DNA of 64,000 nt, taken from NCBI RefSeq assembly GCF_013001025.1, contig NZ_CP053021.1, positions 3,996,001 to 4,060,000 of the forward strand, read 5' to 3'. Below, one piece after another: positions 1 through 64,000 of the stretch. How positions within the stretch are numbered: position 1 is the first letter of the stretch; every line of letters starts with the position of its first letter. The DNA is from Sphingobium yanoikuyae. Its GTDB lineage: Bacteria > Pseudomonadota > Alphaproteobacteria > Sphingomonadales > Sphingomonadaceae. The translations under genes were made by a program, and so were the position numbers. Under the pieces are notes generated by a model. The model did no database searches. It was not told where the DNA came from and worked only from the letters and a program-made list of their open reading frames with translations.

Positions 1-268
1 CCACGGCCGCCTTGGGCGCCATCTTGCGGATCACCTGTGCCCAGCCGCCCGGCGCCACGCCCAGGTCGACGACCGCGCGCGAGCCCTTCACGAAATGGAA
101 TTTCTCGTCCAGCTCGATCAGCTTGAAGGCGGCACGGCTGCGCCAGCCTTCCTGCTTGGCCTTGTGGACATAGGGGTCGTTCAGGTGCCGCTCCAGCCAG
201 CGCACCGACTGCGCGGTGCGACCCTTGGCGGATTTCACCCGCACCTTGCCTGCGCCAGAACCCCTCAC
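1..268 (-). CDS. rlmE: 23S rRNA (uridine-2'-O-)methyltransferase RlmE, 5' part only
   Basis: This is the N-terminal part of RlmE (FtsJ/RrmJ), the SAM-dependent enzyme that 2'-O-methylates a uridine in the A-loop of 23S rRNA. The rest lies beyond the window edge. The visible residues carry the family signature: a [18 protein letters not shown] segment, containing the first Lys of the catalytic K-D-K-E set, then [10 protein letters not shown], the SAM-binding loop. No ATG fits. The best start is GTG at 268, which overlaps the TGA stop of the upstream phosphatase gene as GTGA. That 4-bp overlap implies translational coupling with ppx/gppA in one minus-strand operon, a pairing common in alphaproteobacteria. 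The identity is firm; the exact start is inferred from the overlap. Confidence 0.9.
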
Positions 269-1383
269 GTCGTTGCTCCATGGCGGTCCATCAGGCCGCG
301 CAATATGCCCTCGCGAATGCCGCGGTCGGCGACGCCCAGTCGCTCGGCCGGCCAGATGTCGAGGATCGATTCCAGAATGGCACAGCCCGCGACCACCAGG
401 TCCGCGCGCTCCGTGCCGATGCAGGGCAATCGTTGCCGATCCGCCAGCGCCATGGTCGACAGCCGTTCGGAAATCGCGCGCATCGAACTGCTCGGCACGA
501 TCAGCCCGTCGATCGCCTGCCTGTCATAGCGCGGCAGGTCAAGGTGCAGGCTGGCCAAAGTCGTCACCGTGCCCGACGTGCCCAGCAGCCTGATGCCGGC
601 TTCGCCCTGCGGCAGGCGGCGGGCGAGCGGCGCGAACGCCTCGGCCACGCGCGCGCGCATCCGGCCATAGGCGGCCAGCCGCTCGGCCGGATTGGCATGG
701 TCGAACAATTCACTCTCGGTCAGCGACACCACGCCCCAGGGCGCGCTCACCCAATCGACGATGCGCGGCGCGCCGTCGCAATGGGAATCGACCAGCACCA
801 GTTCGGTCGATCCACCGCCAATGTCGAAGATCAGCGCCGGGCCATTGCCCTCTTCCAGCAGCGCGTGGCACCCCAGCACCGCCAGTCGCGCCTCTTCCTG
901 CGCGCTGATGATGTCGAGCGCGATCCCGGTCTCGCGATAGACGCGCTGGATGAACTCGGCGCCATTGCTCGCCCGCCGACAGGCCTCGGTCGCGACCGAC
1001 CGCGCCAGCGTCACATGGCGCCGCCGCAGCTTGTCGGCACAGACCGACAGCGCGGCGATGGCCCGGTCGATCGCCGCATCGCTGATCCGCCCGGTGGCCG
1101 CCAACCCCTCGCCCAGACGCACGATCCGGGAAAAGGCATCGACCACGATGAAACCGTCCGCTGACGGCTTGGCGATCAGCAGACGGCAATTATTGGTACC
1201 CAGATCGATTGCCGCATAGGATCGGCGGTCACGCGCCGTGTAGGGATAAAGGCCCCGTTGCTTCGACGGGGGCGTAATGGCCGCAGCCTTGCTCCCATTA
1301 CCCGAACCGGAACGGGCGGACTTGCCCGAAACGCGGCCAACCGGGCCGGAACTCTGCGGCGATGGGCGGCTATGCTGCACCAA
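265..1383 (-). CDS. Ppx/GppA family exopolyphosphatase / pppGpp phosphohydrolase
   Basis: The protein has 372 residues and belongs to the Ppx/GppA family of the actin/hexokinase ATPase fold. These enzymes hydrolyse inorganic polyphosphate and/or pppGpp in the cytosol. Visible motifs are the phosphate-1 loop [16 protein letters not shown] near residues 55-70, the EEARLAVLG segment, the phosphate-2 loop [14 protein letters not shown] near residue 190 and [12 protein letters not shown] near residue 270. It has a single short domain, without the long C-terminal extension of E. coli Ppx, so substrate preference cannot be told. The first 50 or so residues are basic, Pro/Ser-rich and unlike the family, so translation may start further downstream. 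Its stop overlaps the start of rlmE. Confidence 0.88.
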
Positions 1384-1719
1384 GGCCGTATCTCACTTCA
1401 TCAATCGCCGATCGCGCAAATCCGATCGGAACTTGCCTTCATGCTTAAGCGGAACCGTTCGCTTCCGCAAGTGGGCGGGAAACAAGCCGAAAATCCCCGG
1501 CATTTCTTCAACCCATTACATTTGCATAAATTACATAATCGATACCGTTAACATAGAAAACGGCATGACCGCCGGATCAGTCAATCAACGCTGGATATTC
1601 ATAACGCAAAGATAACATTGTGTCTTTTTGGATACATGACAGAAACTTTCATTTTTGGGCAATTGTCTTGCGCCGAATAGCTGCATAGCCTCGCCAACGG
1701 TCTTTGGGGAGTTAACATC
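1384..1719. other. Divergent intergenic region upstream of ppx/gppA and the autotransporter
   Basis: This 336-bp stretch lies between divergently transcribed genes and should hold both promoters. It is clearly more AT-rich than its surroundings, especially 1505-1680. I see no convincing coding sequence. A purine-rich GGGGAG at about 1706-1711 precedes the autotransporter ATG at good spacing. No -35/-10 pair stands out clearly. Confidence 0.5.
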
Positions 1720-4700
1720 ATGCGCATTCGTAAGAATGGCGCGGGCCCGTTGGCACGCGCCGGTCGTTCTGCCCTTTTGGCATCGGCCGCTCTGTCCGCT
1801 CTGAGCATCGCACCGGCAGCCCATGCCGTCGTGCCGAACGACAATAATACGCCGGCCGACATCGTCGATGGCACCGATGTGAACGGCGTCGGCATCATGT
1901 ATCGCGCCGACGGCTATGTCTGCACCGGTACGCTGATCAATCCGCGCACCGTCATTTTCGCCGCCCACTGCGTCAATGACTATGACCCCAGCACCTACAG
2001 CACGGTGAATGACGGCATTCCGGTTGCCTTCGCCTTCCAGAGCAACGCCCGCCCCGGCCTCGTCAACTGGATCAACAACGGCTATCGCACCAACACCGCG
2101 CTCAGCGTCTACAACGTCAACAATATCGCCTATAATCCGGACTCGCTCGATCCGCCGGCGCTCAGCTTCCTCTATGGCGACACGGCGATGGCCACGCTCG
2201 ACACGCCGGCCAGCGATGTGCCGACCTGGGCGATGCTCTTTTCCGCCCTGCCCGCGCCGGAAAGCATCAGCGACACGACCGGCACCGGCTATCATGTGAC
2301 GATCACCGGCTATGGCCGCAGCGGCAGCGGCACCACCGGCAACAGCTATGGCATCGATTATCGCCGCAAGGTGGCCGAGAATTTCCTCGGCATGCTCGGC
2401 TCGCTCGACGATATCGACATTTTCCTGTTCGGCGAGGGCGGTGGCTATACCCAGAATCTCTACCAGACCGACTTCGACGATCCGACCCGGACCAACGAAT
2501 TCGACTTCAATGTCTTCAAGGACGATGCGCTTCCCAATGAAGGCAATACCGCTGGCGGCGATTCCGGCGGCCCGCTGATCCTCGACCAGACCTTCGACCA
2601 GAAGGTGGTGCTGGGCGTCCTGTCGGGCGGCAGCCGCTACTTCCTGGAACAGCCGCAAAGCTCTTATGGCGGCTCCGCCTTCTATCAGCCGCTCTATCTC
2701 TTCTGGGACTGGATCGCGCAGAATAATCCCTATCGCTACGCCACGGCCAAGGCCGGCGACGGCAAGTGGAGCGACGCCAGCCACTGGGTGACGGCGCTCG
2801 ATCCCAATTACATGATCATCGACAGCAACGGATCGCTGGTGAACGGCGTGCCGACCACGCCCGGCGCTGGCGCCTTTGGCGAGGATGATGCGCAGAAGTT
2901 CGGCCAGGTCTGCTACCAGCCCAATGATGGCTCGGACGACGCCTGTTACGACGTCGGCACCGACACGCTGCTGATCAATGGCGAGCCGGTCGAGGCGACC
3001 GACGCGACCACCACCAGCGGCAGCAGCGGCAGCAAGACCGTCGCCGACAACAAGGGCAAGGTTGAGATCGCCGAGCGCAGCCCGTCCGATGGTGCCGCCA
3101 GCCTGGCGGACGAGGCCATCGTCGAGGCCCAGGCGGAGGGCGATGCCGTCCTGCCCGCCGCGACCCTGGCCAACGGCCTGCCCGGCGCCACCAATTTCGT
3201 GCCGAACAATATCGACCCGGTCGCCGCGCAGGGCATCGTCGGTCGCTATTATGACGTCACGCTCAGCGCCGCCGGCAAGACCACGCTCGACATCGACGCC
3301 ACCGTCGATCGCTTCACCATCTCGGGCACCGGCTCGACGCTCGACGTGACCAGCGCCGGGTCGCTCACCAGCCTGATGGACATCAATCATCTCGCCGGCG
3401 TGGTGAACGTCGATGGCGCAGTCGAGACGCCGGGCGACTATCTGCTGCTCTCGGGCCTGCTCTCGGGCAAGGGCACGCTGCGCACCCCCTATTTCACCAA
3501 CATCATGGGCGTGGTCGCGCCTGGCGGCATCGGCACGGTCGGCACGCTCACGGTCGAGGGTAATGCCATCCTCTCCTCGGGCAGCACGCTGCATGTCGAC
3601 CTTGGCAGCAGCGGTTCCGATCTGCTCGCGGTCAAGGCCACCGATGATGTCGAAGGCGTCGCGGCGGTCGATGGCAAGGTCGTCTTCGGCGCGGCGAGCG
3701 GCGCCAAGCTGCGTTATGGCAGCCGCTACACCTTCCTGACTGCGGAAGGCGGCGTCGAAGGCACGTTCGACACACCGACCAACATCAGCGCCATCCTGAA
3801 GCCCGTGTTGACCTATGGCGCCAACAGCGTCAGCGTCACGATCGATGCCGGCACCTATGCCGGCGTCGTCAATGGCGGCTCGCAGGTGCAGACCAGCTTT
3901 GCCCGCCTGCTCGATCAGAACCGCGCCCTCTACGGCAATTATGCCACCCTCTATGGTGAGGCCGACCTGCTGAGCGTCGCCGCGATCCAGGCGTCACTCG
4001 AAGCCATGGCGCCGCGCACCGAAGCGCTCCGCACCTCCATGTCCGAGGTGCTGAACGACAATATGGCCCGCTTCTATCGCGATCGCTTGGCACGCGTCAG
4101 CGGTGGCAGCATGGGCGGCACGCTGACCATGACCGGTCAGCCGCTCCAGCTCGCCGCACTCAGCATGAACAATCTCAACCTGGGCATGGATCAGGGCGGC
4201 GGCAACGAAACCGTCACCCAGGAAAATGCCCTGCCTGAAGACGTCAGCGCCTTCATCGCCGGCGGCTATATCGACGGCAAGAGCGATCCGATGCGGGGTG
4301 CCATCACCACCGGTCGCGACAAGTTCGACGGCTGGTATGGTGCGGCCGGCATCGAAAAGATGATCGGCGACGATGCCGTGATCGGCCTGGCCGCATCCTA
4401 TAGCGAGCTCAAGGGCAATACCGGCATCGGCGATACCGCCCGTGCCCGCCTTTACCAGGCCACCGTCTATGGCAATTGGGATCTGGGCGGCGTGGTTCTG
4501 GATGGCGTCGGCAGCGCCGGCACCCTCACCAGCAGGACCAAGCGCGCCTTCGCGGTCGGCACCACCCCCTACACGCTGCGCGGCAGCGACCAGCAACTGG
4601 CCCTGTCGGGTGAGATCGGCATCGGCGCGCCGCTGGGTGGGGACGCCTTCACCATCACGCCGCGCGCCTCGCTGCGCGGCGCCTATATCAGTGGCGGCAA

Positions 4701-5061
4701 CCTCGCTGAATATGGCGGCGACACCGCGCTGGTGATCCATCGCCATGCGATCCAGAGCGCGCAGGGCCGCCTGGGGGCCACGGCAAAGATCGATGTCGGC
4801 GGGTTCAAGCCCTATCTGACCGCCAATTATGTCCATGAGTTCCGCGACCAGCCGGCCTATTTCCTGGCCAATTTCGTCGGCGGCACCGGATCGCTCGCGC
4901 CCTTCGCGCTGGGCGGGGCGGACAAGAATTGGGGCGAAGTGGGCGGCGGCCTGACTCTCAGCACCGGCAATGTCGACATCAGCCTGTCGGCCGACACCAC
5001 CGCCTGGCGCGGCAACCTCAGCTATCAGAGCTATCGCGCCGCACTCAAATTCCGCTTCTGA
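1720..5061 (+). CDS. Autotransporter with trypsin-like serine protease passenger
   Basis: This 1113-residue type V secreted protein has three parts. Residues 1-36 are a signal peptide ending in PAAHA. The passenger begins with a chymotrypsin-fold (S1-type) protease whose triad is visible: H83 in FAAHC, D154 in YGDTAM and S282 in GGDSGGP. A beta-helical passenger-associated region follows at roughly residues 500-730. The last 280 or so residues form an outer-membrane beta-barrel ending in the sequence KFRF, with the terminal Phe expected for BAM insertion. The protein is expected to be exported by Sec, threaded through its own barrel, and to act on extracellular protein. An acidic, Ser/Thr-rich linker lies near residues 420-470. 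The start has a GGGGAG ribosome binding site. Its terminator appears to have been split by an IS element just downstream. Confidence 0.9.
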   Translation: MRIRKNGAGPLARAGRSALLASAALSALSIAPAAHAVVPNDNNTPADIVDGTDVNGVGIMYRADGYVCTGTLINPRTVIFAAHCVNDYDPSTYSTVNDGIPVAFAFQSNARPGLVNWINNGYRTNTALSVYNVNNIAYNPDSLDPPALSFLYGDTAMATLDTPASDVPTWAMLFSALPAPESISDTTGTGYHVTITGYGRSGSGTTGNSYGIDYRRKVAENFLGMLGSLDDIDIFLFGEGGGYTQNLYQTDFDDPTRTNEFDFNVFKDDALPNEGNTAGGDSGGPLILDQTFDQKVVLGVLSGGSRYFLEQPQSSYGGSAFYQPLYLFWDWIAQNNPYRYATAKAGDGKWSDASHWVTALDPNYMIIDSNGSLVNGVPTTPGAGAFGEDDAQKFGQVCYQPNDGSDDACYDVGTDTLLINGEPVEATDATTTSGSSGSKTVADNKGKVEIAERSPSDGAASLADEAIVEAQAEGDAVLPAATLANGLPGATNFVPNNIDPVAAQGIVGRYYDVTLSAAGKTTLDIDATVDRFTISGTGSTLDVTSAGSLTSLMDINHLAGVVNVDGAVETPGDYLLLSGLLSGKGTLRTPYFTNIMGVVAPGGIGTVGTLTVEGNAILSSGSTLHVDLGSSGSDLLAVKATDDVEGVAAVDGKVVFGAASGAKLRYGSRYTFLTAEGGVEGTFDTPTNISAILKPVLTYGANSVSVTIDAGTYAGVVNGGSQVQTSFARLLDQNRALYGNYATLYGEADLLSVAAIQASLEAMAPRTEALRTSMSEVLNDNMARFYRDRLARVSGGSMGGTLTMTGQPLQLAALSMNNLNLGMDQGGGNETVTQENALPEDVSAFIAGGYIDGKSDPMRGAITTGRDKFDGWYGAAGIEKMIGDDAVIGLAASYSELKGNTGIGDTARARLYQATVYGNWDLGGVVLDGVGSAGTLTSRTKRAFAVGTTPYTLRGSDQQLALSGEIGIGAPLGGDAFTITPRASLRGAYISGGNLAEYGGDTALVIHRHAIQSAQGRLGATAKIDVGGFKPYLTANYVHEFRDQPAYFLANFVGGTGSLAPFALGGADKNWGEVGGGLTLSTGNVDISLSADTTAWRGNLSYQSYRAALKFRF

Positions 5062-5088
5062 CAGCAGCTCCCCGGCAACAGAAGCATT

Positions 5089-5112
5089 GGGCCGTCCCGC
5101 ATGGGGCGGCCC
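5089..5112 (+). terminator. GC hairpin of the autotransporter terminator, separated from its T-run
   Basis: Bases 5089-5098 and 5103-5112 form a 10-bp, nearly perfect GC stem with a 4-base loop. It lies 28 bp after the autotransporter stop. A T-run is missing here, but a run of seven T (6470-6476) lies immediately beyond the right end of the IS element. I infer that the two halves once formed one intrinsic terminator. Confidence 0.55.
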
Positions 5113-5119
5113 TTATGGG

Positions 5120-5131
5120 ATGGCCCGCCCC
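5120..5131 (+). repeat. Left subterminal inverted repeat of the IS1111-type element
   Basis: ATGGCCCGCCCC. It is an exact inverted match to 6455-6466, followed by a shared TTT three-base block one base further in. Confidence 0.8.
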
Positions 5132-5137
5132 TTTTCC

Positions 5138-5159
5138 CCGGCATCAGGTATGATGCCGG
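5138..5159 (+). promoter_or_regulatory. Perfect 9-bp hairpin upstream of the transposase start
   Basis: CCGGCATCA and TGATGCCGG pair perfectly around a GGTA loop. The hairpin ends 26 bp before the transposase ATG and just upstream of its GGAAAGGAG ribosome binding site. Such a structure could protect against read-through expression or act in the circle-junction promoter. The function is inferred only. Confidence 0.5.
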
Positions 5160-5185
5160 TGCTTGAAAAGGAAAGGAGCGGACCG

Positions 5186-6217
5186 ATGTCTATTGTTATC
5201 CTTGGCGTTGATTTGGGCAAGAATGCCTGCAGTGTCGTAGGCGTTGATGCAGCAGGCGCTGTCATCGTGCGTAAGTCGATGCGCCGACAGACACTTATCG
5301 ATTACGTGACCAAGCTTCCGGCTTGCGTGATTGCAATGGAGGCGTGCTGTGGTGCCCACAACCTTGGTCGCCTTTTCGCCGCGCAGGGGCACGAAATCAG
5401 ATTGATGTCGCCGGAGTACGTACGCCCGTATGTCAAAGCGCAGAAGAATGATGATCGTGATGCGGAGGGGATTGCCGAGGCCGCCTCGCGCCCGACTATG
5501 CGCTTCGTCGAACTCAAGACTCAGGAGCAGTTGGACATCCAGACCCTCCACCGCGTCAGGTCCCGCCTGGTAGCCGAGCGCACAAACCTTATCAACCAAC
5601 TGCGGGCGATCCTCCTGGAGCGGGGGACCATTTTTCCGGCCGGCCGGCGCAAGCTGGAGTTGGGCATTGATGCCATGCTGGCCGCCGAAGATACGGCCCT
5701 ATCACCACGCTTGAAGCAACTGGTGGGTGAACTGCGCGCCGAATGGCACGAACTTGATACCAAGGTCGAGGCACTGAACGGCGAGTTTGTCGAACTGGCT
5801 CGCAATGATGCAGCTGCCCGGCGGCTCACGTCCATCCCCGGCATCGGCACGTTGAACGCAACCGCTTTGATTGCAGCCGTGGGCGATGCCAGCAGCTTTG
5901 CCAAAGCGCGAGACTTGGGTGCTTGGCTCGGCTTGGTACCCAGGCAACATACTACCGGCGGCAAGCCCCGGCTGCTCGGCATCTCCAAGCGTGGCAACAC
6001 CTATTTGCGCACTTTGCTCATCCATGGCGCCCGGGCAGCATTACCGTCACTGGCGCGCAGCGAAACCCCGCTGGGACGTTGGTTGACAGGAATGATCGAG
6101 CGAGGAGTTCATCGCAACGCAATCGTCGTCGCATTGGCTAATAAACTGGCGCGGATCGCTTGGGCAGCCCTTCGCAAAGAAGTGAGCTTCGAACGCGGCT
6201 ATCCAGCAGCGGCATAA
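5186..6217 (+). CDS. IS110-family transposase (DEDD / serine recombinase-like)
   Basis: This 343-residue protein has the two IS110 domains. The N-terminal RuvC-like DEDD domain shows D9 (GVDLGK), E52 (AMEACCG) and the D89-x-x-D92 pair in KNDDRDAEG. The C-terminal Transposase_20 domain contains SIPGIGTLNATALIA and the LLGISKRGN motif with S267, the presumed nucleophile. The enzyme is expected to excise a circular form and insert it site-specifically, guided by an RNA from the element. I chose ATG 5186 because GGAAAGGAG precedes it and the protein then begins like the family (ILGVDLGKN). The frame is open further upstream, into the autotransporter, but that part is not transposase. The gene looks intact, with no frameshift. 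Confidence 0.95.
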   Translation: MSIVILGVDLGKNACSVVGVDAAGAVIVRKSMRRQTLIDYVTKLPACVIAMEACCGAHNLGRLFAAQGHEIRLMSPEYVRPYVKAQKNDDRDAEGIAEAASRPTMRFVELKTQEQLDIQTLHRVRSRLVAERTNLINQLRAILLERGTIFPAGRRKLELGIDAMLAAEDTALSPRLKQLVGELRAEWHELDTKVEALNGEFVELARNDAAARRLTSIPGIGTLNATALIAAVGDASSFAKARDLGAWLGLVPRQHTTGGKPRLLGISKRGNTYLRTLLIHGARAALPSLARSETPLGRWLTGMIERGVHRNAIVVALANKLARIAWAALRKEVSFERGYPAAA

Positions 6218-6454
6218 CGGATCGGCTGCGTGCTTCTGCGCGCGTAGCCCAACGATGTTTGCAGGAAGGATCGTGAAGATGGCCTGACAGTCGATCGGCG
6301 TCTGGAAAGCCCGGGCAAAAAAATGGCACCTGTTGCCGGTTCCCTTATTGTGGCTCCAGACGTGCGGATGTCCATCTTGGCCACGGGATGCTCCCGTGAG
6401 ACCGCATACGTTGACGCAGACTGATCAGAACACCGTAAAATCCTACTTGCAAAC
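6218..6454 (+). ncRNA. Candidate bridge RNA (seekRNA) in the non-coding right end of the IS
   Basis: IS110/IS1111 elements make a structured RNA from their longer non-coding end that pairs with donor and target DNA; in IS1111 types this is the right end. Here the stretch between the transposase stop and the right inverted repeat carries no gene but is rich in pairing. CGTCTGGA (6299-6306) pairs with TCCAGACG (6355-6362), enclosing a 48-base domain with an A7 run and smaller stems. A separate hairpin CACGGGA/TCCCGTG lies at 6382-6398. The exact 5' and 3' ends and the guide loops are not determinable by eye. Confidence 0.45.
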
Positions 6455-6466
6455 GGGGCGGGCCAT
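6455..6466 (-). repeat. Right subterminal inverted repeat of the IS1111-type element
   Basis: GGGGCGGGCCAT is the exact complement of the left repeat at 5120-5131. It is followed by ACG and then the T-run that I attribute to the interrupted autotransporter terminator. Confidence 0.8.
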
Positions 6467-6540
6467 ACGTTTTTTTGCGGGCAGCCCCCTCCGGCCAATT
6501 ACCGATTGCCTCTGCGCCTCTCCGCTCGGACAAATGCTGC

Positions 6541-7674
6541 ATGAAAGACCATGGCCCGCCCCTGTCCCGCCGGCACATGCTGTCGCTGACGGCGGGCGCC
6601 ATCCCGGCCCTGTCCTGCGCGCCCGGCCTGGCCGTCGCGCCGCCTTCCGGTCTCGACGCCATCGCCCGCAGCCGGGGCCTGCGCTTTGGCACCGCCGTAT
6701 CGCCCACCCATCTGGATGATCCGGCCTTTGCCCAGTTGATCGTCCGGGAATGTTCGGTGCTGACCGCCGAGAATAATTTCAAATGGAAATATCTCGAAAC
6801 CAAGGAGGGTCAGCGCAACCCGGCAAAGGCGCTGCGCGTCCTGCGCTTCGCCAGCCGCCACCGCATGTCGCCGCGGGGCCATACGTTCGTCTGGAATCAG
6901 GATGATCGGGTGCCCGGCTGGCTGATCGCCAATGAGGCTGCGCTGACACAGAAGGGGGGCGCGCCGCTCATCGCCCTGATGAACGACCATGCCCGCTATC
7001 TTGCGACCACCTTCCCCCAGATCGAATCATGGGACTGCGTGAACGAGGCGTTCGTCGTCCAGAGCGGACAATTGAAGAACTCGATCTACACCCGCATCCT
7101 CGGCATGGGCTTCTTCGACCTCGCCTTTCAACTGATGGCGCAATATGCCCCCCATGCGCAGCGCGTCTATAATGGCAATATGAGCTGGGAGCAGAATCCC
7201 GATCATCGCGACGCCGTGCTGCGCGTGCTGGAACAGGCGCTCAAGCGCGGCGTCCCGGTCGATGCCATCGGCATACAGAGCCATCTGGGCAATACGCTCG
7301 GCCGCGGCCGCGACGAACGGGCCTGGAATCGCTTCCTTGCCGAACTGGACGCCATGGGCATGACGGTGCTGGTCACCGAACTGGATTGCGCCGACCGCCA
7401 TCTGAGCGACCAGGAGCCGGCCAGACGCGATGCCGAAATCGCCGCCTTTGTGAAGGGCTATCTCGACATCACGCTCAGCCATCGCAATGTCTCCCAGATC
7501 ATCTGCTGGGGCCTCAGCGATCGCTATTCCAATCTCAATCGCGACAGCTATCCGACCCGGAGGCGCCGGTCCGACGGCCTGCCCATGCGCGGCAACCCCT
7601 TCGACGATGCCCTGCGGCCCAAACCCTTTTATGATGCGATCGCCGCCGCCATCGCCGCCTGTCCGGTGCGATGA
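6541..7674 (+). CDS. Glycoside hydrolase family 10 endo-1,4-beta-xylanase
   Basis: The 377-residue protein is a retaining xylanase that would cut beta-1,4-xylan in the periplasm or outside the cell. GH10 landmarks are visible: NNFKWKYLE, the GHTFVWNQD strand, the acid/base E169 in SWDCVNEA and the nucleophile E280 in LVTELD, then CWGLSDRYSN near the C-terminus. The N-terminus MKDHGPPLSRRHMLSLTAGA looks like a twin-arginine signal, with a twin Arg followed by a hydrophobic stretch. ATG 6541 is preferred because the frame upstream begins only at the IS boundary. The IS insertion lies about 70 bp upstream, so the native promoter was probably displaced. Expression may depend on the IS or on read-through from the autotransporter gene. 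Confidence 0.9.
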   Translation: MKDHGPPLSRRHMLSLTAGAIPALSCAPGLAVAPPSGLDAIARSRGLRFGTAVSPTHLDDPAFAQLIVRECSVLTAENNFKWKYLETKEGQRNPAKALRVLRFASRHRMSPRGHTFVWNQDDRVPGWLIANEAALTQKGGAPLIALMNDHARYLATTFPQIESWDCVNEAFVVQSGQLKNSIYTRILGMGFFDLAFQLMAQYAPHAQRVYNGNMSWEQNPDHRDAVLRVLEQALKRGVPVDAIGIQSHLGNTLGRGRDERAWNRFLAELDAMGMTVLVTELDCADRHLSDQEPARRDAEIAAFVKGYLDITLSHRNVSQIICWGLSDRYSNLNRDSYPTRRRRSDGLPMRGNPFDDALRPKPFYDAIAAAIAACPVR

Positions 7675-7744
7675 TCGGGCGGACCGCTGGACAGGATCGG
7701 CCACCCTATTAGGGTAGGGTGATCGACAGACAGGGGCCAGGCCG

Positions 7745-9328
7745 ATGCATCCGGTGGAATTGTTCGAACTGCTGGTGGCCATGCTGCTGGCGATCATCGC
7801 GCTTCATTATGCCGCGCATCGGCTGGGCCTGCCGCCAGCGGTCGCCTTGCTGACCGGCGGCACCTTGCTCGCCTTCGTGCCCGGCCTGCCGGTCATCTCG
7901 CTCGACCCCGAACTGGTCCTGGTCATCTTCCTGCCGCCGCTGTTGATGGACGGCGCCTGGTTCATTGCGCTCGGCCATCTGCGCCGCCACCTGATCGGCA
8001 TCATGTCGCTGGCGATCGGCGCGGTGATCTTCACCACGCTTGTCGTGGCCGCGGTCGCCCATGCCCTGATGCCCTCCCTGCCCTGGGCCGCCTGCGCCGC
8101 GCTGGGCGCGATCGTATCGCCGCCCGACGCCATTGCCGCGCGCGCCGTGCTGCAACGCGTGCATCTCCCCCGCCGCCTGTCGGTCCTGCTGGAGGGCGAA
8201 AGCCTGTTCAACGACGCCAGCGGCCTGGTCCTCTTCCGCTTCGCCATCGCCGCCGTCGCCACCGGCAGCTTCAGCGCGGTCGCCGGCCTCGAAAGCTTCA
8301 TCCTGCTCGCCGTCGGCGGGCTGGTGGTCGGCGGCGCGATCGGCGCCATCTGGGTGCTGCTGGTCCGGCGGCTGGGTGACGATTATCTGATGATCGCCTC
8401 TTCCATGCTGGTGCCCTGGTCGGCCTATCTGCTGGGCGAAGCCTTCCATGTCTCCGGCGTCATCGCCACCGTCGCCGCCGGCCTCATCTGCGGCTGGTAT
8501 CAGCATATCGTCTGGTCCGCCTCGGTGCGGATGCGCGGCACCGCCTTCTGGGCGGTGATGATCTTCCTCATGGAAGCGACCGTGTTCATGCTGATCGGCT
8601 CCTCGCTGCGCGGGGTGGTCGACCGGGTCGGCGGCTTTGCCGTCGTGCTCGACAATATGGCGGTGCCCGTGCTGCTCATCCTGCTCGCCCTCACCGCCGC
8701 CCGCTTCGTCTGGGTGTTCGGCTCGGACGCCATCATCCTGCTGCTGCGCGCAATGGGCCTGCGCCGCTACAGCCCGGTCGGCCCGCGCGGCGCCACCGTG
8801 CTTGGCTGGGCCGGCATGCGCGGCGTGGTGACGCTGGCGGTCGCGCTCTCCGTGCCGGAGGGCTTTCCGGGACGCGACTTCCTGCTGGTCGCGGCCTTTG
8901 GCGTGATCCTCGGCACCGTCCTGATCCAGGGCACGACGCTTGGCCTGCTGATCCGCTGGGCGGGCCTCTCCGACCCGATTCATGATCGCCCCCGCCTCAG
9001 CATGAGCGATGCCGAAGCCGCCATCGCCAGGGTCCAGGCCGTGCGCGTCGAACAGCTCGCCTATGATGCGTCGGGCGAACTCATCCACCCGCAACTGCTC
9101 GAACGCTATCAGCGCCGCGCCGTCCTCTCGAAAAATTATGCCGGGCAGGAAGAACAGTTCGCCGACCGGCTCCACGCCCATTTCGATCTGGTGCTGGAGG
9201 CAATCGCCGCCGGCCGCGCCGAACTGCTGCGCCTGCACCGCGCCGGCGACATTGACGAACATGTGCTGCAGGAACTGGAACACGACCTCGACCTGGAGGA
9301 GCTGACCGCCTGGTCGATGAAGTCGTGA
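7745..9328 (+). CDS. CPA1-family Na+/H+ (K+/H+) antiporter
   Basis: This 527-residue membrane protein has about 12 hydrophobic segments over residues 1-400 and a hydrophilic, partly helical tail of about 120 residues. Family motifs include VIFLPPLLMDGAW near residue 60, GAIVSPPDAIAARAV near 120 (the TM5 SPPD ion-binding region), LLEGESLFNDASGLVLF near 150 and WAGMRGVVTLAVALS near 355. It is expected to exchange protons for Na+ or K+ across the inner membrane for pH and salt homeostasis. The downstream nucleotidyltransferase-like gene overlaps its stop by 4 bp (GTGA), so the two are probably co-transcribed. Cation choice cannot be read from the sequence. Confidence 0.9.
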   Translation: MHPVELFELLVAMLLAIIALHYAAHRLGLPPAVALLTGGTLLAFVPGLPVISLDPELVLVIFLPPLLMDGAWFIALGHLRRHLIGIMSLAIGAVIFTTLVVAAVAHALMPSLPWAACAALGAIVSPPDAIAARAVLQRVHLPRRLSVLLEGESLFNDASGLVLFRFAIAAVATGSFSAVAGLESFILLAVGGLVVGGAIGAIWVLLVRRLGDDYLMIASSMLVPWSAYLLGEAFHVSGVIATVAAGLICGWYQHIVWSASVRMRGTAFWAVMIFLMEATVFMLIGSSLRGVVDRVGGFAVVLDNMAVPVLLILLALTAARFVWVFGSDAIILLLRAMGLRRYSPVGPRGATVLGWAGMRGVVTLAVALSVPEGFPGRDFLLVAAFGVILGTVLIQGTTLGLLIRWAGLSDPIHDRPRLSMSDAEAAIARVQAVRVEQLAYDASGELIHPQLLERYQRRAVLSKNYAGQEEQFADRLHAHFDLVLEAIAAGRAELLRLHRAGDIDEHVLQELEHDLDLEELTAWSMKS

Positions 9329-9879
9329 GCCCAATGGAAGCGCGGTTGCGCGACCTGCTGAACGCCGATCCCTGGCGCATGGCGATCCTGCATCTGCTCC
9401 GCTCGCTCGACCTGCCCGATGGCTGGGTCGCCGCCGGCTTCGTGCGCGATGCGGTCTGGGACCATCTCCACGGCTACGCCCCGTCGATACCCGTCGGCGA
9501 TATCGACATCATCTGGTTCGATCCCGGCCGGACCGATCCTGCGCTCGACCGGCAGATCCAGCGGCAACTGGCCGCGCTGCGCCCGGACGTCGACTGGTCG
9601 GTCAAGAATCAGGCGCGGATGCACCTGCGCAATCGGGACGCACCCTATGCCGATGCTGCCGATGCGATGCGCCACTGGACCGAAACGGCGACCGCCGTCG
9701 GCGTTTGCCTGACGCCCGACGACCGGCTGGAGGTCAACGCCCCCTTCGGCCTTGATGATCTGTTCGGCTTGCGGCTGGTGCCCGGCCCCGCCTTTCTCGG
9801 CGCAAGGCGGGCGATCTTCGATGCGCGGGTGTGCGCCAAGCGGTGGCTGGCGCGTTATCCCCGGCTCCAGCCCGGCTGA
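9325..9879 (+). CDS. Nucleotidyltransferase-like protein (COG3575 / DUF925 type)
   Basis: The 184-residue soluble protein carries features of the COG3575 nucleotidyltransferase-like family: WVAAGFVRDAVWDHLHGY near residues 33-50, then VGDIDIIWFDP near 57-67, corresponding to the DxD metal-binding motif, and FGLDDLFGLRLVP with AKRWLARYP near the C-terminus. The substrate is unknown for the family. The start is GTG 9325, overlapping the antiporter stop as GTGA; ATG 9334 is an alternative that removes three residues. It is convergent with the gene that ends at 9880, and only the stop codons separate them. Confidence 0.75.
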   Translation: MSPMEARLRDLLNADPWRMAILHLLRSLDLPDGWVAAGFVRDAVWDHLHGYAPSIPVGDIDIIWFDPGRTDPALDRQIQRQLAALRPDVDWSVKNQARMHLRNRDAPYADAADAMRHWTETATAVGVCLTPDDRLEVNAPFGLDDLFGLRLVPGPAFLGARRAIFDARVCAKRWLARYPRLQPG

Positions 9880-10281
9880 TCAGAGCGGCAGCAACGCACC
9901 CACGATCCAGCGTTCTTCGGCGCGCAGTACGCCCCAGGCACGGGCGGCGGCGCGGCTGTCCATCGCCTCGACGCCGATGCCGCGCGCTTCCAGCTCCCGC
10001 ACGAAGGCGCGGGGCGGCTGTTGCAACCCGCTGCCGGTACCCAGCAGCAGGAATTCAGGCTTCAGTTCCAGATGGTCGAACAGGTCGCCCAGCGCTGCGA
10101 CGCTCATCGCCGACACGAGCGGGGCGGCCTGCCAGGCGAGTGCCCGGACGGGGCTGAGCAACAGCCCGTCCGAGAAGACATCGTCCTTCACCCGGAAGCC
10201 CCGGCCCTGGAAGCCGGTGACGATCGGCCCCTGGCCGCTATCGTCGCGGCGCAGTTCGATTCCGGTTTGACGGTCGCTCAG
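9880..10281 (-). CDS. Mth938-like domain protein (DUF498), probable CTG start
   Basis: This protein of about 133 residues belongs to the Mth938/NDUFAF3-like family (DUF498). It shows GPIVTGFQGRGFRV, then LLLSPVRALAW, a central KPEFLLLGTGSGLQQPP, and AAARAWGVLRAEERWIVGALLP at the end. The gene commonly sits behind secDF in alphaproteobacteria; its molecular role is not established. No ATG, GTG or TTG lies in frame near the expected N-terminus. The only codon that gives a full domain is CTG 10281, which overlaps the secF stop as CTGA. Starting at the next GTG would remove the first beta-strands. I therefore infer a rare CTG start reached by coupling to secF. Confidence 0.75.
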   Translation of the reverse strand: MSDRQTGIELRRDDSGQGPIVTGFQGRGFRVKDDVFSDGLLLSPVRALAWQAAPLVSAMSVAALGDLFDHLELKPEFLLLGTGSGLQQPPRAFVRELEARGIGVEAMDSRAAARAWGVLRAEERWIVGALLPL

Positions 10282-11261
10282 GGCTGGGCTCCGTCGCGCG
10301 GGCCCATGCGCTCGGCCTGGGCGGCGATGCCGCCCTTCTTCGCCTTCTTCTCGGACGTCTGCGGGCTCAGGCCCAGCGTGATCAGCAGCGAGGAGGAGAC
10401 ATAGACCGACGAATAGGTGCCGACGATGATGCCCAGCATCATGGCCGCGGTGAAGCCGCGCAGCACATGGCCGCCCAGCAGCAGCAGCGCGCCCAGCGCC
10501 AGCAGGATGGTGACCGAGGTCATGACCGTGCGCGGCAGCGTCTCGTTGACCGACAGGTCGATCAGCGACTTCATGTCCATCTTGCGATATTTGCGCATAT
10601 TTTCGCGGATGCGGTCGTCGATCACCATCTTGTCGTTGATCGAATAGCCCACGATGGTCAGCACGGCGGCGATGATGTTGAGGTCGAACTCCAGCTGGGT
10701 GACCGCGAAGAAGCCCAGCGTCATCAGCACGTCGTGGACGATCGCGACGAAGGTCGACACGCCGAACTGCCATTCGTAGCGGAACCAAGAGAAGATCGCG
10801 ATGCCGATGATCGCCAGCACGACCGCCAGCACGCCATTCTGGATCAGTTCGCCCGACACCTTGCCCGACACCGTGTCATAGCGCGAGAAGGTGACGCCGG
10901 GGAACTGCGCCTCCATCGCCTTGCGGGTCTTTTCGACCACGGCATTGGCGGCGCCGGCGCCGCCCTGCTCGGGCAGCGGCAGGCGGATCTGCACCGTCTT
11001 GGGGTCGCCGAACTGCTGCAGCGAGCTTTCGCCCACACGCAGCCCCGCGATCGTATCGCGGACCTTGTCGGTCTCGACCGCCTGCGGGAACTTCGCCTCG
11101 ATCATCAGGCCGCCGACAAAGTCGACGCCCAGGTTCAGGCCCTTGTAGAAGGTCGCGCCGACCGCCAGCACGGTCAGCAGCAGCGTCAGGCCAAAGGCCC
11201 AGTGGCGCAGCTTGACGAAGCCGATATTGGTGTTGTCGGGGACGAGCTTGAGAAGTTTCAT
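10278..11261 (-). CDS. secF: Protein translocase subunit SecF
   Basis: SecF (327 residues) is an inner-membrane partner of SecD that uses the proton gradient to help pull preproteins through SecYEG. The sequence has one N-terminal helix (WAFGLTLLLTVLAVGATF), a periplasmic domain of about 90 residues, then five helices including VVLAIIGIAIFSWFRYEW and ADHRG-equivalent loop VGYSINDKMVIDDRIREN, the classical SecF signature near residue 205. NETLPRTVMTS is also conserved. It lies 21 bp downstream of secD and its stop overlaps the next gene. The length is typical for alphaproteobacteria. Confidence 0.96.
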   Translation of the reverse strand: MKLLKLVPDNTNIGFVKLRHWAFGLTLLLTVLAVGATFYKGLNLGVDFVGGLMIEAKFPQAVETDKVRDTIAGLRVGESSLQQFGDPKTVQIRLPLPEQGGAGAANAVVEKTRKAMEAQFPGVTFSRYDTVSGKVSGELIQNGVLAVVLAIIGIAIFSWFRYEWQFGVSTFVAIVHDVLMTLGFFAVTQLEFDLNIIAAVLTIVGYSINDKMVIDDRIRENMRKYRKMDMKSLIDLSVNETLPRTVMTSVTILLALGALLLLGGHVLRGFTAAMMLGIIVGTYSSVYVSSSLLITLGLSPQTSEKKAKKGGIAAQAERMGPRDGAQP

Positions 11262-11282
11262 GGGTTGTTCCTCCCGCCCCTC

Positions 11283-12884
11283 TTAAATGTGGATGTCCGT
11301 GGGACGAGTGCGACGCACCCAGCCCGAGACGAGAACGCGCGTGAAGGTCACGGCGGTGAACACGCTGGTCGCGATACCGATCAGCAGCACGATGGCGAAG
11401 CCCTTGACCGGGCCGGAGCCCAGCGCGAGCATGATGCCACCGGCGATCGCATGGGTCACGTTCGCTTCGAAGATGGTGCGGCTGGCTTCCTTGTAGCCGA
11501 ACTCGATCGCCTGCACGACCCCGCGCCCGCGCCGCCGCTCTTCGCGAATACGCTCATAGATCAGCACGTTCGCGTCGACCGCGGTGCCGATGGTTAGCAC
11601 GAAGCCGGCAATGCCCGGCAGGGTCAGCGTCGCGCCCAAAATGCCCATCACGCCCAGGATCACCAGCACGTTGATGGCCACGGCCAGGTTCGCATACATG
11701 CCGAACCGGCCATAGCTCACGAACATGAAGGCGGCGACGGCGACGACCGCGACGATCGACGCGACCAGGCCGGCGCGGATCGAATCGGCGCCCAGGCCCG
11801 GACCGACGGTGCGTTCCTCGACCACGACGAAGTTGACCGGCAGCTTGCCCGAGCGCAGCGCGATCGCCAACTGGTTGGCGCCTTCGACGGTGAAGCTGCC
11901 CGAAATCGTCGCCGACCCGCCCAGGATCGGCTCATTGATGTTCGGCGCCGACAGCACCTTGCCATCCAGGATGATGGCGAAGGGGCGGTTGACATTCTGC
12001 GACGTCACCTTGGCGAACTTGTTGCCGCCCGATCCGTTGAAGCGGATGGTGACATTGGGTTCGTTGGTCTGCTGGTCATAGGTCTGCTGGGCGTCGGTCA
12101 GCTCCTCGCCCGACACCATCACCTGGCGGTGGACCGCGATCATCGGCGGCCCGGCCGGATTGGTCGGATAGGGCAGAACTTCGCTGCCCACCGGCGCGCG
12201 GCCCTGGGCCACTTCGCTCGGGTTGGCGCTCATGTCGACCAGCTTGAATTCCAGCTTCGCGGTCTGGCCCAGCAAAGCCTTCAGCGCCTTGGGATCCTGC
12301 AGGCCCGGCACCTGCACGACGATGCGGTTGGCACCCTGCTGCTGGATGGTCGGCTCGCGCGTGCCCATTTCGTCGATGCGCTTGCGGATGACTTCAGTCG
12401 CGACCTGCATCGCGCTCTTCACCGCATTGTCGATTCCCGCCTGGGTCGGCGTGATGACGATGGTGGAGCTGTTGACCACCTCGACATTGAAGTCGCGCTG
12501 GCCGGTCAGGCCCGCACCCTGGGTCAGCGGGCGGATGCGCTCGACGGCGGCATCCACTTCGCTGGGGTTGCGGACCATGAAGCTGAGTTTCCCGTCACGG
12601 CTGGAAATATCGCCGATCGCGATCTTCGTCTCGCCCCGGCGCAGTTCCGTGCGGACCTGCTCCTCCATATTGGCGAGCCGCTGCTTGGCCACATCCTGGG
12701 TCGACGCTTCCAGCAGCAGATGGCTGCCGCCGGCAAGGTCGAGGCCCAGATTGACCCGCGTCTGCATGAAGGGGGGCAGCTTCGCCACCGTCGAATCGGG
12801 CAGGAAGCTCGGGACGGCGCAGAAGATGCCGATGATTAGCGGCAACAGGATGCCGGCGATGGCCCAGCGCGAGAAGTTCAGCAT
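11283..12884 (-). CDS. secD: Protein translocase subunit SecD
   Basis: SecD (533 residues) forms the SecDF proton-driven complex that assists late steps of protein export. Visible features are the N-terminal membrane segment, RVNLGLDLAGGSHLLLEA (D1 signature), the large periplasmic P1 region to about residue 330, then six membrane helices with LTLPGIAGFVLTIGTAVDANVLIYERIREE, the conserved TM4 region. The gene lies between yajC (7 bp upstream) and secF (21 bp downstream), the standard order. It has no separate promoter that I can see. Confidence 0.97.
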   Translation of the reverse strand: MLNFSRWAIAGILLPLIIGIFCAVPSFLPDSTVAKLPPFMQTRVNLGLDLAGGSHLLLEASTQDVAKQRLANMEEQVRTELRRGETKIAIGDISSRDGKLSFMVRNPSEVDAAVERIRPLTQGAGLTGQRDFNVEVVNSSTIVITPTQAGIDNAVKSAMQVATEVIRKRIDEMGTREPTIQQQGANRIVVQVPGLQDPKALKALLGQTAKLEFKLVDMSANPSEVAQGRAPVGSEVLPYPTNPAGPPMIAVHRQVMVSGEELTDAQQTYDQQTNEPNVTIRFNGSGGNKFAKVTSQNVNRPFAIILDGKVLSAPNINEPILGGSATISGSFTVEGANQLAIALRSGKLPVNFVVVEERTVGPGLGADSIRAGLVASIVAVVAVAAFMFVSYGRFGMYANLAVAINVLVILGVMGILGATLTLPGIAGFVLTIGTAVDANVLIYERIREERRRGRGVVQAIEFGYKEASRTIFEANVTHAIAGGIMLALGSGPVKGFAIVLLIGIATSVFTAVTFTRVLVSGWVRRTRPTDIHI

Positions 12885-12891
12885 GGTTGGA

Positions 12892-13227
12892 TCAGTCGTT
12901 CGCGGGCTTGGCGGTGGTCGGGTCGATCACGTCGGCCAGGGTCGACTTGACCGCCTTGACCTTCATGTTCGGCGCCAGCTCGATATCGACATAGATGTCG
13001 TCGACGCGCGCGACCTTGCCGACCAGGCCACCGCCGGTCACGACCTGATCGCCCTTCTTCACGGCGTCGATCTTGCCCTTATGCTCCTTCATCTTCTTCT
13101 GCTGCGGACGGATCAGCAGGAAATAGAAGACGACGAAGATGAGGACCAGCGGTGCCATCTGCACCAGGATACCGGCGCCGGAGGCTTGCCCGCCCGCGGT
13201 CTGGGCAAAGGCTGGAGTAATGAACAT
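12892..13227 (-). CDS. yajC: Sec translocase accessory subunit YajC
   Basis: YajC is a 111-residue, single-span inner-membrane protein that associates with SecDF and the holotranslocon. Its one helix (PLVLIFVVFYFLLI) is followed by the diagnostic RPQQKKMKEHKGKIDAVKKGD and then a small soluble domain with VVTGGGLVGKVARVDD. It is the first gene of yajC-secD-secF-(Mth938-like). The promoter must lie in the 245 bp between it and tRNA-Pro on the other strand; no clear consensus is visible. Confidence 0.96.
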   Translation of the reverse strand: MFITPAFAQTAGGQASGAGILVQMAPLVLIFVVFYFLLIRPQQKKMKEHKGKIDAVKKGDQVVTGGGLVGKVARVDDIYVDIELAPNMKVKAVKSTLADVIDPTTAKPAND

Positions 13228-13471
13228 GGTGGGACTTTCGCCTTGTTTTTCGGTCTCCCCAACCCGCAGGGCGCGGGCATGGGATCAAGCGCGGGCGGCT
13301 AACACAGATGGCCGGGGCAAGGCAACAAGCTTGGCTTTTCGCGCCCGGAATGACGGGCTTTGAAAGCATCGGGCAAGGGACGGGAAAGCCGGTCATTTGC
13401 ACGCCCCGCAAAAAGCCTGCATCGAATCCCTTGCAACTTCCAATTCATCCCTCTATTGGGCGCCCTCCGGT

Positions 13472-13548
13472 CGGGACGTAGCGCAGCCTGGTAGCGCATC
13501 ACACTGGGGGTGTGGGGGTCGGAGGTTCGAATCCTCTCGTCCCGACCA
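13472..13548 (+). tRNA. tRNA-Pro (anticodon GGG)
   Basis: The 77 bases fold as a complete tRNA with encoded CCA. The acceptor stem CGGGACG/CGTCCCG, D-stem GCGC/GCGC, anticodon stem TCACA/TGTGG and T-arm around TTCGAAT are all paired. The anticodon loop CTGGGGG gives GGG, reading CCC and CCU proline codons. The tRNA stands alone between the divergent yajC and the convergent nucleoside-hydrolase-like gene. No integrated element is visible at its 3' end. Confidence 0.95.
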
Positions 13549-13614
13549 AAATTCTCCGAACATCGCCATAATCCATGATTTTCGCCGCTTCGGCGGAGGG
13601 TCTGCCCCTGCGTG

Positions 13615-14637
13615 TCAAACGCTGCCGGCGCGGACCTTGGCAAACATGTCCGCAAAGGTCAGCCGGCTATCGATCCGGGTGAAGATGCGCATCGGTCGGC
13701 CGGCTGGATGTGCAACATAGCCCGCCTGATCGTTGATCCGCGGCGTCGGCCGGATCAGATAATCGCTCGACGCCGCATCGGGATCAAAGGAGGATTGCAG
13801 CGCGGTCAGCGTGACCAGCGGACTGTCCCCCAATATATAGGTTTCGCCGAGCGGCGCATCGATCCGCCTGATTGCCCGCTCCAGCTGATCCAGCAGATAA
13901 CGGCCGAGCCGCCCCGCCCCTGCCAGTTCCCGGTCGAGTTCGGCATGACTGATCATCAGCGTGCGATAGACGTTGCGCGGCACCTGCCAGATCTCGACCG
14001 CCGAATCGTTGAACAATGTCTGCGCGGCGGCCAGATCGATGGTCAGATTATATTCCTTGCTTGCCCGAACATGGACGGTGGGATCGACATCCCCATGTTC
14101 CGGCCCGCCGATCCAGACCAGGATGATCCGCCGCGCGATCTCCGGTCGCAGGCGCACCGCTTCGGCCAGGTCGGTCAGGCCAGCCCCCGCAACATAGAAG
14201 AGGGGCAATTTGCTATCAGTCCGTTGCGCTTCGGCGATGATCGCGGCCACCGCCGGGGTGGCCGATGGCGGCGTGCCGGGCGCCGGCGCGGCATTGCGCC
14301 CCGCCAGCACCGGCGGCCGATGCGGCAGCCGCATGCAATCCATCATGTCGCTGACGCATTGCACGGCATTGTCGGCTTGCCGGTCCGACCCGTCGAGGAA
14401 ATCTCTGGGATGAATATGCGATCCGATGACCAGCGGGATCTGCACCGAAGGCGACAACAGATGATGCGCCAGTTGGAACAGGCCATCGGGATCGCCGGAA
14501 AAATCATTGTCGATGATCACCCGGCTGCGGACCCGCGCGGTCAGGGCGTGAGCCGGCCCGGTCAGTGATGCCTGGCCGGCCAGCCCCACAAGCCCCGCCA
14601 GCCATGTTCGCCGATCGATGATAAGCCTGTTCTGCAC
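13615..14637 (-). CDS. Exported nucleoside hydrolase-like protein
   Basis: The 340-residue protein resembles inosine-uridine-preferring nucleoside hydrolases, which cleave N-ribosidic bonds using a Ca2+ bound by an N-terminal Asp cluster. After a Tat-like signal (DRRTWLAGLVGLAG, ending in GPAHA) comes RVIIDNDFSGDPDGLFQLAH. This corresponds to the family's DxDxxxDD cluster but is altered to DNDFSGDPD. The middle segment IILVWIGGPEHGD fits the fold. Start GTG 14637 is chosen because GGGGAGGG lies 6-10 bases upstream; a longer frame from 14679 would bury the signal peptide. Export is unusual for this mainly cytosolic family, so the substrate may be an extracellular nucleoside or another glycoside. 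Confidence 0.72.
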   Translation of the reverse strand: MQNRLIIDRRTWLAGLVGLAGQASLTGPAHALTARVRSRVIIDNDFSGDPDGLFQLAHHLLSPSVQIPLVIGSHIHPRDFLDGSDRQADNAVQCVSDMMDCMRLPHRPPVLAGRNAAPAPGTPPSATPAVAAIIAEAQRTDSKLPLFYVAGAGLTDLAEAVRLRPEIARRIILVWIGGPEHGDVDPTVHVRASKEYNLTIDLAAAQTLFNDSAVEIWQVPRNVYRTLMISHAELDRELAGAGRLGRYLLDQLERAIRRIDAPLGETYILGDSPLVTLTALQSSFDPDAASSDYLIRPTPRINDQAGYVAHPAGRPMRIFTRIDSRLTFADMFAKVRAGSV

Positions 14638-14731
14638 GACCTGACCCTCCCCATGTCGCCCCATTGGACATGCGGCCACATTGCGGGACCATGACCCACA
14701 ATGTCAAACAAGACCCGGAAATGCCGGAAGA

Positions 14732-15181
14732 TCAGCCCGCCGCCCCTGCCGTATCCTCCCTCTCGCCCGCCATCGCCAGCAGCAGGTCGATCTTGTCGTG
14801 CAGGCTGGCGATCTGCGCTTCCGATCGCAAATTGGTCTCATAGTCGAGCCGCGCCTCCAGCCGGTCCTTTGCCGCCTGGCGATTCTGGCTCATCATGATG
14901 ATCGGCGCCTGCAACGCGGCCAGCATCGACAGCATCAGGTTTAAAAAGATGAAGGGAAAGGGGTCGAAGGCGTGGCGCGCCAGCACCAGCGTGTTCAGCA
15001 GCGCCCAGGCGACCAGGAACAGGCTGAAGCCGATGATGAAGCGCCAGGAGCCGCCGATCGCCGCGACCCGGTCGGCCAGTCGCTCGCCATAGGTCTGGCC
15101 GTCATCGAACAGGCGGTTGAGATCAGGGGCCTGGGGCCCGCGGCGCAGGGAGCCGACGAGAAAACGGATGGCTGCATTCAT
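14732..15181 (-). CDS. DUF1003 integral membrane protein
   Basis: This 149-residue protein matches the DUF1003 family: LADRVAAIGGSWRFIIGF, a first helix (FSLFLVAWALLNTLVL), the conserved FDPFPFIFLNLMLSMLAALQAPIIMMSQNRQ block and a C-terminal coiled helix (AKDRLEARLDYETNLRSEAQI). Two membrane helices with a long cytosolic helix are predicted. The family role is unknown. The gene stands alone between a convergent-free 5' region and the start of the nucleoside hydrolase-like gene. Confidence 0.88.
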   Translation of the reverse strand: MNAAIRFLVGSLRRGPQAPDLNRLFDDGQTYGERLADRVAAIGGSWRFIIGFSLFLVAWALLNTLVLARHAFDPFPFIFLNLMLSMLAALQAPIIMMSQNRQAAKDRLEARLDYETNLRSEAQIASLHDKIDLLLAMAGEREDTAGAAG

Positions 15182-15505
15182 GGATCACCTCGTGCGACCG
15201 CGCCTTCGGGGCGGGCGGGTGATCCGAACCTGTCAGTTCGCCCCCATGCCCGAACGCGCGGTCTTTCGACTATGGTCGTTGTCGGACATGATTTCCTCGA
15301 AAAGATGGGCGGAATATTCCGGCTGGAACAGCATGGCCGCTAGACCCCGCACCGCGCCGGATCAATCCGCGCAATCATGAAATCTTGGTCATGTTAGGCG
15401 GCAGGAGCAGCGCCACGGCCTCGATCAGTTGCCGCTTGAAGTCCAGCAATATGGCTTGCGGACAAATAATGTGTAACTTGCCCCGTCACATCAGGGAGGC
15501 AGGGG
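15182..15505. other. Intergenic region with one possible minus-strand micro-ORF
   Basis: No convincing gene fills these 324 bp. On the minus strand an 18-codon frame encoding MSDNDHSRKTARSGMGAN ends just upstream of the DUF1003 gene. It has GAGG four bases before its ATG at about 15290. With no comparative evidence I do not call it a gene. The right part (15440-15505) is AT-richer and is a likely promoter region for the gene at 15506. Confidence 0.35.
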
Positions 15506-16105
15506 TTGGGGACTTTGTTGGTTGGCATGGCGATGGCCGTTCAGCAGGCCAGTATCGACAATGTTCGGCTGCCCCTGCAGCCTTCGCCCAAAGCACTCGC
15601 CCTGTCGGCCAATGGTGTGGAAACCATCCGGTTAACCGTGGCGCCGGACGGAACGATCGCTGGCTGCAACGCCCAAGTCGCGAACCACGGCCCGATCGAG
15701 GATCGGGACAATTGTCGAAAATTGCTGACGCTCAAGGCCATTCCCGCCAGCGATCAAGCGGGAACGAGCCTCCATGGCATGCTGGAGTTTAGGCTGTCCT
15801 GGAAGCGGACGGATGCGAACGCGGGTGCGCGGGCCGATGCTTCGTCTGGCGCAGATCTTTATCTGCCCTTGCGCCAGATGCCGGACGGGGCACGCGACGA
15901 TGCGACCACCAATGTCAATCTGGTTGTCGCCGCCGACGGCAAGGTAGAGACATGCGAGCCAACCAGCAGCAGTGGCAACATCGCACTCGACAAAGCCGCC
16001 TGTCAGGCCGTGATGCGAAGCGGCACGCAACCACTCAACGATGCCACTGGCACACCGGTCCGTGCCGTCCAAACTCTGGCGATCGGATTCAGCGTCCAGC
16101 CCTGA
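15506..16105 (+). CDS. Protein with two TonB-C-like repeats, function unknown
   Basis: The protein (199 residues from TTG 15506; 192 from ATG 15527) consists of two similar units. Each unit opens with a short VRLPL/LYLPL strand, then a TVAPDGTIAGC or VVAADGKVETC segment and a terminal NCRKLL or ACQAVM helix containing Cys. This is the pattern of TonB C-terminal domains (V-x-x-DG-x-V-x-x-C), here as a tandem pair without the N-terminal membrane anchor or Pro-rich spacer of real TonB. The ribosome binding site GGGAGGCAGGGG favours the TTG. No classical signal peptide is present. It may be a periplasmic binding module, but its function is not recognisable. Confidence 0.6.
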   Translation: MGTLLVGMAMAVQQASIDNVRLPLQPSPKALALSANGVETIRLTVAPDGTIAGCNAQVANHGPIEDRDNCRKLLTLKAIPASDQAGTSLHGMLEFRLSWKRTDANAGARADASSGADLYLPLRQMPDGARDDATTNVNLVVAADGKVETCEPTSSSGNIALDKAACQAVMRSGTQPLNDATGTPVRAVQTLAIGFSVQP

Positions 16106-16458
16106 TCGGGCACGATAACAGTGATTATCTCCAGAAGAAATTGATGAATATCCGGGTAAACCCCGCGCCTTCTGACGTGTGCCGCGCGCGAAAATGGCGC
16201 ATAGGCGTCGCGTCAGGGGCGCGTGCCGCGCTCGGCGTTAACGCGGCGCGCTGACCCAGCCCCTGTTGGACAGGACGCGTTCCAGTGCATGACCGACGCG
16301 CAGCAGAGGCGTTGCCGACGCGTTTCAGGCGCAAACGCCCCCAGAAGCCCGTTTACACTGTGAACTTCGGCAGGCGCGCACCTGCCATTCCACTCTGTCC
16401 TACAGATAACCATATGGGATAAATGATTCGCCATTCACGAACCATGGAAGGGCCGACC
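16106..16458. other. Intergenic region without a recognised gene
   Basis: These 353 bp hold no plausible reading frame in either direction. A perfect 10-base palindrome GCGTTAACGC (about 16235-16244) sits inside a wider imperfect GC-rich dyad. GGAAGGG at 16446-16452 is the ribosome binding site for the muramidase gene. Confidence 0.4.
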
Positions 16459-16998
16459 ATGACCATCGACACATTGCTGGACGAACTGATCGCGCGGGAG
16501 GGTGGCTATGTCGACCATCCGGCCGATCGCGGCGGGCCGACCAATATGGGCATCACGCTGGGGGTCGCGCGGGCGAACGGCTTTGCCGGCGACATGCGCC
16601 GTCTGCCGGCCGCAACCGCGCGCACCATCTACCGCCAGCTCTATTGGGATGGGCCGGGCTATGCCGCGGTCGCGCAGCAAAGCATGACGCTCGCGGCCGA
16701 ACTGTTCGACACCGCCGTCAACATGGGGCCGGGGGTCGCCAGCACCTTTCTCCAGCGGGCGCTCAACGCCCTCAACCGCAACCAGCGCGACTATGCCGAC
16801 CTGAAGGCCGACGGCGCGATCGGCGCCCGCACGCTCGCTGCGCTGCGCGCCTTCCGCACCCTGCGTGGCGCAGCCGGCGACGCGGTGCTGATCAAGGCGA
16901 TCGAGGCCTTGCAGGGCGAACGCTATCTGGCGCTGGCCGAAAGCCGCCCGGCCAACGAGGCCTTTCTCTATGGCTGGCTCGCCAACCGCATCGGCTGA
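16459..16998 (+). CDS. Glycoside hydrolase family 108 N-acetylmuramidase (endolysin)
   Basis: This 179-residue protein is a phage-type lysozyme that would cut the glycan strands of peptidoglycan. GH108 signature residues are at the N-terminus: E14 in AREGGYVDHPADRGGPTNMGIT is the catalytic Glu, followed by the conserved DRGG. The C-terminal half (ADGAIGARTLAALRAF ... ALQGERYLALA) is the peptidoglycan-binding part found in this family. No signal peptide is present, so export would rely on the holin encoded 15 bp downstream. ATG 16459 has GGAAGGG at good spacing; an upstream ATG at 16423 lacks one. Such a muramidase-holin pair, with no phage genes nearby, matches the separate lysis cassette of gene transfer agents. 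Confidence 0.9.
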   Translation: MTIDTLLDELIAREGGYVDHPADRGGPTNMGITLGVARANGFAGDMRRLPAATARTIYRQLYWDGPGYAAVAQQSMTLAAELFDTAVNMGPGVASTFLQRALNALNRNQRDYADLKADGAIGARTLAALRAFRTLRGAAGDAVLIKAIEALQGERYLALAESRPANEAFLYGWLANRIG

Positions 16999-17012
16999 AG
17001 GAAGACGCGATC

Positions 17013-17294
17013 ATGTTGAAGACCGACGACATTCCTCTCCCCACCGAGCCGACCGACCTGTGGACACAGCGGTCGCGGCCGGCCTTTCTCTACGTCATCT
17101 ATGCGCTGCTGCTCTGGTCGATCCCGATGGGGCTGATCTCGGGCTGGCAGCCGGAGGTGGCGGGCGCGATCATCGCGGGCATGCGCGCCTATCTCGATGC
17201 CCTGCCCGAGCCGCTCTACGCGCTCTTCGGCACGGCCTATCTCGGCTATACCGCCGCCCATGCCTGGGGCAAGGCGAGGGGCACGGAGCGCTGA
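17013..17294 (+). CDS. 3TM-type holin (gene-transfer-agent release family)
   Basis: The 93-residue membrane protein has three hydrophobic segments: AFLYVIYALLLWSIPMGLI, a central amphipathic AGAIIAGMRAYLDALP and LYALFGTAYLGYTAAHAW. It matches the GTA_holin_3TM type (WSRP-like N-terminus, PMG, LFGxxYLGYTxAxxWxK). Holins of this type permeabilise the inner membrane so that the endolysin reaches peptidoglycan. The start at ATG 17013 follows the muramidase stop by 14 bp, so the two genes form one lysis cassette. No structural phage genes lie nearby. Confidence 0.82.
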   Translation: MLKTDDIPLPTEPTDLWTQRSRPAFLYVIYALLLWSIPMGLISGWQPEVAGAIIAGMRAYLDALPEPLYALFGTAYLGYTAAHAWGKARGTER

Positions 17295-17304
17295 GAGCCT
17301 GCTT

Positions 17305-17431
17305 GAAAAATCGCGAAAGAGCGATTTTTCAGCGCGGTACCAGCCCGCTCCCCCGCCCAACCACCCGATCCAGTGTCATCCTGTCGGGCGGTTGGGCGGG
17401 GGAGCGGACCGGAACCGACTTTCTCAAACAG
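17305..17431 (+). repeat. Palindromic intergenic element, copy 1
   Basis: The core is an 18-bp perfect inverted repeat (17345-17362 with 17390-17407), extended by five more pairs around a 15-base loop (17369-17383). A second hairpin (17304-17314 with 17321-17331) lies on its left. The whole unit of about 125 bp recurs at 18741-18863 in the opposite orientation, while the 15-base loop keeps the same orientation. It may also terminate transcription after the holin gene. Confidence 0.8.
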
Positions 17432-17474
17432 TCTCTGAGAGCCAGAGGCGGTGCGCAACACCGCCCCTTTCGAC

Positions 17475-17924
17475 TCAATTATTGACGTAGAAGTCGCGCA
17501 ATGCCCGCGCATCATGCAGGGCATTGTGCGGCACCCGGCTGTTGGCCGCCGCGCTGAAGCCCGCCGCGTTGATCAGTTCCAGCCGCAGCCCATAGTCGAC
17601 CGCCGCCATCTGCCCCGGCCCGGTGGTCAGCAGCGCGCAGAAATGGGCCAGATCCTCGGGCCAGTCGGCGATGATCACCGGATCGGAATCGCCATCCAGA
17701 TAGGCGGCGATATGGTCGGCCGCCTCGATCCGGCTGAGTTCATGGTCCAGCCCCGCCGGCACATGGCGCAGATAGGGGATGACATGGCGCTCGACCCAGG
17801 GTTCGATCATATCGGGCAGCGGCAGCGACGCATAGAAATCATCGTCGCCATGTTCGGGCACCAGCGCCACGCTGATCAGCGCGCCGCCAAAGCCGTTGAA
17901 TTCGGTATCGAGAAAATAACGCAT
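17475..17924 (-). CDS. DEDDh-type 3'-5' exoribonuclease-like protein
   Basis: The protein (149 residues from ATG 17924) begins MRYFLDTEFNGFG, where D6 and E8 form the first DEDD motif. It ends with VPHNALHDARALRDFYV, the HxxxxD motif III of DEDDh exonucleases. The middle segment DPVIIADWPEDLAHF supplies the second Asp region. It resembles the small stand-alone exoribonuclease-like family (Rv2179c type). The frame is open for 54 further codons upstream, but those residues look random and overlap the 5' end of the divergent methyltransferase gene. The target RNA is unknown. The gene lies between the two inverted copies of the palindromic element. Confidence 0.78.
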   Translation of the reverse strand: MRYFLDTEFNGFGGALISVALVPEHGDDDFYASLPLPDMIEPWVERHVIPYLRHVPAGLDHELSRIEAADHIAAYLDGDSDPVIIADWPEDLAHFCALLTTGPGQMAAVDYGLRLELINAAGFSAAANSRVPHNALHDARALRDFYVNN

Positions 17925-18060
17925 GATGGGGGTGCCGATAGACCCCTGCGCCGCCGCTGGCCAGCCCATAGGCGGCGAACCGTCCATCGGGCCGCCATTG
18001 CGCAGCGGCCCGTGACCTGTCATGCGGCCGCTTTCCCCGCCCTGTTTGAGGACCATTGCC

Positions 18061-18735
18061 ATGACACCGCGCGAATTGCTGGGCACCGCCGCCGTTCCGG
18101 GCGGACAGGAACTGCGCCTCTATCGCCGCGGCGGCGACTTCATGATCGTGCTCGACCGCAACGAGCTGATGAGTAGCCGGATGAGCGGGTCGGAAAAGGC
18201 GCTGGCGTTGATGACGCTGGAGCGACTGGGCAAGCGCGCCGGTCTTCACATGCTGATCGGCGGCTATGGCATGGGCTTCACCCTGCGCGCCGCGCTCGCG
18301 GAAATGGACGCAAAGGCGCAGATCACGCTGGCCGAACTGGTGCCCGAGATCATCGAATGGGCGCGCGGCCCGATGGTCGACCTGGCCGCCGGCTGCCTGG
18401 ACGATCCGCGCGTGCGGCTGGTGATGGACGATGTCGCCCATGTGATCGCCGCCGGCCATGGCAGCTATGACGCGATCCTGCTGGATGTCGACAATGGCCC
18501 GGACGGCCTGACCGCCGACGCCAACGACCGGCTCTATACCAATGCGGGCCTCGCCAGCGCGATGCGCGCGCTCAAGCCCGGCGGCATATTGGCGATCTGG
18601 TCGGCAGGATCGGACGCCGCCTTCACCCGGCGGCTGCAGAATGCGGGCTTCGCGGTGGAAGAAGTCGCGGTCAAGGCGCGCGACAATGGCAAGGGCCCCC
18701 GCCACGTCATCTGGTTCGCAACCCGCCGGCGGTAA
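18061..18735 (+). CDS. Spermidine-synthase-like class I methyltransferase
   Basis: This 224-residue protein has the Rossmann fold of the spermidine synthase/SAM-methyltransferase group. It shows LHMLIGGYGMGFTLRAAL (nucleotide loop), ITLAELVPEIIEWARG (motif II acidic residue), VRLVMDDVAHVI and YDAILLDVDNGPDG, then LKPGGILAIWSAG. The Asp that spermidine synthases use for polyamine deprotonation lies near YDAILLDVD, but the N-terminal tetramer domain is missing. It may act on a small molecule rather than make spermidine. ATG 18061 has a GAGGA ribosome binding site. The gene is divergent from the exonuclease gene, 136 bp apart. Confidence 0.75.
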   Translation: MTPRELLGTAAVPGGQELRLYRRGGDFMIVLDRNELMSSRMSGSEKALALMTLERLGKRAGLHMLIGGYGMGFTLRAALAEMDAKAQITLAELVPEIIEWARGPMVDLAAGCLDDPRVRLVMDDVAHVIAAGHGSYDAILLDVDNGPDGLTADANDRLYTNAGLASAMRALKPGGILAIWSAGSDAAFTRRLQNAGFAVEEVAVKARDNGKGPRHVIWFATRRR

Positions 18736-18740
18736 GAATC

Positions 18741-18863
18741 CTGTTTGAGAAAGCCGGTTCCAGCCCGCTCCCCCGCCCAACCGCCCGATCCAGTGTCATC
18801 CTGTCGGGTGGTTGGGCGGGGGAGCGGGCCGGCACCGTACCGAGACATCGCCCTTTCGCGACG
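18741..18863 (-). repeat. Palindromic intergenic element, copy 2 (inverted)
   Basis: The sequence from CTGTTTGAGAAAG at 18741 to the TCGCGA at about 18860 matches the reverse complement of 17305-17431, including the outer flanks. The palindromic arms are 18774-18798 and 18804-18828. It begins 6 bp after the methyltransferase stop, so it may serve as its terminator. Confidence 0.8.
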
Positions 18864-18867
18864 CCCC

Positions 18868-18906
18868 AAAAAAAGGCGCCACACCCCGGACATGAGAGGG
18901 GCCGCC
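18868..18906 (-). terminator. Intrinsic terminator of a small minus-strand transcription unit
   Basis: Read on the minus strand, GGCGGCCCC and GGGG-GTG-GCGCC-type arms enclose a 10-base loop and run straight into seven T (A7 at 18868-18874 on the plus strand). A second GC hairpin lies a little upstream at about 18908-18935. Confidence 0.65.
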
Positions 18907-19065
18907 GGGACGCAATGCCCGACGGCCCATCATGTGCATGGTCAGCGGCCGGAAACCGCCCAGAAGGAAGACAAGTTCGCGCTAAAGCCCCTGGCGGAGA
19001 CGGCCTGTATGTCGGCGCTCTTGGTCTCTACACCATGAAGGGTTTGTACCGACGCTCCGGCGTCG

Positions 19066-19122
19066 TCAGCGGCGCGTTTCCCGAATGGACTTGACCGACC
19101 CCATTGCTGAACCATGAGACAT
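19066..19122 (-). CDS. Candidate 18-residue peptide with an exceptionally strong Shine-Dalgarno sequence
   Basis: ATG 19122 opens an 18-codon frame (MSHGSAMGSVKSIRETRR). Its ribosome binding site, GAAAGGAGGTGATCC at 19124-19138 on the minus strand, is complementary to the 16S rRNA 3' tail over 15 bases, with AGGAGG 7 bases from the ATG. A second frame, 18942-19115 (57 residues beginning MVQQWGRSSPFGKRAADDAG), overlaps it and could be translated from ATG 19115 or, as 62 residues, from GTG 19130. Both end before the terminator at 18868-18906. I cannot tell which frame, if either, is the product; the unit might also be a regulatory RNA. Neither peptide is recognised. Confidence 0.4.
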   Translation of the reverse strand: MSHGSAMGSVKSIRETRR

Positions 19123-19123
19123 C

Positions 19124-19138
19124 GGATCACCTCCTTTC
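19124..19138 (-). promoter_or_regulatory. 15-base Shine-Dalgarno fully complementary to the 16S rRNA tail
   Basis: GAAAGGAGGTGATCC on the minus strand pairs with the anti-Shine-Dalgarno sequence of 16S rRNA over its whole length. Most genes in this window show only 4-6 bases of match. Confidence 0.7.
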
Positions 19139-19290
19139 GCTAATTAAGCCCGCGTGACCGGCTTTGAGCTACCCCTCGATCGGCCACGAGACGGACTGTG
19201 AATCAGACGGATTGCAGGATCAAGACTTGTAATATTCTTTTTTGGAATCATACTTGAACGTCCGCGCCGAAACGGCGGGACCGCTGATTT

Positions 19291-19854
19291 TCAGCCCCGA
19301 CACTCCTCGATCACGCGCGATATTTCGGCCCAGGCCGGCACGATCAGCGTCTCCTGCCCCTGCACCTCGACCGCGAAACGGCCCCGGCTATAGGCGAGCT
19401 GGTCCAGTACCGCGTCGCTCGCGCCGCGCACGGCAGTCAGTTGCGGCACCTGCGTCCCCGCCATCACCGCCGGCCAGCTGCTCGCGCCATAGCTTGTCCG
19501 CACCGTGATCGCCCCCTGCCCGCCGCCGGCCCGGCCGAGGCTGATCCGCCGCGTCGCCCGGTCGCAGCGCAGCGTCAAACGCGGGGCAGAAGCCGACTCG
19601 CCAAACAGCGCGACCGGCCCGGCCGGATCGGCGCGATAGGTCCAGTTGCCCGGCGTCGCAGGGCGATATTGCCACTCGACCGCCGCAGGCGGTGCGGGCT
19701 GCGCCGGTGGCAAAGGCGCAGGCCGGGATGCGGGCGCCGGACGCGACGCCGCTGTCGAAGGCGGCGCGGAGGGCGGCGCGACGCAGCCGGCCACCAACAG
19801 GGTCAGCGGCGCTGCAAGGGCCGGGGCGGACACAAGAAATCGGGTCAGACGCAT
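19291..19854 (-). CDS. Hypothetical lipoprotein
   Basis: The 187-residue protein starts with a lipoprotein signal (MRLTRFLVSAPALAAPLTLL, lipobox VAGC), followed by a Pro/Ala-rich linker to about residue 65. The remaining domain contains WQYRPATPGNWTYRADPAGPVALFG, LTLRCDRATRRISLGR and FAVEVQGQETLIVPAWAEISRVIEECR, with a Cys pair that could form a disulfide. It should be anchored in the outer or inner membrane facing the periplasm. I do not recognise the domain. ATG 19854 is chosen because it gives the signal peptide; the upstream extension to 19974 lacks coding character. Confidence 0.7.
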   Translation of the reverse strand: MRLTRFLVSAPALAAPLTLLVAGCVAPPSAPPSTAASRPAPASRPAPLPPAQPAPPAAVEWQYRPATPGNWTYRADPAGPVALFGESASAPRLTLRCDRATRRISLGRAGGGQGAITVRTSYGASSWPAVMAGTQVPQLTAVRGASDAVLDQLAYSRGRFAVEVQGQETLIVPAWAEISRVIEECRG

Positions 19855-20005
19855 GGCGCTTCCATGCCCGAGCCGGCCGGAGCGCTCAACCCGAAAAGGG
19901 GCAAGGCGACGGCAGAGGCGGATGGCCGACCACGACCGCCGCCACTTGCCCCCATGGACAACCGCTCCGTTCATCGCACGGAGAGCCTCAAAAAAGCGCC
20001 GGATA

Positions 20006-20034
20006 TTGACAGTTTTAGGGCGAATCGATAAAGG
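20006..20034 (+). promoter_or_regulatory. Probable promoter of the rpsM-rpsK-rpoA-rplQ genes
   Basis: A perfect -35 TTGACA (20006-20011) is followed after 17 bases by TAAAGG (20029-20034), a weak -10. It lies about 170 bp upstream of rpsM and just before the hairpin/T-run at 20061-20091. Confidence 0.45.
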
Positions 20035-20060
20035 CCGCCGTTCCCTACACGCGTAACAGC

Positions 20061-20091
20061 GGCAGTGCTTCCTGCACTGGCCGTCTTTTTT
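20061..20091 (+). terminator. Terminator-like hairpin in the rpsM leader (possible attenuator)
   Basis: GGCAGTGC and GCACTG-GCC arms pair around TTCCT and are followed by GTC and six T (20086-20091). The structure has the form of an intrinsic terminator but lies between a probable promoter and rpsM. It could attenuate the ribosomal-protein genes, or end a transcript arriving from upstream. Confidence 0.5.
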
Positions 20092-20201
20092 GCGTCTCGG
20101 GAAGCAACATCATGGCCTGTTTTTCCTTGCCAGGAAAGAGGCCCGAACGCTTTGAGATGGGGCGGCGCCAACTGCCCCGTGGAGCAGGAGATTTAAGTAC
20201 C

Positions 20202-20570
20202 ATGGCACGTATTGCGGGTGTTAACATCCCGACCAACAAGCGCGTAATCATCGCGCTCACCTACATCCACGGCATCGGTCGCAAGACCGCCGTCGACCTC
20301 GCCGACAAGCTGGGCATCGACCATGCGCGCCGCGTTCAGGACCTGTCGGACGCCGAAGTCCTGCAGATCCGCGAAGCCATCGACGCCGACCTGACCGTCG
20401 AAGGCGATCTGCGTCGCGAAACCGCGATGAACATCAAGCGCCTGATGGATCTGGCCTGCTATCGCGGCCTGCGTCATCGCAAGGGCCTGCCGGTTCGCGG
20501 TCAGCGCACGCACACCAATGCGCGCACCCGCAAGGGTAAGGCGAAGCCGATCGCCGGCAAGAAGAAGTAA
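20202..20570 (+). CDS. rpsM: 30S ribosomal protein S13
   Basis: S13 (122 residues) sits in the head of the 30S subunit and contacts the 50S and P-site tRNA. The sequence begins [22 protein letters not shown], contains the helix-two-turn-helix [16 protein letters not shown] and ends with the basic [25 protein letters not shown] tail. ATG 20202 is fixed by the family N-terminus and GGAG upstream; the open frame from 20112 is leader sequence. It is the first gene of the alpha-operon type cluster rpsM-rpsK-rpoA-rplQ. Confidence 0.98.
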
Positions 20571-20646
20571 TCGTCGAGGGCTGGTCCTTTGGACGGACCC
20601 TCCGGTGACTTCTGCTTTTGAACGATTTTTGTAGGATTAGAGCAAA

Positions 20647-21036
20647 ATGGCACGCGAACCCCAGCGCATTAAGCGCCGCGAACGCAAGAACATCTCGGCC
20701 GGCGTCGCGCACGTCAACGCCAGCTTCAACAACACCATGGTGACCATCACCGACGCCCAGGGCAACGCGATCTCGTGGTCCTCGGCCGGCATGATGGGCT
20801 TCAAGGGCAGCCGCAAGTCGACCCCGTACGCCGCTCAGGTGTGCGCCGAAGACGCCGGCCGCAAGGCTGCGGAACATGGCGTCCGCACCCTCGAAGTCGA
20901 AGTCAAGGGCCCCGGTTCGGGCCGTGAATCGGCTCTGCGCGCGCTGCAGGCCGTCGGCTTCCACATCACCTCGATCCGCGACGTCACGCCGATCCCGCAC
21001 AATGGTGTGCGTCCGTCGAAGCGCCGCCGCGTCTAA
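20647..21036 (+). CDS. rpsK: 30S ribosomal protein S11
   Basis: S11 (129 residues) forms part of the 30S platform near the mRNA exit. [37 protein letters not shown] and the C-terminal [18 protein letters not shown] are the standard signatures. It follows rpsM by 76 bp with an AGGA ribosome binding site. The spacer contains a short GC dyad but no T-run. Confidence 0.98.
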
Positions 21037-21161
21037 TTAAGCTTCGCTAGAGGCTTGAAGGCGGGCGGCGGACGCGTCGCCCGCTTACCCGTTTGCATCG
21101 GCCGGAACGTCCTGATGGGTCCAGGATCTACCCGTTACGGCCACATCCCCAGGGGAAGTAC

Positions 21162-22223
21162 ATGACTGTCAACATGAAGAACTGGCAGGAATTGAAGAAG
21201 CCCAACGCCCTCGAGATCAAGCCGACCGGCGACGGCAAGCGCAAGGCGACCTTCGTTGCCGAACCGCTTGAGCGCGGTTTCGGCCTGACGCTCGGCAACG
21301 CGCTGCGCCGGGTTCTTCTCTCCTCGCTCCAGGGCGCGGCGGTCACCTCGATCAAGATCGAGAATGTCCTGCACGAATTCTCGTCGCTCGCCGGCGTGCG
21401 TGAGGACGTCACCGACATCGTCCTGAACATCAAGCAGGTCGCGCTGAAGATGGAAGGCGAAGGCCCCAAGCGTCTGCAGCTGTCCGCCACCGGCCCGGCC
21501 GTGGTGAAGGCAGGCGACATTGCCGTCGTCGGCGACATCGAAGTGATGAACCCCGATCTGGTGATCTGTCACCTCGATCAGGGCGCGACGCTGAACATGG
21601 AACTGACGGCTGACATCGGCAAGGGCTATGTCCCCGCCGTCGCCAACCGCCCGGCAGACGCACCGATCGGCCTGATCCCGGTCGACGCGCTCTACTCGCC
21701 GGTCCGCCAGGTCGCCTACAAGGTGGATAACACCCGCGTCGGCCAGGAACTGGACTATGACAAGCTGTCGCTGACGCTGGAAACCGACGGCACCGTGACG
21801 CCGGAAGATGCGATTGCCTATGCAGCCCGCATCCTGCAGGACCAGCTCCAGCTGTTCGTCCACTTCGAGGACGCGCTGCCCGCCGCTGCCCCGGCTGCCG
21901 GCCATGCCGCTGCCGCTGCGTCGGAAGGCGAAAGCGACACCAACCAGATCAACCGCTATCTGCTCAAGAAGGTGGACGAACTGGAACTGTCGGTCCGCTC
22001 GGCCAACTGCCTCAAGAACGACAACATCATCTATATCGGCGATCTGGTCCAGAAGACCGAAGCCGAGATGCTGCGCACCCCGAATTTCGGCCGCAAGTCG
22101 CTGAACGAAATCAAGGAAGTGCTGTCGTCCATGGGCCTGCGCCTGGGCATGGACATCCCCGGCTGGCCGCCGGAAAATATCGAGGAAATGGCCAAGAAGC
22201 TCGAACAGGAGCTGCTGGGCTAA
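21162..22223 (+). CDS. rpoA: RNA polymerase alpha subunit
   Basis: Alpha (353 residues) dimerises to start assembly of RNA polymerase and contacts promoters and activators. The N-terminal domain shows [29 protein letters not shown]; the C-terminal domain shows [49 protein letters not shown], the DNA-binding helix-hairpin-helix. A short Ala-rich linker ([15 protein letters not shown]) joins them. ATG 21162 follows AGGGGAAG; a second ATG lies four codons later. The preceding 125 bp after rpsK hold no gene. Confidence 0.98.
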
Positions 22224-22308
22224 GTCGGAGCGAGCCGCGCAGCGCAGCAGCGCGGCGGTTCGCAACGCGAACGCGAACGACCGGCCAGCGACGCGCCGCG
22301 TCGTCTGA

Positions 22309-22333
22309 CGTCACGGGATTTACTCCCGTGACG
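22309..22333 (+). promoter_or_regulatory. Perfect 10-bp hairpin between rpoA and rplQ
   Basis: CGTCACGGGA and TCCCGTGACG pair perfectly around TTTAC. No T-run follows, so it is unlikely to be an efficient intrinsic terminator. It may be an mRNA-processing or regulatory site in the unusually long (206 bp) rpoA-rplQ spacer. Confidence 0.5.
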
Positions 22334-22429
22334 GTCGCCGGACGGTCAATGGGGTATTAGGCGGTCCCCATGAAAACCGCCTGGTCTGGGGTACCTCATC
22401 CGGCCCCTTAACGAACGAAGGAATGAGAC

Positions 22430-22855
22430 ATGCGTCATAAAGTTGGTCATCGTAAGCTTCAGCGCAGCACCGGTCATCGTACCGCCCTGCTTCGCAACCT
22501 GGCTGCCTCGCTCATCAAGCATGAGCAGATCCTGACCACCACGCCGAAGGCGAAGGAACTGCGTCCCTACGTCGAGAAGCTGATCACCCTCGCCAAGAAG
22601 GGTGGCCTGTCCAACCGTCGTCTGGCCGACGCCCGCCTGAAGGACGATGCGCAGCTGACCAAGCTGTTCGAAGTCCTGGCCGAGCGTTACAAGGATCGCA
22701 ACGGTGGCTACACCCGCGTGATCAAGGCCGGTTTCCGCGCTTCGGACGCCGCGCCGATCGCGATCATCGAGCTGGTCGACCGTGACGTCGATGCCAAGGG
22801 CCAGGACTCCGGTCCGGTCAACACCGTCGACGAAGACGAATTCGAAGCCGCCTGA
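22430..22855 (+). CDS. rplQ: 50S ribosomal protein L17
   Basis: L17 (141 residues) lies near the peptide exit of the 50S subunit. [32 protein letters not shown] is the family N-terminus, and [28 protein letters not shown] closes the core. A short acidic tail follows. GAAGGAA precedes the ATG. It is the last gene of the cluster, followed by a strong intrinsic terminator. Confidence 0.98.
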
Positions 22856-22893
22856 TCGCGGTTCCGCCGGTAACGGTGGATAGACGATAGTCG

Positions 22894-22936
22894 AACAGGC
22901 CGCGGCTTCATCCGAAGCCGCGGCCTGTTTTCTTTC
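22894..22936 (+). terminator. Intrinsic terminator after rplQ
   Basis: AACAGGCCGCGGCTTC and its exact complement (16 bp each, loop ATCC) are followed by TTCTTTC. This is the clearest terminator in the window. Confidence 0.92.
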
Positions 22937-22956
22937 AAGGATATAGGGTCGAGAGG

Positions 22957-25167
22957 ATGCGCGCGCTTCGCCGCCTGATCTGGCCGCTGCCGGCCCTGCT
23001 GGCAGTGATCGCCGCCGCGCCGGCCTCTGCTGTGGCTGCCGCTGCCTCGGGCGATGCCACCCCCGCCGCGATCGACGCGACGCCGCCGGACAATGGCCTC
23101 CATTACCCGCTCACCCGCCGCCAGGATCTGGTCGAGGATCATTTCGGCGTGAAGGTGACCGATCCCTATCGCTGGCTGGAAAATGACGTCCGCACCGATC
23201 CCGCCGTGCGCGACTGGGTCGGCCGCGAAAATGACCTGACCCGCCGCTATATCGATGACCTGCCCGGCCGCAATGCGCTCAAGACGCGGATGCAGGCGCT
23301 CTTCGCCCATGGCCGCTTCACCGTGCCGCGCAAGGCCGGCACCCGCTATTTCTACGGCTATAACAAGGGGCTGCAGAACCAGACACCGCTCTATGTCCGC
23401 GAAGGACTGGCCGGTGAACAAAGGCTGCTGCTCGATCCCAATCGCTGGGCCAGGGATGGCGCCAGTGCGCTCGCCGAATGGACGCCCTCGCCCGACGGCC
23501 GCTTCCTCGCCTATGGCGTGCAGGATGCCGGCAGCGACTGGCGCACCCTGCGCGTGCTGGACGTCGACAGCGGCAAGATCCTCGACGACAAGGTCGAATG
23601 GGTCAAATTCTCGCAAACTGCCTGGGACGGCCGGGGCGAGGGCTTCTTCTACTCCCGCTATGCCGCGCCGGTCGACGGCGAAGCCTATCAGTCGACCAAC
23701 AGCGACCAGCAGCTTTATTATCATCGCATCGGCACGCCCCAGGCGCAGGACCAGCTCATCTATGCGACGCCCGATCGCCCCGGCCTCAGCCACACCGCCC
23801 AGGTGACGAGCGATGGCCGCTGGCTGATCGTCAGCAGCTTTGCCGGCATGGATCCGCGCCGCGAGCTGCATGTCGCCGCGCTCGACGGTGGCCCCGTCAA
23901 GCTGCGGACGCTGGTCAAGGGCCTCGCCAATGACTGGCGCCTGATCGGCAGCCGGGGATCGACCCTCTATTTCGTCACCGACCGCAAGGCCGCCCATATG
24001 CGGCTGGTGACGCTCGATGCCCTGCGGCCGGGGCGCAGCGAAAAGCCGCTGGTGGCCGAACGCACCGATACGCTTGCCGGCGGATCGCTGGTCGGCAACC
24101 GCTTCATCCTCGCTTACATGACCCAATCGGAAACCGTCGCCGAACTGGTCGAGCTGGACGGGCGCAAGGTCGGCGACGTGCCGCTGCCCGGCATGGGCAC
24201 CGCTGCCGGTTTCGGCGGGCGCGATGGCGACCCGGAAACCTTCTTCTCCTTCTCCGGCTTCGTGACGCCGGCCAGCATCTATCGCTTCGACACGGCGAGC
24301 CAGCAGACCCAGCTCTTCGCCCAGCCCGACCTGCCCTTCAATCCCGCCGATTATGGCGTCGAACAGGTCAGCTATCCCTCGAAGGACGGCACGCTGATCC
24401 CGATGACGATCCTGCGCAAGAAAGTGCTGGCCGACCATACACAGGCGGTGCCGACCATCCTCTATGGCTATGGCGGCTTCAACATCGCGCTGACGCCCGG
24501 CTATTCGGCGACCCGCATGGCCTGGCTGGAACAGGGCGGCGCCTATGCCATCGCCAATCTGCGCGGCGGCGGCGAGTTCGGCAAGGCCTGGCACGATGCC
24601 GGGCGCGGCGCCAACAAGCAGAATGTGTTCGACGATTTCATCGCCGCCGCCGAATATCTCAAGGCCCAGGGCTATACCCCCAAGGATGGGCTGGCGATCG
24701 AGGGCCGTTCCAATGGCGGCCTGCTGGTCGGCGCGGTGGTCAACCAGCGGCCCGACCTGTTCGCCGCCGCCCTGCCCGCGGTCGGGGTCATGGACATGCT
24801 GCGCTTCGATCGCTTCACCGCCGGCCGCTATTGGGTCGACGATTATGGATCGCCCGACAATGAACGTGACTTCCCCCTGCTCTATGGCTATTCGCCCTAT
24901 CACAACATCTTGAGCGGCAAGGATTATCCGGCGATCCTGGTGACCACGGCGGATACCGACGACCGGGTCGTGCCGGCGCACAGCTTCAAATATGCCGCCG
25001 CGCTGCAGGCCGCGTCGATCGGCGACAAGCCGCATCTGTTGCGGGTGGAGAATCGTGCCGGCCATGGCGCGGGCAAGCCGATCGACAAGCTGATCGAGGA
25101 ATATGCCGACAGCTATGCCTTCGCCGCCCATTTCACCGGGCTCGACATCCAGCGCAAGCCGGACTGA
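22957..25167 (+). CDS. Prolyl oligopeptidase family (S9A) serine peptidase, exported
   Basis: The 736-residue enzyme cuts short peptides after proline. It has a signal peptide (RRLIWPLPALLAVIAAAPASA), then the propeller entry HYPLTRRQDLVEDHFGVKVTDPYRWLEN, a seven-bladed beta-propeller to about residue 470 and the alpha/beta hydrolase domain. The triad is visible: S585 in EGRSNGGLL, an Asp in TADTDDRVVP (D668/D669) and H703 in NRAGHGAGK. YGYGGFNIALTP and NLRGGGEFG are oxyanion-side landmarks. The gene follows the rplQ terminator at once and stands alone. Its role is probably periplasmic peptide scavenging. Confidence 0.93.
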   Translation: MRALRRLIWPLPALLAVIAAAPASAVAAAASGDATPAAIDATPPDNGLHYPLTRRQDLVEDHFGVKVTDPYRWLENDVRTDPAVRDWVGRENDLTRRYIDDLPGRNALKTRMQALFAHGRFTVPRKAGTRYFYGYNKGLQNQTPLYVREGLAGEQRLLLDPNRWARDGASALAEWTPSPDGRFLAYGVQDAGSDWRTLRVLDVDSGKILDDKVEWVKFSQTAWDGRGEGFFYSRYAAPVDGEAYQSTNSDQQLYYHRIGTPQAQDQLIYATPDRPGLSHTAQVTSDGRWLIVSSFAGMDPRRELHVAALDGGPVKLRTLVKGLANDWRLIGSRGSTLYFVTDRKAAHMRLVTLDALRPGRSEKPLVAERTDTLAGGSLVGNRFILAYMTQSETVAELVELDGRKVGDVPLPGMGTAAGFGGRDGDPETFFSFSGFVTPASIYRFDTASQQTQLFAQPDLPFNPADYGVEQVSYPSKDGTLIPMTILRKKVLADHTQAVPTILYGYGGFNIALTPGYSATRMAWLEQGGAYAIANLRGGGEFGKAWHDAGRGANKQNVFDDFIAAAEYLKAQGYTPKDGLAIEGRSNGGLLVGAVVNQRPDLFAAALPAVGVMDMLRFDRFTAGRYWVDDYGSPDNERDFPLLYGYSPYHNILSGKDYPAILVTTADTDDRVVPAHSFKYAAALQAASIGDKPHLLRVENRAGHGAGKPIDKLIEEYADSYAFAAHFTGLDIQRKPD

Positions 25168-25230
25168 GCCCATTCAGCCTCTGGACAGCCCGACGCGGCT
25201 ATGGCTCATTCCATCGCAGGAGACAGGCAG

Positions 25231-25851
25231 ATGATCGGGAACAGGACGCGGTGGATGACGGGGGCGCTGGTCGGCGCAGGGCTGCTGCTGGGCAGCGTCG
25301 CCCCGGCACAGGCCCGGCCCCGCTATGACGATCGCTACTGGCATCACCGCCATGATCGCGGCAATGGCTTCGGCTTTGGCGACGCGGTCGGCATTGCCGC
25401 ACTGCTTGGCGCCGCCGTGGTGGTCGCCAATTCCGTCTCCAAGGACCGCAAGGACGCACGCGGCGCTGATGTCGACAACCGCCCCTATGCCGACAATGAC
25501 GCCCCGCCTCCAACCAGTGGCACCGACTATGGAGCGGATGCCGACAACGCGGGACCGCCCGCGCGCACGGATGATTTTTCGGACGTCGCTGCCACCAACC
25601 AGAGCAATGACCAGCTGACCGATGCCTGCGCGCTGGCCGCGCGGGACGAGGCGCAGGGCCAGGCCGGCTATGCCGAAATCCGCCACATCGACGAGCCGCG
25701 CGCGACCGCCGACGGCTATAATATCGATGGCGAGGTCGAGACCCGCACCAGCTATCGCGCCACCGAAGGCACCACCCGTCGCTTCACCTGCGCGATGAAG
25801 GACGGCCGCGTGGCAGAGGTCTATCTCAGCCGCGACGTGGCGATGCACTGA
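25231..25851 (+). CDS. Hypothetical exported protein
   Basis: The 206-residue protein has a signal peptide (WMTGALVGAGLLLGSVAPAQA), a His/Arg/Asp-rich patch (YDDRYWHHRHDRG), a hydrophobic glycine/alanine helix (FGDAVGIAALLGAAVVVANSV) and a disordered Asp/Pro region. A C-terminal domain follows with TDACALAARDEAQ and RRFTCAMKDGRVAEVYL; its two Cys could pair. ATG 25231 follows GCAGGAGA, better than the ATG at 25201. I do not recognise the C-terminal domain, though exported proteins of this layout occur in sphingomonads. Confidence 0.65.
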   Translation: MIGNRTRWMTGALVGAGLLLGSVAPAQARPRYDDRYWHHRHDRGNGFGFGDAVGIAALLGAAVVVANSVSKDRKDARGADVDNRPYADNDAPPPTSGTDYGADADNAGPPARTDDFSDVAATNQSNDQLTDACALAARDEAQGQAGYAEIRHIDEPRATADGYNIDGEVETRTSYRATEGTTRRFTCAMKDGRVAEVYLSRDVAMH

Positions 25852-25867
25852 CGCATAGCCACCGGAT

Positions 25868-25886
25868 TGTCTCGCCGAGCGAGACA
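25868..25886. promoter_or_regulatory. Perfect 8-bp inverted repeat
   Basis: TGTCTCGC and GCGAGACA flank CGA. It lies 16 bp after the hypothetical gene stop and about 85 bp before the porin start. It could be a weak terminator stem or an operator; there is no T-run. Confidence 0.4.
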
Positions 25887-25970
25887 GTCTGGTGCGCCGC
25901 CGCCGGCTTATCATGCCCGCCCATTTCCCTATTTCGAGCCCATCTCGAACAAATGGGAAAAGGGATAGAC

Positions 25971-26564
25971 ATGATGAGAAACATGATCGGCACCGCGGCA
26001 GCCATCGGCCTTGCCCTCGCCTGCGGCACCGCCCATGCCGAAAGCTTCCAGGGCCCCTATGTCGGCGTCCAGGCCGGCTGGAACCGCGACAGCATCGGCA
26101 GCGCCAACAGCGATGTCGGCCGCCTCGACATGCATGAATCGCGCGACGCCTTCTTCGGTGGCGGATTTGCCGGTTATGATCATCAGCTTACCGACAAGAT
26201 CGTGGTCGGCGTGGAGGCCGGTTTCGACATCGCCGCCGATGACGCATCCCGCGTCGGCGGATCGCTGATCGACCCCAATTACAGCTTCGATATCGGCGCG
26301 CGCGCCGGCTATGTCGTCGGCGGCAACACCCTGCTCTATGTCCGGGGCAGCTATGAGAATATGCGCGCCCGTATCGCGCTCAGCGATACCAGCGGCACCC
26401 TGTCGGGCCATGACAGTTTCGACGGCTGGGGCGTGGGTGCCGGCGTCGAACGCTTCGTCGCCGACAAGGTCACCGCGCGTATCGAATATCGATACAGTGA
26501 CCTCGGCAACGGCGGCAAGTTCGACCGGCACCAGACCCTGGTCGGCCTCGCCTATCATTTCTGA
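25971..26564 (+). CDS. Outer-membrane beta-barrel protein (OmpA/Omp25-like barrel)
   Basis: This 197-residue protein has a signal peptide (MIGTAAAIGLALACGTAHA) followed by an eight-stranded barrel pattern: GPYVGVQAGWNRD, FFGGGFAGYDHQLTDKIVVGVEAGFDI, YSFDIGARAGYVVGGNTLLYVRGSYE and, last, GVGAGVERFVADKVTARIEYRYSDLG with the final strand QTLVGLAYHF ending in Phe. This is the porin_OmpL/Omp25 layout of alphaproteobacteria. It is probably a structural barrel or small pore. ATG 25971 has AAAAGGGA upstream; an in-frame ATG at 25953 lacks a site. Confidence 0.85.
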   Translation: MMRNMIGTAAAIGLALACGTAHAESFQGPYVGVQAGWNRDSIGSANSDVGRLDMHESRDAFFGGGFAGYDHQLTDKIVVGVEAGFDIAADDASRVGGSLIDPNYSFDIGARAGYVVGGNTLLYVRGSYENMRARIALSDTSGTLSGHDSFDGWGVGAGVERFVADKVTARIEYRYSDLGNGGKFDRHQTLVGLAYHF

Positions 26565-26573
26565 CGTCAGTCG

Positions 26574-26606
26574 GGACGGGCAGGCGCAAGGCAGCCCTGC
26601 CCGTCC
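26574..26606. terminator. Bidirectional terminator-like hairpin
   Basis: GGACGGGCAGG (26574-26584) and CCTGCCCGTCC (26596-26606) pair perfectly. The hairpin lies between the convergent porin and gamma-glutamylcyclotransferase-like genes. No long T-run is present on either side. Confidence 0.55.
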
Positions 26607-26634
26607 AGAGGCCAGAGCCATCCATTCCAGCGGA

Positions 26635-27027
26635 TCAGCGCGCCGCCAGATAATCGCCGCTGGCGATCACCCGATGTCCGGTAACGGACAGGGCGTACAG
26701 ATAGACCCAGGCGTCGACAGGCCCATCCGCCGTTTCCACGAGACAGCGTTCGCGCCGATATTCATGGGGCAGGGAATCGTCGGGCGTGCATTCCTCATAG
26801 GCGTCGAGCCGCGCCAGCAGCGCCTCCGCTTCGGACAGTGCGAACAGGTCGCCATATACGCGCCCCGCCTCCCCCGGCACGAAACCGGGATAATCCGCCA
26901 CCTGATAGAGTTTGCCGCCGATCCAGCCCGCCCCGATCCACTCGGCGCGATCGGCCAGCCAATGCGCCATCGGCCCTTCAAAGCCCGGTCGCAGCGTGCC
27001 ATAAACGAAAAGCAACGGCCTTTTCAT
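26635..27027 (-). CDS. Gamma-glutamylcyclotransferase-like (AIG2/GGCT) protein
   Basis: The 130-residue cytosolic protein has the GGCT fold. It opens with the substrate loop LFVYGTLRPGFEGPMAHWL and includes ADYPGFVPGEAGRVYGDLFAL. DAYEE provides the catalytic Glu, and VDAWVYLYA the final strand. Family members release 5-oxoproline from gamma-glutamyl amines or act on related amides. The ATG at 27027 gives the expected N-terminus (MKRPLLFVYGT); the longer frame to 27060 adds unrelated residues. It stands alone, convergent with the porin. Confidence 0.85.
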   Translation of the reverse strand: MKRPLLFVYGTLRPGFEGPMAHWLADRAEWIGAGWIGGKLYQVADYPGFVPGEAGRVYGDLFALSEAEALLARLDAYEECTPDDSLPHEYRRERCLVETADGPVDAWVYLYALSVTGHRVIASGDYLAAR

Positions 27028-27219
27028 TACCAACCTGCAACTTTCACCGATTGACGGCAAATTTTCCCAATCATCGGATTTTTTCGCATAGCAAAAAAAT
27101 CAGCAACTGAGGAAAACGCACGGATTTCCGCCAAAAATCGAAACTGGCACGCCGCCTGCAATATCGTCTGGCATCAAGGCCGGACGGTCCGGCCAGGAAA
27201 TATCTAGGGAGTGAGTATC

Positions 27220-27324
27220 ATGTCCATCGCCAAGTTCCAGAGCGTCGCCCTTGCCTTTGTCGGCGCCGTCATCTTCGCCAGCCTGTTCGTCGGCGCGGCG
27301 GTTCCGGTTGCCCCGATCGCCTGA
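27220..27324 (+). CDS. Small 34-residue hydrophobic protein
   Basis: ATG 27220 with AGGGAG eight bases upstream opens a 34-codon frame. The peptide starts MSIAKFQSVALAFVGAVIFA and ends in VPVAPIA, so it has one membrane helix (or an uncleaved signal-like segment) with almost no soluble part. It precedes the PspC-domain gene by 49 bp and is probably co-transcribed with it. I do not know its function; a single-span regulator or membrane-stress peptide would fit. Confidence 0.65.
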   Translation: MSIAKFQSVALAFVGAVIFASLFVGAAVPVAPIA

Positions 27325-27373
27325 TCGGGCAACCGCCCCTTTCCCATCACAGATATTATTGAAGGCCAGATCC

Positions 27374-27559
27374 ATGAACAACAGCTTCACCCTCGACCGC
27401 CGCAACGCGAAGATCATGGGCGTGTGCGCCGGCATCGCCAACCGCACCGGGCTGGATGTCACGCTGATCCGCGTTGCCCTGGTGCTGCTGACCCTGTGCG
27501 CCCTAGGCCCGATCGGCGTCGTGGCCTATCTGCTCGCCGGCTGGCTGGCCGAGGGTTGA
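27374..27559 (+). CDS. PspC domain protein
   Basis: This 61-residue protein is a minimal PspC domain: FTLDRRNAKIMGVCAGIANRTGLDVTLIRVALVLLTL, then a second half-helix GPIGVVAYLLAGWLA. PspC-type proteins sit in the inner membrane and sense envelope stress in the phage-shock response. Here only the core domain is present, with no other psp genes nearby. It lies behind the 34-residue membrane peptide and ends at an intrinsic terminator. Confidence 0.85.
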   Translation: MNNSFTLDRRNAKIMGVCAGIANRTGLDVTLIRVALVLLTLCALGPIGVVAYLLAGWLAEG

Positions 27560-27602
27560 TCCCTCGCCGCCACCGGAAGGCAGGGTTTCCGGATACAAAA
27601 GC

Positions 27603-27635
27603 GCCGCCCCGGCATATGCCCTGGGCGGCCTTTTT
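27603..27635 (+). terminator. Intrinsic terminator after the PspC gene
   Basis: GCCGCCC (27603-27609) and GGGCGGC (27623-27629) form the stem, followed by CTTTTT. Confidence 0.85.
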
Positions 27636-27676
27636 ATGCCCCGCATCGACGGGACAAGGATGAGCGCGATCTGCGC

Positions 27677-27760
27677 TTAAGCGTACAGCACCGAGTAGAA
27701 GGTCAGCATCTGGACGCTGACCGCAACCACCAGCGCAGTCGCCTGAAAGGCCTGACGCAT
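27677..27760 (-). CDS. Small 27-residue membrane protein
   Basis: On the minus strand, ATG 27760 (TGGAG six bases upstream) opens a 27-codon frame, MRQAFQATALVVAVSVQMLT, ending in FYSVLYA. An upstream ATG at 27772 would add four residues (MESN). The central segment is a single hydrophobic helix. The frame is flanked by AT-rich DNA on its 5' side, where a promoter could lie. Function unknown; the call rests on the ribosome binding site and the helix alone. Confidence 0.5.
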   Translation of the reverse strand: MRQAFQATALVVAVSVQMLTFYSVLYA

Positions 27761-27876
27761 ATTGGACTCCATCATTGGAACGACATCCCGGATCGGGATG
27801 CAGCGCCATATGATGATTTCACATCATTGTAACAATCGCAAAGCCTGACATACCAATTGCATCAAACGCAATTATG

Positions 27877-28626
27877 TCACAGCTGTTGCTCCAGAGCCAT
27901 GATGGTCGCACGCGCCGCTGCCGGGTTCCGGACCTTGGCGCCGCTGATGTAGAAGAGATAGGCGTCGCCCTGCGCCGCCTGCGCCTTTGCCCGATCGGCC
28001 CAGCCGGCGATGTCCGCCCTGCCATAGCCGGTCTCCTCGTCCTCTCGGCTGCGCATCAGCCGGCTGTAGGCAAAACCGACATCATGGCCGGTGATTGCCG
28101 GATAATCGTCATGGTCGGCCAGCACCACCGCCGCGCCCGCGTCGCGTGCCAGAGCCAGGAAGGCCGGGTCATCGAAGCTTTCGTGCCGCACCTCCAGCGC
28201 ATGGCGTAGCGCCACGCCATCGACACTGGCCGGCAACAATTGCAGGAAGGCGCCGAAATCATCGGGGTCAAACTTCTTGGTCGGCATGAACTGCCACAGG
28301 ATCGGCCCCAGCCGGTCGCCCAGTTCGACGATCCCCTGCTGGACGAATTTCTGGATCGACTCGCCCGCCTCCGCCAGCACGCGGCGATTGGTGCAGAATC
28401 GCGACGCCTTGACCGCAAACTGAAAGCCGTCGGGCACCGCCTGCGCCCAACCGGCAAAGGTCGCCGGCTTCTGGCTGCTATAATAGGTGGCGTTGATCTC
28501 CGTCGCGGTCAGTTGCACGCCGACATAGGCCAGTTCATCCTTCTGGCGCATGCCGGCGGGATAGAAGCTGCCGCGCCAGGGCTCATAGACCCATCCGCCG
28601 ATCCCGACCCTGATCCGTCCCGTCAT
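27877..28626 (-). CDS. DUF72 (YecE-like) protein
   Basis: The 249-residue protein has the DUF72 TIM-barrel-like pattern: RVGIGGWVYEPWRGSFYP at the start, ELAYVGVQLTATEINATYYSSQKPATFAGWAQAVPDGFQFAVKASRF, then LGPILWQFMPTKKFD, LRHALEVRHESFDD and, at the end, AYLFYISGAKVRNPAAA. The biochemical role of DUF72 proteins is unknown. The ATG is preceded by GGGAGGA. It stands alone on the minus strand. Confidence 0.9.
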   Translation of the reverse strand: MTGRIRVGIGGWVYEPWRGSFYPAGMRQKDELAYVGVQLTATEINATYYSSQKPATFAGWAQAVPDGFQFAVKASRFCTNRRVLAEAGESIQKFVQQGIVELGDRLGPILWQFMPTKKFDPDDFGAFLQLLPASVDGVALRHALEVRHESFDDPAFLALARDAGAAVVLADHDDYPAITGHDVGFAYSRLMRSREDEETGYGRADIAGWADRAKAQAAQGDAYLFYISGAKVRNPAAARATIMALEQQL

Positions 28627-28746
28627 GAAGATCCTCCCTGCGCCATATTGATCGCCCGGAACGATCAGAGCCAGCGGGAAAAGCCATTGGCGATTATTGC
28701 GAACAATTCTTAATTATCGAGCAACAGATTTCAAAGGGGTTCCGCC

Positions 28747-28983
28747 ATGTCGCTCGATCTCATCAAGACCGCCACCTATTTGTCGATCCACCTGACCGTG
28801 GGCTTCACCGTCGCCTATCTGATGACCGGATCGGTCGCGCTGGCCGGCGGCATCGCGCTCGTCGAACCGATGGTCAATGCGGTTGCCTTCTTCTTCCACG
28901 AACAGGCCTGGAAGCGCTTCAGCGCCCGGCCGCCGCGCAATGCCGGACGCGACTGGATGCGCGGTCAGGCGGCGATCGCCTGA
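28747..28983 (+). CDS. DUF2061 membrane protein
   Basis: The 78-residue protein matches DUF2061: KTATYLSIHLTVGFTVAYLMTGSVALAGGIALVEPMVNAVAFFFHEQAWKR. Two membrane helices and a short basic C-terminal tail are predicted. The family role is unknown. It is convergent with the cyclophilin gene, and the two stop codons are only 4 bp apart. Confidence 0.88.
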   Translation: MSLDLIKTATYLSIHLTVGFTVAYLMTGSVALAGGIALVEPMVNAVAFFFHEQAWKRFSARPPRNAGRDWMRGQAAIA

Positions 28984-28987
28984 CCCC

Positions 28988-29662
28988 TCACTTCTTCGGG
29001 CGCGGCTTGGCGCGCGGGATCAGCCAGGGCTTCACCTTGCCGGTCGGCCGCGCCTTTCCGTCCAGCCGTCGCACATGCCGGATGGTGATCGGCTTGACGA
29101 TCATCTGCCCGCGCATCGGCCCGGTGCCGCAACAGGTCGGCACCGCCAGGATGCGACGCACCACATCCATGCCGGCCACCACATGGCCAAAGGCGGCATA
29201 GCCGATCGAACTGCCCTGCGCGTCCATCCTCGGCGTCGGGCCTACCGTGATGAAGAAATTGCCTGATGCCGAATTGGGCCGGTCCGGCCGGGCCATCGAC
29301 AGGGTCGCGTCGAGATGCCTGATCCCGGTCTGGCTGGTCGGCTCATGCCGGACCGGCGGCAAGGCCCGGCGCAGGTCGGTATCGATCCCGCCCTGGATCA
29401 GCCCATATCGGGGATCGCTCTTGCGCCGCGCCGCCCGGTAGAAGACCGTGCCGTCGAGCCGCTGGTCATCGGCATAGGCGAGGAAATTGGCGCTGGTCAG
29501 GGGAGCGCGACGCTGGTCGAGGGCCACGATGATGGTCCCGACCGATGTATCGATCGCGACGCGCGTATAGCCGGGGGTCGGCCGATTGGCGGGTTGGGCA
29601 TGGGCCAGACCGGAAAACAGGGCAAACAGGAAGACGGCAAGACGGCAGGCAACGGAACGCAT
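28988..29662 (-). CDS. Exported peptidyl-prolyl cis-trans isomerase, cyclophilin type
   Basis: The 224-residue protein has a signal peptide (RLAVFLFALFSGLAHA), then a cyclophilin core: RVAIDTSVGTIIVALDQRRAPLTSANFLAYA, FYRAAR, YGLIQGG, LSMARPDRPNSASGNFFITVG and YAAFGHVVAGMDVVRRIL. Cyclophilins speed up proline isomerisation during folding; this one would act in the periplasm. The active-site region is slightly divergent (LIQGG for the usual VQGGD). A basic tail (KARPTGKVKPWLIPRAKPRPKK) follows. ATG 29662 gives the signal peptide. Confidence 0.9.
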   Translation of the reverse strand: MRSVACRLAVFLFALFSGLAHAQPANRPTPGYTRVAIDTSVGTIIVALDQRRAPLTSANFLAYADDQRLDGTVFYRAARRKSDPRYGLIQGGIDTDLRRALPPVRHEPTSQTGIRHLDATLSMARPDRPNSASGNFFITVGPTPRMDAQGSSIGYAAFGHVVAGMDVVRRILAVPTCCGTGPMRGQMIVKPITIRHVRRLDGKARPTGKVKPWLIPRAKPRPKK

Positions 29663-29933
29663 CGACACGGGGCACTCGTCGGGGAGGGAGAATGCCGAGG
29701 CTATCGACCGCGCAGCGCGGACGCAACCAAGCAACAGGGCACCTGCCCTTTGCCAATATGCCGCTTATGCTGTCCTACAGCATGTCACCGCCCTATATTG
29801 CCCGGCCTCGGCGATCGAACAGCTTTGTAACGAAATTTCCCACATTTGAATGAAGATGACAAAATGTGCGGGAAATGTGCGAAGTTAAGCGCTTGCTTGC
29901 CCGGCTCGGGGTGGGGGCCTATAGCCCGCGGCC

Positions 29934-31058
29934 ATGAGCAGCGAACCCTTCCGCACGCAACTCGCAGCGCTTGAATCGCGGGGGCGCCTGCGCCACCTGA
30001 TCCCTCGCGCCGGGCGTGATTTTGCCTCCAACGACTATCTTGGCCTCGCGTCCGATCCGATGATCGGCCAGGCCGTGGCCGACGCGGTCGCGCGCGGCGT
30101 GCCGGTCGGCTCGGGCGGCTCGCGCCTGCTGCGCGGCAATGCCCCCGAACATGAAGGGCTGGAGGCCAAGGCCGCGGAATTTTTCCGCACCCAGGCGTCG
30201 CTGTTCCTGGCCAATGGCTTTCTCGCCAATATGGCGCTGTTCGCGACCCTGCCGCAGCGCGGCGACCTGATCGTCGCGGACGAACTGATCCATGCCAGCG
30301 TCCATGACGGCATCCGCCTGTCGAAAGCGACCGCGGTCTTCGCCCGTCACAATGACCTGCAAAGCTTCGCCGACCTCATCACCGCCTTCCGCGCCGAAGG
30401 GGGCAAGGGCCGGATCTGGATCGCGGTCGAAACGCTCTATTCGATGGACGGCGACATGGCGCCGCTCGGCGATCTCGCCAAGCTGGCCGCCACCCATGAT
30501 GCGATGCTGTTGCTGGACGAAGCCCATGGCACCGGCGTCTTCGGTCCCGGCGGGCGTGGCCTGTCGGCCGGCCTCGACGGGCTGCACAATGTCATCACCC
30601 TCCACACCTGCGGCAAGGCGATGGGCGTGGAGGGCGCGCTGATCTGCGGCCCGCGCATCCATATCGACTATCTCATCAACCGCGCCCGCCCCTTCATCTT
30701 CTCGACCGCACCTTCGCCGCTGATGGCGGTCGCCGCCTCCGCCGCGATCGACCGGATCGAGACCGCCGACAATCGCCGCGACCGGCTGGCCACATTGCGC
30801 CAGGATGCGGTCGAGGCGATCTGCGCGCCGCTCGGCCTGCCCCGTCCGCGCAGCCAGATCATCCCGCTGATCCTGGGCGAGGACGCACGCACCATGGCCG
30901 CCGCCGCCGCCTTGCAGGAGGCCGGCTTCGACGTGCGTGGCATCCGCCCGCCGACCGTGCCCGCCGGCACCAGCCGCCTGCGCATCTCGCTCTCGCTCAA
31001 TGTCGGGCGCGCCGACGTGATTGCGCTCGGCGACGTGCTGCGCCGGGTCGCCCGATGA
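29934..31058 (+). CDS. bioF: 8-amino-7-oxononanoate synthase
   Basis: BioF (374 residues) is the PLP enzyme that condenses pimeloyl-ACP/CoA with alanine in biotin synthesis. DFASNDYLGLASDP and VGSGGSRLLRGNAPEHEGLE are family motifs. LLLDEAHGTGVFGPGGRGL contains the PLP-binding Asp and His. HTCGKAMGVEGAL places the PLP Lys at K228. Its stop overlaps bioD by 4 bp (ATGA). The AT-rich stretch 29800-29890 upstream is the likely promoter; I see no clear BioR box. Confidence 0.93.
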   Translation: MSSEPFRTQLAALESRGRLRHLIPRAGRDFASNDYLGLASDPMIGQAVADAVARGVPVGSGGSRLLRGNAPEHEGLEAKAAEFFRTQASLFLANGFLANMALFATLPQRGDLIVADELIHASVHDGIRLSKATAVFARHNDLQSFADLITAFRAEGGKGRIWIAVETLYSMDGDMAPLGDLAKLAATHDAMLLLDEAHGTGVFGPGGRGLSAGLDGLHNVITLHTCGKAMGVEGALICGPRIHIDYLINRARPFIFSTAPSPLMAVAASAAIDRIETADNRRDRLATLRQDAVEAICAPLGLPRPRSQIIPLILGEDARTMAAAAALQEAGFDVRGIRPPTVPAGTSRLRISLSLNVGRADVIALGDVLRRVAR

Positions 31059-31687
31059 CCCGCCTGATCGTCACCGGCACCGATACCGACATCGGCAAGA
31101 CCGTCTTCGCCGCCGGCCTCGCCGCGGCGCTCGGCGCTTATTATTGGAAGCCGATCCAGGCCGGCGTCGATCCGCAGGGCGACAAGGAACGGGTCGCCAC
31201 CCTGTCCGGTCTGCCGACCGAACGCATCCTGCCCGAAGCCTATCGCCTTGCCACGCCCGCCTCGCCGCATCTTGCCGCGCGGATCGACGGCGTCGACATC
31301 TCGCTCGATCGCCTGGCGCTGCCCAGGGTCGACGGGCCGCTGGTGGTCGAAGGGGCCGGCGGCGTACTGGTGCCGGTCAGCGAGAGCCTGCTGATGGCGG
31401 ACCTGTTCGCCTATTGGGGCCAGCCTGCGATCCTGTGCGCCCGCACCGGCCTTGGCACGATCAACCACAGCCTGCTCAGCATAGAGGCGCTGCGCGCGCG
31501 CGGCGTCCATGTCGTCGGCATCGCCTTCATCGGGGATGCGCATGAGGAGAATGAACGGATCATCCCGCACATCGCCGGCGTCCCCAGCCTGGGTCGCCTG
31601 CCGCTGCTCGATCCGCTCGAGCGGGATAGTCTGGCGGCCGCCTTCAGGGCGCACATCCATCTTCCTGATAATTTCAACGGCCGATAA
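31055..31687 (+). CDS. bioD: Dethiobiotin synthetase
   Basis: BioD (210 residues) closes the ureido ring of dethiobiotin from DAPA, CO2 and ATP. The P-loop TGTDTDIGKTVFAAGLA lies at the N-terminus, YWKPIQAGVD provides the substrate Lys, and LVVEGAGGVLVPVSE and GLGTINHSLLSIEAL are standard. It overlaps bioF by 4 bp and is translationally coupled. bioA lies 5.4 kb away behind unrelated genes, and bioB and bioC are not in the window. Confidence 0.94.
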   Translation: MTRLIVTGTDTDIGKTVFAAGLAAALGAYYWKPIQAGVDPQGDKERVATLSGLPTERILPEAYRLATPASPHLAARIDGVDISLDRLALPRVDGPLVVEGAGGVLVPVSESLLMADLFAYWGQPAILCARTGLGTINHSLLSIEALRARGVHVVGIAFIGDAHEENERIIPHIAGVPSLGRLPLLDPLERDSLAAAFRAHIHLPDNFNGR

Positions 31688-31794
31688 TTTTCGACCAACG
31701 ACATGGACATGCCGCTTTGACGGGCGTTGAACTGCCCGCCAGAACGGACAGAACGAATGACGTCCGATCCAGACGAAGCAAGGGAATAGCCTTC

Positions 31795-33837
31795 ATGAAG
31801 TTCCTCCTGATGGGCGCTGCCGCCACCGGCCTCGCGCTCGCCGCGACCGTGGCCCATGCCGACCAGCCCGCCACCACGACCGCCGCTGCCCCGGCCGCCA
31901 AGCCGACCTATGGCACTTACGGCTTCGACACCGCCGGCATGGACAGCTCGGTCAAGCCCGGCGACGATTTCTATGAATATGCCAACGGCACCTGGCTGAA
32001 GAACACGCCGATCCCGGCGGACAAGTCCAACTATGGCGCCTTCACCGTGCTGGACGAGCTGTCGCAGAAGCGCACCCGCGAGATATTGGACGGCGCCAAG
32101 ACCGATCCGAACAGCAAGATCGGCGTCGCCTATGCGACCTATCTGGACTCGGCGGCGGTCGAGGCGAAGGGCCTTGCCCCGATCAAGCCCTGGCTCGCCG
32201 AGATCGGCGCGGTCAAGGATCTGAAGGCCTATGCCGCCCTGTCCGGCAAGGCGGCGCGCGCCGGCGTGCGCGGCCCGTTCCGCTTCTATGTCGGTCAGGA
32301 CGACAAGGATCCCGAAACCTACATTCTCTCGATGATGCAGGGTGGCCTGGGCCTGCCCGACCGCGACTATTATCTCGACCAGGGCGAGAAGATGGCGGCG
32401 ATCCGCACCGCCTATGTCGCCCATCTCGAACAGATGCTGACCTTGCTGGGCGAGCCCAATGCCAAGGCGCGCGCCGCCGCGCTGATGGCGTTCGAGACCG
32501 AGATCGCCAAGGTTCACTGGACCCAGGTCGACAGCCGCGATGCGGACAAGACCTATAACAAGATGAGCCTCGCGGCGCTGCAGAAGGCTGCGCCCGGTTT
32601 CGACTTTGCCGCCTATTTCGGCGCCGTCGGCCTCAAGCCCACCGACCTGCTGGTTGCCCAGCCCTCCGCGGTCACCGGCGAAGCCGCGCTGATCGCGAAG
32701 GCGCCGATCGGCGTGCTGAAGGACAGCCTGCTGCTGCGCAGCGTCCACAGCTATGCCGATTATCTGCCCGACAATATCGCCAGCGCCGATTTCGCCTTTT
32801 TCGGCACTACCCTGTCGGGCACGCCCGAGCGCGAGGAGCGCTGGAAGCGCGGCGTGACCTTCCTCAAGGAGTCGCTGGGTGAGGAAGTCGGCAAGGTCTA
32901 TGTCGCCAAATATTTTCCGCCTGAAACCAAGGCGGCGATGGACCAGCTGGTCAAGAATGTCCTGTCGGCCATGGGGCGCCGCATCGATGGCCTGCCGTGG
33001 ATGAGCGACGAGGCCAAGGCCCGCGCCCACAAGAAGCTGGCCGCCTTCACGCCCAAGATCGGCTATCCCGATCGCTGGCGCGACTATAGCGGCCTGACCA
33101 TCAAATCGGGCGATCTGTTCGGCAATGCGATGCGGTCGAACCAGTTCGACTTCGACTATAATGTCGGCAAGCTGGGCAAGCCCATCTATCGCTGGGAATG
33201 GGGCATGACCCCGATGGAGATCAACGCCTATGCCAATTTCGGCATGGTCGAGATCGTCTTCCCCGCCGCCATCCTTCAACCGCCCTTCTTTGACCCGAAT
33301 GCCGATCCGGCAGTCAATTATGGCGGCATCGGCGCGGTGATCGGTCATGAACTCAGCCATCATTTCGACGACCAGGGCGCGAAATATGACGAGACCGGCA
33401 AGCTCAACCAGTGGTGGACCGATCAGGATGTCGCCAATTTCAAGGCACTGACCGCCAAGCTTGGCGCTCAATATGACGCCTATGAACCCTTCCCCGGCGC
33501 GCATGTGAAGGGCGCCTTTACCATGGGCGAGAATATCGGCGATCTGGGCGGCCTGGCCGTCGCGCTCGACGCCTATCATGCCTCGCTGGGCGGCAAGGCC
33601 GCGCCGGTGATCGACGGCATGACCGGCGACCAGCGCTTCTTCCTGGGCTGGGCGCAGGTGTGGCGCCGCAATTATCGCGAGGCCAATCTGCGCCAGCGTC
33701 TGGTCACCGATCCGCATGCGCCGTCGCAATATCGCGCCGACATCGTGCGCAATTTCGATGCCTGGTATGATGCATTCAAGCCCGCGCCGGGCGGCAAGAT
33801 CTATCTCGATCCCAAGGATCGCGTGAAGATCTGGTAA
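31795..33837 (+). CDS. M13-family zinc metallopeptidase (neprilysin/PepO-like), exported
   Basis: The 680-residue endopeptidase has a signal peptide (MKFLLMGAAATGLALAATVAHA). The N-terminal M13 domain includes VKPGDDFYEYANGTWL and the C-terminal catalytic domain NAYANFGMVEIVFPAAILQPPFFD. The zinc site is intact: H518-E519-x-x-H522 in VIGHELSHHFDDQG, and E579 in MGENIGDLGGL. The C-terminus keeps the CxxW-type end as VKIW, common for bacterial PepO homologues. It probably degrades peptides in the periplasm. ATG 31795 has AAGGGA upstream. Confidence 0.95.
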   Translation: MKFLLMGAAATGLALAATVAHADQPATTTAAAPAAKPTYGTYGFDTAGMDSSVKPGDDFYEYANGTWLKNTPIPADKSNYGAFTVLDELSQKRTREILDGAKTDPNSKIGVAYATYLDSAAVEAKGLAPIKPWLAEIGAVKDLKAYAALSGKAARAGVRGPFRFYVGQDDKDPETYILSMMQGGLGLPDRDYYLDQGEKMAAIRTAYVAHLEQMLTLLGEPNAKARAAALMAFETEIAKVHWTQVDSRDADKTYNKMSLAALQKAAPGFDFAAYFGAVGLKPTDLLVAQPSAVTGEAALIAKAPIGVLKDSLLLRSVHSYADYLPDNIASADFAFFGTTLSGTPEREERWKRGVTFLKESLGEEVGKVYVAKYFPPETKAAMDQLVKNVLSAMGRRIDGLPWMSDEAKARAHKKLAAFTPKIGYPDRWRDYSGLTIKSGDLFGNAMRSNQFDFDYNVGKLGKPIYRWEWGMTPMEINAYANFGMVEIVFPAAILQPPFFDPNADPAVNYGGIGAVIGHELSHHFDDQGAKYDETGKLNQWWTDQDVANFKALTAKLGAQYDAYEPFPGAHVKGAFTMGENIGDLGGLAVALDAYHASLGGKAAPVIDGMTGDQRFFLGWAQVWRRNYREANLRQRLVTDPHAPSQYRADIVRNFDAWYDAFKPAPGGKIYLDPKDRVKIW

Positions 33838-33850
33838 GCAGAATCGGAGA

Positions 33851-33877
33851 GGGGCCGCTCACCGGGCGGCCCTTTTT
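33851..33877 (+). terminator. Intrinsic terminator after the M13 peptidase gene
   Basis: GGGCCG (33852-33857) pairs with CGGCCC (33867-33872), followed by five T. Confidence 0.85.
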
Positions 33878-34042
33878 CGTTGCGGCATAGAAATGAGGCC
33901 CGCGACCGATCGTTTCCCCTTCGCGACCGGCTGACGGGAACTTTTCCGCCATCTTTCTAATGCCACGCTTCATCCTGTCCGGACTTTTCCCCCGCCTGCT
34001 TTGTCCACAGCTTTGGGCGGTAGCAAAGCCAAGGAGAAGCAC

Positions 34043-34453
34043 ATGACGGGTCTCAACCTTTCGAACATCATCAAAACCGGTGTCGCGTCCGTCGCGCTGC
34101 TGGCAGCCTATTCCGTGTCGGCGCAGACGCCTGCCGCCCCCGCAGCATCGGCCCCCGCCGCCGGCGCCAGCAATTTCAGCGATGCCGACATCAAGCAGTT
34201 TGCCGCCGCCGCCGTCGAAGTGACCAAGATTCAGTCGGACAATGCGATTGCCGCCGCGGAAAAGCAGCCCAAGATGCTGGCTGCGCTGCAGTCGAAGGGC
34301 ATTCCGCCCGAAAAGTTCAACGCCATCGGCCAGGCTGCGGCCGCCGATCCGGCCCTGCAGCAGCGGATTCAGGCTGCCGCGGGCACGCCAGCCCCGGCCG
34401 CGCCCGCCAGCCCGGCGACCCCGGCTGATCCGGCAACCCCGCCGCAGCAATAA
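34043..34453 (+). CDS. DUF4168 exported protein
   Basis: The 136-residue protein has a signal peptide (IIKTGVASVALLAAYSVSA), a DUF4168-like helical core (FSDADIKQFAAAAVEVTKIQSDN ... GIPPEKFNAIGQAAAADPALQQRI) and a Pro/Ala-rich tail. Short helical domains of this type are secreted and of unknown function. AAGGAG precedes ATG 34043. A strong hairpin follows the stop. Confidence 0.8.
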   Translation: MTGLNLSNIIKTGVASVALLAAYSVSAQTPAAPAASAPAAGASNFSDADIKQFAAAAVEVTKIQSDNAIAAAEKQPKMLAALQSKGIPPEKFNAIGQAAAADPALQQRIQAAAGTPAPAAPASPATPADPATPPQQ

Positions 34454-34464
34454 GCATATTTGGC

Positions 34465-34502
34465 ACGGGAATGGCGGGTTCTCCCTTGCCCGCCATTCCC
34501 GT
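34465..34502. terminator. Hairpin terminator after the DUF4168 gene
   Basis: ACGGGAATGGCGGG (34465-34478) pairs perfectly with 34489-34502 around a 10-base loop. The T-run is short (TTCT). Confidence 0.7.
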
Positions 34503-34578
34503 TCTGCGATCCGGTTCCCCAGATCGTTGAAAATAAAGGGGGTGACCATGGCGGCTTCGCCTGTCTATGGTCCCGGCC

Positions 34579-36399
34579 ATGCATGAACAGGCCCTTGTAA
34601 TCGCGCTGATCGGCATATTGGGCATCGGCGCCCAATGGATTGCCTGGCGCACCGGCTGGCCCGCCATCGCCCTGATGCTCGCCGCCGGCGTCATCGGTGG
34701 CCCGGTGACCGGCCTTATCGATCCCAAGCTCACTTTTGGCGAACTGCTCGAACCCATGGTGTCGGTGGCGGTCGCCCTGATCCTGTTCGAGGGCGGGCTC
34801 AGCCTCAATTTCCGCGAATTGCGCAAGACCGACGGCGCCGTCACCCGGCTGGTGGTGCTGGGCGCACCGATCGGATGGATATTGGGCGCGCTCGCCCTTT
34901 ACTATGTCGCGGGCCTCGTCTGGCCGGTGGCGATCCTGTTTGCGGGCATTCTTGTGGTGACGGGGCCGACCGTAGTGCTGCCGTTGCTGCGCCAGTCCAA
35001 CGTCGCCGCCCGGCCGCGCGCGATCCTCAAATGGGAAGCGATCGTCAACGATCCGGTCGGCGCGCTGCTCGGCCTTGCCACCTATGAATATCTGCGCCGG
35101 TCGAGCGAGGGCAGCACGCTGGCGGCCGTCATCCTGTCGCTGGTCGCGGCCGCGATCATCGCCGGCCTCATCGGCTGGCTTGCCGCCCGCGCGATCGGCT
35201 GGGCGTTCCAGCGCGGCCATGTGCCGGAATATCTGAAAGCGCCGATCCTGCTGGTCGCGGTGATCGGCGTCTTCGTTCTCTCCAACCTCATCCAGGCGGA
35301 AACCGGCCTCGTCACCGTGACGGTGATGGGCGTGGCGCTTGCCAACATGAAATTCGATTCCCTGCGCGACATCCAGCCGTTCAAGGAAAATGTCACCGTC
35401 CTGCTGATCTCCGGCGTGTTCGTGATCCTGTCGGCTTCGCTCGACCTGGATGTGCTGCGCCAGTTCGAATGGCGCTTCCTCGCCTATCTGCTGGTGCTGC
35501 TGTTCGTCGTCCGCCCGGCGACGGTGCTGCTCAGCCTTGCTTTCTCGCCGGTGCCCTGGAACGAACGGCTGCTGGTCGCCTGGATCGCCCCGCGCGGCAT
35601 CGTCGCGGTCGCCATTTCCGGCCTGTTCGCGCTGCGGCTCGATCGGCTGGGCTATGGCGACGGCGCGATTCTGGTCACCCTGTCCTTCTCGATCGTGGTC
35701 GCGACCATCCTGTTCCATGGCTTCTCGATCAAGCCGGTCGCCCGGCTGCTCAAGGTCACCGGCGCGCAGGACAAGGGGCTGCTGCTGGTCGGCGCCACGC
35801 CCTTCAGCCTCAGCCTTGCCGCCCAGCTGCGCCAGCTGGAGGTGCCGGTGATGATCGCCGACAATAGCTGGCAGCGGCTGGCGCCCGCCCGCCATGGCGG
35901 CATTCCGACCTATCATGGCGAGATATTGGCGGAGGCGACCGAGGAACGGCTGGACCTGACCCAGTTCCAGGTGCTCGCCGCCACGTCGGAGAACGAGGCC
36001 TATAACGCGCTCGTCTGCAACGAATTCGCGCCAGAAGTCGGCCGCGACAATGTCTATCAGCTGGGCGACGCCAGCGACGATCATGATCCGCGCGCGCTGC
36101 CGGAATCGCTGCGTGGCCGCGCCCTGTTCGATTCAGGCCTCGGCGTCGAGGAAATCATGATCCGCGAGGATGCCGGCTGGACCTTCCGCAAGACGCGGAT
36201 CAGCGACCAGTTCGATTTCGAGGCGGCGAAGGCCGACCTGCCGGCCGATGCCGACATGCTGCTGCTGCTCCGCAAGAATGGCACGATGCGCTTCTTCACC
36301 CACGCGTCGCGACCGACGCCACAGCCGGGCGACACCATCCTATCCTATGTGCCGCCCGCATCAAAGACCCGCAAGAAACCGGAAGGAGAGGAGGAATGA
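34579..36399 (+). CDS. Cation:proton antiporter with C-terminal TrkA/RCK-type domain
   Basis: The 606-residue protein has about 12 membrane helices (residues 1-395) of the Na_H_Exchanger family: ALILFEGGLSLNFREL, VTGPTVVLPLLRQSN, LKWEAIVNDPVGALLG (the ND ion-binding pair) and WIAPRGIVAVAISGLFAL. A soluble part then has a TrkA-N-like Rossmann fold (KGLLLVGATPFSLSLAAQLRQLEVPVMIAD) and a C-terminal domain. The layout resembles nucleotide-gated K+/H+ or Na+/H+ antiporters. ATG 34579 is chosen over ATG 34567, four codons upstream; neither has a strong ribosome binding site. The next gene overlaps its stop by 4 bp. Confidence 0.9.
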   Translation: MHEQALVIALIGILGIGAQWIAWRTGWPAIALMLAAGVIGGPVTGLIDPKLTFGELLEPMVSVAVALILFEGGLSLNFRELRKTDGAVTRLVVLGAPIGWILGALALYYVAGLVWPVAILFAGILVVTGPTVVLPLLRQSNVAARPRAILKWEAIVNDPVGALLGLATYEYLRRSSEGSTLAAVILSLVAAAIIAGLIGWLAARAIGWAFQRGHVPEYLKAPILLVAVIGVFVLSNLIQAETGLVTVTVMGVALANMKFDSLRDIQPFKENVTVLLISGVFVILSASLDLDVLRQFEWRFLAYLLVLLFVVRPATVLLSLAFSPVPWNERLLVAWIAPRGIVAVAISGLFALRLDRLGYGDGAILVTLSFSIVVATILFHGFSIKPVARLLKVTGAQDKGLLLVGATPFSLSLAAQLRQLEVPVMIADNSWQRLAPARHGGIPTYHGEILAEATEERLDLTQFQVLAATSENEAYNALVCNEFAPEVGRDNVYQLGDASDDHDPRALPESLRGRALFDSGLGVEEIMIREDAGWTFRKTRISDQFDFEAAKADLPADADMLLLLRKNGTMRFFTHASRPTPQPGDTILSYVPPASKTRKKPEGEEE

Positions 36400-37019
36400 G
36401 GAGGCTCGCCCCCGCGCTGGCGCTGTGCGTCATGCTGGCGGCCTGTGATCGGCCCGCAGGCAATGCTGTTGATAACGTAGCCAACGCAGCCAATGCGTTG
36501 GGCAATGATATAGCCGCGAACGAGGCCGATAACGTCGCCGAGCCGGTCCGCTCGATCCTGCGCCCCGAAGTGGCCGAACCCGAAGCGCCGAAGATCGAAC
36601 CGCTCGACGCTACCATCGCCTTTGGCACGTCCGGGCTGAAGCTGGACGATGCCGCCCGCGCCGCGCTCGATACGCTGGTCGAAACCCCGGCGATCAAGAC
36701 CGGCGGGGCGATCACGTTGCGCGGCCATAGCGACAGCAAGGGCAATGACGGCGACAATCGCGTAGCCTCCCGCATCCGGGCCGAGGCGGTCGAGGCCTAT
36801 CTGGTCGAAAAGGGCATCGCCAAGGATCGCATCAGCCTGATCGCGCTGGGCGAAACCCGGCCGGTCGCGCCCAATGCCAAGGAGGATGGCAGCGACGATC
36901 CCGAAGGTCGGGCGAAGAATCGCCGGGTGGACATCCATGTCGCGGTGCCCACGGTCGTGGTGCCGACGGCGGCGGTGTTGCCCAGCATCTCGCCGGTGGA
37001 TCGCAAGGACAAACCATAG
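36396..37019 (+). CDS. OmpA-family lipoprotein
   Basis: The 207-residue protein starts with a lipoprotein signal (RRLAPALALCVMLAAC, lipobox LAAC), then an Asn/Ala-rich spacer. An OmpA-C peptidoglycan-binding domain follows: AITLRGHSDSKGNDGDNRVASRIRAEAVEAYLVEKGIAKDRISLIALGETRP and EGRAKNRRVDIHV with the conserved NRRVDI. It would tether the outer membrane to the wall. It overlaps the antiporter stop (ATGA), so the two genes are translationally coupled, which suggests an envelope-linked role for the antiporter. Confidence 0.88.
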   Translation: MRRLAPALALCVMLAACDRPAGNAVDNVANAANALGNDIAANEADNVAEPVRSILRPEVAEPEAPKIEPLDATIAFGTSGLKLDDAARAALDTLVETPAIKTGGAITLRGHSDSKGNDGDNRVASRIRAEAVEAYLVEKGIAKDRISLIALGETRPVAPNAKEDGSDDPEGRAKNRRVDIHVAVPTVVVPTAAVLPSISPVDRKDKP

Positions 37020-37051
37020 CCTTGGCCGCCGATCGGGCGTAGGGGACGCCG

Positions 37052-38341
37052 ATGACCTCTCCTGTCTGGCACCCCTTCACCCAGCACGGCCTCAACGAGC
37101 CCATCCCCCATGTCGTCCGGGCGGAGGGCGCGACCCTCCATCTGGCCGATGGCAGCAGCCTGATTGACGGCATTTCCAGCTGGTGGGTGACGACCCATGG
37201 CCATTGCCATCCGCGCATCGCCGCCGCCATCGCGCGCCAGGCCGGGCAGCTTGATCAGTTGATCTTCGCGGGCTACACCCATGAACCGGCGGAGGCGGTC
37301 GCGCGCGGCCTGGTCGATCTCATGCCGCAGGCGCCGGGGCGCGATCCCCTGGCCCATGTCTTCTTTTCCGACAGCGGATCGACCGCCGTGGAAGTCGCGC
37401 TCAAGATGGCGCTCGGCTACTGGCATAATCGCGCGCTCGACGGGCTGGACGAGGCGCGCAGCCACATCCTGGTGCTGGAACATAGCTATCATGGCGATAC
37501 CATCGGCGCGATGTCGATCGGTGAGCGTGGTATCTATAATGCCGCCTGGACGCCGTTGCTGTTCGATGTCGGCACTATCCCTTTCCCGCATCCCGGTCGC
37601 GAGCAGGAGACGCTTGCCGCATTGGAGACGGCCTGCGCCGATCACCCGGCCGCCTTCATCGTCGAACCCCTGATCCTGGGAGCCGGGGGGATGCTGATCT
37701 ATCCGCCCCATGTGCTGCGGGCGATGGCCGATATCTGCGCGCGCCACGATGTGCTGTTCATCGCGGACGAGGTGATGACCGGCTGGGGCCGCACCGGCAC
37801 GCTGTTCGCCTGCGAGCAGGCGGGCGTGGTGCCCGACATCATGGCTGTGGCCAAGGGGATTACCGGCGGCGCCATTCCGCTCGCCGCGACGCTGGCGACC
37901 CAGCGCATCTTCGAAGCGCATCGCTCGACCGACCGGGCGCGACTCTTCTACCATTCGTCCAGCTACACCGCGAATGCGATCGCCTGTGCCGCTGCTGCTG
38001 AAAATCTCGCCATCTGGGCCGAAGAGGATGTGCGCGGACGGATTGCTGCGCTGACGCAGGGCATCACCGATCGGCTGGCCTTGCTGGCCGGCCACCCCGC
38101 CTTTGCCAACCCGCGGCAGATCGGCACGATCATGGCAATCGACCTGGTAGCGGCCGATGCTGGCTATCTGTCGGACCTCGCGCCGCGCCTGCGTGCCTTC
38201 TTCCTGGAACGGGGCCTCTTGCTAAGGCCGCTTGGCAACACCATCTACCTCATGCCGCCCTATTGCATCGATGCGCAGCAGCTCGATGCCGTCTTCGCGG
38301 CCCTCGTCGCAGCCGGTGATTATTTCGGTTCTGCGTCCTGA
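37052..38341 (+). CDS. bioA: Adenosylmethionine-8-amino-7-oxononanoate aminotransferase
   Basis: BioA (429 residues) transfers an amino group from SAM to KAPA to give DAPA. It is a class III PLP aminotransferase: WHPFTQHGLNEPIPHVVRAEGATLHLADG, SSWWVTTHGHCHP, FSDSGSTAVEVALKMA, HSYHGDT, FIADEVMTGWGRTG and the Schiff-base Lys K268 in AVAKGITGGAIPLA. The WHPFTQ N-terminus is diagnostic for BioA. It is separated from bioFD by an M13 peptidase, a DUF4168 gene and the antiporter pair. Confidence 0.95.
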   Translation: MTSPVWHPFTQHGLNEPIPHVVRAEGATLHLADGSSLIDGISSWWVTTHGHCHPRIAAAIARQAGQLDQLIFAGYTHEPAEAVARGLVDLMPQAPGRDPLAHVFFSDSGSTAVEVALKMALGYWHNRALDGLDEARSHILVLEHSYHGDTIGAMSIGERGIYNAAWTPLLFDVGTIPFPHPGREQETLAALETACADHPAAFIVEPLILGAGGMLIYPPHVLRAMADICARHDVLFIADEVMTGWGRTGTLFACEQAGVVPDIMAVAKGITGGAIPLAATLATQRIFEAHRSTDRARLFYHSSSYTANAIACAAAAENLAIWAEEDVRGRIAALTQGITDRLALLAGHPAFANPRQIGTIMAIDLVAADAGYLSDLAPRLRAFFLERGLLLRPLGNTIYLMPPYCIDAQQLDAVFAALVAAGDYFGSAS

Positions 38342-38398
38342 CTTCCATTTTCCACGTTTTGGCGCTATGGCGGCGCGATTTTTCGATTCTGGGATATT

Positions 38399-38617
38399 AT
38401 GGCCAAAGAAGAACTGCTTGAAATGCGCGGACAGGTTGTGGAGCTTCTCCCCAACGCCATGTTCCGCGTGCGCCTTGAGAATGATCATGAAATTCTCGGC
38501 CACACCGCTGGCAAGATGCGCAAGAACCGCATCCGCGTGCTGGTCGGTGACGAAGTGCTGGTCGAACTGACCCCCTACGACCTGACCAAGGGTCGGATCA
38601 CCTACCGCTTCAAATAA
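38399..38617 (+). CDS. infA: Translation initiation factor IF-1
   Basis: IF-1 (72 residues) occupies the A-site during initiation. The OB-fold sequence [71 protein letters not shown] is essentially full length and canonical. It begins a conserved run, infA-maf-rng-yacG-tRNA-Phe, with 12 bp before maf. Confidence 0.98.
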
Positions 38618-38629
38618 GCCGCATTTTCG

Positions 38630-39217
38630 ATGCGACTCATTCTAGCTTCGGCTTCCCCCAGACGGCGTGACCTTCTGGGGCAGATTGGCGTGCTTCCTGA
38701 TGCCGTCGATCCTGCGGACATTGACGAAACCCCGCGCAAGGCCGAATTGCCGGCCGCCTATGCTGCGCGTGTCGCCGCCGAAAAGGGCGCGCTGGTCGCT
38801 GCCCGTCATCCCGGCGCGCTGATCCTGTCGGGCGACACGGTGGTGGCCGCCGGCCGCCGCATTCTGCCCAAGGCGGAAAGCGAGGCGGAGGTCCGCGCCT
38901 GTCTCGACCTGCTGTCGGGGCGCCGGCACCGCGTCTACAGCGCCATCACCCTGATCGACGCTGCGGGCGTGGCACGGCATCGCCTGTCGACCAGCATCGT
39001 CATCTTCAAGCGGCTGGAGCGCAGCGAGATCGACCGCTATATTGCCAGCGGCGAAGGGCTGGGCAAGGCGGGTGGCTACGCCATTCAGGGTCGCGCTGCG
39101 GGTCTGATCCGCAGCATCCAGGGCAGCCATAGCGCGATCATGGGCCTGCCGCTTTACGAAACCCGCACGCTGCTAGAGGCAGCGGGCTATCCATTGGACC
39201 GTCGGGATTTCGAGTGA
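38630..39217 (+). CDS. maf: Maf-like nucleoside triphosphate pyrophosphatase
   Basis: The 195-residue Maf protein hydrolyses non-canonical nucleotides (dTTP/UTP- or m7GTP-type) to monophosphates. LILASASPRRRDLLGQIG is the family N-terminus, ILSGDTVVAAGRRILPKAESEAEV the catalytic region and KAGGYAIQGRAAGLIRSIQGSHSAIMGLPLYET the C-terminal signature. It follows infA by 12 bp. A second Maf paralogue is common; the exact substrate is not assigned here. Confidence 0.95.
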   Translation: MRLILASASPRRRDLLGQIGVLPDAVDPADIDETPRKAELPAAYAARVAAEKGALVAARHPGALILSGDTVVAAGRRILPKAESEAEVRACLDLLSGRRHRVYSAITLIDAAGVARHRLSTSIVIFKRLERSEIDRYIASGEGLGKAGGYAIQGRAAGLIRSIQGSHSAIMGLPLYETRTLLEAAGYPLDRRDFE

Positions 39218-39266
39218 AATGGTACATTTCACGGCTCGGAAATCACGACAAATAGGTAACTGAACG

Positions 39267-40256
39267 ATGGCCGAATGGCTCTATGAAGAAGGCATTGGCG
39301 AGGCCCGTGCTGCGCTGATCGAAAAAGGGCGCATCGTCGAGGCGCTGATCGAGCGCGAAGGCGAGGCCGCCCGCGCCGGGGCCATCCTTCAGGGCCGCCT
39401 GGTCCAGACCATCATTCCGCGCAAGCGCGGTGTCGTGCGCCTGATCTCGGGCGAGGAAGTGCTGATCGAGCCGATCCCGCCCAAGGTGGCCGAGGGCGCC
39501 AATGTGCTGGTCGAAATCTTCCGCGAGGCGATTGCCGAGGAAGGCCGGGGCAAGCGCGCCAAGGGGCGCATCGCCCCGCCCGGTTCCAAGGTCCATCCCG
39601 GCCCCAGCTTGCTGCAGCGGCTGCGCGCCACCGATGTCGCCATCCGCCCCTGTCCCGCCCATGAGGAGGACCGGCTCGAAGCCCTTGGCTGGAGCGAGCT
39701 GATGGAAGAGGCGGTAACCGGCGAGGTCGGTGCCGAGGATGCGGCGCTGCGCATCTTCCTGACCCCCGCGATGATCCTGATCGACATCGACGGCAGCCTG
39801 CCGCCGGCCCAGCTCGGCCCCAAGGGCGCGAAGCTTTCTGCCCAGGCGATCCGTCGCATGGGGCTGGCCGGCTCGATCGGCATCGACCTGCCGACCATGA
39901 ACAACAAGGATGAGCGCATCGTCGCGGCCGCGCAGATCGACAAATATCTGCCGCTGCCGTTCGAGCGGACGGCGGTCAACGGCTTCGGCTTCGTCCAGAT
40001 CATCCGCCGCCGCGAGCGCGCCAATCTGATGGAACTGCTGCGCGAGGATCCGGTGCTGACCGCCGCGCTGGCGCTGCTGCGCCGTGCCGAACGGCATGGC
40101 ACCGGCGGCGCGGCGACGATCACCGGCGCGCCGGCGATCATCGACCTGTTGCACAAGCGTGCCGACTGGATCGAACAGCTTGCCCGCCGTCGTGGTGGCG
40201 AGGTCACGCTGCGCGCCGATTCCGCGCTGTCGCTGGCGGCCGGTCATGTCGCCTAA
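39267..40256 (+). CDS. Ribonuclease E/G family protein, short form
   Basis: The 329-residue protein carries the RNase E/G catalytic fold. It has an N-terminal S1-like segment (GAILQGRLVQTIIPRKRGVVRLISGEEVLIEP), then ILIDIDGSLPPAQ and SIGIDLPTMNNKDER, which supply the two Mg2+-binding Asp positions. The FQIIRRRERANLMELL tail includes the conserved Arg-rich helix. It lacks the Zn-link CPxCxG and the long degradosome scaffold, so it corresponds to the small RNase G-like proteins in the alphaproteobacterial infA-maf-rng-yacG block. yacG overlaps its end by 11 bp. Confidence 0.9.
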   Translation: MAEWLYEEGIGEARAALIEKGRIVEALIEREGEAARAGAILQGRLVQTIIPRKRGVVRLISGEEVLIEPIPPKVAEGANVLVEIFREAIAEEGRGKRAKGRIAPPGSKVHPGPSLLQRLRATDVAIRPCPAHEEDRLEALGWSELMEEAVTGEVGAEDAALRIFLTPAMILIDIDGSLPPAQLGPKGAKLSAQAIRRMGLAGSIGIDLPTMNNKDERIVAAAQIDKYLPLPFERTAVNGFGFVQIIRRRERANLMELLREDPVLTAALALLRRAERHGTGGAATITGAPAIIDLLHKRADWIEQLARRRGGEVTLRADSALSLAAGHVA

Positions 40257-40440
40257 GGCCGGCGCCTGCCCGGTTTGCGGCCAGCCGGCGCAGCCGGAAA
40301 CCCGCCCCTTCTGCGGCAAGGGATGCCGCGATCGCGACCTGCTGCAATGGCTGGGCGAGGGCTATCGCGTGCCCGGCATGCCGGGCGACGAAGCCCTGCA
40401 AAAAAATGATAATTATGGGCTGGACAGCGAGCCGGATTGA
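40246..40440 (+). CDS. yacG: DNA gyrase inhibitor YacG
   Basis: YacG (64 residues) is a small zinc protein that binds GyrB and inhibits gyrase. The four zinc Cys are at CPVCGQP and FCGKGCRDRDLLQWLGEGYRVPG, the standard CPxC...C-x3-C arrangement. The start at ATG 40246 overlaps the RNase gene by 11 bp. tRNA-Phe begins 49 bp after its stop. Confidence 0.95.
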   Translation: MSPKAGACPVCGQPAQPETRPFCGKGCRDRDLLQWLGEGYRVPGMPGDEALQKNDNYGLDSEPD

Positions 40441-40489
40441 CGCCTATAGGCACGCCTCCATCCGGCGGTCACCTCCGCCGAGACCCGAT

Positions 40490-40565
40490 GCCCGGGTAGC
40501 TCAGTTGGTAGAGCATGCGATTGAAAATCGCAGTGTCGGCGGTTCGAATCCGTCCCCGGGCACCA
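40490..40565 (+). tRNA. tRNA-Phe (anticodon GAA), attachment site of a genomic island
   Basis: The 76 bases fold completely: acceptor GCCCGGG/CCCGGGC, D-stem GCTC/GAGC, anticodon stem TGCGA/TCGCA with loop TTGAAAA (anticodon GAA) and T-arm around TTCGAAT, plus encoded CCA. The gene is intact. Its last 17 bases begin a 127-bp sequence that recurs inverted at 43643-43769, and a degenerate copy of its 3' end lies at 45600-45623. It is the integration site of the following island. Confidence 0.97.
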
Positions 40566-40675
40566 TTTGTTCTCATCATATTGAAAACATTGGGAAATCG
40601 TCAGAAAGACGGTCTTCGAACCTTCACTCCCCCGCAGTCCTGCTACACAGTCGGGTAGGCGAAACCGTTGGAAAC
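40549..40675 (+). repeat. 127-bp inverted repeat, left copy, including the tRNA attachment core
   Basis: This stretch starts inside tRNA-Phe (TCCGTCCCCGGGCACCA) and runs into the island. It recurs inverted at 43643-43769 with a single mismatch, in the CCA. It lies directly upstream of the integrase start. Confidence 0.9.
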
Positions 40676-40744
40676 CCTCGGAAAACAAGGGCTACGGGTT
40701 CCAAAAACTGCTACACAAAGCTGCTACACAAACTGCCTTCAGGC

Positions 40745-42151
40745 ATGTGTTTACGGGGTGGCCAGTTCTACCTGCGACGCCGCGTTCCACATGATGTCCG
40801 CGCGCATATGGGCCGTGCTGAGATTTGGCGGTCTTTGAGGACGGACAGTCTGAAATGCGCTGTTCGACGCTTCCCGCTGATCGTCTCCCAAGTCGAAGCC
40901 GAAATCGAAGGCGTGAGGGCGCAAGCGGGATTGGCCGTCGATCCAATGCTGCTCGCGGCGGTCGGAGCGGCCGCTCCAATGGCGCAGCGCGTGCCCGTGT
41001 TTACGATGGCATCAAGCGGTCCAGCGGAGCAGCCGGTCATATCACCCCAACTACCGCTGCTGACCTTCGGCGAGGTCTACGACCGTTATATCAACGATCC
41101 GACACGAGGCTGGTCCGTTCGGACGCGGAACTCATATGACACATGCCGAAAGCTGGCTGTCGCCATTATTGGCGCTGATCTACCGATGCGCGATTTCGCC
41201 CGATCGCACTGTCGGGATTTTATAGAGACGCTGAGATTCTTGCCGAAGAACGCGAACAAGCGATTTCCGCATCTTTCACCTCGACAGGCGGCGACGAAGG
41301 CGCGCGATGGGAAATTGGACAATCTCATTAGCTCGGCCAATGTGAACGCATACCTGACTGACCTGTCGAGCTTCTTGAATTGGGCGGTTCAGGAGGAATA
41401 TCTGGATCGGAACCCAGCCCGAGGCCTTCGGCTGCCTGATGAAATCGCGAAGCGCAACAAACGCTTTCCCTTCTCCCCAATGCAGTTGAAGAAGATTTTC
41501 AACGCCCCGCTCTATCGCGGTTGCGTGGATGGCGAGCGCAATTATTTCCTTCCAGGAACCGAGCGTCCACAGAACGCCCGGTTCTGGATTCCGCTGATCG
41601 CGCTCCACACAGGGATGCGGCTCAATGAAATCTGCCAACTCGATGTGACGGATTTGCGGGCTGTCGATGGCATCCAGTGCTTCGTGGTGAGCGAAGAGTC
41701 ATTGGTCGGCAGCACCGACAAGCAGTTGAAGACAAGGACCAGCGAGCGGGTGATTCCGGTTCACCCGAACCTTTTCGATTTCGGGCTGCTCCAATTTGTC
41801 GAGAAGCGTCGCAGAGCCGGTGAGAGGAAGTTGTTCGGGGAGATAGCTCCGGGCCCCAGGGGCATCCGCGCCGTCGCCCTTTCAAAATGGTTCACCCTCT
41901 TCACTCGAAAGGCAGGGGCGGCACAGGATCGAACCTGCTTCCATAGCTTCCGGCATAATTTTCGAGACGAATTGAGAGCGGCCCGGATCGACCACGATGT
42001 CGCTCTGGCGATTGGAGGCTGGACGAACGGTGCCTCGACGAAGAGTAATGCGTCAGAAAACTACGGCCGAGGCCATGGGGTAAAGATGCTTCACGACGCG
42101 ATCGTCCGATTAAGGTTCGCCGATGTCGATCTTGAGCACCTGAAAACATAG
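40745..42151 (+). CDS. Tyrosine recombinase / phage-type integrase
   Basis: The 468-residue protein begins with a DUF6538-like segment (LRGGQFYLRRRVPHDVRAHMG), then an alpha-helical SAM-like core-binding domain (YDRYINDPTRGWSVRTRNSY) and a tyrosine-recombinase catalytic domain. The catalytic residues are R292 (HTGMRLNEICQLD), H400-x-x-R403 (HSFRHNF), W in GGWTNG and the nucleophile Y440 (ASENYGRG). The frame is open back through the tRNA, but the protein similarity starts only at M 40745. No strong ribosome binding site is visible, so an upstream alternative start cannot be excluded. It presumably integrates the element at tRNA-Phe. Confidence 0.88.
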   Translation: MCLRGGQFYLRRRVPHDVRAHMGRAEIWRSLRTDSLKCAVRRFPLIVSQVEAEIEGVRAQAGLAVDPMLLAAVGAAAPMAQRVPVFTMASSGPAEQPVISPQLPLLTFGEVYDRYINDPTRGWSVRTRNSYDTCRKLAVAIIGADLPMRDFARSHCRDFIETLRFLPKNANKRFPHLSPRQAATKARDGKLDNLISSANVNAYLTDLSSFLNWAVQEEYLDRNPARGLRLPDEIAKRNKRFPFSPMQLKKIFNAPLYRGCVDGERNYFLPGTERPQNARFWIPLIALHTGMRLNEICQLDVTDLRAVDGIQCFVVSEESLVGSTDKQLKTRTSERVIPVHPNLFDFGLLQFVEKRRRAGERKLFGEIAPGPRGIRAVALSKWFTLFTRKAGAAQDRTCFHSFRHNFRDELRAARIDHDVALAIGGWTNGASTKSNASENYGRGHGVKMLHDAIVRLRFADVDLEHLKT

Positions 42152-42358
42152 TGCGGCGATTTTCTCCATTCGATCTCTTTGATCGGGGCGGCAATCCGCT
42201 CTTGCAATGCCATCGCTCCATCGACATTTGAAGCGCGATACGAATCTCACTGCGATTCACTTTTTGTTCGACATTTTTAGAGAAATGTGTGACTCATCGG
42301 AGTCAAAAACCTCAGCGAATATCTCATTCGTTAAGGAAGACATTGGAAGGATTTGACG
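42152..42358. other. AT-rich spacer before the two-gene cassette
   Basis: These 207 bp are AT-rich compared with the chromosome and contain no gene. They probably carry the promoter of the cassette at 42359-43551. A GGAAGG ribosome binding site lies at 42345-42350. I see no clear inverted repeat that would mark an operator. Confidence 0.4.
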
Positions 42359-42796
42359 ATGACGCCGAGGCAGGAGCTAGTGCTGGCTGCGCTTTCCGCC
42401 GGTCAGTCCAACTCGGAACTTTCCCCGGTTCAAGCCCAGAAGCTATTTTTTTTGATCGATAAGAATGTAGCCCTAGCGCTTGGCGGACAGCAATTTAATT
42501 TCGAACCATATGATTATGGTCCGTTCGACAGCGCTGTTTATTCTGATCTCGATTGGTTGAGCGTTCCCCAGGAAGGGAGCGTAGAGATTGTCCGTAGTGG
42601 GCGCTACCGAACGTATCGACTGACTCAGCGTGGATTACAACTCGGCCAACAGCGGCTCGATCAACTCGATCCAGAAACGCGAAGTTATTTCGGCCGTGCA
42701 AAGGATTGGGTGAAGAGCCTCTCGTTCCAGGACTTGGTCCGCTCGATCTATCAAGCGTATCCTGAAACGCGCGCGAACAGCATTTTCCGGGGATGA
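42359..42796 (+). CDS. YwgA/Panacea-like winged-helix-type protein
   Basis: The 145-residue protein shows the pattern of YwgA and SocA/Panacea (DUF4065-like) proteins: SPVQAQKLFFLIDKN, then FNFEPYDYGPFDSAVYSDLDWL, an Arg-rich YRTYRLTQRGLQLGQ and a closing helix with SIYQAYPETR. The YDYGPF-x-x-x-VY-x-DLD block is the main evidence. Related domains act as antitoxins or as small regulators in toxin-antitoxin modules. The start is ATG 42359 with GGAAGG upstream. It overlaps the next gene by 4 bp (ATGA), so both are made together. Base composition is more AT-rich than the surrounding chromosome, which fits transfer. The assignment is by motif only. Confidence 0.5.
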   Translation: MTPRQELVLAALSAGQSNSELSPVQAQKLFFLIDKNVALALGGQQFNFEPYDYGPFDSAVYSDLDWLSVPQEGSVEIVRSGRYRTYRLTQRGLQLGQQRLDQLDPETRSYFGRAKDWVKSLSFQDLVRSIYQAYPETRANSIFRG

Positions 42797-43551
42797 CAGT
42801 TGTCGTAGGCTTCTACTGTCGCGATGGTATTGTCATCGGCGCCGACAGTATGCTGACACCAAGCATGGGTGGCATTAGTGTCGGTCATCACAAGGGGCAG
42901 AAGGTTCACCTGCTGTCCGGAAACCAGCTATTCGCATTCGCGGGCGACCAGGGCCAGGCGGCTCGGTTTCAGATCATGGCTGATGGCAGCCACGCTATGC
43001 CTGCAACAGTTGGCCATGCAATCGACTTCCCATTAATTTTGACGCAGTCCCTCATTCAGCAGTTCCAAAACACTGGGGTCGGACAGCAGATCGGTGTAAA
43101 CACCTTGCTCGGCTTTGAGCATGGTGGTCAGCAGCAATTATGCGTCTTCGAGGGTCTGATCCAACCTCGGTTATTAGATGCGGCTCACTATTATGTAGCG
43201 CTCGGCAGCGGAAAGCTGTCTGCGGACCCGTTTCTCCGTTTTCTCGTGGACATATTTTGCCTCAACGGCCCCCCGTCAGTTCGTGAGGCTACCTTTCTCA
43301 CAGAATGGGCAATTCAACATGTGATCGATACGAACCCAGGTGGGGTTGCAGGACCGATCCGAATTGCCGTTATGGAGCGCAACCCTGGCGGCGCATGGCA
43401 GTCGCGACTGCTGACCGATAACGAGGCAGATGACCAAGGGCAGGCGGTCGAGAGCGCAAGGCAATCCCTTAGAGATTGGCGGAACAGCCTCACTCCCCAG
43501 GAGATTGGTGAGGAAGGCAGCGAAGACATTCCGGCTCCTCCCACGTTGTAG
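42793..43551 (+). CDS. Proteasome-beta-like Ntn hydrolase (probable threonine protease)
   Basis: This 252-residue protein begins MTVVVGFYCRDGIVIGADSM. If the initiator Met is removed, the N-terminal residue is Thr. Counting from that Thr, D18 is Asp17 and K34 is Lys33, so the classical proteasome/HslV triad Thr1-Asp17-Lys33 is present at its exact spacing. The later AFAGDQGQ loop, the YYVALGSGK strand (S139, equivalent to Ser129) and DTNPGG (D179; equivalent to D-x-x-S-G with Ser replaced by Pro) agree with the fold. A C-terminal extension of about 60 residues is acidic and Pro-rich. No alpha subunit or ATPase gene is nearby, so its target and gating are unknown. It overlaps the YwgA-like gene and is probably its effector partner. 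Confidence 0.75.
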   Translation: MTVVVGFYCRDGIVIGADSMLTPSMGGISVGHHKGQKVHLLSGNQLFAFAGDQGQAARFQIMADGSHAMPATVGHAIDFPLILTQSLIQQFQNTGVGQQIGVNTLLGFEHGGQQQLCVFEGLIQPRLLDAAHYYVALGSGKLSADPFLRFLVDIFCLNGPPSVREATFLTEWAIQHVIDTNPGGVAGPIRIAVMERNPGGAWQSRLLTDNEADDQGQAVESARQSLRDWRNSLTPQEIGEEGSEDIPAPPTL

Positions 43552-43642
43552 GAGGCAGCATGCGACTGAGCCCATGTGGTCAGATGCATAAACAGAGACC
43601 GAGTTAGGCAAACTTCAAATCGCCGAAAGCTTGAGCAGTGCC

Positions 43643-43769
43643 GTTTCCAACGGTTTCGCCTACCCGACTGTGTAGCAGGACTGCGGGGGAGTGAAGGTTC
43701 GAAGACCGTCTTTCTGACGATTTCCCAATGTTTTCAATATGATGAGAACAAATGATGCCCGGGGACGGA
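43643..43769 (-). repeat. 127-bp inverted repeat, right copy
   Basis: Reverse complement of 40549-40675 with one mismatch (CATCA for CACCA). The integrase and the two-gene cassette lie between the two copies. Confidence 0.9.
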
Positions 43770-43847
43770 GACTGCGGCCCGGTCTGGTCGGCGTTCTCGG
43801 GATCGTCGTTGTTTTCCATGTGATTTCCTGTGTCGGCGGTATGAAGC

Positions 43848-43866
43848 CCGGGGACGGCACCGAACC
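43848..43866 (-). repeat. 19-bp inverted repeat with att-like sequence, left copy
   Basis: Its reverse complement GGTTCGGTGCCGTCCCCGG recurs at 45600-45618. It lies 5 bp beyond the 3' end of the serine recombinase gene, so this recombinase block has its own pair of inverted ends. Confidence 0.75.
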
Positions 43867-43871
43867 GGCGC

Positions 43872-44459
43872 CTATGCGGCCTGGGCCATCTGCTGCTTGA
43901 TCCGGTGGACAGTGGCAACGCCGACCTTGAGCTTGCGGGCGGCTGCATTGATGCTCGTGCCCTTGGCGAGTTCCCGCTTGATCCGGTCGGCTTTGTCCTG
44001 GTCGAGAGGTGGGCGCCCGGATTTCTTCGTGCTGCGTGCCAGGCCAGCCATGATCCGCGAACGGGTCATCTCGCGCTCGAATGCTGAGAAGACGCTGAGC
44101 ATCCCGAAGAGCGCGCGGCCGCTTGGTGTCGAGGTGTCGAGTGCCTGTTGATGGAGATACAGGTCCACTCCTCTCGCGTTGATCTCGTCCAGGAAGCCGA
44201 CGAGATGGGAGAGGGATCGTCCCAGGCGATCGACGGCCCAGGCTGCGACCATGTCGATTTCACGGCGGGCGATCATCTGCATGAGCCGGTCATAGCCGGG
44301 CCTTTTGTCGCGGCCCTTGGCGCCGGAGATGCCTTCGTCGGCCAAGGTCTCGACTACGGTCCAGCCCAACCGTTCGGCGACGGCCATAAGTTCGCGTTTC
44401 TGGTTCTCGATCGTTTGAGTGTCGGTGGAGACGCGGAGATAGAGAGCAACTCGCTTCAT
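43872..44459 (-). CDS. Serine recombinase (resolvase/invertase family)
   Basis: The 195-residue protein is a complete small serine recombinase. KRVALYLRVSTDTQTIENQ contains the nucleophile S11, and DEGISGAKGRDKRPGYDRLM, DMVAAWAVDRLGRSLSHLVGFL and TPSGRALFGMLSVFSAFERE are the resolvase core. A C-terminal helix-turn-helix (GTSINAAARKLKVGVATVHRIK) binds DNA. It is expected to cut and re-join DNA at short sites, for resolution, inversion or integration. Its stop is 5 bp from a 19-bp inverted repeat. Nothing shows which reaction it catalyses here. Confidence 0.93.
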   Translation of the reverse strand: MKRVALYLRVSTDTQTIENQKRELMAVAERLGWTVVETLADEGISGAKGRDKRPGYDRLMQMIARREIDMVAAWAVDRLGRSLSHLVGFLDEINARGVDLYLHQQALDTSTPSGRALFGMLSVFSAFEREMTRSRIMAGLARSTKKSGRPPLDQDKADRIKRELAKGTSINAAARKLKVGVATVHRIKQQMAQAA

Positions 44460-44728
44460 GCGCGATTATGTGGCGATAACATCGACTTGGTCAATGTGTT
44501 TTGGAAATATGATCGGCCATATCGATCAATAGGGAAGTGCATATCTCGTGATTGGCGGCCCTTGAAGAATGGTAACACGGTGGACTTATCGGGCTCTATT
44601 CTCAATTGAACGTCAGAATGGAACGGTTCGCCTCAATGGCAGGGCTTGGGTGTAAAGATGTGAGGCCCTCAGATGAATACGTCTCACCAGGACGCACTTC
44701 GTGTCTTGGCTTCTCGAAGGAGCCAGTC
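44460..44728. other. Spacer between divergent genes in the recombinase block
   Basis: AT-rich DNA between the serine recombinase start and the hypothetical gene at 44729. It should hold both promoters. GAAGGAG upstream of 44729 is a good ribosome binding site. No gene is visible. Confidence 0.4.
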
Positions 44729-45016
44729 ATGCCATTTTCGATCGAACACCAGAAGAACACCCCGTTGGGCATCGCAACATCCCATGCCCTGGACCGCCAT
44801 GCTGTGGCTGTGCAGGCTGCCGCCAGGACAGGGCAGCCACCCGTCCACATCATCGCCCCGGACCTGGAAATTCATCTGGGAAGCCAGAAGACCAATGCCC
44901 TGGTCGGGCGGATGATCCGTGAATGGCTTGGCCCGGCCTTTAAGGTGAAGGGGCGTAAGAAGTGGCCCCGCCAGCATGGCACCGAGTCTGGCGCCGTCTA
45001 CGCTCCAGTTGCCTGA
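44729..45016 (+). CDS. Hypothetical protein
   Basis: The 95-residue protein (MPFSIEHQKNTPLGIATSHA at the start) contains HAVAVQAAARTGQPPVHIIAPDLEIHLG and a basic C-terminus with GPAFKVKGRKKWPRQHG. No membrane segment or signal is visible, and I do not recognise the family. ATG 44729 follows GAAGGAG; the frame is open further upstream to 44606 without a good start. It ends two bases before the truncated recombinase, which it may once have abutted as part of one mobile unit. Confidence 0.55.
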   Translation: MPFSIEHQKNTPLGIATSHALDRHAVAVQAAARTGQPPVHIIAPDLEIHLGSQKTNALVGRMIREWLGPAFKVKGRKKWPRQHGTESGAVYAPVA

Positions 45017-45018
45017 CC

Positions 45019-45528
45019 GTGTTGCGAGGGTGGGCGGTGCTCACCCTCTTCACTGACGAAGGGATCAGCGGTGCGAAGGGACGAGAAAAACGTCCCGGCC
45101 TTGATGCTCTTCTCAAAGGTATCGCTCGCCGTGAGTTCGACATGGTGGCCGCATGGTCGGTATGCCGCCTCGGTCGATCCCTCCAACATCTCGTTGGCCT
45201 GCTCGGCGATATGACCGTGTGCGGCGTCGATCTCTATCTCCATGTGCAGGCCCTCGATACCAGCACGCCCAGCGGACGTGCCATGTTCGGCATGTTGGGA
45301 GTCTTCTCAGAATTTGAGAGGGCGATGATCAGCGAAAGGGTCAAGGCTGGCATCGCACGCAGCGGGAAAAAGGGCGGCCGTCCTCCGGTTGATCCCATCA
45401 AGGTCGACAAGATCAGGCGGGCGCTCCTGAAGGGCACCAGTATCAACGAAACCGCCCGGAAGCATTGTGTCGGCGTCGCTACGGTCCATCGTATCAAGGT
45501 CGCTATGGCCGAACCGATGGCCGCCTGA
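45019..45528 (+). pseudogene. Serine recombinase lacking its N-terminal catalytic segment
   Basis: From about 45043 the translation (FTDEGISGAKGREKRPGLDA, then DMVAAWSVCRLGRSLQHLVGLL, TPSGRAMFGMLGVFSEFERA and the helix-turn-helix GTSINETARKHCVGVATVHRIK) aligns with residues 38-195 of the recombinase at 43872-44459. The first 37 residues, including the YLRVSTD nucleophilic Ser, are missing. Upstream sequence encodes unrelated residues. It cannot be catalytically active, but the DNA-binding part could still be made from GTG 45019. The two proteins are clearly related but not recent copies. Confidence 0.8.
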
Positions 45529-45599
45529 CCATCGTGGCCTACGATCGGCGCTGACGCTGCCGGTCCACCTTCACTTCATCATCAGCCCGGAATGTCGGT

Positions 45600-45623
45600 G
45601 GTTCGGTGCCGTCCCCGGCACCA
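45600..45623 (+). repeat. Degenerate tRNA-Phe 3' end: probable right end (attR) of the island
   Basis: GGTTCGGTGCCGTCCCCGGCACCA resembles the tRNA-Phe 3' end (40541-40565), with changes in the loop and one G missing. It is also the right copy of the 19-bp inverted repeat at 43848-43866. The DNA to its right is ordinary chromosome, so the island probably spans about 40566-45623. Confidence 0.65.
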
Positions 45624-45715
45624 TTTTTCAAAGCATCGCAAATTTCGTTCCCGCCGAGGGGTGGCGTTGATTATTTCAGCGGTCGTCGCGGGATTCCCTC
45701 GACTCAATCCAGCGA

Positions 45716-46390
45716 TCAGAAGTTGAAGCTGAGCGAGAGCGAGGCGACATTGTCGTTGCTGTCGTCGGCATCGGGACGGAAGCCATGCTGATGGAGATAG
45801 CCGATCTCGGCATTCACATTCTTGGCCAGCGGCGTGGTGATCGCGATCAGGTTGCGCATCCGCTCCTCGCCCTGAACACGCTGGAAATTGGTCTTGTTGA
45901 GATCAATGAAGCTTTCATGGCTCAGGATCAGCGCGGTCTTGCCGCCTTCCTTGAAGGGCATGGTCAGCTTCACATAGGGCCGCAGGCGCCAGGCCGTGCC
46001 GTCAATCCCTTCGCGCCAGCGCTGCTCCATCCGCAGCCGCGCGCTGACCGACACCGGGCCGAGCTTGAGGATATTGTCGACCGTCACCTGTTCACGGACG
46101 CGATGCTCCATCACGGTGAAATCGCCGCCATCATATTGCGGGTCATGGGTGTAACCGGCCCAGACCGTCACCTGCTTGTCGAGTTTGTAACCGACCAGCG
46201 TGTTGCTCTCGACCTCGTACAGGCCGTCGCGATCATTGCTGAAGCGGGCGACGATCTCCTGCTGGACGCGCCAATGATCTGACAGCTTCACCGTCGCGCT
46301 GGTGGTAGTCCAGAGTTGCTCATCCTCGCTGGCATGCGCGGTCGCGGGCAGCGCCATCAGGGCGAAAAGGCAGAGGGACAGGCGGCGCAT
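45716..46390 (-). CDS. DUF2490 exported protein
   Basis: The 224-residue protein has a signal peptide (RRLSLCLFALMALPATAHA). Its barrel-like DUF2490 pattern includes EQLWTTTSATVKLSDHWRVQQEIVARFSND, VTVWAGYTHDP, EHRVREQVTV, SARLRMEQRWRE, WRLRPYVKLTMPF and the terminal strand ASLSLSFNF. Alternating beta-strands and a C-terminal Phe indicate an outer-membrane location. The function is unknown. It is divergent from the TonB-dependent receptor gene, and the shared 274-bp region may regulate both. Confidence 0.85.
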   Translation of the reverse strand: MRRLSLCLFALMALPATAHASEDEQLWTTTSATVKLSDHWRVQQEIVARFSNDRDGLYEVESNTLVGYKLDKQVTVWAGYTHDPQYDGGDFTVMEHRVREQVTVDNILKLGPVSVSARLRMEQRWREGIDGTAWRLRPYVKLTMPFKEGGKTALILSHESFIDLNKTNFQRVQGEERMRNLIAITTPLAKNVNAEIGYLHQHGFRPDADDSNDNVASLSLSFNF

Positions 46391-46564
46391 CGGGCATTGC
46401 TCTCCAACAGGGTTGGCGGGCCTCTATGACGATTCGATTACATGGCAGCGTCAGTTTGATTGCCATTTTGTGACAATGGCAGTCCGGACCATTGCTGATG
46501 TGCACATCCTCCGTCCGGCATTCGGCAGGCCGGAACATGTCGCGCCAAATCAGCCTGTTACATA

Positions 46565-46581
46565 TTGCAATATAGTCGCAA
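46565..46581 (+). promoter_or_regulatory. Possible Fur box
   Basis: The 17 bases TTGCAATATAGTCGCAA form the dyad TTGC-N9-GCAA and fit the alphaproteobacterial Fur-type pattern TGC-N-AAT-N-ATT-N-GCA in length and partly in sequence. It lies about 84 bp upstream of the proposed TonB-dependent receptor start, where iron repression is expected. Confidence 0.5.
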
Positions 46582-46664
46582 TATCATTAGCCGAGCGACA
46601 TTGGGGAGAGGCCAGAAGGAGCGAACCGGCTCCATTCCTTATCCATTTCAACGGGATCGCCGCC

Positions 46665-48779
46665 TTGCCCAGCCTCCGCCTCGCGCGCCTTTGCGCCCTC
46701 CCCCTCCTGTTTGCACCGCTGCCCGTGCTGGCGCAGGCCCCGCTCGATGCGGCCGCCGGCGACAGCGACATTCTGGTCACTGCCCGCGCACAGAAACTCT
46801 ATCGCGTCGAGGATAGCGAGATCGGCAAGATCCCGGCCGATCCGATGGACATTCCCCAGTCGGTGCAGGTCATCACCAGCGAGTTGATCCGCGATCAGGG
46901 CGCGCGCGACATCACCGACCTCTATCGCAATGTCGCGGGCGTCAGCGCCAACCAATATGCCACCGTTACCTATCGCGGTTTCCGGCAGGAATCGATGTTC
47001 TATGACGGGCTGCGCGGCGATCCGTTCCAGGGCTTCGCCGTGCCGAACCTGTTCAGCATCGACCGGGTCGAGTTTCTGAAAGGGCCGGTCGGCATGCTTT
47101 ACGGCGCCAGTTCGCCCGGCGGCATGGTCAATTATGTGACGAAGAAGCCGCAGGACAAGTTCGCCGCATCGGTGCGCGCGGTGGTCGGCAATTATGATCG
47201 CTATGGCGCGTCGGGCGAAGTGACCGGGCCGATCGACGCTAATGGCGTGGTCGCCGGGCGGGCCGGCCTGTTCTATGAAAGCTTCGACACGGTGCAACGC
47301 TTTTCCGGCAGCCGCAGCCTGGTCGCGGACGGCGGGCTGAAGTTCAAGCTGGCGCCCGACACCAGCCTGACGGTGCAGGCGACCCGTTATGACCAGGATC
47401 TGCCCGGCAACCGGCTGCGCGGCGTGGCGATCGATGCGGACGGGAATTTCCTGGCCGACCGGAGCTGGACCCATAATGAAAAGAACGACAGACTGGACCT
47501 GAAAGGCACGGTTCTGCAGGCACGGCTCGACAGCCGGCTGTCGGATGCGGTCAGCATCAATGCATCGGGCCGCTGGTTCCGTTATACCGAATATCAGCGC
47601 TATCATGAACCGCTGGGACCGATCGACACCGACGGCGATGGCGTGGTCGATACCCAGCCGCGCGAATTCCGATCGCAGCATCGCACGATCGAGGGCGCGA
47701 GCCTGGCGAGCAACATGATCGCCAGGCTGGAGACCGGCGGGATCAAGCACACATTGCTGGTCGGCGCCGACTGGTATCACGAGACCCAGGATTTCAGCGG
47801 CGTGACGATCAAGGGCGTGCCGGGCCTGTCGCTGAGCAATCCCGTCTATGGCCTGAGCAACCCGACCGAGGCGGACCTGGCCGGCCTGACGCCGGAAGTG
47901 AATGCGTCGCGCGCCCATCGCTATGGCGTCTATGCCCAGGAACAGGCCGATATCGGCGAGCATGTCATCCTGGTCGGCGGCGTGCGCCATGACTGGTTCG
48001 ACGACAAGGACGAGATCGGTGGCGCCTATGCCGATGGCGGTCGCTGGAGCTGGCGCGTCGGCGGCATCTACAAGCCGGTGCAATCCGTGTCCCTCTATGG
48101 CAGCTATGCCCAGAGCTTCGAACCGCAAAGCCCCGGCAACCAGAATCCGGCGGTCGGTGGCCCCTTCGCCCCGATTGCCAGCCGCCAGTTCGAGGTCGGC
48201 GCCAAGGGCGAGCTGATGCAGGGCAAATTGCAGCCGACGATCGCGCTCTATCATATCGTGCGTAACGGCATCGTGCAGGTCGATCCCGATCTGGCACCGG
48301 TCAATGGCCTGGACCAGCTGTCGCCGGTCGGCGAAGTCACCAGCAAGGGGATCGAGCTGACGCTGGCGGCCGATCTCAGCAAAAATTGGGTTCTGACCGC
48401 CAATTACGCCTATAATGACGCGCGCATCACCGACAGTGCGGACGGCGCGACGATCGACAATGCGGTCGGCGGCCACTTCCCCAACGCCCCGCATCATCAG
48501 GCCGGGCTATGGTCCCGCTATCAGATCCCTGCCTGGGGCACGGCGCTGGCGCTGGGCGGCCAATATGTGTCGGGCCAGATCGACCGGCGCGGCGCGCATA
48601 TTCCCGGCTTTACCGTGTTCGACGGCAGCATCACCCAGGATCTGGGTTTTGCCGAGGCGATGATCCGGGTCGAGAATATCTTCGACAAGACCTATGCCGT
48701 CGCCACCTTCGACGCGCGCAAGGGCGCCTTTGTCGGCCGACCGCGCACCGTCTTCCTGGAGTTGCGGCGCGACTTCTGA
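46665..48779 (+). CDS. TonB-dependent siderophore receptor
   Basis: The receptor (704 residues) has a signal peptide (RLARLCALPLLFAPLPVLA), a TonB-box-like segment DSDILVTARAQ, a plug domain (DIPQSVQVITSELIRDQGARDITDLYRNVAGVSANQY, FLKGPVGMLYGASSPGGMVNYVTKKP) and a 22-strand barrel with repeated YGVYAQEQADIGEHVILVGGVR-like strands and the terminal VFLELRRDF. It should import ferric siderophores across the outer membrane using TonB energy. The best start is TTG 46665; upstream in-frame sequence lacks a signal. A Fur-box-like dyad lies about 84 bp upstream. No siderophore synthesis genes are nearby. Confidence 0.88.
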   Translation: MPSLRLARLCALPLLFAPLPVLAQAPLDAAAGDSDILVTARAQKLYRVEDSEIGKIPADPMDIPQSVQVITSELIRDQGARDITDLYRNVAGVSANQYATVTYRGFRQESMFYDGLRGDPFQGFAVPNLFSIDRVEFLKGPVGMLYGASSPGGMVNYVTKKPQDKFAASVRAVVGNYDRYGASGEVTGPIDANGVVAGRAGLFYESFDTVQRFSGSRSLVADGGLKFKLAPDTSLTVQATRYDQDLPGNRLRGVAIDADGNFLADRSWTHNEKNDRLDLKGTVLQARLDSRLSDAVSINASGRWFRYTEYQRYHEPLGPIDTDGDGVVDTQPREFRSQHRTIEGASLASNMIARLETGGIKHTLLVGADWYHETQDFSGVTIKGVPGLSLSNPVYGLSNPTEADLAGLTPEVNASRAHRYGVYAQEQADIGEHVILVGGVRHDWFDDKDEIGGAYADGGRWSWRVGGIYKPVQSVSLYGSYAQSFEPQSPGNQNPAVGGPFAPIASRQFEVGAKGELMQGKLQPTIALYHIVRNGIVQVDPDLAPVNGLDQLSPVGEVTSKGIELTLAADLSKNWVLTANYAYNDARITDSADGATIDNAVGGHFPNAPHHQAGLWSRYQIPAWGTALALGGQYVSGQIDRRGAHIPGFTVFDGSITQDLGFAEAMIRVENIFDKTYAVATFDARKGAFVGRPRTVFLELRRDF

Positions 48780-48798
48780 CGGTCGCGCCGCGCCCCGA

Positions 48799-50769
48799 TC
48801 AAGCGGGGTTATGCGCTTTCAGAAAGGCTTCGAGCTGCTGGAGAAATTCCAGCCGGTCGGCCTGGCGCGAGAAGAAATGGTCGGCCAGCGGCTGTTCGAC
48901 ATAGATATAGTCGCGGCCGTCCACCTTGCCGGCAGCCTTGAGCTTTTCCGCCATTTCACGGGACTGGCCGACCGGTACGCGCCGGTCCTTCTTGCCATGC
49001 ATCAGCAGGATCGGCGTCGAGAAGCCGGCAGCATAATTGATCGGCGATACGACAGCGAAATCGGGCGCCTGCTCCTTCAGCCAGTCGCCGCTGGCACCGG
49101 AATTCAGGAAGCGCCGGTCATAGCGCATCATCGCGCCCAGATCCGACACGCCGGCATAGGAGACGGCGCAGCGATATTTGCCGCCATCGCGCTGGGCCGC
49201 GCGCATCGCGGCATAGCCACCATAGGAGGCGCCGACGACGCAGACCCGCTTGGCATCGGCAATGCCCTGCTTCACCGTCCAGTCGACCGCGTCATTGAGA
49301 TCGTCCTGCATGGCACGGCCCCATTGCCCCTCGCCCTTGGCCGCGAACTCCGTGCCATAGCCCGACGAGCCACGATAATTGGGCTGGATCACCGCATAGC
49401 CGCGATTGGCCAGGAACTGCACCCACCAGTCCCAGGTCTCCGCATCGCGGGCGAAGGGGCCGCCATGAGGCATCAGGATCAAAGGAAGATCCTTCGCCTC
49501 CTTGCCATAAGGCAGGGTCAGCACCGCCGCGATCTCCAGACCGTCACGCGCCTTGTAGCGGATCGTCTTGACCGGGGAGAGTTGGGGCCGGACACCCAGC
49601 GTCTCGCTGACCTTCGACAGCAGCGACATGGCGCCATAATCGGTGTCATAATAATAATAGGCCCCCGGCTGGCTGGCGGCGCCGACATGCACGATCAGTT
49701 TCTTCAAATCCTGACTGGTCGAGATGATGCGCGCGCGGCGATCACCCACGGCCTTGTCGATATCCGCCTGGATTTTCGCCAAAGTCGGGTCGAACCAGTG
49801 AACGGCTGGCGCGTCGGCCGTGTAGCGCACGCCCGCCATGCCGGTGCCAGCGGCATCAACCTCCAGCCCGCCAAGATCGAAGCCGGGCGCTTCATAGAGC
49901 TTTTTGCCCAATTCAAGCGTGCCTAGGTCCAGTTCATAGAAGGCATCGGTGCCGTCGCGATCGTCACTGGCGATCGCCTTGCCCGGATCGGCAGTGAACA
50001 GCATCGGCACGATCAGCGATTCATGGCGGCGCCGATTAGCCTTGTCGACCACGCGGAAGCTGCCGCGACCATCGGGGCGGTAGAGCAGTTTCGAGGAACG
50101 GGTCGTGTCATTATAGCCCACCCCCATGCGCACCGCGCCAGTCGCATCGGCATACCAGCTGCGCACATATTGGCGCGACGCAACGACGGTGCGCATCTTG
50201 CCGGTGCTGACGTCCACCTCGCTGACCTGCGGCCAGAAACCAAGATCATCATAATAGATGGAGGTCTGGTAGGAGAGCAGGATGCGCGGGCTGCCATCAC
50301 GGGCGACCCAGATGACATCGTCGCCATTTTGCGCGGCGACAGCCTTGGCAAGGATGCTGGCCTTGGTGCCGTCCGCCTTGATGCTGGCGACGCGGCTGAT
50401 CGACCAGGGCATGCCCTGCACATTGGTTTCCGCGCCGATGCCGACGATCAGCCAGTCATTATTGACCCAGCGCCACCAGTTGAGGTCATTTTCGCCCAGG
50501 CCCATGGTGCGAACATTGCCGCCTTTCACTTCGGCGATCACCAATTGCTGCACGCCCTTGATCGCAATCCGCGCGGCGACGCGCGCGCCATCAGGCGAGA
50601 GTTCGGGTGAATCCATTGCCGGCAGTTCGGCGAAGGCCTCGATCGGCCAGGTCTTGGCGGTTGTCGCGGACACCTTGGCAGCGTCGGCCTTGATCGCATC
50701 GGTTTGCGCAGAGACAGCAGGTGCAAAAGCCGCGAGCGCGCAAGCTGCGGCGGATAGAATCGGTTTCAA
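48799..50769 (-). CDS. S9 family (dipeptidyl/acylaminoacyl peptidase-like) serine peptidase
   Basis: The 656-residue peptidase has a signal peptide (KPILSAAACALAAFAPAVSA), a seven-bladed propeller to about residue 400 and a C-terminal alpha/beta hydrolase. The triad is visible: S515 (GASYGGYAA), D595 (GKKDRRVP) and H631 (LADHFFS). LPLILMPHGGPFARD and QPNYRGSSGYG are S9C-type landmarks. The start TTG 50769 gives the signal peptide and has GGGGGG five bases upstream; the longer frame to 50874 runs through the hairpin and the end of hppA. It probably degrades peptides in the periplasm. A 30-bp hairpin separates it from hppA. Confidence 0.9.
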   Translation of the reverse strand: MKPILSAAACALAAFAPAVSAQTDAIKADAAKVSATTAKTWPIEAFAELPAMDSPELSPDGARVAARIAIKGVQQLVIAEVKGGNVRTMGLGENDLNWWRWVNNDWLIVGIGAETNVQGMPWSISRVASIKADGTKASILAKAVAAQNGDDVIWVARDGSPRILLSYQTSIYYDDLGFWPQVSEVDVSTGKMRTVVASRQYVRSWYADATGAVRMGVGYNDTTRSSKLLYRPDGRGSFRVVDKANRRRHESLIVPMLFTADPGKAIASDDRDGTDAFYELDLGTLELGKKLYEAPGFDLGGLEVDAAGTGMAGVRYTADAPAVHWFDPTLAKIQADIDKAVGDRRARIISTSQDLKKLIVHVGAASQPGAYYYYDTDYGAMSLLSKVSETLGVRPQLSPVKTIRYKARDGLEIAAVLTLPYGKEAKDLPLILMPHGGPFARDAETWDWWVQFLANRGYAVIQPNYRGSSGYGTEFAAKGEGQWGRAMQDDLNDAVDWTVKQGIADAKRVCVVGASYGGYAAMRAAQRDGGKYRCAVSYAGVSDLGAMMRYDRRFLNSGASGDWLKEQAPDFAVVSPINYAAGFSTPILLMHGKKDRRVPVGQSREMAEKLKAAGKVDGRDYIYVEQPLADHFFSRQADRLEFLQQLEAFLKAHNPA

Positions 50770-50784
50770 ACATACCCCCCAGTC

Positions 50785-50848
50785 AAATCGCCGGACTGAC
50801 GATGACCCCGCCCGTTGCCGGGCGGGGTCATCGTCAGTCCGGCGATTT
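50785..50848. repeat. Perfect 30-bp inverted repeat between hppA and the S9 peptidase gene
   Basis: Bases 50785-50814 are exactly complementary to 50819-50848 around the loop TTGC. Such a perfect stem is too long for an ordinary terminator and lacks a T-run in the direction of hppA transcription. It may terminate, block ribosome access to the peptidase TTG (which it precedes by about 15 bp), or be a mobile palindromic element. Confidence 0.85.
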
Positions 50849-50857
50849 AAAACCGGG

Positions 50858-52981
50858 TTAAGCGCCGTGCGCAAGCGCCGCGAGCAACAAGAGCGCCACG
50901 ATATTGGTGATCTTGATCATCGGGTTGACCGCCGGACCGGCAGTATCCTTGTAGGGATCACCCACGGTGTCGCCAGTCACTGCGGCCTTGTGCGCCTCGC
51001 TACCCTTGCCGCCATGATGGCCATCCTCGATATATTTCTTGGCATTGTCCCAGGCGCCGCCGCCCGACGTCATCGACAGGGCGACGAACAGGCCCGAGAC
51101 GATGACGCCCAGCAGCAACGCGCCCAGCGCGGCAAAGCCGTTGGGCACGCCCGCGACCGCCGCGATGATGAAATAGACCGCGATCGGCGCCAGCACCGGC
51201 AGGAGCGAGGGGATGATCATCTCCTTGATCGCGGCGCGGGTGACGAGGTCGACGGTGCGGGCATAATTGGGGCGCGACGTCCCTTCCATGATGCCCTTGT
51301 TGGTGGCGAACTGGTCACGCACATCCTTGACCACGTCGCCGGCCGCGCGGCCGACCGCCGTCATACCCATCGCGCCGAACAGATAGGGCAGCAGCGCGCC
51401 CAGCAGCAGGCCGACGATGACATAGGGGTTGGACAGGCTGAAATCGACCGGCTCGGTGAGGCCGAGGGCCGAATTGTAGAATTTGAGATCCTCCGTATAG
51501 GCGCCGAACAGCACCAGAGCCGCCAGGCCGGCCGAGCCGATGGCATAGCCCTTCGTCACCGCCTTGGTGGTGTTGCCGACCGCGTCGAGCGCATCGGTCT
51601 TCACCCGGACGCTGTCATCGAGATGGGCCATTTCGGCAATGCCGCCGGCATTGTCGGTGACCGGGCCATAGGCGTCGAGCGCGACCACCATGCCCGCCAG
51701 CGCCAGCATCGCGGTGGCGGCAAAGGCGATGCCGATCAGGCCAGCCAGCTGATAGGCGACGATGATACCGACCACGATCACGATCGTCGGCAGCGCGGTG
51801 GATTCCAGGCTGATGGCGAGGCCCTGAATGACATTGGTGCCATGGCCGGTTTCCGATGCCTTGGCGATCGAACGTACCGGGCGGTAATTGGTGCCGGTAT
51901 AATATTCGGTGATGACGACCAGCAGGCCGGTGACGGCAAGGCCCACCATCATCGACCAGAACAGCGCCATGCCGGTATAACCGCCAACGCCGTCGAGATC
52001 GGTGCCGAACGGCGTGTCGAGATCGCCCAGCGTATAATGGGTGACGAACCAGAGCGCCGGGATCGACAGGATCGCGGTGGTCCAGAAGCCCTTGTAGAGC
52101 GCGCCCATGATCGACTGGCTGGCACCAAGGCGGACCATATAGGTGCCGATGATCGAGGTGATGATGCACACCCCGCCGACGATCAGCGGCAAGGCCATCA
52201 GACGCATCAGGAAGGCATTGTCGACGCCGGTTACCAGCAATGCGGTCAGCACCATGGTGGCGCCGACGGTGACGACATAGGTTTCGAACAGGTCGGCCGC
52301 CATGCCGGCGCAGTCGCCGACATTGTCGCCGACATTGTCCGCGATCACCGCCGGATTGCGCGGGTCATCCTCCGGGATGCCGGCCTCCACCTTGCCCACT
52401 AGGTCGGCGCCGACATCGGCCGCCTTGGTGAAGATGCCACCGCCCAACCGCGCGAAGATGGAGATGAGGCTGGCGCCGAAGGCGAGCGCGACCAGGCTGT
52501 CGATTACCAGACGGTCATCGGGCGCATGGCCGGCCGGGCCGGTCAGATACCAGAAGAAGACACTGATCGCGAGCAAGGCAAGGCCCGCCACCAGCATGCC
52601 GGTGATCGCGCCCGCGCGGAAGGCGACGGTAAGGCCGCTCTGCAGCGTGCCGCGCGAGGCTTCCGCCGTGCGCACATTGGCGCGGACCGAAATGTTCATG
52701 CCGATGAAGCCGGCCGCGCCCGACAGGATCGCGCCGATCAGGAAGCCGACGGCAGAAGTTATCCCCAAAAAGAGGAAGACGAGGACGGCGACGACGATGC
52801 CGACCACCGCAATGGTGGTATATTGGCGGCCGAGATAGGCCTTTGCCCCTTCCTGGATCGCCCCCGCAATCGCCTGCATGGTTTCATTGCCCGCCGGTGC
52901 GGCGAGCACCTGGCGACTGGTGAAAAGCCCGTAGAGCACGGCCAGCAGGCCGCACCCTATGGCGATATGGACTATCTGCAT
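50858..52981 (-). CDS. hppA: Membrane-bound proton-translocating pyrophosphatase
   Basis: This 707-residue integral membrane enzyme couples PPi hydrolysis to H+ pumping. The PPi-binding loops are clear: [60 protein letters not shown] and [38 protein letters not shown] carries Lys where K+-dependent enzymes have Ala, so it is probably K+-independent. About 16 helices are predicted. ATG 52981 follows GGGGAGAGGA, giving the family N-terminus [13 protein letters not shown]. It may be co-transcribed with thiL, 227 bp upstream. It would supply proton motive force under energy limitation. Confidence 0.96.
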
Positions 52982-53208
52982 GCTTGTTCCTCTCCCCCTA
53001 TTGTTGCTGTCATCGATCGCTCCGCAGGGAATGACGGGCGGGCGAAGGGCGCAACAGCGGGCGGCCGGACGGAGAAACGCCGGCATCGGGCACCGCGTCA
53101 ATCAGCAACAGGACGATGCGCATCGGGCGCTCCAACCGGCTGAGAATAGGGTGATAGGAAGCTACAGATCAGGCGGCGCGCGTCAAGCCGGTAGCGCAAT
53201 GATCCAGA

Positions 53209-54126
53209 TCAGCCATGTTCCCAGCCAAGCCGGTCGGGCAGCGGCATGACCGCGCCGTCGATCAGCAGGGTCAGGCCCGCCCCTTCTGCGAAACGGCCGA
53301 TCGGGATCGCGCGCACCGGCGGCGACACGCCGGGCGACAGCGCGAAAAGCAGTTCATAATCGTCGCCGGCGCGCGCCGCGGCGAGCTGGATCGCGGTGCT
53401 GGCGCCGCGCACGCTTTCGAGCGCCGGGGAGAGCGGGATATGGTCGATGGTGACGGCGAGGTTGCTGGCCGCGCCCATGCGCGCGGCATCGATCAGCAGG
53501 CCGTCGGACAGGTCCATCATCGCGGTCGCGACGCGCGCGAGCAAGGCCCCCTCTGCCAGACGCGGGCGCGGTCGGCGATAGGCGGCGACCAGCGGGCCGG
53601 ACGCGGCAGGATCGGCGCGGGCAAGGTCGAGACCGATGCCGGCATCGCCGACCGGCCCGGTGACATAGAGGCGATCGCCCGCCCGCCCGCCGATGCGGCT
53701 GGGGACCGGCGTGCTGGTCGCCTCACCGATCGCGGTCAGACTGTAGCTGCGCGGCGCGCCGGCAGGCATGCTGACCGTGTCACCGCCGAGCAGCGGCATA
53801 GCGTAGCGCTCCAGCGCCTCGCCCAGACCTTCGAGGAAAGCCGCGTCCCAGTCGTCATCGCCCGACAGGCTGTAGTTGAGCAGGCAGCCCACCGGCTTCG
53901 CCCCCTTGGCGGCGAGGTCCGACAGATTCACCGCCGCCAGTTTCCAGCCAATGTCGGCCGGCGGATCGGTGGGGAGATAATGGACGCCCTCCACCATCGT
54001 GTCGCTGGTGAGGATGAGGCGCGTGGCGCCGACCGGCAGCACCGCGACATCGTCCTGCAAACCCTGCGCGGCAGGATCATGGGCGAGCAGGCGCAGCAGG
54101 GTGAGGAAGCGGGATTCGGCGGACAT
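53209..54126 (-). CDS. thiL: Thiamine-monophosphate kinase
   Basis: ThiL (305 residues) phosphorylates thiamine phosphate to the pyrophosphate. AIR-synthase-type motifs are visible: QDDVAVLPV, LTSDTMVEGVHYLP, DIGWKLAAVNLSDLAAKGAKPVGCLL, MPLLGGDTVSM, VTGPVGDAGIGLDLA and ATAMMDLSDGLLIDAARMG. The start at ATG 54126 gives ESRFLTLLRLLAHDP; a longer frame lacks support. It follows nusB, as often in proteobacteria, but a palindromic repeat (54169-54254) has entered the spacer. Confidence 0.95.
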   Translation of the reverse strand: MSAESRFLTLLRLLAHDPAAQGLQDDVAVLPVGATRLILTSDTMVEGVHYLPTDPPADIGWKLAAVNLSDLAAKGAKPVGCLLNYSLSGDDDWDAAFLEGLGEALERYAMPLLGGDTVSMPAGAPRSYSLTAIGEATSTPVPSRIGGRAGDRLYVTGPVGDAGIGLDLARADPAASGPLVAAYRRPRPRLAEGALLARVATAMMDLSDGLLIDAARMGAASNLAVTIDHIPLSPALESVRGASTAIQLAAARAGDDYELLFALSPGVSPPVRAIPIGRFAEGAGLTLLIDGAVMPLPDRLGWEHG

Positions 54127-54168
54127 GATATAATCTCTATCCCAGCACCCGCTTCTACCGAAATCATC

Positions 54169-54254
54169 CGTCATCCCCGCGGACGCGGGGATCCATTGCG
54201 CGCTATGTTGGAGAGGAAGCGCTGAATGGATCCCGGATCAAGTTCGGGATGACG
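54169..54254. repeat. Dispersed palindromic repeat (REP-like) between nusB and thiL
   Basis: CGTCATCCC-type ends at both sides enclose two GC hairpins: CCCCGCG/CGCGGGG at 54174-54189 and TCCCG/CGGGA at about 54231-54249. ATCCATT and AATGGAT lie in the centre. The CGTCATCCCCGCG...CGGGATGACG form is a common intergenic repeat in alphaproteobacterial genomes. It could stabilise or divide the nusB-thiL message. Confidence 0.75.
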
Positions 54255-54281
54255 TCCATTACAGAACGCGTCCGTGCAACC

Positions 54282-54728
54282 CTATTTCCGCACGTCCTTC
54301 GACACGCCGTCGAGCAGGCCGTTGACGAAGCCGGCTTCCCGCTTGTCATAGAAGGCGTGGGCGACGTCGACATATTCGCTGATGACGGTGCCGGTCGCGA
54401 CGTCCTGACGGGCGAGCAGTTCATAGGTGCCCGCGCGCAGGATCTGGCGCATCGGCTTGTCGAGGCGGTCGAGGGTCCAGCCGCTCGACAGGCGCGCGCT
54501 GATCAGCCCGTCAATCTCGGCGCGGCGGCGATCGACGCCCGACACGACATCATCGAAGAAATTCTGTTCGGCCTCGGCATAGGTCACGTCCTCGATCGTC
54601 GCGCCCAGGCGATGTTCGTGGAATTCGTGCAGCAGCAGATGGAGCGGCGTGCCCTCCATTTCGAGCTGGTAGAGCGCCTGGACCGCGGCGAGGCGCGCGG
54701 CGGAGCGGGATTGGGAGCGGTCGTTCAT
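54282..54728 (-). CDS. nusB: Transcription antitermination factor NusB
   Basis: NusB (148 residues) binds boxA of rRNA leaders with S10. RSAARLAAVQALYQLEMEGTPL is the N-terminal helix. FFDDVVSGVDRRRAEID and LDKPMRQILRAGTYELLAR, with the ISEYVDVAHAFYDKREAGFVNGLLDGVSKDVRK end, are standard. It lies between hisD and thiL on the minus strand. Confidence 0.96.
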   Translation of the reverse strand: MNDRSQSRSAARLAAVQALYQLEMEGTPLHLLLHEFHEHRLGATIEDVTYAEAEQNFFDDVVSGVDRRRAEIDGLISARLSSGWTLDRLDKPMRQILRAGTYELLARQDVATGTVISEYVDVAHAFYDKREAGFVNGLLDGVSKDVRK

Positions 54729-54754
54729 GCGGCTTTCTAATCCGTGAATATCAT

Positions 54755-54792
54755 GCCTGTCGAGAAGCCCGCATAACCGGTTCTCGACAGGC
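54755..54792. terminator. Inverted repeat between hisD and nusB
   Basis: GCCTGTCGAGAA (54755-54766) pairs exactly with TTCTCGACAGGC (54781-54792) around a 14-base loop. It lies just after the hisD stop (54813) and upstream of nusB. GCCTGTCGAGAA-type palindromes are common between sphingomonad genes. It may terminate hisD transcripts; the T-run is weak. Confidence 0.55.
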
Positions 54793-54812
54793 TCGAACCG
54801 AACGGGAAGAAA

Positions 54813-56099
54813 TCAAAGCCGCAGCGCGACCGATGCGGCGTGAGCGGGCAACCCTTCCGCCTCCGCAAGAGCGACGGCCGCGGGGCCGATCGCCTGGATC
54901 GCGTCGGGGGTAAGGCCAAGAAAACTGGTGCGCTTCATGAAATCGAGCACCGAAAGGCCCGAGGAAAAGCGCGCCCGGCGACCGGTCGGCAGCACATGGT
55001 TGGGACCAGCGACATAATCGCCCACCGCCTCGGGCGTCATACGGCCAAGGAAGACCGAACCGGCATGGCGGACCTGCGCGAAATAGCGGTCGGGATCGTC
55101 GACAGCGAGTTCGAGATGCTCGGGCGCGAGTCGATCGACCAGCGGCATCGCCTCATCGAGGTCGCGCACCAGGATGATCGCGCCATTGGCGGCCCAACTG
55201 GTGGTGGCGACGGCCTGCGTCGCGAGCAGCGGCAAGCGGCGCATGACGGCCTGTTCGACGGCGTCGGCAAAGGCGGCATCGTCGGTGAACAGGATCGACT
55301 GGCTGGTCGGGTCATGTTCCGACTGGCTCAGGAGATCGGCGGCGATCCAGTCGGCGTCGTTCTGGCCATCGGCGACGACGACGATTTCGGACGGGCCGGC
55401 AACCATGTCGATGCCGACCACGCCATAAAGCTGGCGCTTGGCTTCGGCGACCCAGGCATTGCCGGGGCCGGTGATGACGTCGACCGGCTTGATCCGTTCG
55501 GTGCCATAGGCCAGCGCGGCGACGGCCTGCGCGCCACCGACGCGCCAGATCTCCTCGATCCCCGCAATCCGGGCAGCGGCCAGCACCAGCGGGTTGATCT
55601 CGCCTTTCGGCGTCGGTGTCACCATGGCGATGCGCTGCACGCCCGCGACCTTGGCCGGGATGACGTTCATCAGCAGCGAGCTGGGATAGGCGGCGCGGCC
55701 ACCCGGCACATAGAGGCCGGCAGCATCCACCGCGGTCCAGCGCGCGCCGAGGCGCACACCGGCGGCGTCGATACCGTCGCTGTCCACCGGCCTTTGCTTT
55801 TCATGATAGGCGGTGATGCGCGCGGCCGCGAGTTCGAGCGCGTCGCGCAGAGGCGTCGACAGGCCATCGAGCGCGGCGCGGCAATCCGCCGGGTCGACCG
55901 CCCACCCGCTGACGTCCAGATCATGATGGTCGAAGCGGCTGGTATAATCGGCGAGCGCGGTGTCGCCATGGGCACGCACAGCCTTCAGGATGGAGCCGAC
56001 GTCGCGCGACACATCCTCGTCCGCCTCGCGTCGGGCATCGACCAGAGCGGTGAAATCGGCCGCGAAACCGGCGGCCTTGCTGTCGAGCCTAAGCGGCAT
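54813..56099 (-). CDS. hisD: Histidinol dehydrogenase
   Basis: HisD (428 residues) oxidises histidinol to histidine in two NAD-dependent steps. [112 protein letters not shown] and the Zn/His region [25 protein letters not shown] are all present. It overlaps hisG by 11 bp. The other his genes are not in the window. The length is typical. Confidence 0.96.
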
Positions 56100-56751
56100 C
56101 GCGCACCTCCACGGCCTTGCGGAACGCCTCCACCAGCGTGGTGAGATCGGCCGAGCGCATCTTGTAGGCGGCGCGATTGACGATCAGCCGCGCTGAGACG
56201 GGCATGATGATCGCGGTCTCGGCCAGGCCATTGGCCTTGAGCGTGGCGCCCGAGGACACAAGGTCGACGATGCGACGCGACAGGCCGAGCGAAGGCGCCA
56301 GTTCCATCGCGCCATTCAATTTCACGCATTCGGCCTGAAGCCCGCGCGCCTCATAATATTTGCGCGTGAGATGCGGATATTTGGTGGCGACACGGACATG
56401 GCTCATCGCCGCCTGATCCTCGTCCCCGGCATCCGCCGGTTCGGCGACCGACAGGCGGCAATGGCCGATATTGAGGTCCACCGGGGCGTAAAGTTCGGAA
56501 TAATCGAACTCATCGACCACGTCGGAACCGACAATGCCGATCTGGGCTGCGCCATGGGCGACGAAGGTCGCCACGTCGAAGGCGCGCACGCGAATGATCG
56601 ACACATCGGGCCGGTTGGTGGCGAAGCGCAGCGCCCGGCTCTTCTTGTCATGGAATTCCGCCTCCGGTTCGATACCGGCTTTGGCGAGCAGGGGCAGCGC
56701 CTCTTCGAGGATGCGGCCCTTGGGGATGGCGAAGGTGATCGGGCGAGTCAT
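56089..56751 (-). CDS. hisG: ATP phosphoribosyltransferase, short form
   Basis: HisG (220 residues) catalyses the first step of histidine synthesis, ATP + [45 protein letters not shown] and [34 protein letters not shown] are the family signatures. It lacks the C-terminal regulatory domain of long HisG, so it is the short form that normally needs HisZ, a histidyl-tRNA-synthetase-like subunit. hisZ is not in the window. It overlaps hisD, and the two genes are co-transcribed. Confidence 0.94.
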
Positions 56752-56816
56752 GACCGGCGGGCCTTAGCCATCGACGCGCCAAAGCACAAGATTTTCGGGG
56801 CAGGAAGGACGGAAGC

Positions 56817-58280
56817 TCAGCCCCAGAAGCGCCTGGTGTCGAGCAGAGCGGCATAGGCCTTTTCGGCGCGGCGCAGCAGGCGGCGCTGCGCCTTGTCATC
56901 CGGCGCGGGCAAATCGAAGCCGATACCGGCCGCCGCGAGGGTGGCGGGCGCAGTCGCCAGATCGTTGAGCGCGCCCAGATCATCCTGCAGCTTTTCCAGC
57001 ATGGCGGAGAAGGCAGCATGGCGCCGCTGCTGCTTGTTCTTCGAGAAAAGCGGCGCGAAAAATTCGCTGGCGTAGCGGAGTTTCTTGGCGGCGATGCGAG
57101 CCTGGTGGCGCCGCTCGTCGCTGCGCCTGGCAAGATTCTTCCCCTTGCGCTTCAGCCGCTTGCGTCGATCCGACAGGATTTCGGCAGCAAACGACGTGAC
57201 AGGCGCATGCAGCAACACGGCATCGGCCGGTCGGCTACACCAGTCGCCCAGCGCCAGCCATTCGGCGAGATCCAGCATCAGGATGCGGGTCTCGCGCGCC
57301 TGCAGGCGAAGCTCGGCGCCGGCCAGCGCTTCCGCCCGGACAAGCGCAAGGCGCGCGGCGGCATCGTCAGGCAGGCTGGGTAGCAGCACGTCGATATTGC
57401 GGACCCGGCCAAGCGTGGCAGCGAGTGCGCGCAGACCATCCTTGAGCGGCGCGAGCGCGGGATCGCCTGCGAGCACCGGCGCAAAGATCGACAGCGCCGA
57501 GCGCAGCCGACGCAGCCCTACCCGCGCCTGATGCAGCGCACCCGGCGCACCGGTGGTGAACAGCAGATCCTCATTCAGGCGAAATTGGCGGATGCAGCCC
57601 TGGGCGATGGCACGAAAGGCCTGCTCGACGGTCGCTTCGGGTGCGATCGCAATGGGTTCGGCCTTTGCAGGCTTGCGCCGTTCCTTCGCGAGCAGGGCAT
57701 AGCCGCGATCCGACTTGGAGCGCATGCCCAGACGCAGCGGCACCAGTTCGTTGAGCTGACGGGCCATCGAAAAAAGCAGGGCCGGTTCACCCGACAATAA
57801 TTCCAGCTCGACCTCTGCCAGCGGAGTGGCACGACGGCCGACCCGAACCCGGCCGATGTCGATCGCGCATTCGACCCCCTGCCCGTCCCGATCGAGCCGA
57901 TGCACGGTGCGTTCGATATCGGTGACGAAAATCTTGTCGGCGGTCGCGACGGTGGCGGCGCCGACAGCCTGATCGAGCGGACCAGGAATCGAATCGAGCA
58001 GCGGGACATTGCCGTCGACCGGCTTTTCCCATTCGGAACGGGCGAACAGGCCAGCCGCCCTGCCGCCATCGGCCTTGATCGTCTGGACATGGGCACGCCC
58101 CTTGCGCCGGACGCGCAGGGAAAAGCCGGCACGGTGCAGATCGAGCGCGGGCGTATCGAAATAGGTCGCAACCAGATGGGCCGCCTGCCCCTTCTGCCCT
58201 GCGAACAAAGGTGCATCGGCCAGCAGGGCGCGATCGGCCGGGTCAAATTCCAGCTTCAGCTCGACTTCGCGGTTGTCCAT
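56817..58280 (-). CDS. CYTH-CHAD domain protein (inorganic triphosphatase / polyphosphate-binding)
   Basis: The 487-residue protein has an N-terminal CYTH domain: the ExExK motif EVELKLEF at residues 4-11, then VATYFDTPALDLHRAGFSLRVRRKG, which binds triphosphate and metals. The second half is a CHAD domain (VHQARVGLRRLRSALSIFAPVL ... HQARIAAKKLRYASEFFAPLF), rich in His/Arg helices that bind polyphosphate. Such proteins hydrolyse tripolyphosphate or act on polyphosphate granules. It lies 66 bp upstream of hisG in the same direction. The window also has ppx/gppA, which acts on the same polymer. Confidence 0.9.
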   Translation of the reverse strand: MDNREVELKLEFDPADRALLADAPLFAGQKGQAAHLVATYFDTPALDLHRAGFSLRVRRKGRAHVQTIKADGGRAAGLFARSEWEKPVDGNVPLLDSIPGPLDQAVGAATVATADKIFVTDIERTVHRLDRDGQGVECAIDIGRVRVGRRATPLAEVELELLSGEPALLFSMARQLNELVPLRLGMRSKSDRGYALLAKERRKPAKAEPIAIAPEATVEQAFRAIAQGCIRQFRLNEDLLFTTGAPGALHQARVGLRRLRSALSIFAPVLAGDPALAPLKDGLRALAATLGRVRNIDVLLPSLPDDAAARLALVRAEALAGAELRLQARETRILMLDLAEWLALGDWCSRPADAVLLHAPVTSFAAEILSDRRKRLKRKGKNLARRSDERRHQARIAAKKLRYASEFFAPLFSKNKQQRRHAAFSAMLEKLQDDLGALNDLATAPATLAAAGIGFDLPAPDDKAQRRLLRRAEKAYAALLDTRRFWG

Positions 58281-58381
58281 CCGTGCGCCCCTTGTTGCGA
58301 GCGGTGCCGTCAGGGCGGGGACGCTAGATCGAATCGGGCACGAAAGGAAATATAAATGTCACAATTGGCCGTGCCGCCGGC

Positions 58382-59488
58382 TCAGGCGGCCTCGGCCAGC
58401 GCAGCCTCGGTCGCGGCGATCCAGCCGCCGCCCAGTACCTGATCGCCGGCATAGAGGACTGCGGCCTGCCCTGGTGCGACACCATATTCGGGCGCGTCGA
58501 AGATCAGCCGATCGCCTTCGAGGCGCGCCGGAACCGGCTTGGCCATGGAGCGGACCTTGGCGGTCAGCGGCCCGGTAAAATCGCGACCAAGCCAGTTGAT
58601 GTCGCTGAGGCGCGCGCCCGACACGGCCAGCGCAACCTTTGGCCCGACAATCACCCGCCGTCCTTCGGCATCGAGCCGCACGACATAGAGCGGTTCTGCC
58701 TGGCCACCAATTTCCAGCCCCTTGCGCTGGCCGACCGTGTAATGGATCAGCCCCTTGTGCCGGCCCAGCACCCGGCCATCGACATGGACGATGTCGCCGC
58801 CCTCGTCCGCATCGGGGCGCAGCTTGCGCACGATCTTGGCATAATCGCCATCGGGCACGAAGCAGATATCCTGGCTGTCCGGCTTCAGTGCCACCGACAG
58901 GCCGAGTTCAGCGGCAATTTCGCGCACCTGCGGCTTGGGCAGACCGCCCAGCGGGAAACGCAGATAGTCGAGCTGGGCCTGAGTCGTGGCGAACAGGAAA
59001 TAGCTCTGGTCGCGGGCCGGATCGGCAGCGCGGTGCAGTTCGGCGCCCTGCGGCCCTTCGACCCGGTGGACATAATGGCCGGTCGCCAGACAGTCGGCAC
59101 CCAGGTCGCGCGCGATCTGGAACAGGTCGGTGAACTTCACCCCCATATTGCATTTGACGCACGGGATGGGGGTGCGCCCGGCCATATATTCATCGGCAAA
59201 GTCGGCGATCACCGAATCGCGAAACTGGCTTTCATAATCAAAGACATAATGCGCAATACCGATGCGATCAGCGACGGCGCGCGCATCGCGGATATCCTGG
59301 CCCGCGCAACAGCTGCCCGTACGGCCAACGGCGGCGCCATGATCGTAAAGCTGGAGCGTCACGCCGATCACTTCCGCGCCGGTCTTCGCGGCGAGCGCGG
59401 CGACGACGCTGCTGTCCACGCCACCGGACATGGCAACGACAATGCGCCGCTGCGAGAGCGGCTCTGGGAGCTGAAATTCGGGCTGCAT
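58382..59488 (-). CDS. mnmA: tRNA-specific 2-thiouridylase MnmA
   Basis: MnmA (368 residues) adds the 2-thio group to wobble uridine of tRNA-Lys, -Glu and -Gln. [22 protein letters not shown] is the PP-loop. [11 protein letters not shown] holds the first catalytic Cys, and [15 protein letters not shown] the second. The C-terminal [15 protein letters not shown] is the usual beta-barrel. It is encoded just upstream of the CYTH-CHAD gene. The 530 bp upstream hold no confirmed gene. Confidence 0.96.
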
Positions 59489-60018
59489 GGCCGGTCATAT
59501 AGTCGCAGGCGGCGCTGCGTTCCAGCATCTTCCCCCACAAGCGTATCGTTTCGATGACGAAAATGTGTCCGGCATTTACCGGACCTTATCGATTAGCCCG
59601 GTAGAAGCCTGGTCATGGATCTGAGTTTTCTCCGGACAGGCGGGCTGAAACCCGCCCTGACAAGGCCGACAGGCCGGGCACGCGTCCCGGCCTGGCCTTT
59701 CCTGCGGGCGGCTTCGGCTGCGGCGCAGGCGGCCAGTCCCACGGCCTTGGCGGTCGCGGGCGTCCTGCGGGGGCAGGACGGGATGGAGGACTGGATTCAG
59801 GAACTGGCCGAGATTTTCGCGCCACGTTCCGACGGCAAGATCGAAGCCGTTCGTCTCGCAGGAAGCTTTAACCCGCTGATCGCGAGCCATTTAGGGGTGG
59901 GGCAAGGATGATGAAGCCTGTGTTTACCTTGGGGCTTTAGCCGATCTTCAGGGCTGATGTGACAACGAGGTTTCGCTGCTGAATTCGGCAACGCCAATGC
60001 CGCTAATTGAGGGTAAAG
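59489..60018. other. Long intergenic region between mnmA and sciP
   Basis: These 530 bp lie between the divergent mnmA and sciP genes. The middle is extremely GC-rich, with a hairpin AGGCCGGG/CCCGGCCT at 59671-59693. Overlapping frames on both strands (plus 59615-59911, 98 codons; minus 59613-59825, 70 codons and Pro-rich) look like compositional shadows. The right part (59890-60018) is AT-richer and should hold the sciP promoter. I see no certain gene. Confidence 0.45.
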
Positions 60019-60318
60019 ATGATAGAGAACCAGAAAATCAGGCCTGCACAGGTCGTAGGACCGCTCGGCGAACCCCTGACGCTGGAAAATCTGCCTCCCG
60101 TGAACACCACCCGCTGGGTCGTGCGTCGCAAGGCAGAGGTCGTCGCTGCCGTCAATGGAGGTCTGCTGACCGTGGACGAGGCATGCGCCCGCTACAGCCT
60201 GACGCTGGAAGAATTTGCCAGCTGGCAACGGGCGGTGGACCGTTCGGGCATGCATGGCCTGCGCGTGACGCGCATCCAATATTATAAGTCGCTCTACGAG
60301 CGGCAGCAGAAATATTGA
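60019..60318 (+). CDS. sciP: SciP-type CtrA inhibitor (DUF1153)
   Basis: The 99-residue DUF1153 protein resembles Caulobacter SciP, which binds CtrA and blocks activation of CtrA-dependent genes in the cell cycle. RWVVRRKAEVVAAVNGGLLTVDEACARYSLTLEEFASWQRAVDRSGMHGLRVTRIQYYKS is the conserved helix-turn-helix core. ATG 60019 gives the expected N-terminus; GAGGG lies upstream. It is a strong marker for the alphaproteobacterial CtrA system. The gene is alone on the plus strand. Confidence 0.92.
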   Translation: MIENQKIRPAQVVGPLGEPLTLENLPPVNTTRWVVRRKAEVVAAVNGGLLTVDEACARYSLTLEEFASWQRAVDRSGMHGLRVTRIQYYKSLYERQQKY

Positions 60319-60513
60319 GAGATCGGGTGCCGCCGACAGGCGCGCGCCGGAGAGGATGATGCAGGGGCCGCCGGACAGACCGTCCGGTGGCCCCTTTCGC
60401 ATTGCGCCTTGGGGATGGTTTCCAAGGCGGAATCATTTTGTGCGGGAACGCGAAGCCATGTTCCGGGTTGAATAGCCAGCAAACCCGTTGGGGGTGTGGT
60501 CAAGGAGAGTAAC

Positions 60514-60771
60514 ATGGGCATCATCTTGTGGCTTATCGTCGGCGGCATCATTGGCTGGCTCGCCAGCATGATCATGCGCACGGACGCGCAGCAGGGCATC
60601 TTGCTGAACATCGTCGTCGGCATTGTAGGCGCCTTCATCGGCGGCCTGATCTTCAGCGGCGGCTCGATCAACAATGCCGGACTGACGCTCTACAGCTTCC
60701 TCGTTTCGCTGCTGGGCGCGGTTATCCTGCTGGCAATCGTCAACCTGGTACGGCGCGGATCGGTCCGCTAA
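60514..60771 (+). CDS. GlsB/YeaQ/YmgE family stress-response membrane protein
   Basis: The 85-residue protein has three hydrophobic segments with the glycine-rich pattern of the transglycosylase-associated (YeaQ/GlsB) family: MGIILWLIVGGIIGWLASMIMR, GILLNIVVGIVGAFIGGLI and LTLYSFLVSLLGAVILLAI. It is an inner-membrane protein linked to general stress but with no known activity. The start at ATG 60514 has AAGGAG upstream. It is convergent with a second family member across a shared terminator. Confidence 0.9.
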   Translation: MGIILWLIVGGIIGWLASMIMRTDAQQGILLNIVVGIVGAFIGGLIFSGGSINNAGLTLYSFLVSLLGAVILLAIVNLVRRGSVR

Positions 60772-60790
60772 CGACCCGGAATTCCATATC

Positions 60791-60828
60791 AAAGGCCGTG
60801 TCCTTCCCAGGAAGGACGCGGCCTTTTT
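60791..60828. terminator. Bidirectional intrinsic terminator
   Basis: AAAGGCCGTGTCCTTCC and its near-perfect complement, ending in CTTTTT, lie between the two convergent GlsB-type genes. The run of A on the left serves transcripts from the minus strand. Confidence 0.9.
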
Positions 60829-60831
60829 GCG

Positions 60832-61080
60832 TCAGCGCCGGACGCTGAACCAGCGATAGAGCGCCAGCACCGCGATCGCGCCCAGCACGGCGGCGATGAA
60901 ACTGGCATGCTGACCCGGTGCATAAAAGCCCATGATCTGGCCGACAAAGGCCGCCAGCAGGGCACCGGCCATGCCCAATAATATCGTGACGACGCAGCCC
61001 CCCGGATCGCGGCCCGGCATGACCAGCCGCGCCAATGCTCCAGCGAGCAGGCCCGTCATGATCCATCCCAGCAATTCCAT
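60832..61080 (-). CDS. Second GlsB/YeaQ/YmgE family membrane protein
   Basis: The 82-residue protein is a diverged paralogue of the one at 60514: MELLGWIMTGLLAGALARLVMPG, GGCVVTILLGMAGALLAAFVGQIMGF and a last helix ASFIAAVLGAIAVLALYRWF. ATG 61080 has AAGGA eight bases upstream. It is encoded convergently with its paralogue. Having both side by side suggests an old inverted duplication or selection for a stress pair. Confidence 0.88.
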   Translation of the reverse strand: MELLGWIMTGLLAGALARLVMPGRDPGGCVVTILLGMAGALLAAFVGQIMGFYAPGQHASFIAAVLGAIAVLALYRWFSVRR

Positions 61081-61313
61081 GGCGCGCATCCTTCTTGTAC
61101 TGTCCAGCCCGCCCCAAGGCGCGGCATAGCGACATAGTCCGACTTCTTTGGCAAGAGACGGACAAGATGCAAGAGCCCGCCAGCCCCTTCGCAAGGGCAC
61201 AATTGGCTTTGCGAAGGCCCGTCCAAGCGTGATATTGGGGCTTGAGGGCGGTGATATATTCATATAACACAGTTCCGAGTTTGGGCGGAACCCGCCGGAG
61301 AGATGGAAACGGC

Positions 61314-62486
61314 ATGAATTACGAAACTACGCTGACGGGCGAATCGTCCGCGATCCTGATCGATGACGAAGACCGGATTCGCCGTCGCCGGCGTCTGCTG
61401 ATCATCGGTGGCGTTGTTGCCGTTGTGCTGGTGGCGGCGGCTGCCGCGCTGTCGATGCGTGGCAAGGATGCCGCCGCCCCCGACGCTGCACCGCAGGCGC
61501 CGGTCGTGACCGTGCTGACCCCCGGCCAGACGATGGTCGCCCGCACCGTGAGCAGCACCGGATCGCTGGCCGCCCGTGTCGACATGCCGGTCGGCGTGGT
61601 CGGCGAAGGCGGCATGGTGACGCGCGTGCTGGTGCAGCCGGGCGACTGGGTCCGCGCCGGGCAGGTGCTGGCCACGGTCGAACGATCCGTCCAGAGCGAG
61701 CAGGTCAATTCGCTGGCCGCACAGGTCGAGGTGCAGCGTGCCAATGCCAAGCTGGCCCAGGCCCAGCTGGAACGCGCCAAGGCGCTGGTCGGCCGCGGCT
61801 TCATCAGCGCCGCCGACATCGACCAGCGCACCGCCACCCGCGATCAGGCCGTCGCCCAGGTCCGTGTGGCCGAAGCGCAACTGGCCGAGCAGCGCGCCCG
61901 TACTGGCCGGCTGGACATCCGCGCCCCAGCATCGGGCCTGGTGCTGACCCGCACGGTCGAACCCGGCCAGATCGTCCAGGCCGGCGGCGGCACATTGTTC
62001 CGCATGGCCAAGGATGGCGAGATGGAAATGCAGGCACAGGTGGCCGAAGCCGATCTGGCAACGCTGCGCGCCGGCAACAGCGCGACCGTGACCCCGGTCG
62101 GCAGCAACCAGCATTTCAGCGGCCGCGTCTGGCAAGTATCGCCGGTCGTCGACCCGCAGACCCGCCAGGGCATCGCCCGCATCGCAGTCGCCTATAATGA
62201 CGCGATCCGCCCCGGCGGTTTCGCGTCGGCGACGATCACCAGCGGTTCGGGCAATGCCCCGCTGTTGCCGGAATCTGCGGTGCAGAGCGACGCCAAGGGC
62301 AGCTATGTCTATATCGTCAACAGCAAGAATCAGGTCGAACGGCGTGACGTGAAGGTGGGCCAGGTGTCCGACACGGGCGTCGCCATCACCAGCGGCATCA
62401 CCGGCGCCGAGCGCATCGTGACGTCGGCCGGCGCCTTCCTGACCGTCGGGCAGAAGGTGAAGCCGGAAGCGCTCAAGGCGCGCTGA
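61314..62486 (+). CDS. RND efflux periplasmic adaptor (membrane fusion protein)
   Basis: The 390-residue adaptor joins the RND pump to an outer-membrane channel. It has one N-terminal helix (RRLLIIGGVVAVVLVAAAAAL), then VDMPVGVVGEGGMVTRVLVQPGDWVRAGQVLATVE (lipoyl half), a helical hairpin with QVEVQRANAKLAQAQLERAKALVGRGFIS, and the barrel (LDIRAPASGLVLTRTVEPGQIVQAGG). The uncleaved anchor replaces the usual lipobox. ATG 61314 follows GGAGAGATGG. The permease gene starts 92 bp downstream, so the two are one operon; an outer-membrane channel gene may follow beyond the window. Confidence 0.92.
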   Translation: MNYETTLTGESSAILIDDEDRIRRRRRLLIIGGVVAVVLVAAAAALSMRGKDAAAPDAAPQAPVVTVLTPGQTMVARTVSSTGSLAARVDMPVGVVGEGGMVTRVLVQPGDWVRAGQVLATVERSVQSEQVNSLAAQVEVQRANAKLAQAQLERAKALVGRGFISAADIDQRTATRDQAVAQVRVAEAQLAEQRARTGRLDIRAPASGLVLTRTVEPGQIVQAGGGTLFRMAKDGEMEMQAQVAEADLATLRAGNSATVTPVGSNQHFSGRVWQVSPVVDPQTRQGIARIAVAYNDAIRPGGFASATITSGSGNAPLLPESAVQSDAKGSYVYIVNSKNQVERRDVKVGQVSDTGVAITSGITGAERIVTSAGAFLTVGQKVKPEALKAR

Positions 62487-62578
62487 CGCAATGGTCCCGG
62501 CCGGGTCATCGTGCCCGGACCGGCAGGACTGACAATATTGGAAGCGGGCGCGGTGGCGTCCGGTGAGGGAAGCCCGTC

Positions 62579-64000
62579 ATGAGTTTTCGCAATATCTCCG
62601 CATGGGCGATCCGCAATCCGGTGCCGCCGCTGGTCCTGTTCGCCGCGCTGATGCTGGCCGGTGTCGTCAGCTTCCTGCGGATGGACATCAACCAGAATCC
62701 CGACATCAGCTTCCCCATGGTTAGTGTCACCGTGTCCCAGCCGGGCGCCGCACCGACCGAACTGGAAACCCAGGTGACCCAGCGGGTCGAGGCGGCCGTG
62801 CGCGGTATCAGCGGGGTCGAGGACATCACCTCCTTCGCATCCGAAGGCCAGTCGCTGACCAATGTCCAGTTCAAGATCGGCACGCCGGTCGATCGTGCGG
62901 TCAATGACGTCAAGAATGCCGTTGACCAGATTCGCAGCGATTTGCCCGACGGCATCCTGGAACCGCAGGTCCAGCGCATCGACGTGGATGGCGGACCGAT
63001 CGCCTATTTCAGCGCAGAAGCGACCGACATGACGCTGGAGGAACTGTCCTGGTATGTCGACAATACGGTCGCCAAGCGATTGCTGTCGGTCAGCGGCATG
63101 GCGGCGGTGCGGCGCGGTGGCGGCGTCAGCCGCGAAATCCGCGTCATCCTGGATCCTGCCCGCCTACAGGCCTATGGCGTCACCGCCGCGCAGGTGAATG
63201 CGCAGTTGAGCCAGGTCAATATCAACGCGGCCGGCGGTCGCACCGAAATTGCCGGTGCCGAACAGTCGATCCGCGTGCTGGGCAATGCGCGCAACGCCCA
63301 TGACCTGGGCCAGACCCAGATCGCCATTTCCGGCGGTCGCACGGTCAAGCTGGCCGATATTGCCGATGTTCGCGACATGTATGCCGAACAGCGTAGCCTG
63401 GCGCTGATGAACGGCCGGCAGGTGACCAGTTTCAGCCTGGAAAAGGCCAAGGGATCGTCCGACGTCACCGTCTATGACGATGCCATGAAGGTGCTGGACA
63501 AGCTGAAGAAGGAAAATCCCAAGGTCCAGTTCAAGCAGCTCTATTCAAGCGTCGAATATACACGCGGCCAATATCACAGCGCCATGTCGGCGATGATCGA
63601 GGGCGCAGTGCTGGCGGTCGTCATCGTCTTCCTGTTCCTGCGCGACTGGCGCGCGACGATGATCTCTGCCCTCGCCATTCCGCTGTCGGCGATCCCGTCC
63701 TTCTGGTTCATGGACATGCTGGGCTTCACGCTGAACGGCATTTCGCTGCTGGCATTGAGCTTGGTGGCGGGCGTGCTGGTCGATGACGCGATCGTGGAGA
63801 TCGAGAATATCGTGCGCCACATGCGCATGGGCAAATCGGCCTATCAGGCATCGATCGACGCGGCCGACGAAATCGGCCTAGCCGTGCTGGCGACAACCAT
63901 GGCGATCGTCGCGGTGTTCCTGCCGGTCGCGCTGATGCCGGGTATTTCGGGCCAGTTCTTCATCCAGTTCGGCATGACCGTGGTCGTGTCGGTGCTGATG
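62579..64000 (+). CDS. RND efflux pump permease (partial, window end)
   Basis: The first 474 residues of an RND permease are visible. [32 protein letters not shown] is the first membrane helix, [28 protein letters not shown] and [33 protein letters not shown] the porter domain. [23 protein letters not shown] and [21 protein letters not shown] contain TM4 with the DD pair of the proton relay, and [30 protein letters not shown] follows. It would export drugs or other small molecules using the proton gradient. The substrate class is not evident. It continues past the window. Confidence 0.94.

Follow-up and report, generated by a model that had tools for sequence, protein, structure and literature searches.

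What does a proteasome-like protein do when its nearest neighbour is a small protein of antitoxin type and both sit behind a tRNA gene? The question is raised by two open reading frames of Sphingobium yanoikuyae, found in a 64,000-nt stretch of contig NZ_CP053021.1 (positions 3,996,001 to 4,060,000; hereafter the window). An earlier note, made from the letters alone, had described the two genes as the only cargo of an integrase segment on a tRNA island. Both reading frames, here called A and B, were confirmed, as was their 4-bp overlap (ATGA at 42793-42796), and a ribosome-binding-like GGAAGG precedes the ATG at 42359 (by eye). The features of the locus are as follows:

40490-40565, + strand: tRNA-Phe (GAA), found with ARAGORN; integration site
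40549-40675, + strand: left arm of an inverted repeat, 127 nt, starting inside the tRNA 3' end
40745-42151, + strand: tyrosine integrase (PF00589, E 2.8e-9; DUF6538, E 9.3e-16; phrog_1 integrase, E 2e-34)
42359-42796, + strand: gene A, 145 aa, Panacea/YwgA-related, with a DarG-like fold; proposed antitoxin or inhibitor
42793-43551, + strand: gene B, 252 aa, proteasome-beta-like Ntn protein with a PxxP tail; proposed protease effector
43643-43769, - strand: right arm of the inverted repeat, an inverted copy of the tRNA 3' end and adjoining DNA
43872-44459, - strand: resolvase-type gene (Pfam)
44962-45525, + strand: resolvase-type gene (Pfam)

The arms of the inverted repeat (40549-40675 and the reverse complement of 43643-43769) were identical at 126 of 127 positions and bracket the integrase, A and B. 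The integrase reading frame is open from 40406, with a probable start at 40745, just downstream of the tRNA-Phe gene, and A and B come after it. No alpha-subunit or ATPase gene, the partners of a 20S proteasome, lies between the arms, as had been said of the neighbourhood. From the integrase to the right arm the two genes are indeed the only cargo, but the tRNA-linked region extends to about 45,620 and holds the two resolvase-type genes. The GC content was 0.527 for A and 0.557 for B, against 0.64 for the window. Promoter-like sites (2, against 1.0 in shuffles) and terminator-like sites (1, against 1.4) showed no excess over chance.

In four relatives compared with the window, the left flank was kept and similarity ended directly past the tRNA-Phe gene, at 40568-40573. 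Other DNA was found at the tRNA-Phe gene, and the right flank was 52 kb off (G029), elsewhere or not found. Because similarity ends right after the tRNA in all four, the tRNA-Phe gene looks like a variable integration site. Partial copies of the tRNA 3' end were also found beyond the right arm, one inverted (43841-43878) and one direct (45588-45618); together with the two resolvase-type genes (43830-45620) they suggest several successive insertions at this tRNA. In the 127-nt repeat the attachment-site copies stand in inverted order, which could allow the integrase to flip the segment, not excise it.

The assignment of B to the proteasome family held. PF00227 matched B with E 2.6e-5 (24.4 bits, cut-off 22.4) and matched 81 of 120 B relatives at E<=0.01, and structure prediction agreed, giving an alpha-beta-beta-alpha Ntn/proteasome fold. 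By sequence alone the link to solved proteasomes was weak (best E 0.11; profile 0.021). The solved proteins among the 50 structural matches listed shared 12-24% identity with B, and BPH, HslV and connectase were absent from those 50, which excludes nothing. The prediction was made for single chains, with no A-B interface in view.

The residues marked in B were Thr2, Asp18, Lys37, Gly51 and Ser139. A catalytic triad had been claimed at Thr1, Asp17 and Lys33, counted after Met removal. Its threonine and aspartate stood (Thr2 and Asp18 were each found in 119 of 120 relatives, with one gap), but its lysine, Lys34 of the full protein, proved a coincidence of counting. That column held K in 58, H in 50, T in 10 and N in 2 of the 120 relatives, and Lys34 was rejected as the catalytic lysine in favour of Lys37, which was K in 120 of 120 and aligned with the corresponding lysine of the HslV of the same genome. 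The N-terminal Thr and the putative equivalents of Asp17 and Lys33 were invariant in the 17-row alignment A6. As for the further motifs, GSG is present at 138-140, with Ser139 kept in 113 of 120 relatives; D-x-x-x-GG is present too, but its Asp179 was kept in 85 of 120. A C-terminal [AVITML]PxxP was found in 112 of 120 relatives (shuffled mean 21, maximum 31). This tail motif, at about 43520-43548, lies in the low-confidence C-terminus of the predicted structure.

With the proteasome-like proteins (20S beta, HslV, Anbu, BPH and connectase) B shares the predicted Ntn fold, the Thr/Asp/Lys set, GSG and the lack of a propeptide, and between the repeat arms there is no dedicated ATPase. It is also predicted to have strand S12 and the C-terminal helix H5, elements that PMC8665760 reports for Anbu and others; they would speak against HslV-like families such as AAH, which are described there as lacking both. 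Two other PF00227 matches were found in the genome (G000:C1 2019448 and 1123867), by eye an HslV gene followed by HslU and an Anbu-like gene. Counting B, the cell would hold three proteasome-family proteins (by eye). No PADLOC family matched B at E<=1; a weak DitB match (E 0.0048) was seen in one of the 17 deep B members.

For gene A, the label of Panacea-like antitoxin gained support from its relatives and its predicted fold, but not from a Pfam match of the window protein itself. No Pfam family matched A of the window at E<=1, so PF13274 (SocA_Panacea) was not reached, and this family matched 18 of 120 A relatives (best 2.2e-7). The full-length structural match was to DarG (its C-terminal part, in 7yk3), an antitoxin complexed with its toxin, and the winged-helix part also resembled MarR/PadR regulators. 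Sequence comparison of A with solved structures gave no match at E<=1; the best profile match (0.033) was to AspA. In PADLOC, A matched PDC-M19A over 124 of 294 positions. The PADLOC type I specificity-subunit model matched 101 of 120 A relatives (alignment A4; best E 1e-10), more than the DarG model did, so DarG is not the sole family that resembles A. No described PADLOC anti-phage system was matched by both A and B.

The pairing of A and B is far broader than the earlier note could know, reaching distant bacteria and viral contigs. Of the two outcomes that the note had named as fatal to its idea, a structure with no Ntn fold and homologues of the two genes that never stand together, neither was found. 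At all 11 other loci from the B searches (L002-L010, L014 and L015) an A gene adjoined B, and no locus from these searches lacked A. A was directly upstream of B in L002-L010 and L014 and convergent with it in L015. Five further pairs came through A searches (L021 and L025-L028), giving 17 pairs with the window. The sampling behind these counts is uneven, since eight of the loci were drawn from viral sequences and these five owe their discovery to A. Ten of the 17 junctions have a 4-nt overlap, two overlap by 1 nt, four have gaps of 1-25 nt, and L015 has a 4-nt overlap of gene ends. The pair has the layout of a type II toxin-antitoxin system, a small two-gene unit with an adjacent antitoxin-like gene. 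L015 (7388-8637) is the sole locus of the 17 not in A-then-B order; with its two genes convergent, operon coupling is not required.

B identities among the 17 pairs were as low as 21%. The pairwise distances of A and B were correlated, with r 0.79 over the 17 pairs (0 of 9999 permutations) and 0.61 in the 10 closest (4 of 9999); at the level of sequence this shows joint inheritance, not contact. Among metagenome contigs, the exact length of one of the 120 B contigs listed recurred in at least 17 of the 54 A rows nearest to the window protein, against a mean of 0.6 and a maximum of 4 in a control with offset, which is no more than suggestive. A deep B profile scan of the viral collection gave eight loci, all within the 17 pairs, with a profile (A6) that contains the five B proteins found through A.

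A was in some cases found alone. The 13 A-side viral loci represented 11 distinct ones, nine of them with B. L020 is one of these nine; as no start codon was found for its incomplete B frame, it does not count toward the 17 pairs. Two distinct viral loci had no B in the DNA fetched: L022 (the same as L023 and L024) and L029. At L022 a lone A-type gene (5977-6423) stands beside a terminase-like gene (by eye), and the viral contig of L029 carries two A-type genes in tandem (5995-7214). A-type genes of this kind are possibly lone antitoxins or decoys. In the class sample, four genomes had strong A hits (E below 1e-50), three of them with B and one, G113, lacking it; three further A hits were weak. 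Weak A-like matches at L034-L036 (E 1e-6 to 1e-4) were set aside. L016, whose contig is of equal length, was taken as L005 again and counted once, and L017-L019 and L037-L044 repeat earlier contigs.

B was rare. It was found in one of 100 relatives (the genome of the window), in four of 385 class genomes (the same genome included, and one of the four set aside as spurious) and in two of 398 phylum genomes (again with that genome). A single-sequence B scan of the genomes found no relatives and an alignment-based scan gave six loci; the last protein search, which scored the best 7,999 of its candidates, gave at least 848 homologues. Neither B nor distant relatives were found in 50,697 phage records or 72,556 plasmid records. 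In the family of G243, the one other member available gave a weak hit to residues 1-58 only; a short second hit in G243 itself and the hit in G342, both confined to that span, were left out of the B counts. In the family of G399, no B was found in 12 other members, several of them incomplete. Two candidates were dismissed: L013 of G264 (E 1.1e-4) was a weak match within a 485-aa frame that A6 did not match, and L046 of G730 was HslV-like by eye.

Neighbours of the pair were surveyed through 20 proteins picked by eye, with no background control, 14 of which had a Pfam match at E<=1e-5. The genes noted near the pairs were:

L002: portal gene, about 2.4 kb away
L003: PIN domain
L004: integrase
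L005: relaxase
L006: type I modification genes
L007: serine recombinase; tRNA-Gln
L008: terminase gene, followed by A
L009: type I restriction R, S and M genes
L010: DNA polymerase beta clamp
L021: DNA methylase
L025: P22-like portal gene, directly after B

Mobile or modification genes lay within about 7 kb of the pair at six of nine genome loci (the window, L002 and L004-L007), and the mobile setting proposed for the window is thereby supported there and at most genome loci. The other eight loci were drawn from the viral collection, so their context is not independent evidence. L014 and L015 showed no mobile gene by eye, and the neighbours of L014 look like nusA/infB and ilvC.

Since A sometimes occurs without B but never the reverse in the B searches, since A has a DarG-like fold and since the contexts are mobile, the likeliest of the readings is that A restrains B, the two forming a module of toxin-antitoxin-like or abortive-infection type. 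That it is a horizontally moving two-gene module of this kind, with A as the inhibitor of the protease B, we put at slightly below an even chance. How A would bind and inhibit B, what would set B free, what B would act on and in what assembly, we infer as follows. B would be an Ntn protease of the proteasome family; removal of Met1 would uncover its Thr, and it would assemble with neither alpha subunits nor an ATPase of its own. A, which resembles in build the DarG part of the DarTG complex, would bind B and keep it inactive or unassembled. Were A lost or displaced, for example when a phage infects or the element itself is lost, B would be freed and would degrade or nick proteins, and the cell or the phage would be stopped.

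Other readings of the pair give A or B a different task. A may be an adaptor or substrate receptor that feeds clients to B, with B a small compartmental protease and A in place of the ATPase or alpha subunit, much as SocA brings SocB to ClpXP. SocA, a Panacea protein, is indeed described as a proteolytic adaptor in PMC8832971, an alpha subunit or AAA+ gene is missing between the repeat arms, and the conserved tail of B may be a docking motif. The same article, however, reports Panacea antitoxins other than SocA that neutralise with no need of ClpXP or Lon, and the best structural match of A is an antitoxin in a toxin complex, no adaptor; we regard this reading as unlikely, though deserving of some weight. 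It is rather improbable that B degrades damaged proteins in general and without ATP, as has been suggested for BPH, or is a connectase-like ligase, with A a mere transcriptional or assembly partner and the whole part of ordinary accessory metabolism. Such roles are proposed for uncapped proteasome homologues in PMC8665760, and L014 and L015 lie outside obvious mobile elements (by eye), but the patchy distribution, the foreign GC content and the mobile neighbours at most genome loci fit a selfish or defence module better.

A proteasome-type threonine protease normally works in an assembled chamber, which counts against a switch of the ImmR/ImmA kind, with A as a winged-helix repressor and B as an antirepressor protease acting on the element or operon. 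The full-length match of A to DarG, no DNA-binding protein, and the persistence of the pair amid varied neighbours, with no integrase seen in L014 and L015, also make this quite improbable. The portal genes of L002 and L025 and the terminase of L008 could mean that the pair is phage-borne and serves the phage, in superinfection exclusion or head-protein processing, and is sometimes domesticated. Its occurrence near an integrase (the window and L004), a serine recombinase (L007) and a relaxase (L005), and the lack by eye of phage genes in L014 and L015, leave this explanation little probability.

The toxin-antitoxin-like reading was also compared with described systems. In DarTG, the partner of DarG is the ADP-ribosyltransferase DarT, whereas that of A is a protease-fold protein; DarG carries a macrodomain, which A lacks. 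The PanAT systems of PMC8832971 (2022) resemble A and B in having a small antitoxin or antitoxin-like gene beside a toxin or toxin-like gene, in partner swapping and in prophage occurrence, and their GPV motif seems, in our unaligned comparison, to correspond to GPF in A. The terms proteasome, peptidase and Ntn are absent from the main text of that article, which names proteases as occasional accessory third genes. They are likewise absent from the main text of PMC10440598 (2023), which treats ImmA proteases. The ImmA/ImmR and RosmerTA systems, as described there, also pair a protease with an HTH-type protein or toxin on mobile elements, but their protease is an ImmA domain serving as antitoxin or antirepressor, unlike the role proposed for B. 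Fuchs et al. (2021; PMC8665760) describe 22 new families of proteasome homologues, with no genomic context or co-occurrence hinting at function, whereas B has a fixed partner gene. No description of the A-B pairing was found in titles and abstract openings of the open-licence literature, among the matches listed, which is not proof of absence.

A stronger form of the proposal, which we hold only tentatively and with considerable doubt, is that of an immune or addiction module in which a free-standing proteasome-type threonine protease is the killer and a DarG/Panacea-type antitoxin restrains it; among proteasome homologues B would then be the first to combine an obligate regulatory partner with use as a weapon. 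For many proteasome homologues of bacteria no function is known, and a fixed antitoxin-like partner makes one of them accessible to tests. Should the pair prove to be a toxin-antitoxin or defence module, proteolysis of the proteasome type would be added to the self-destruct or anti-phage effectors of bacteria, DarG/Panacea-type domains would acquire a partner of proteasome fold, and the finding would matter for understanding the action of compartmental proteases that lack an ATPase.
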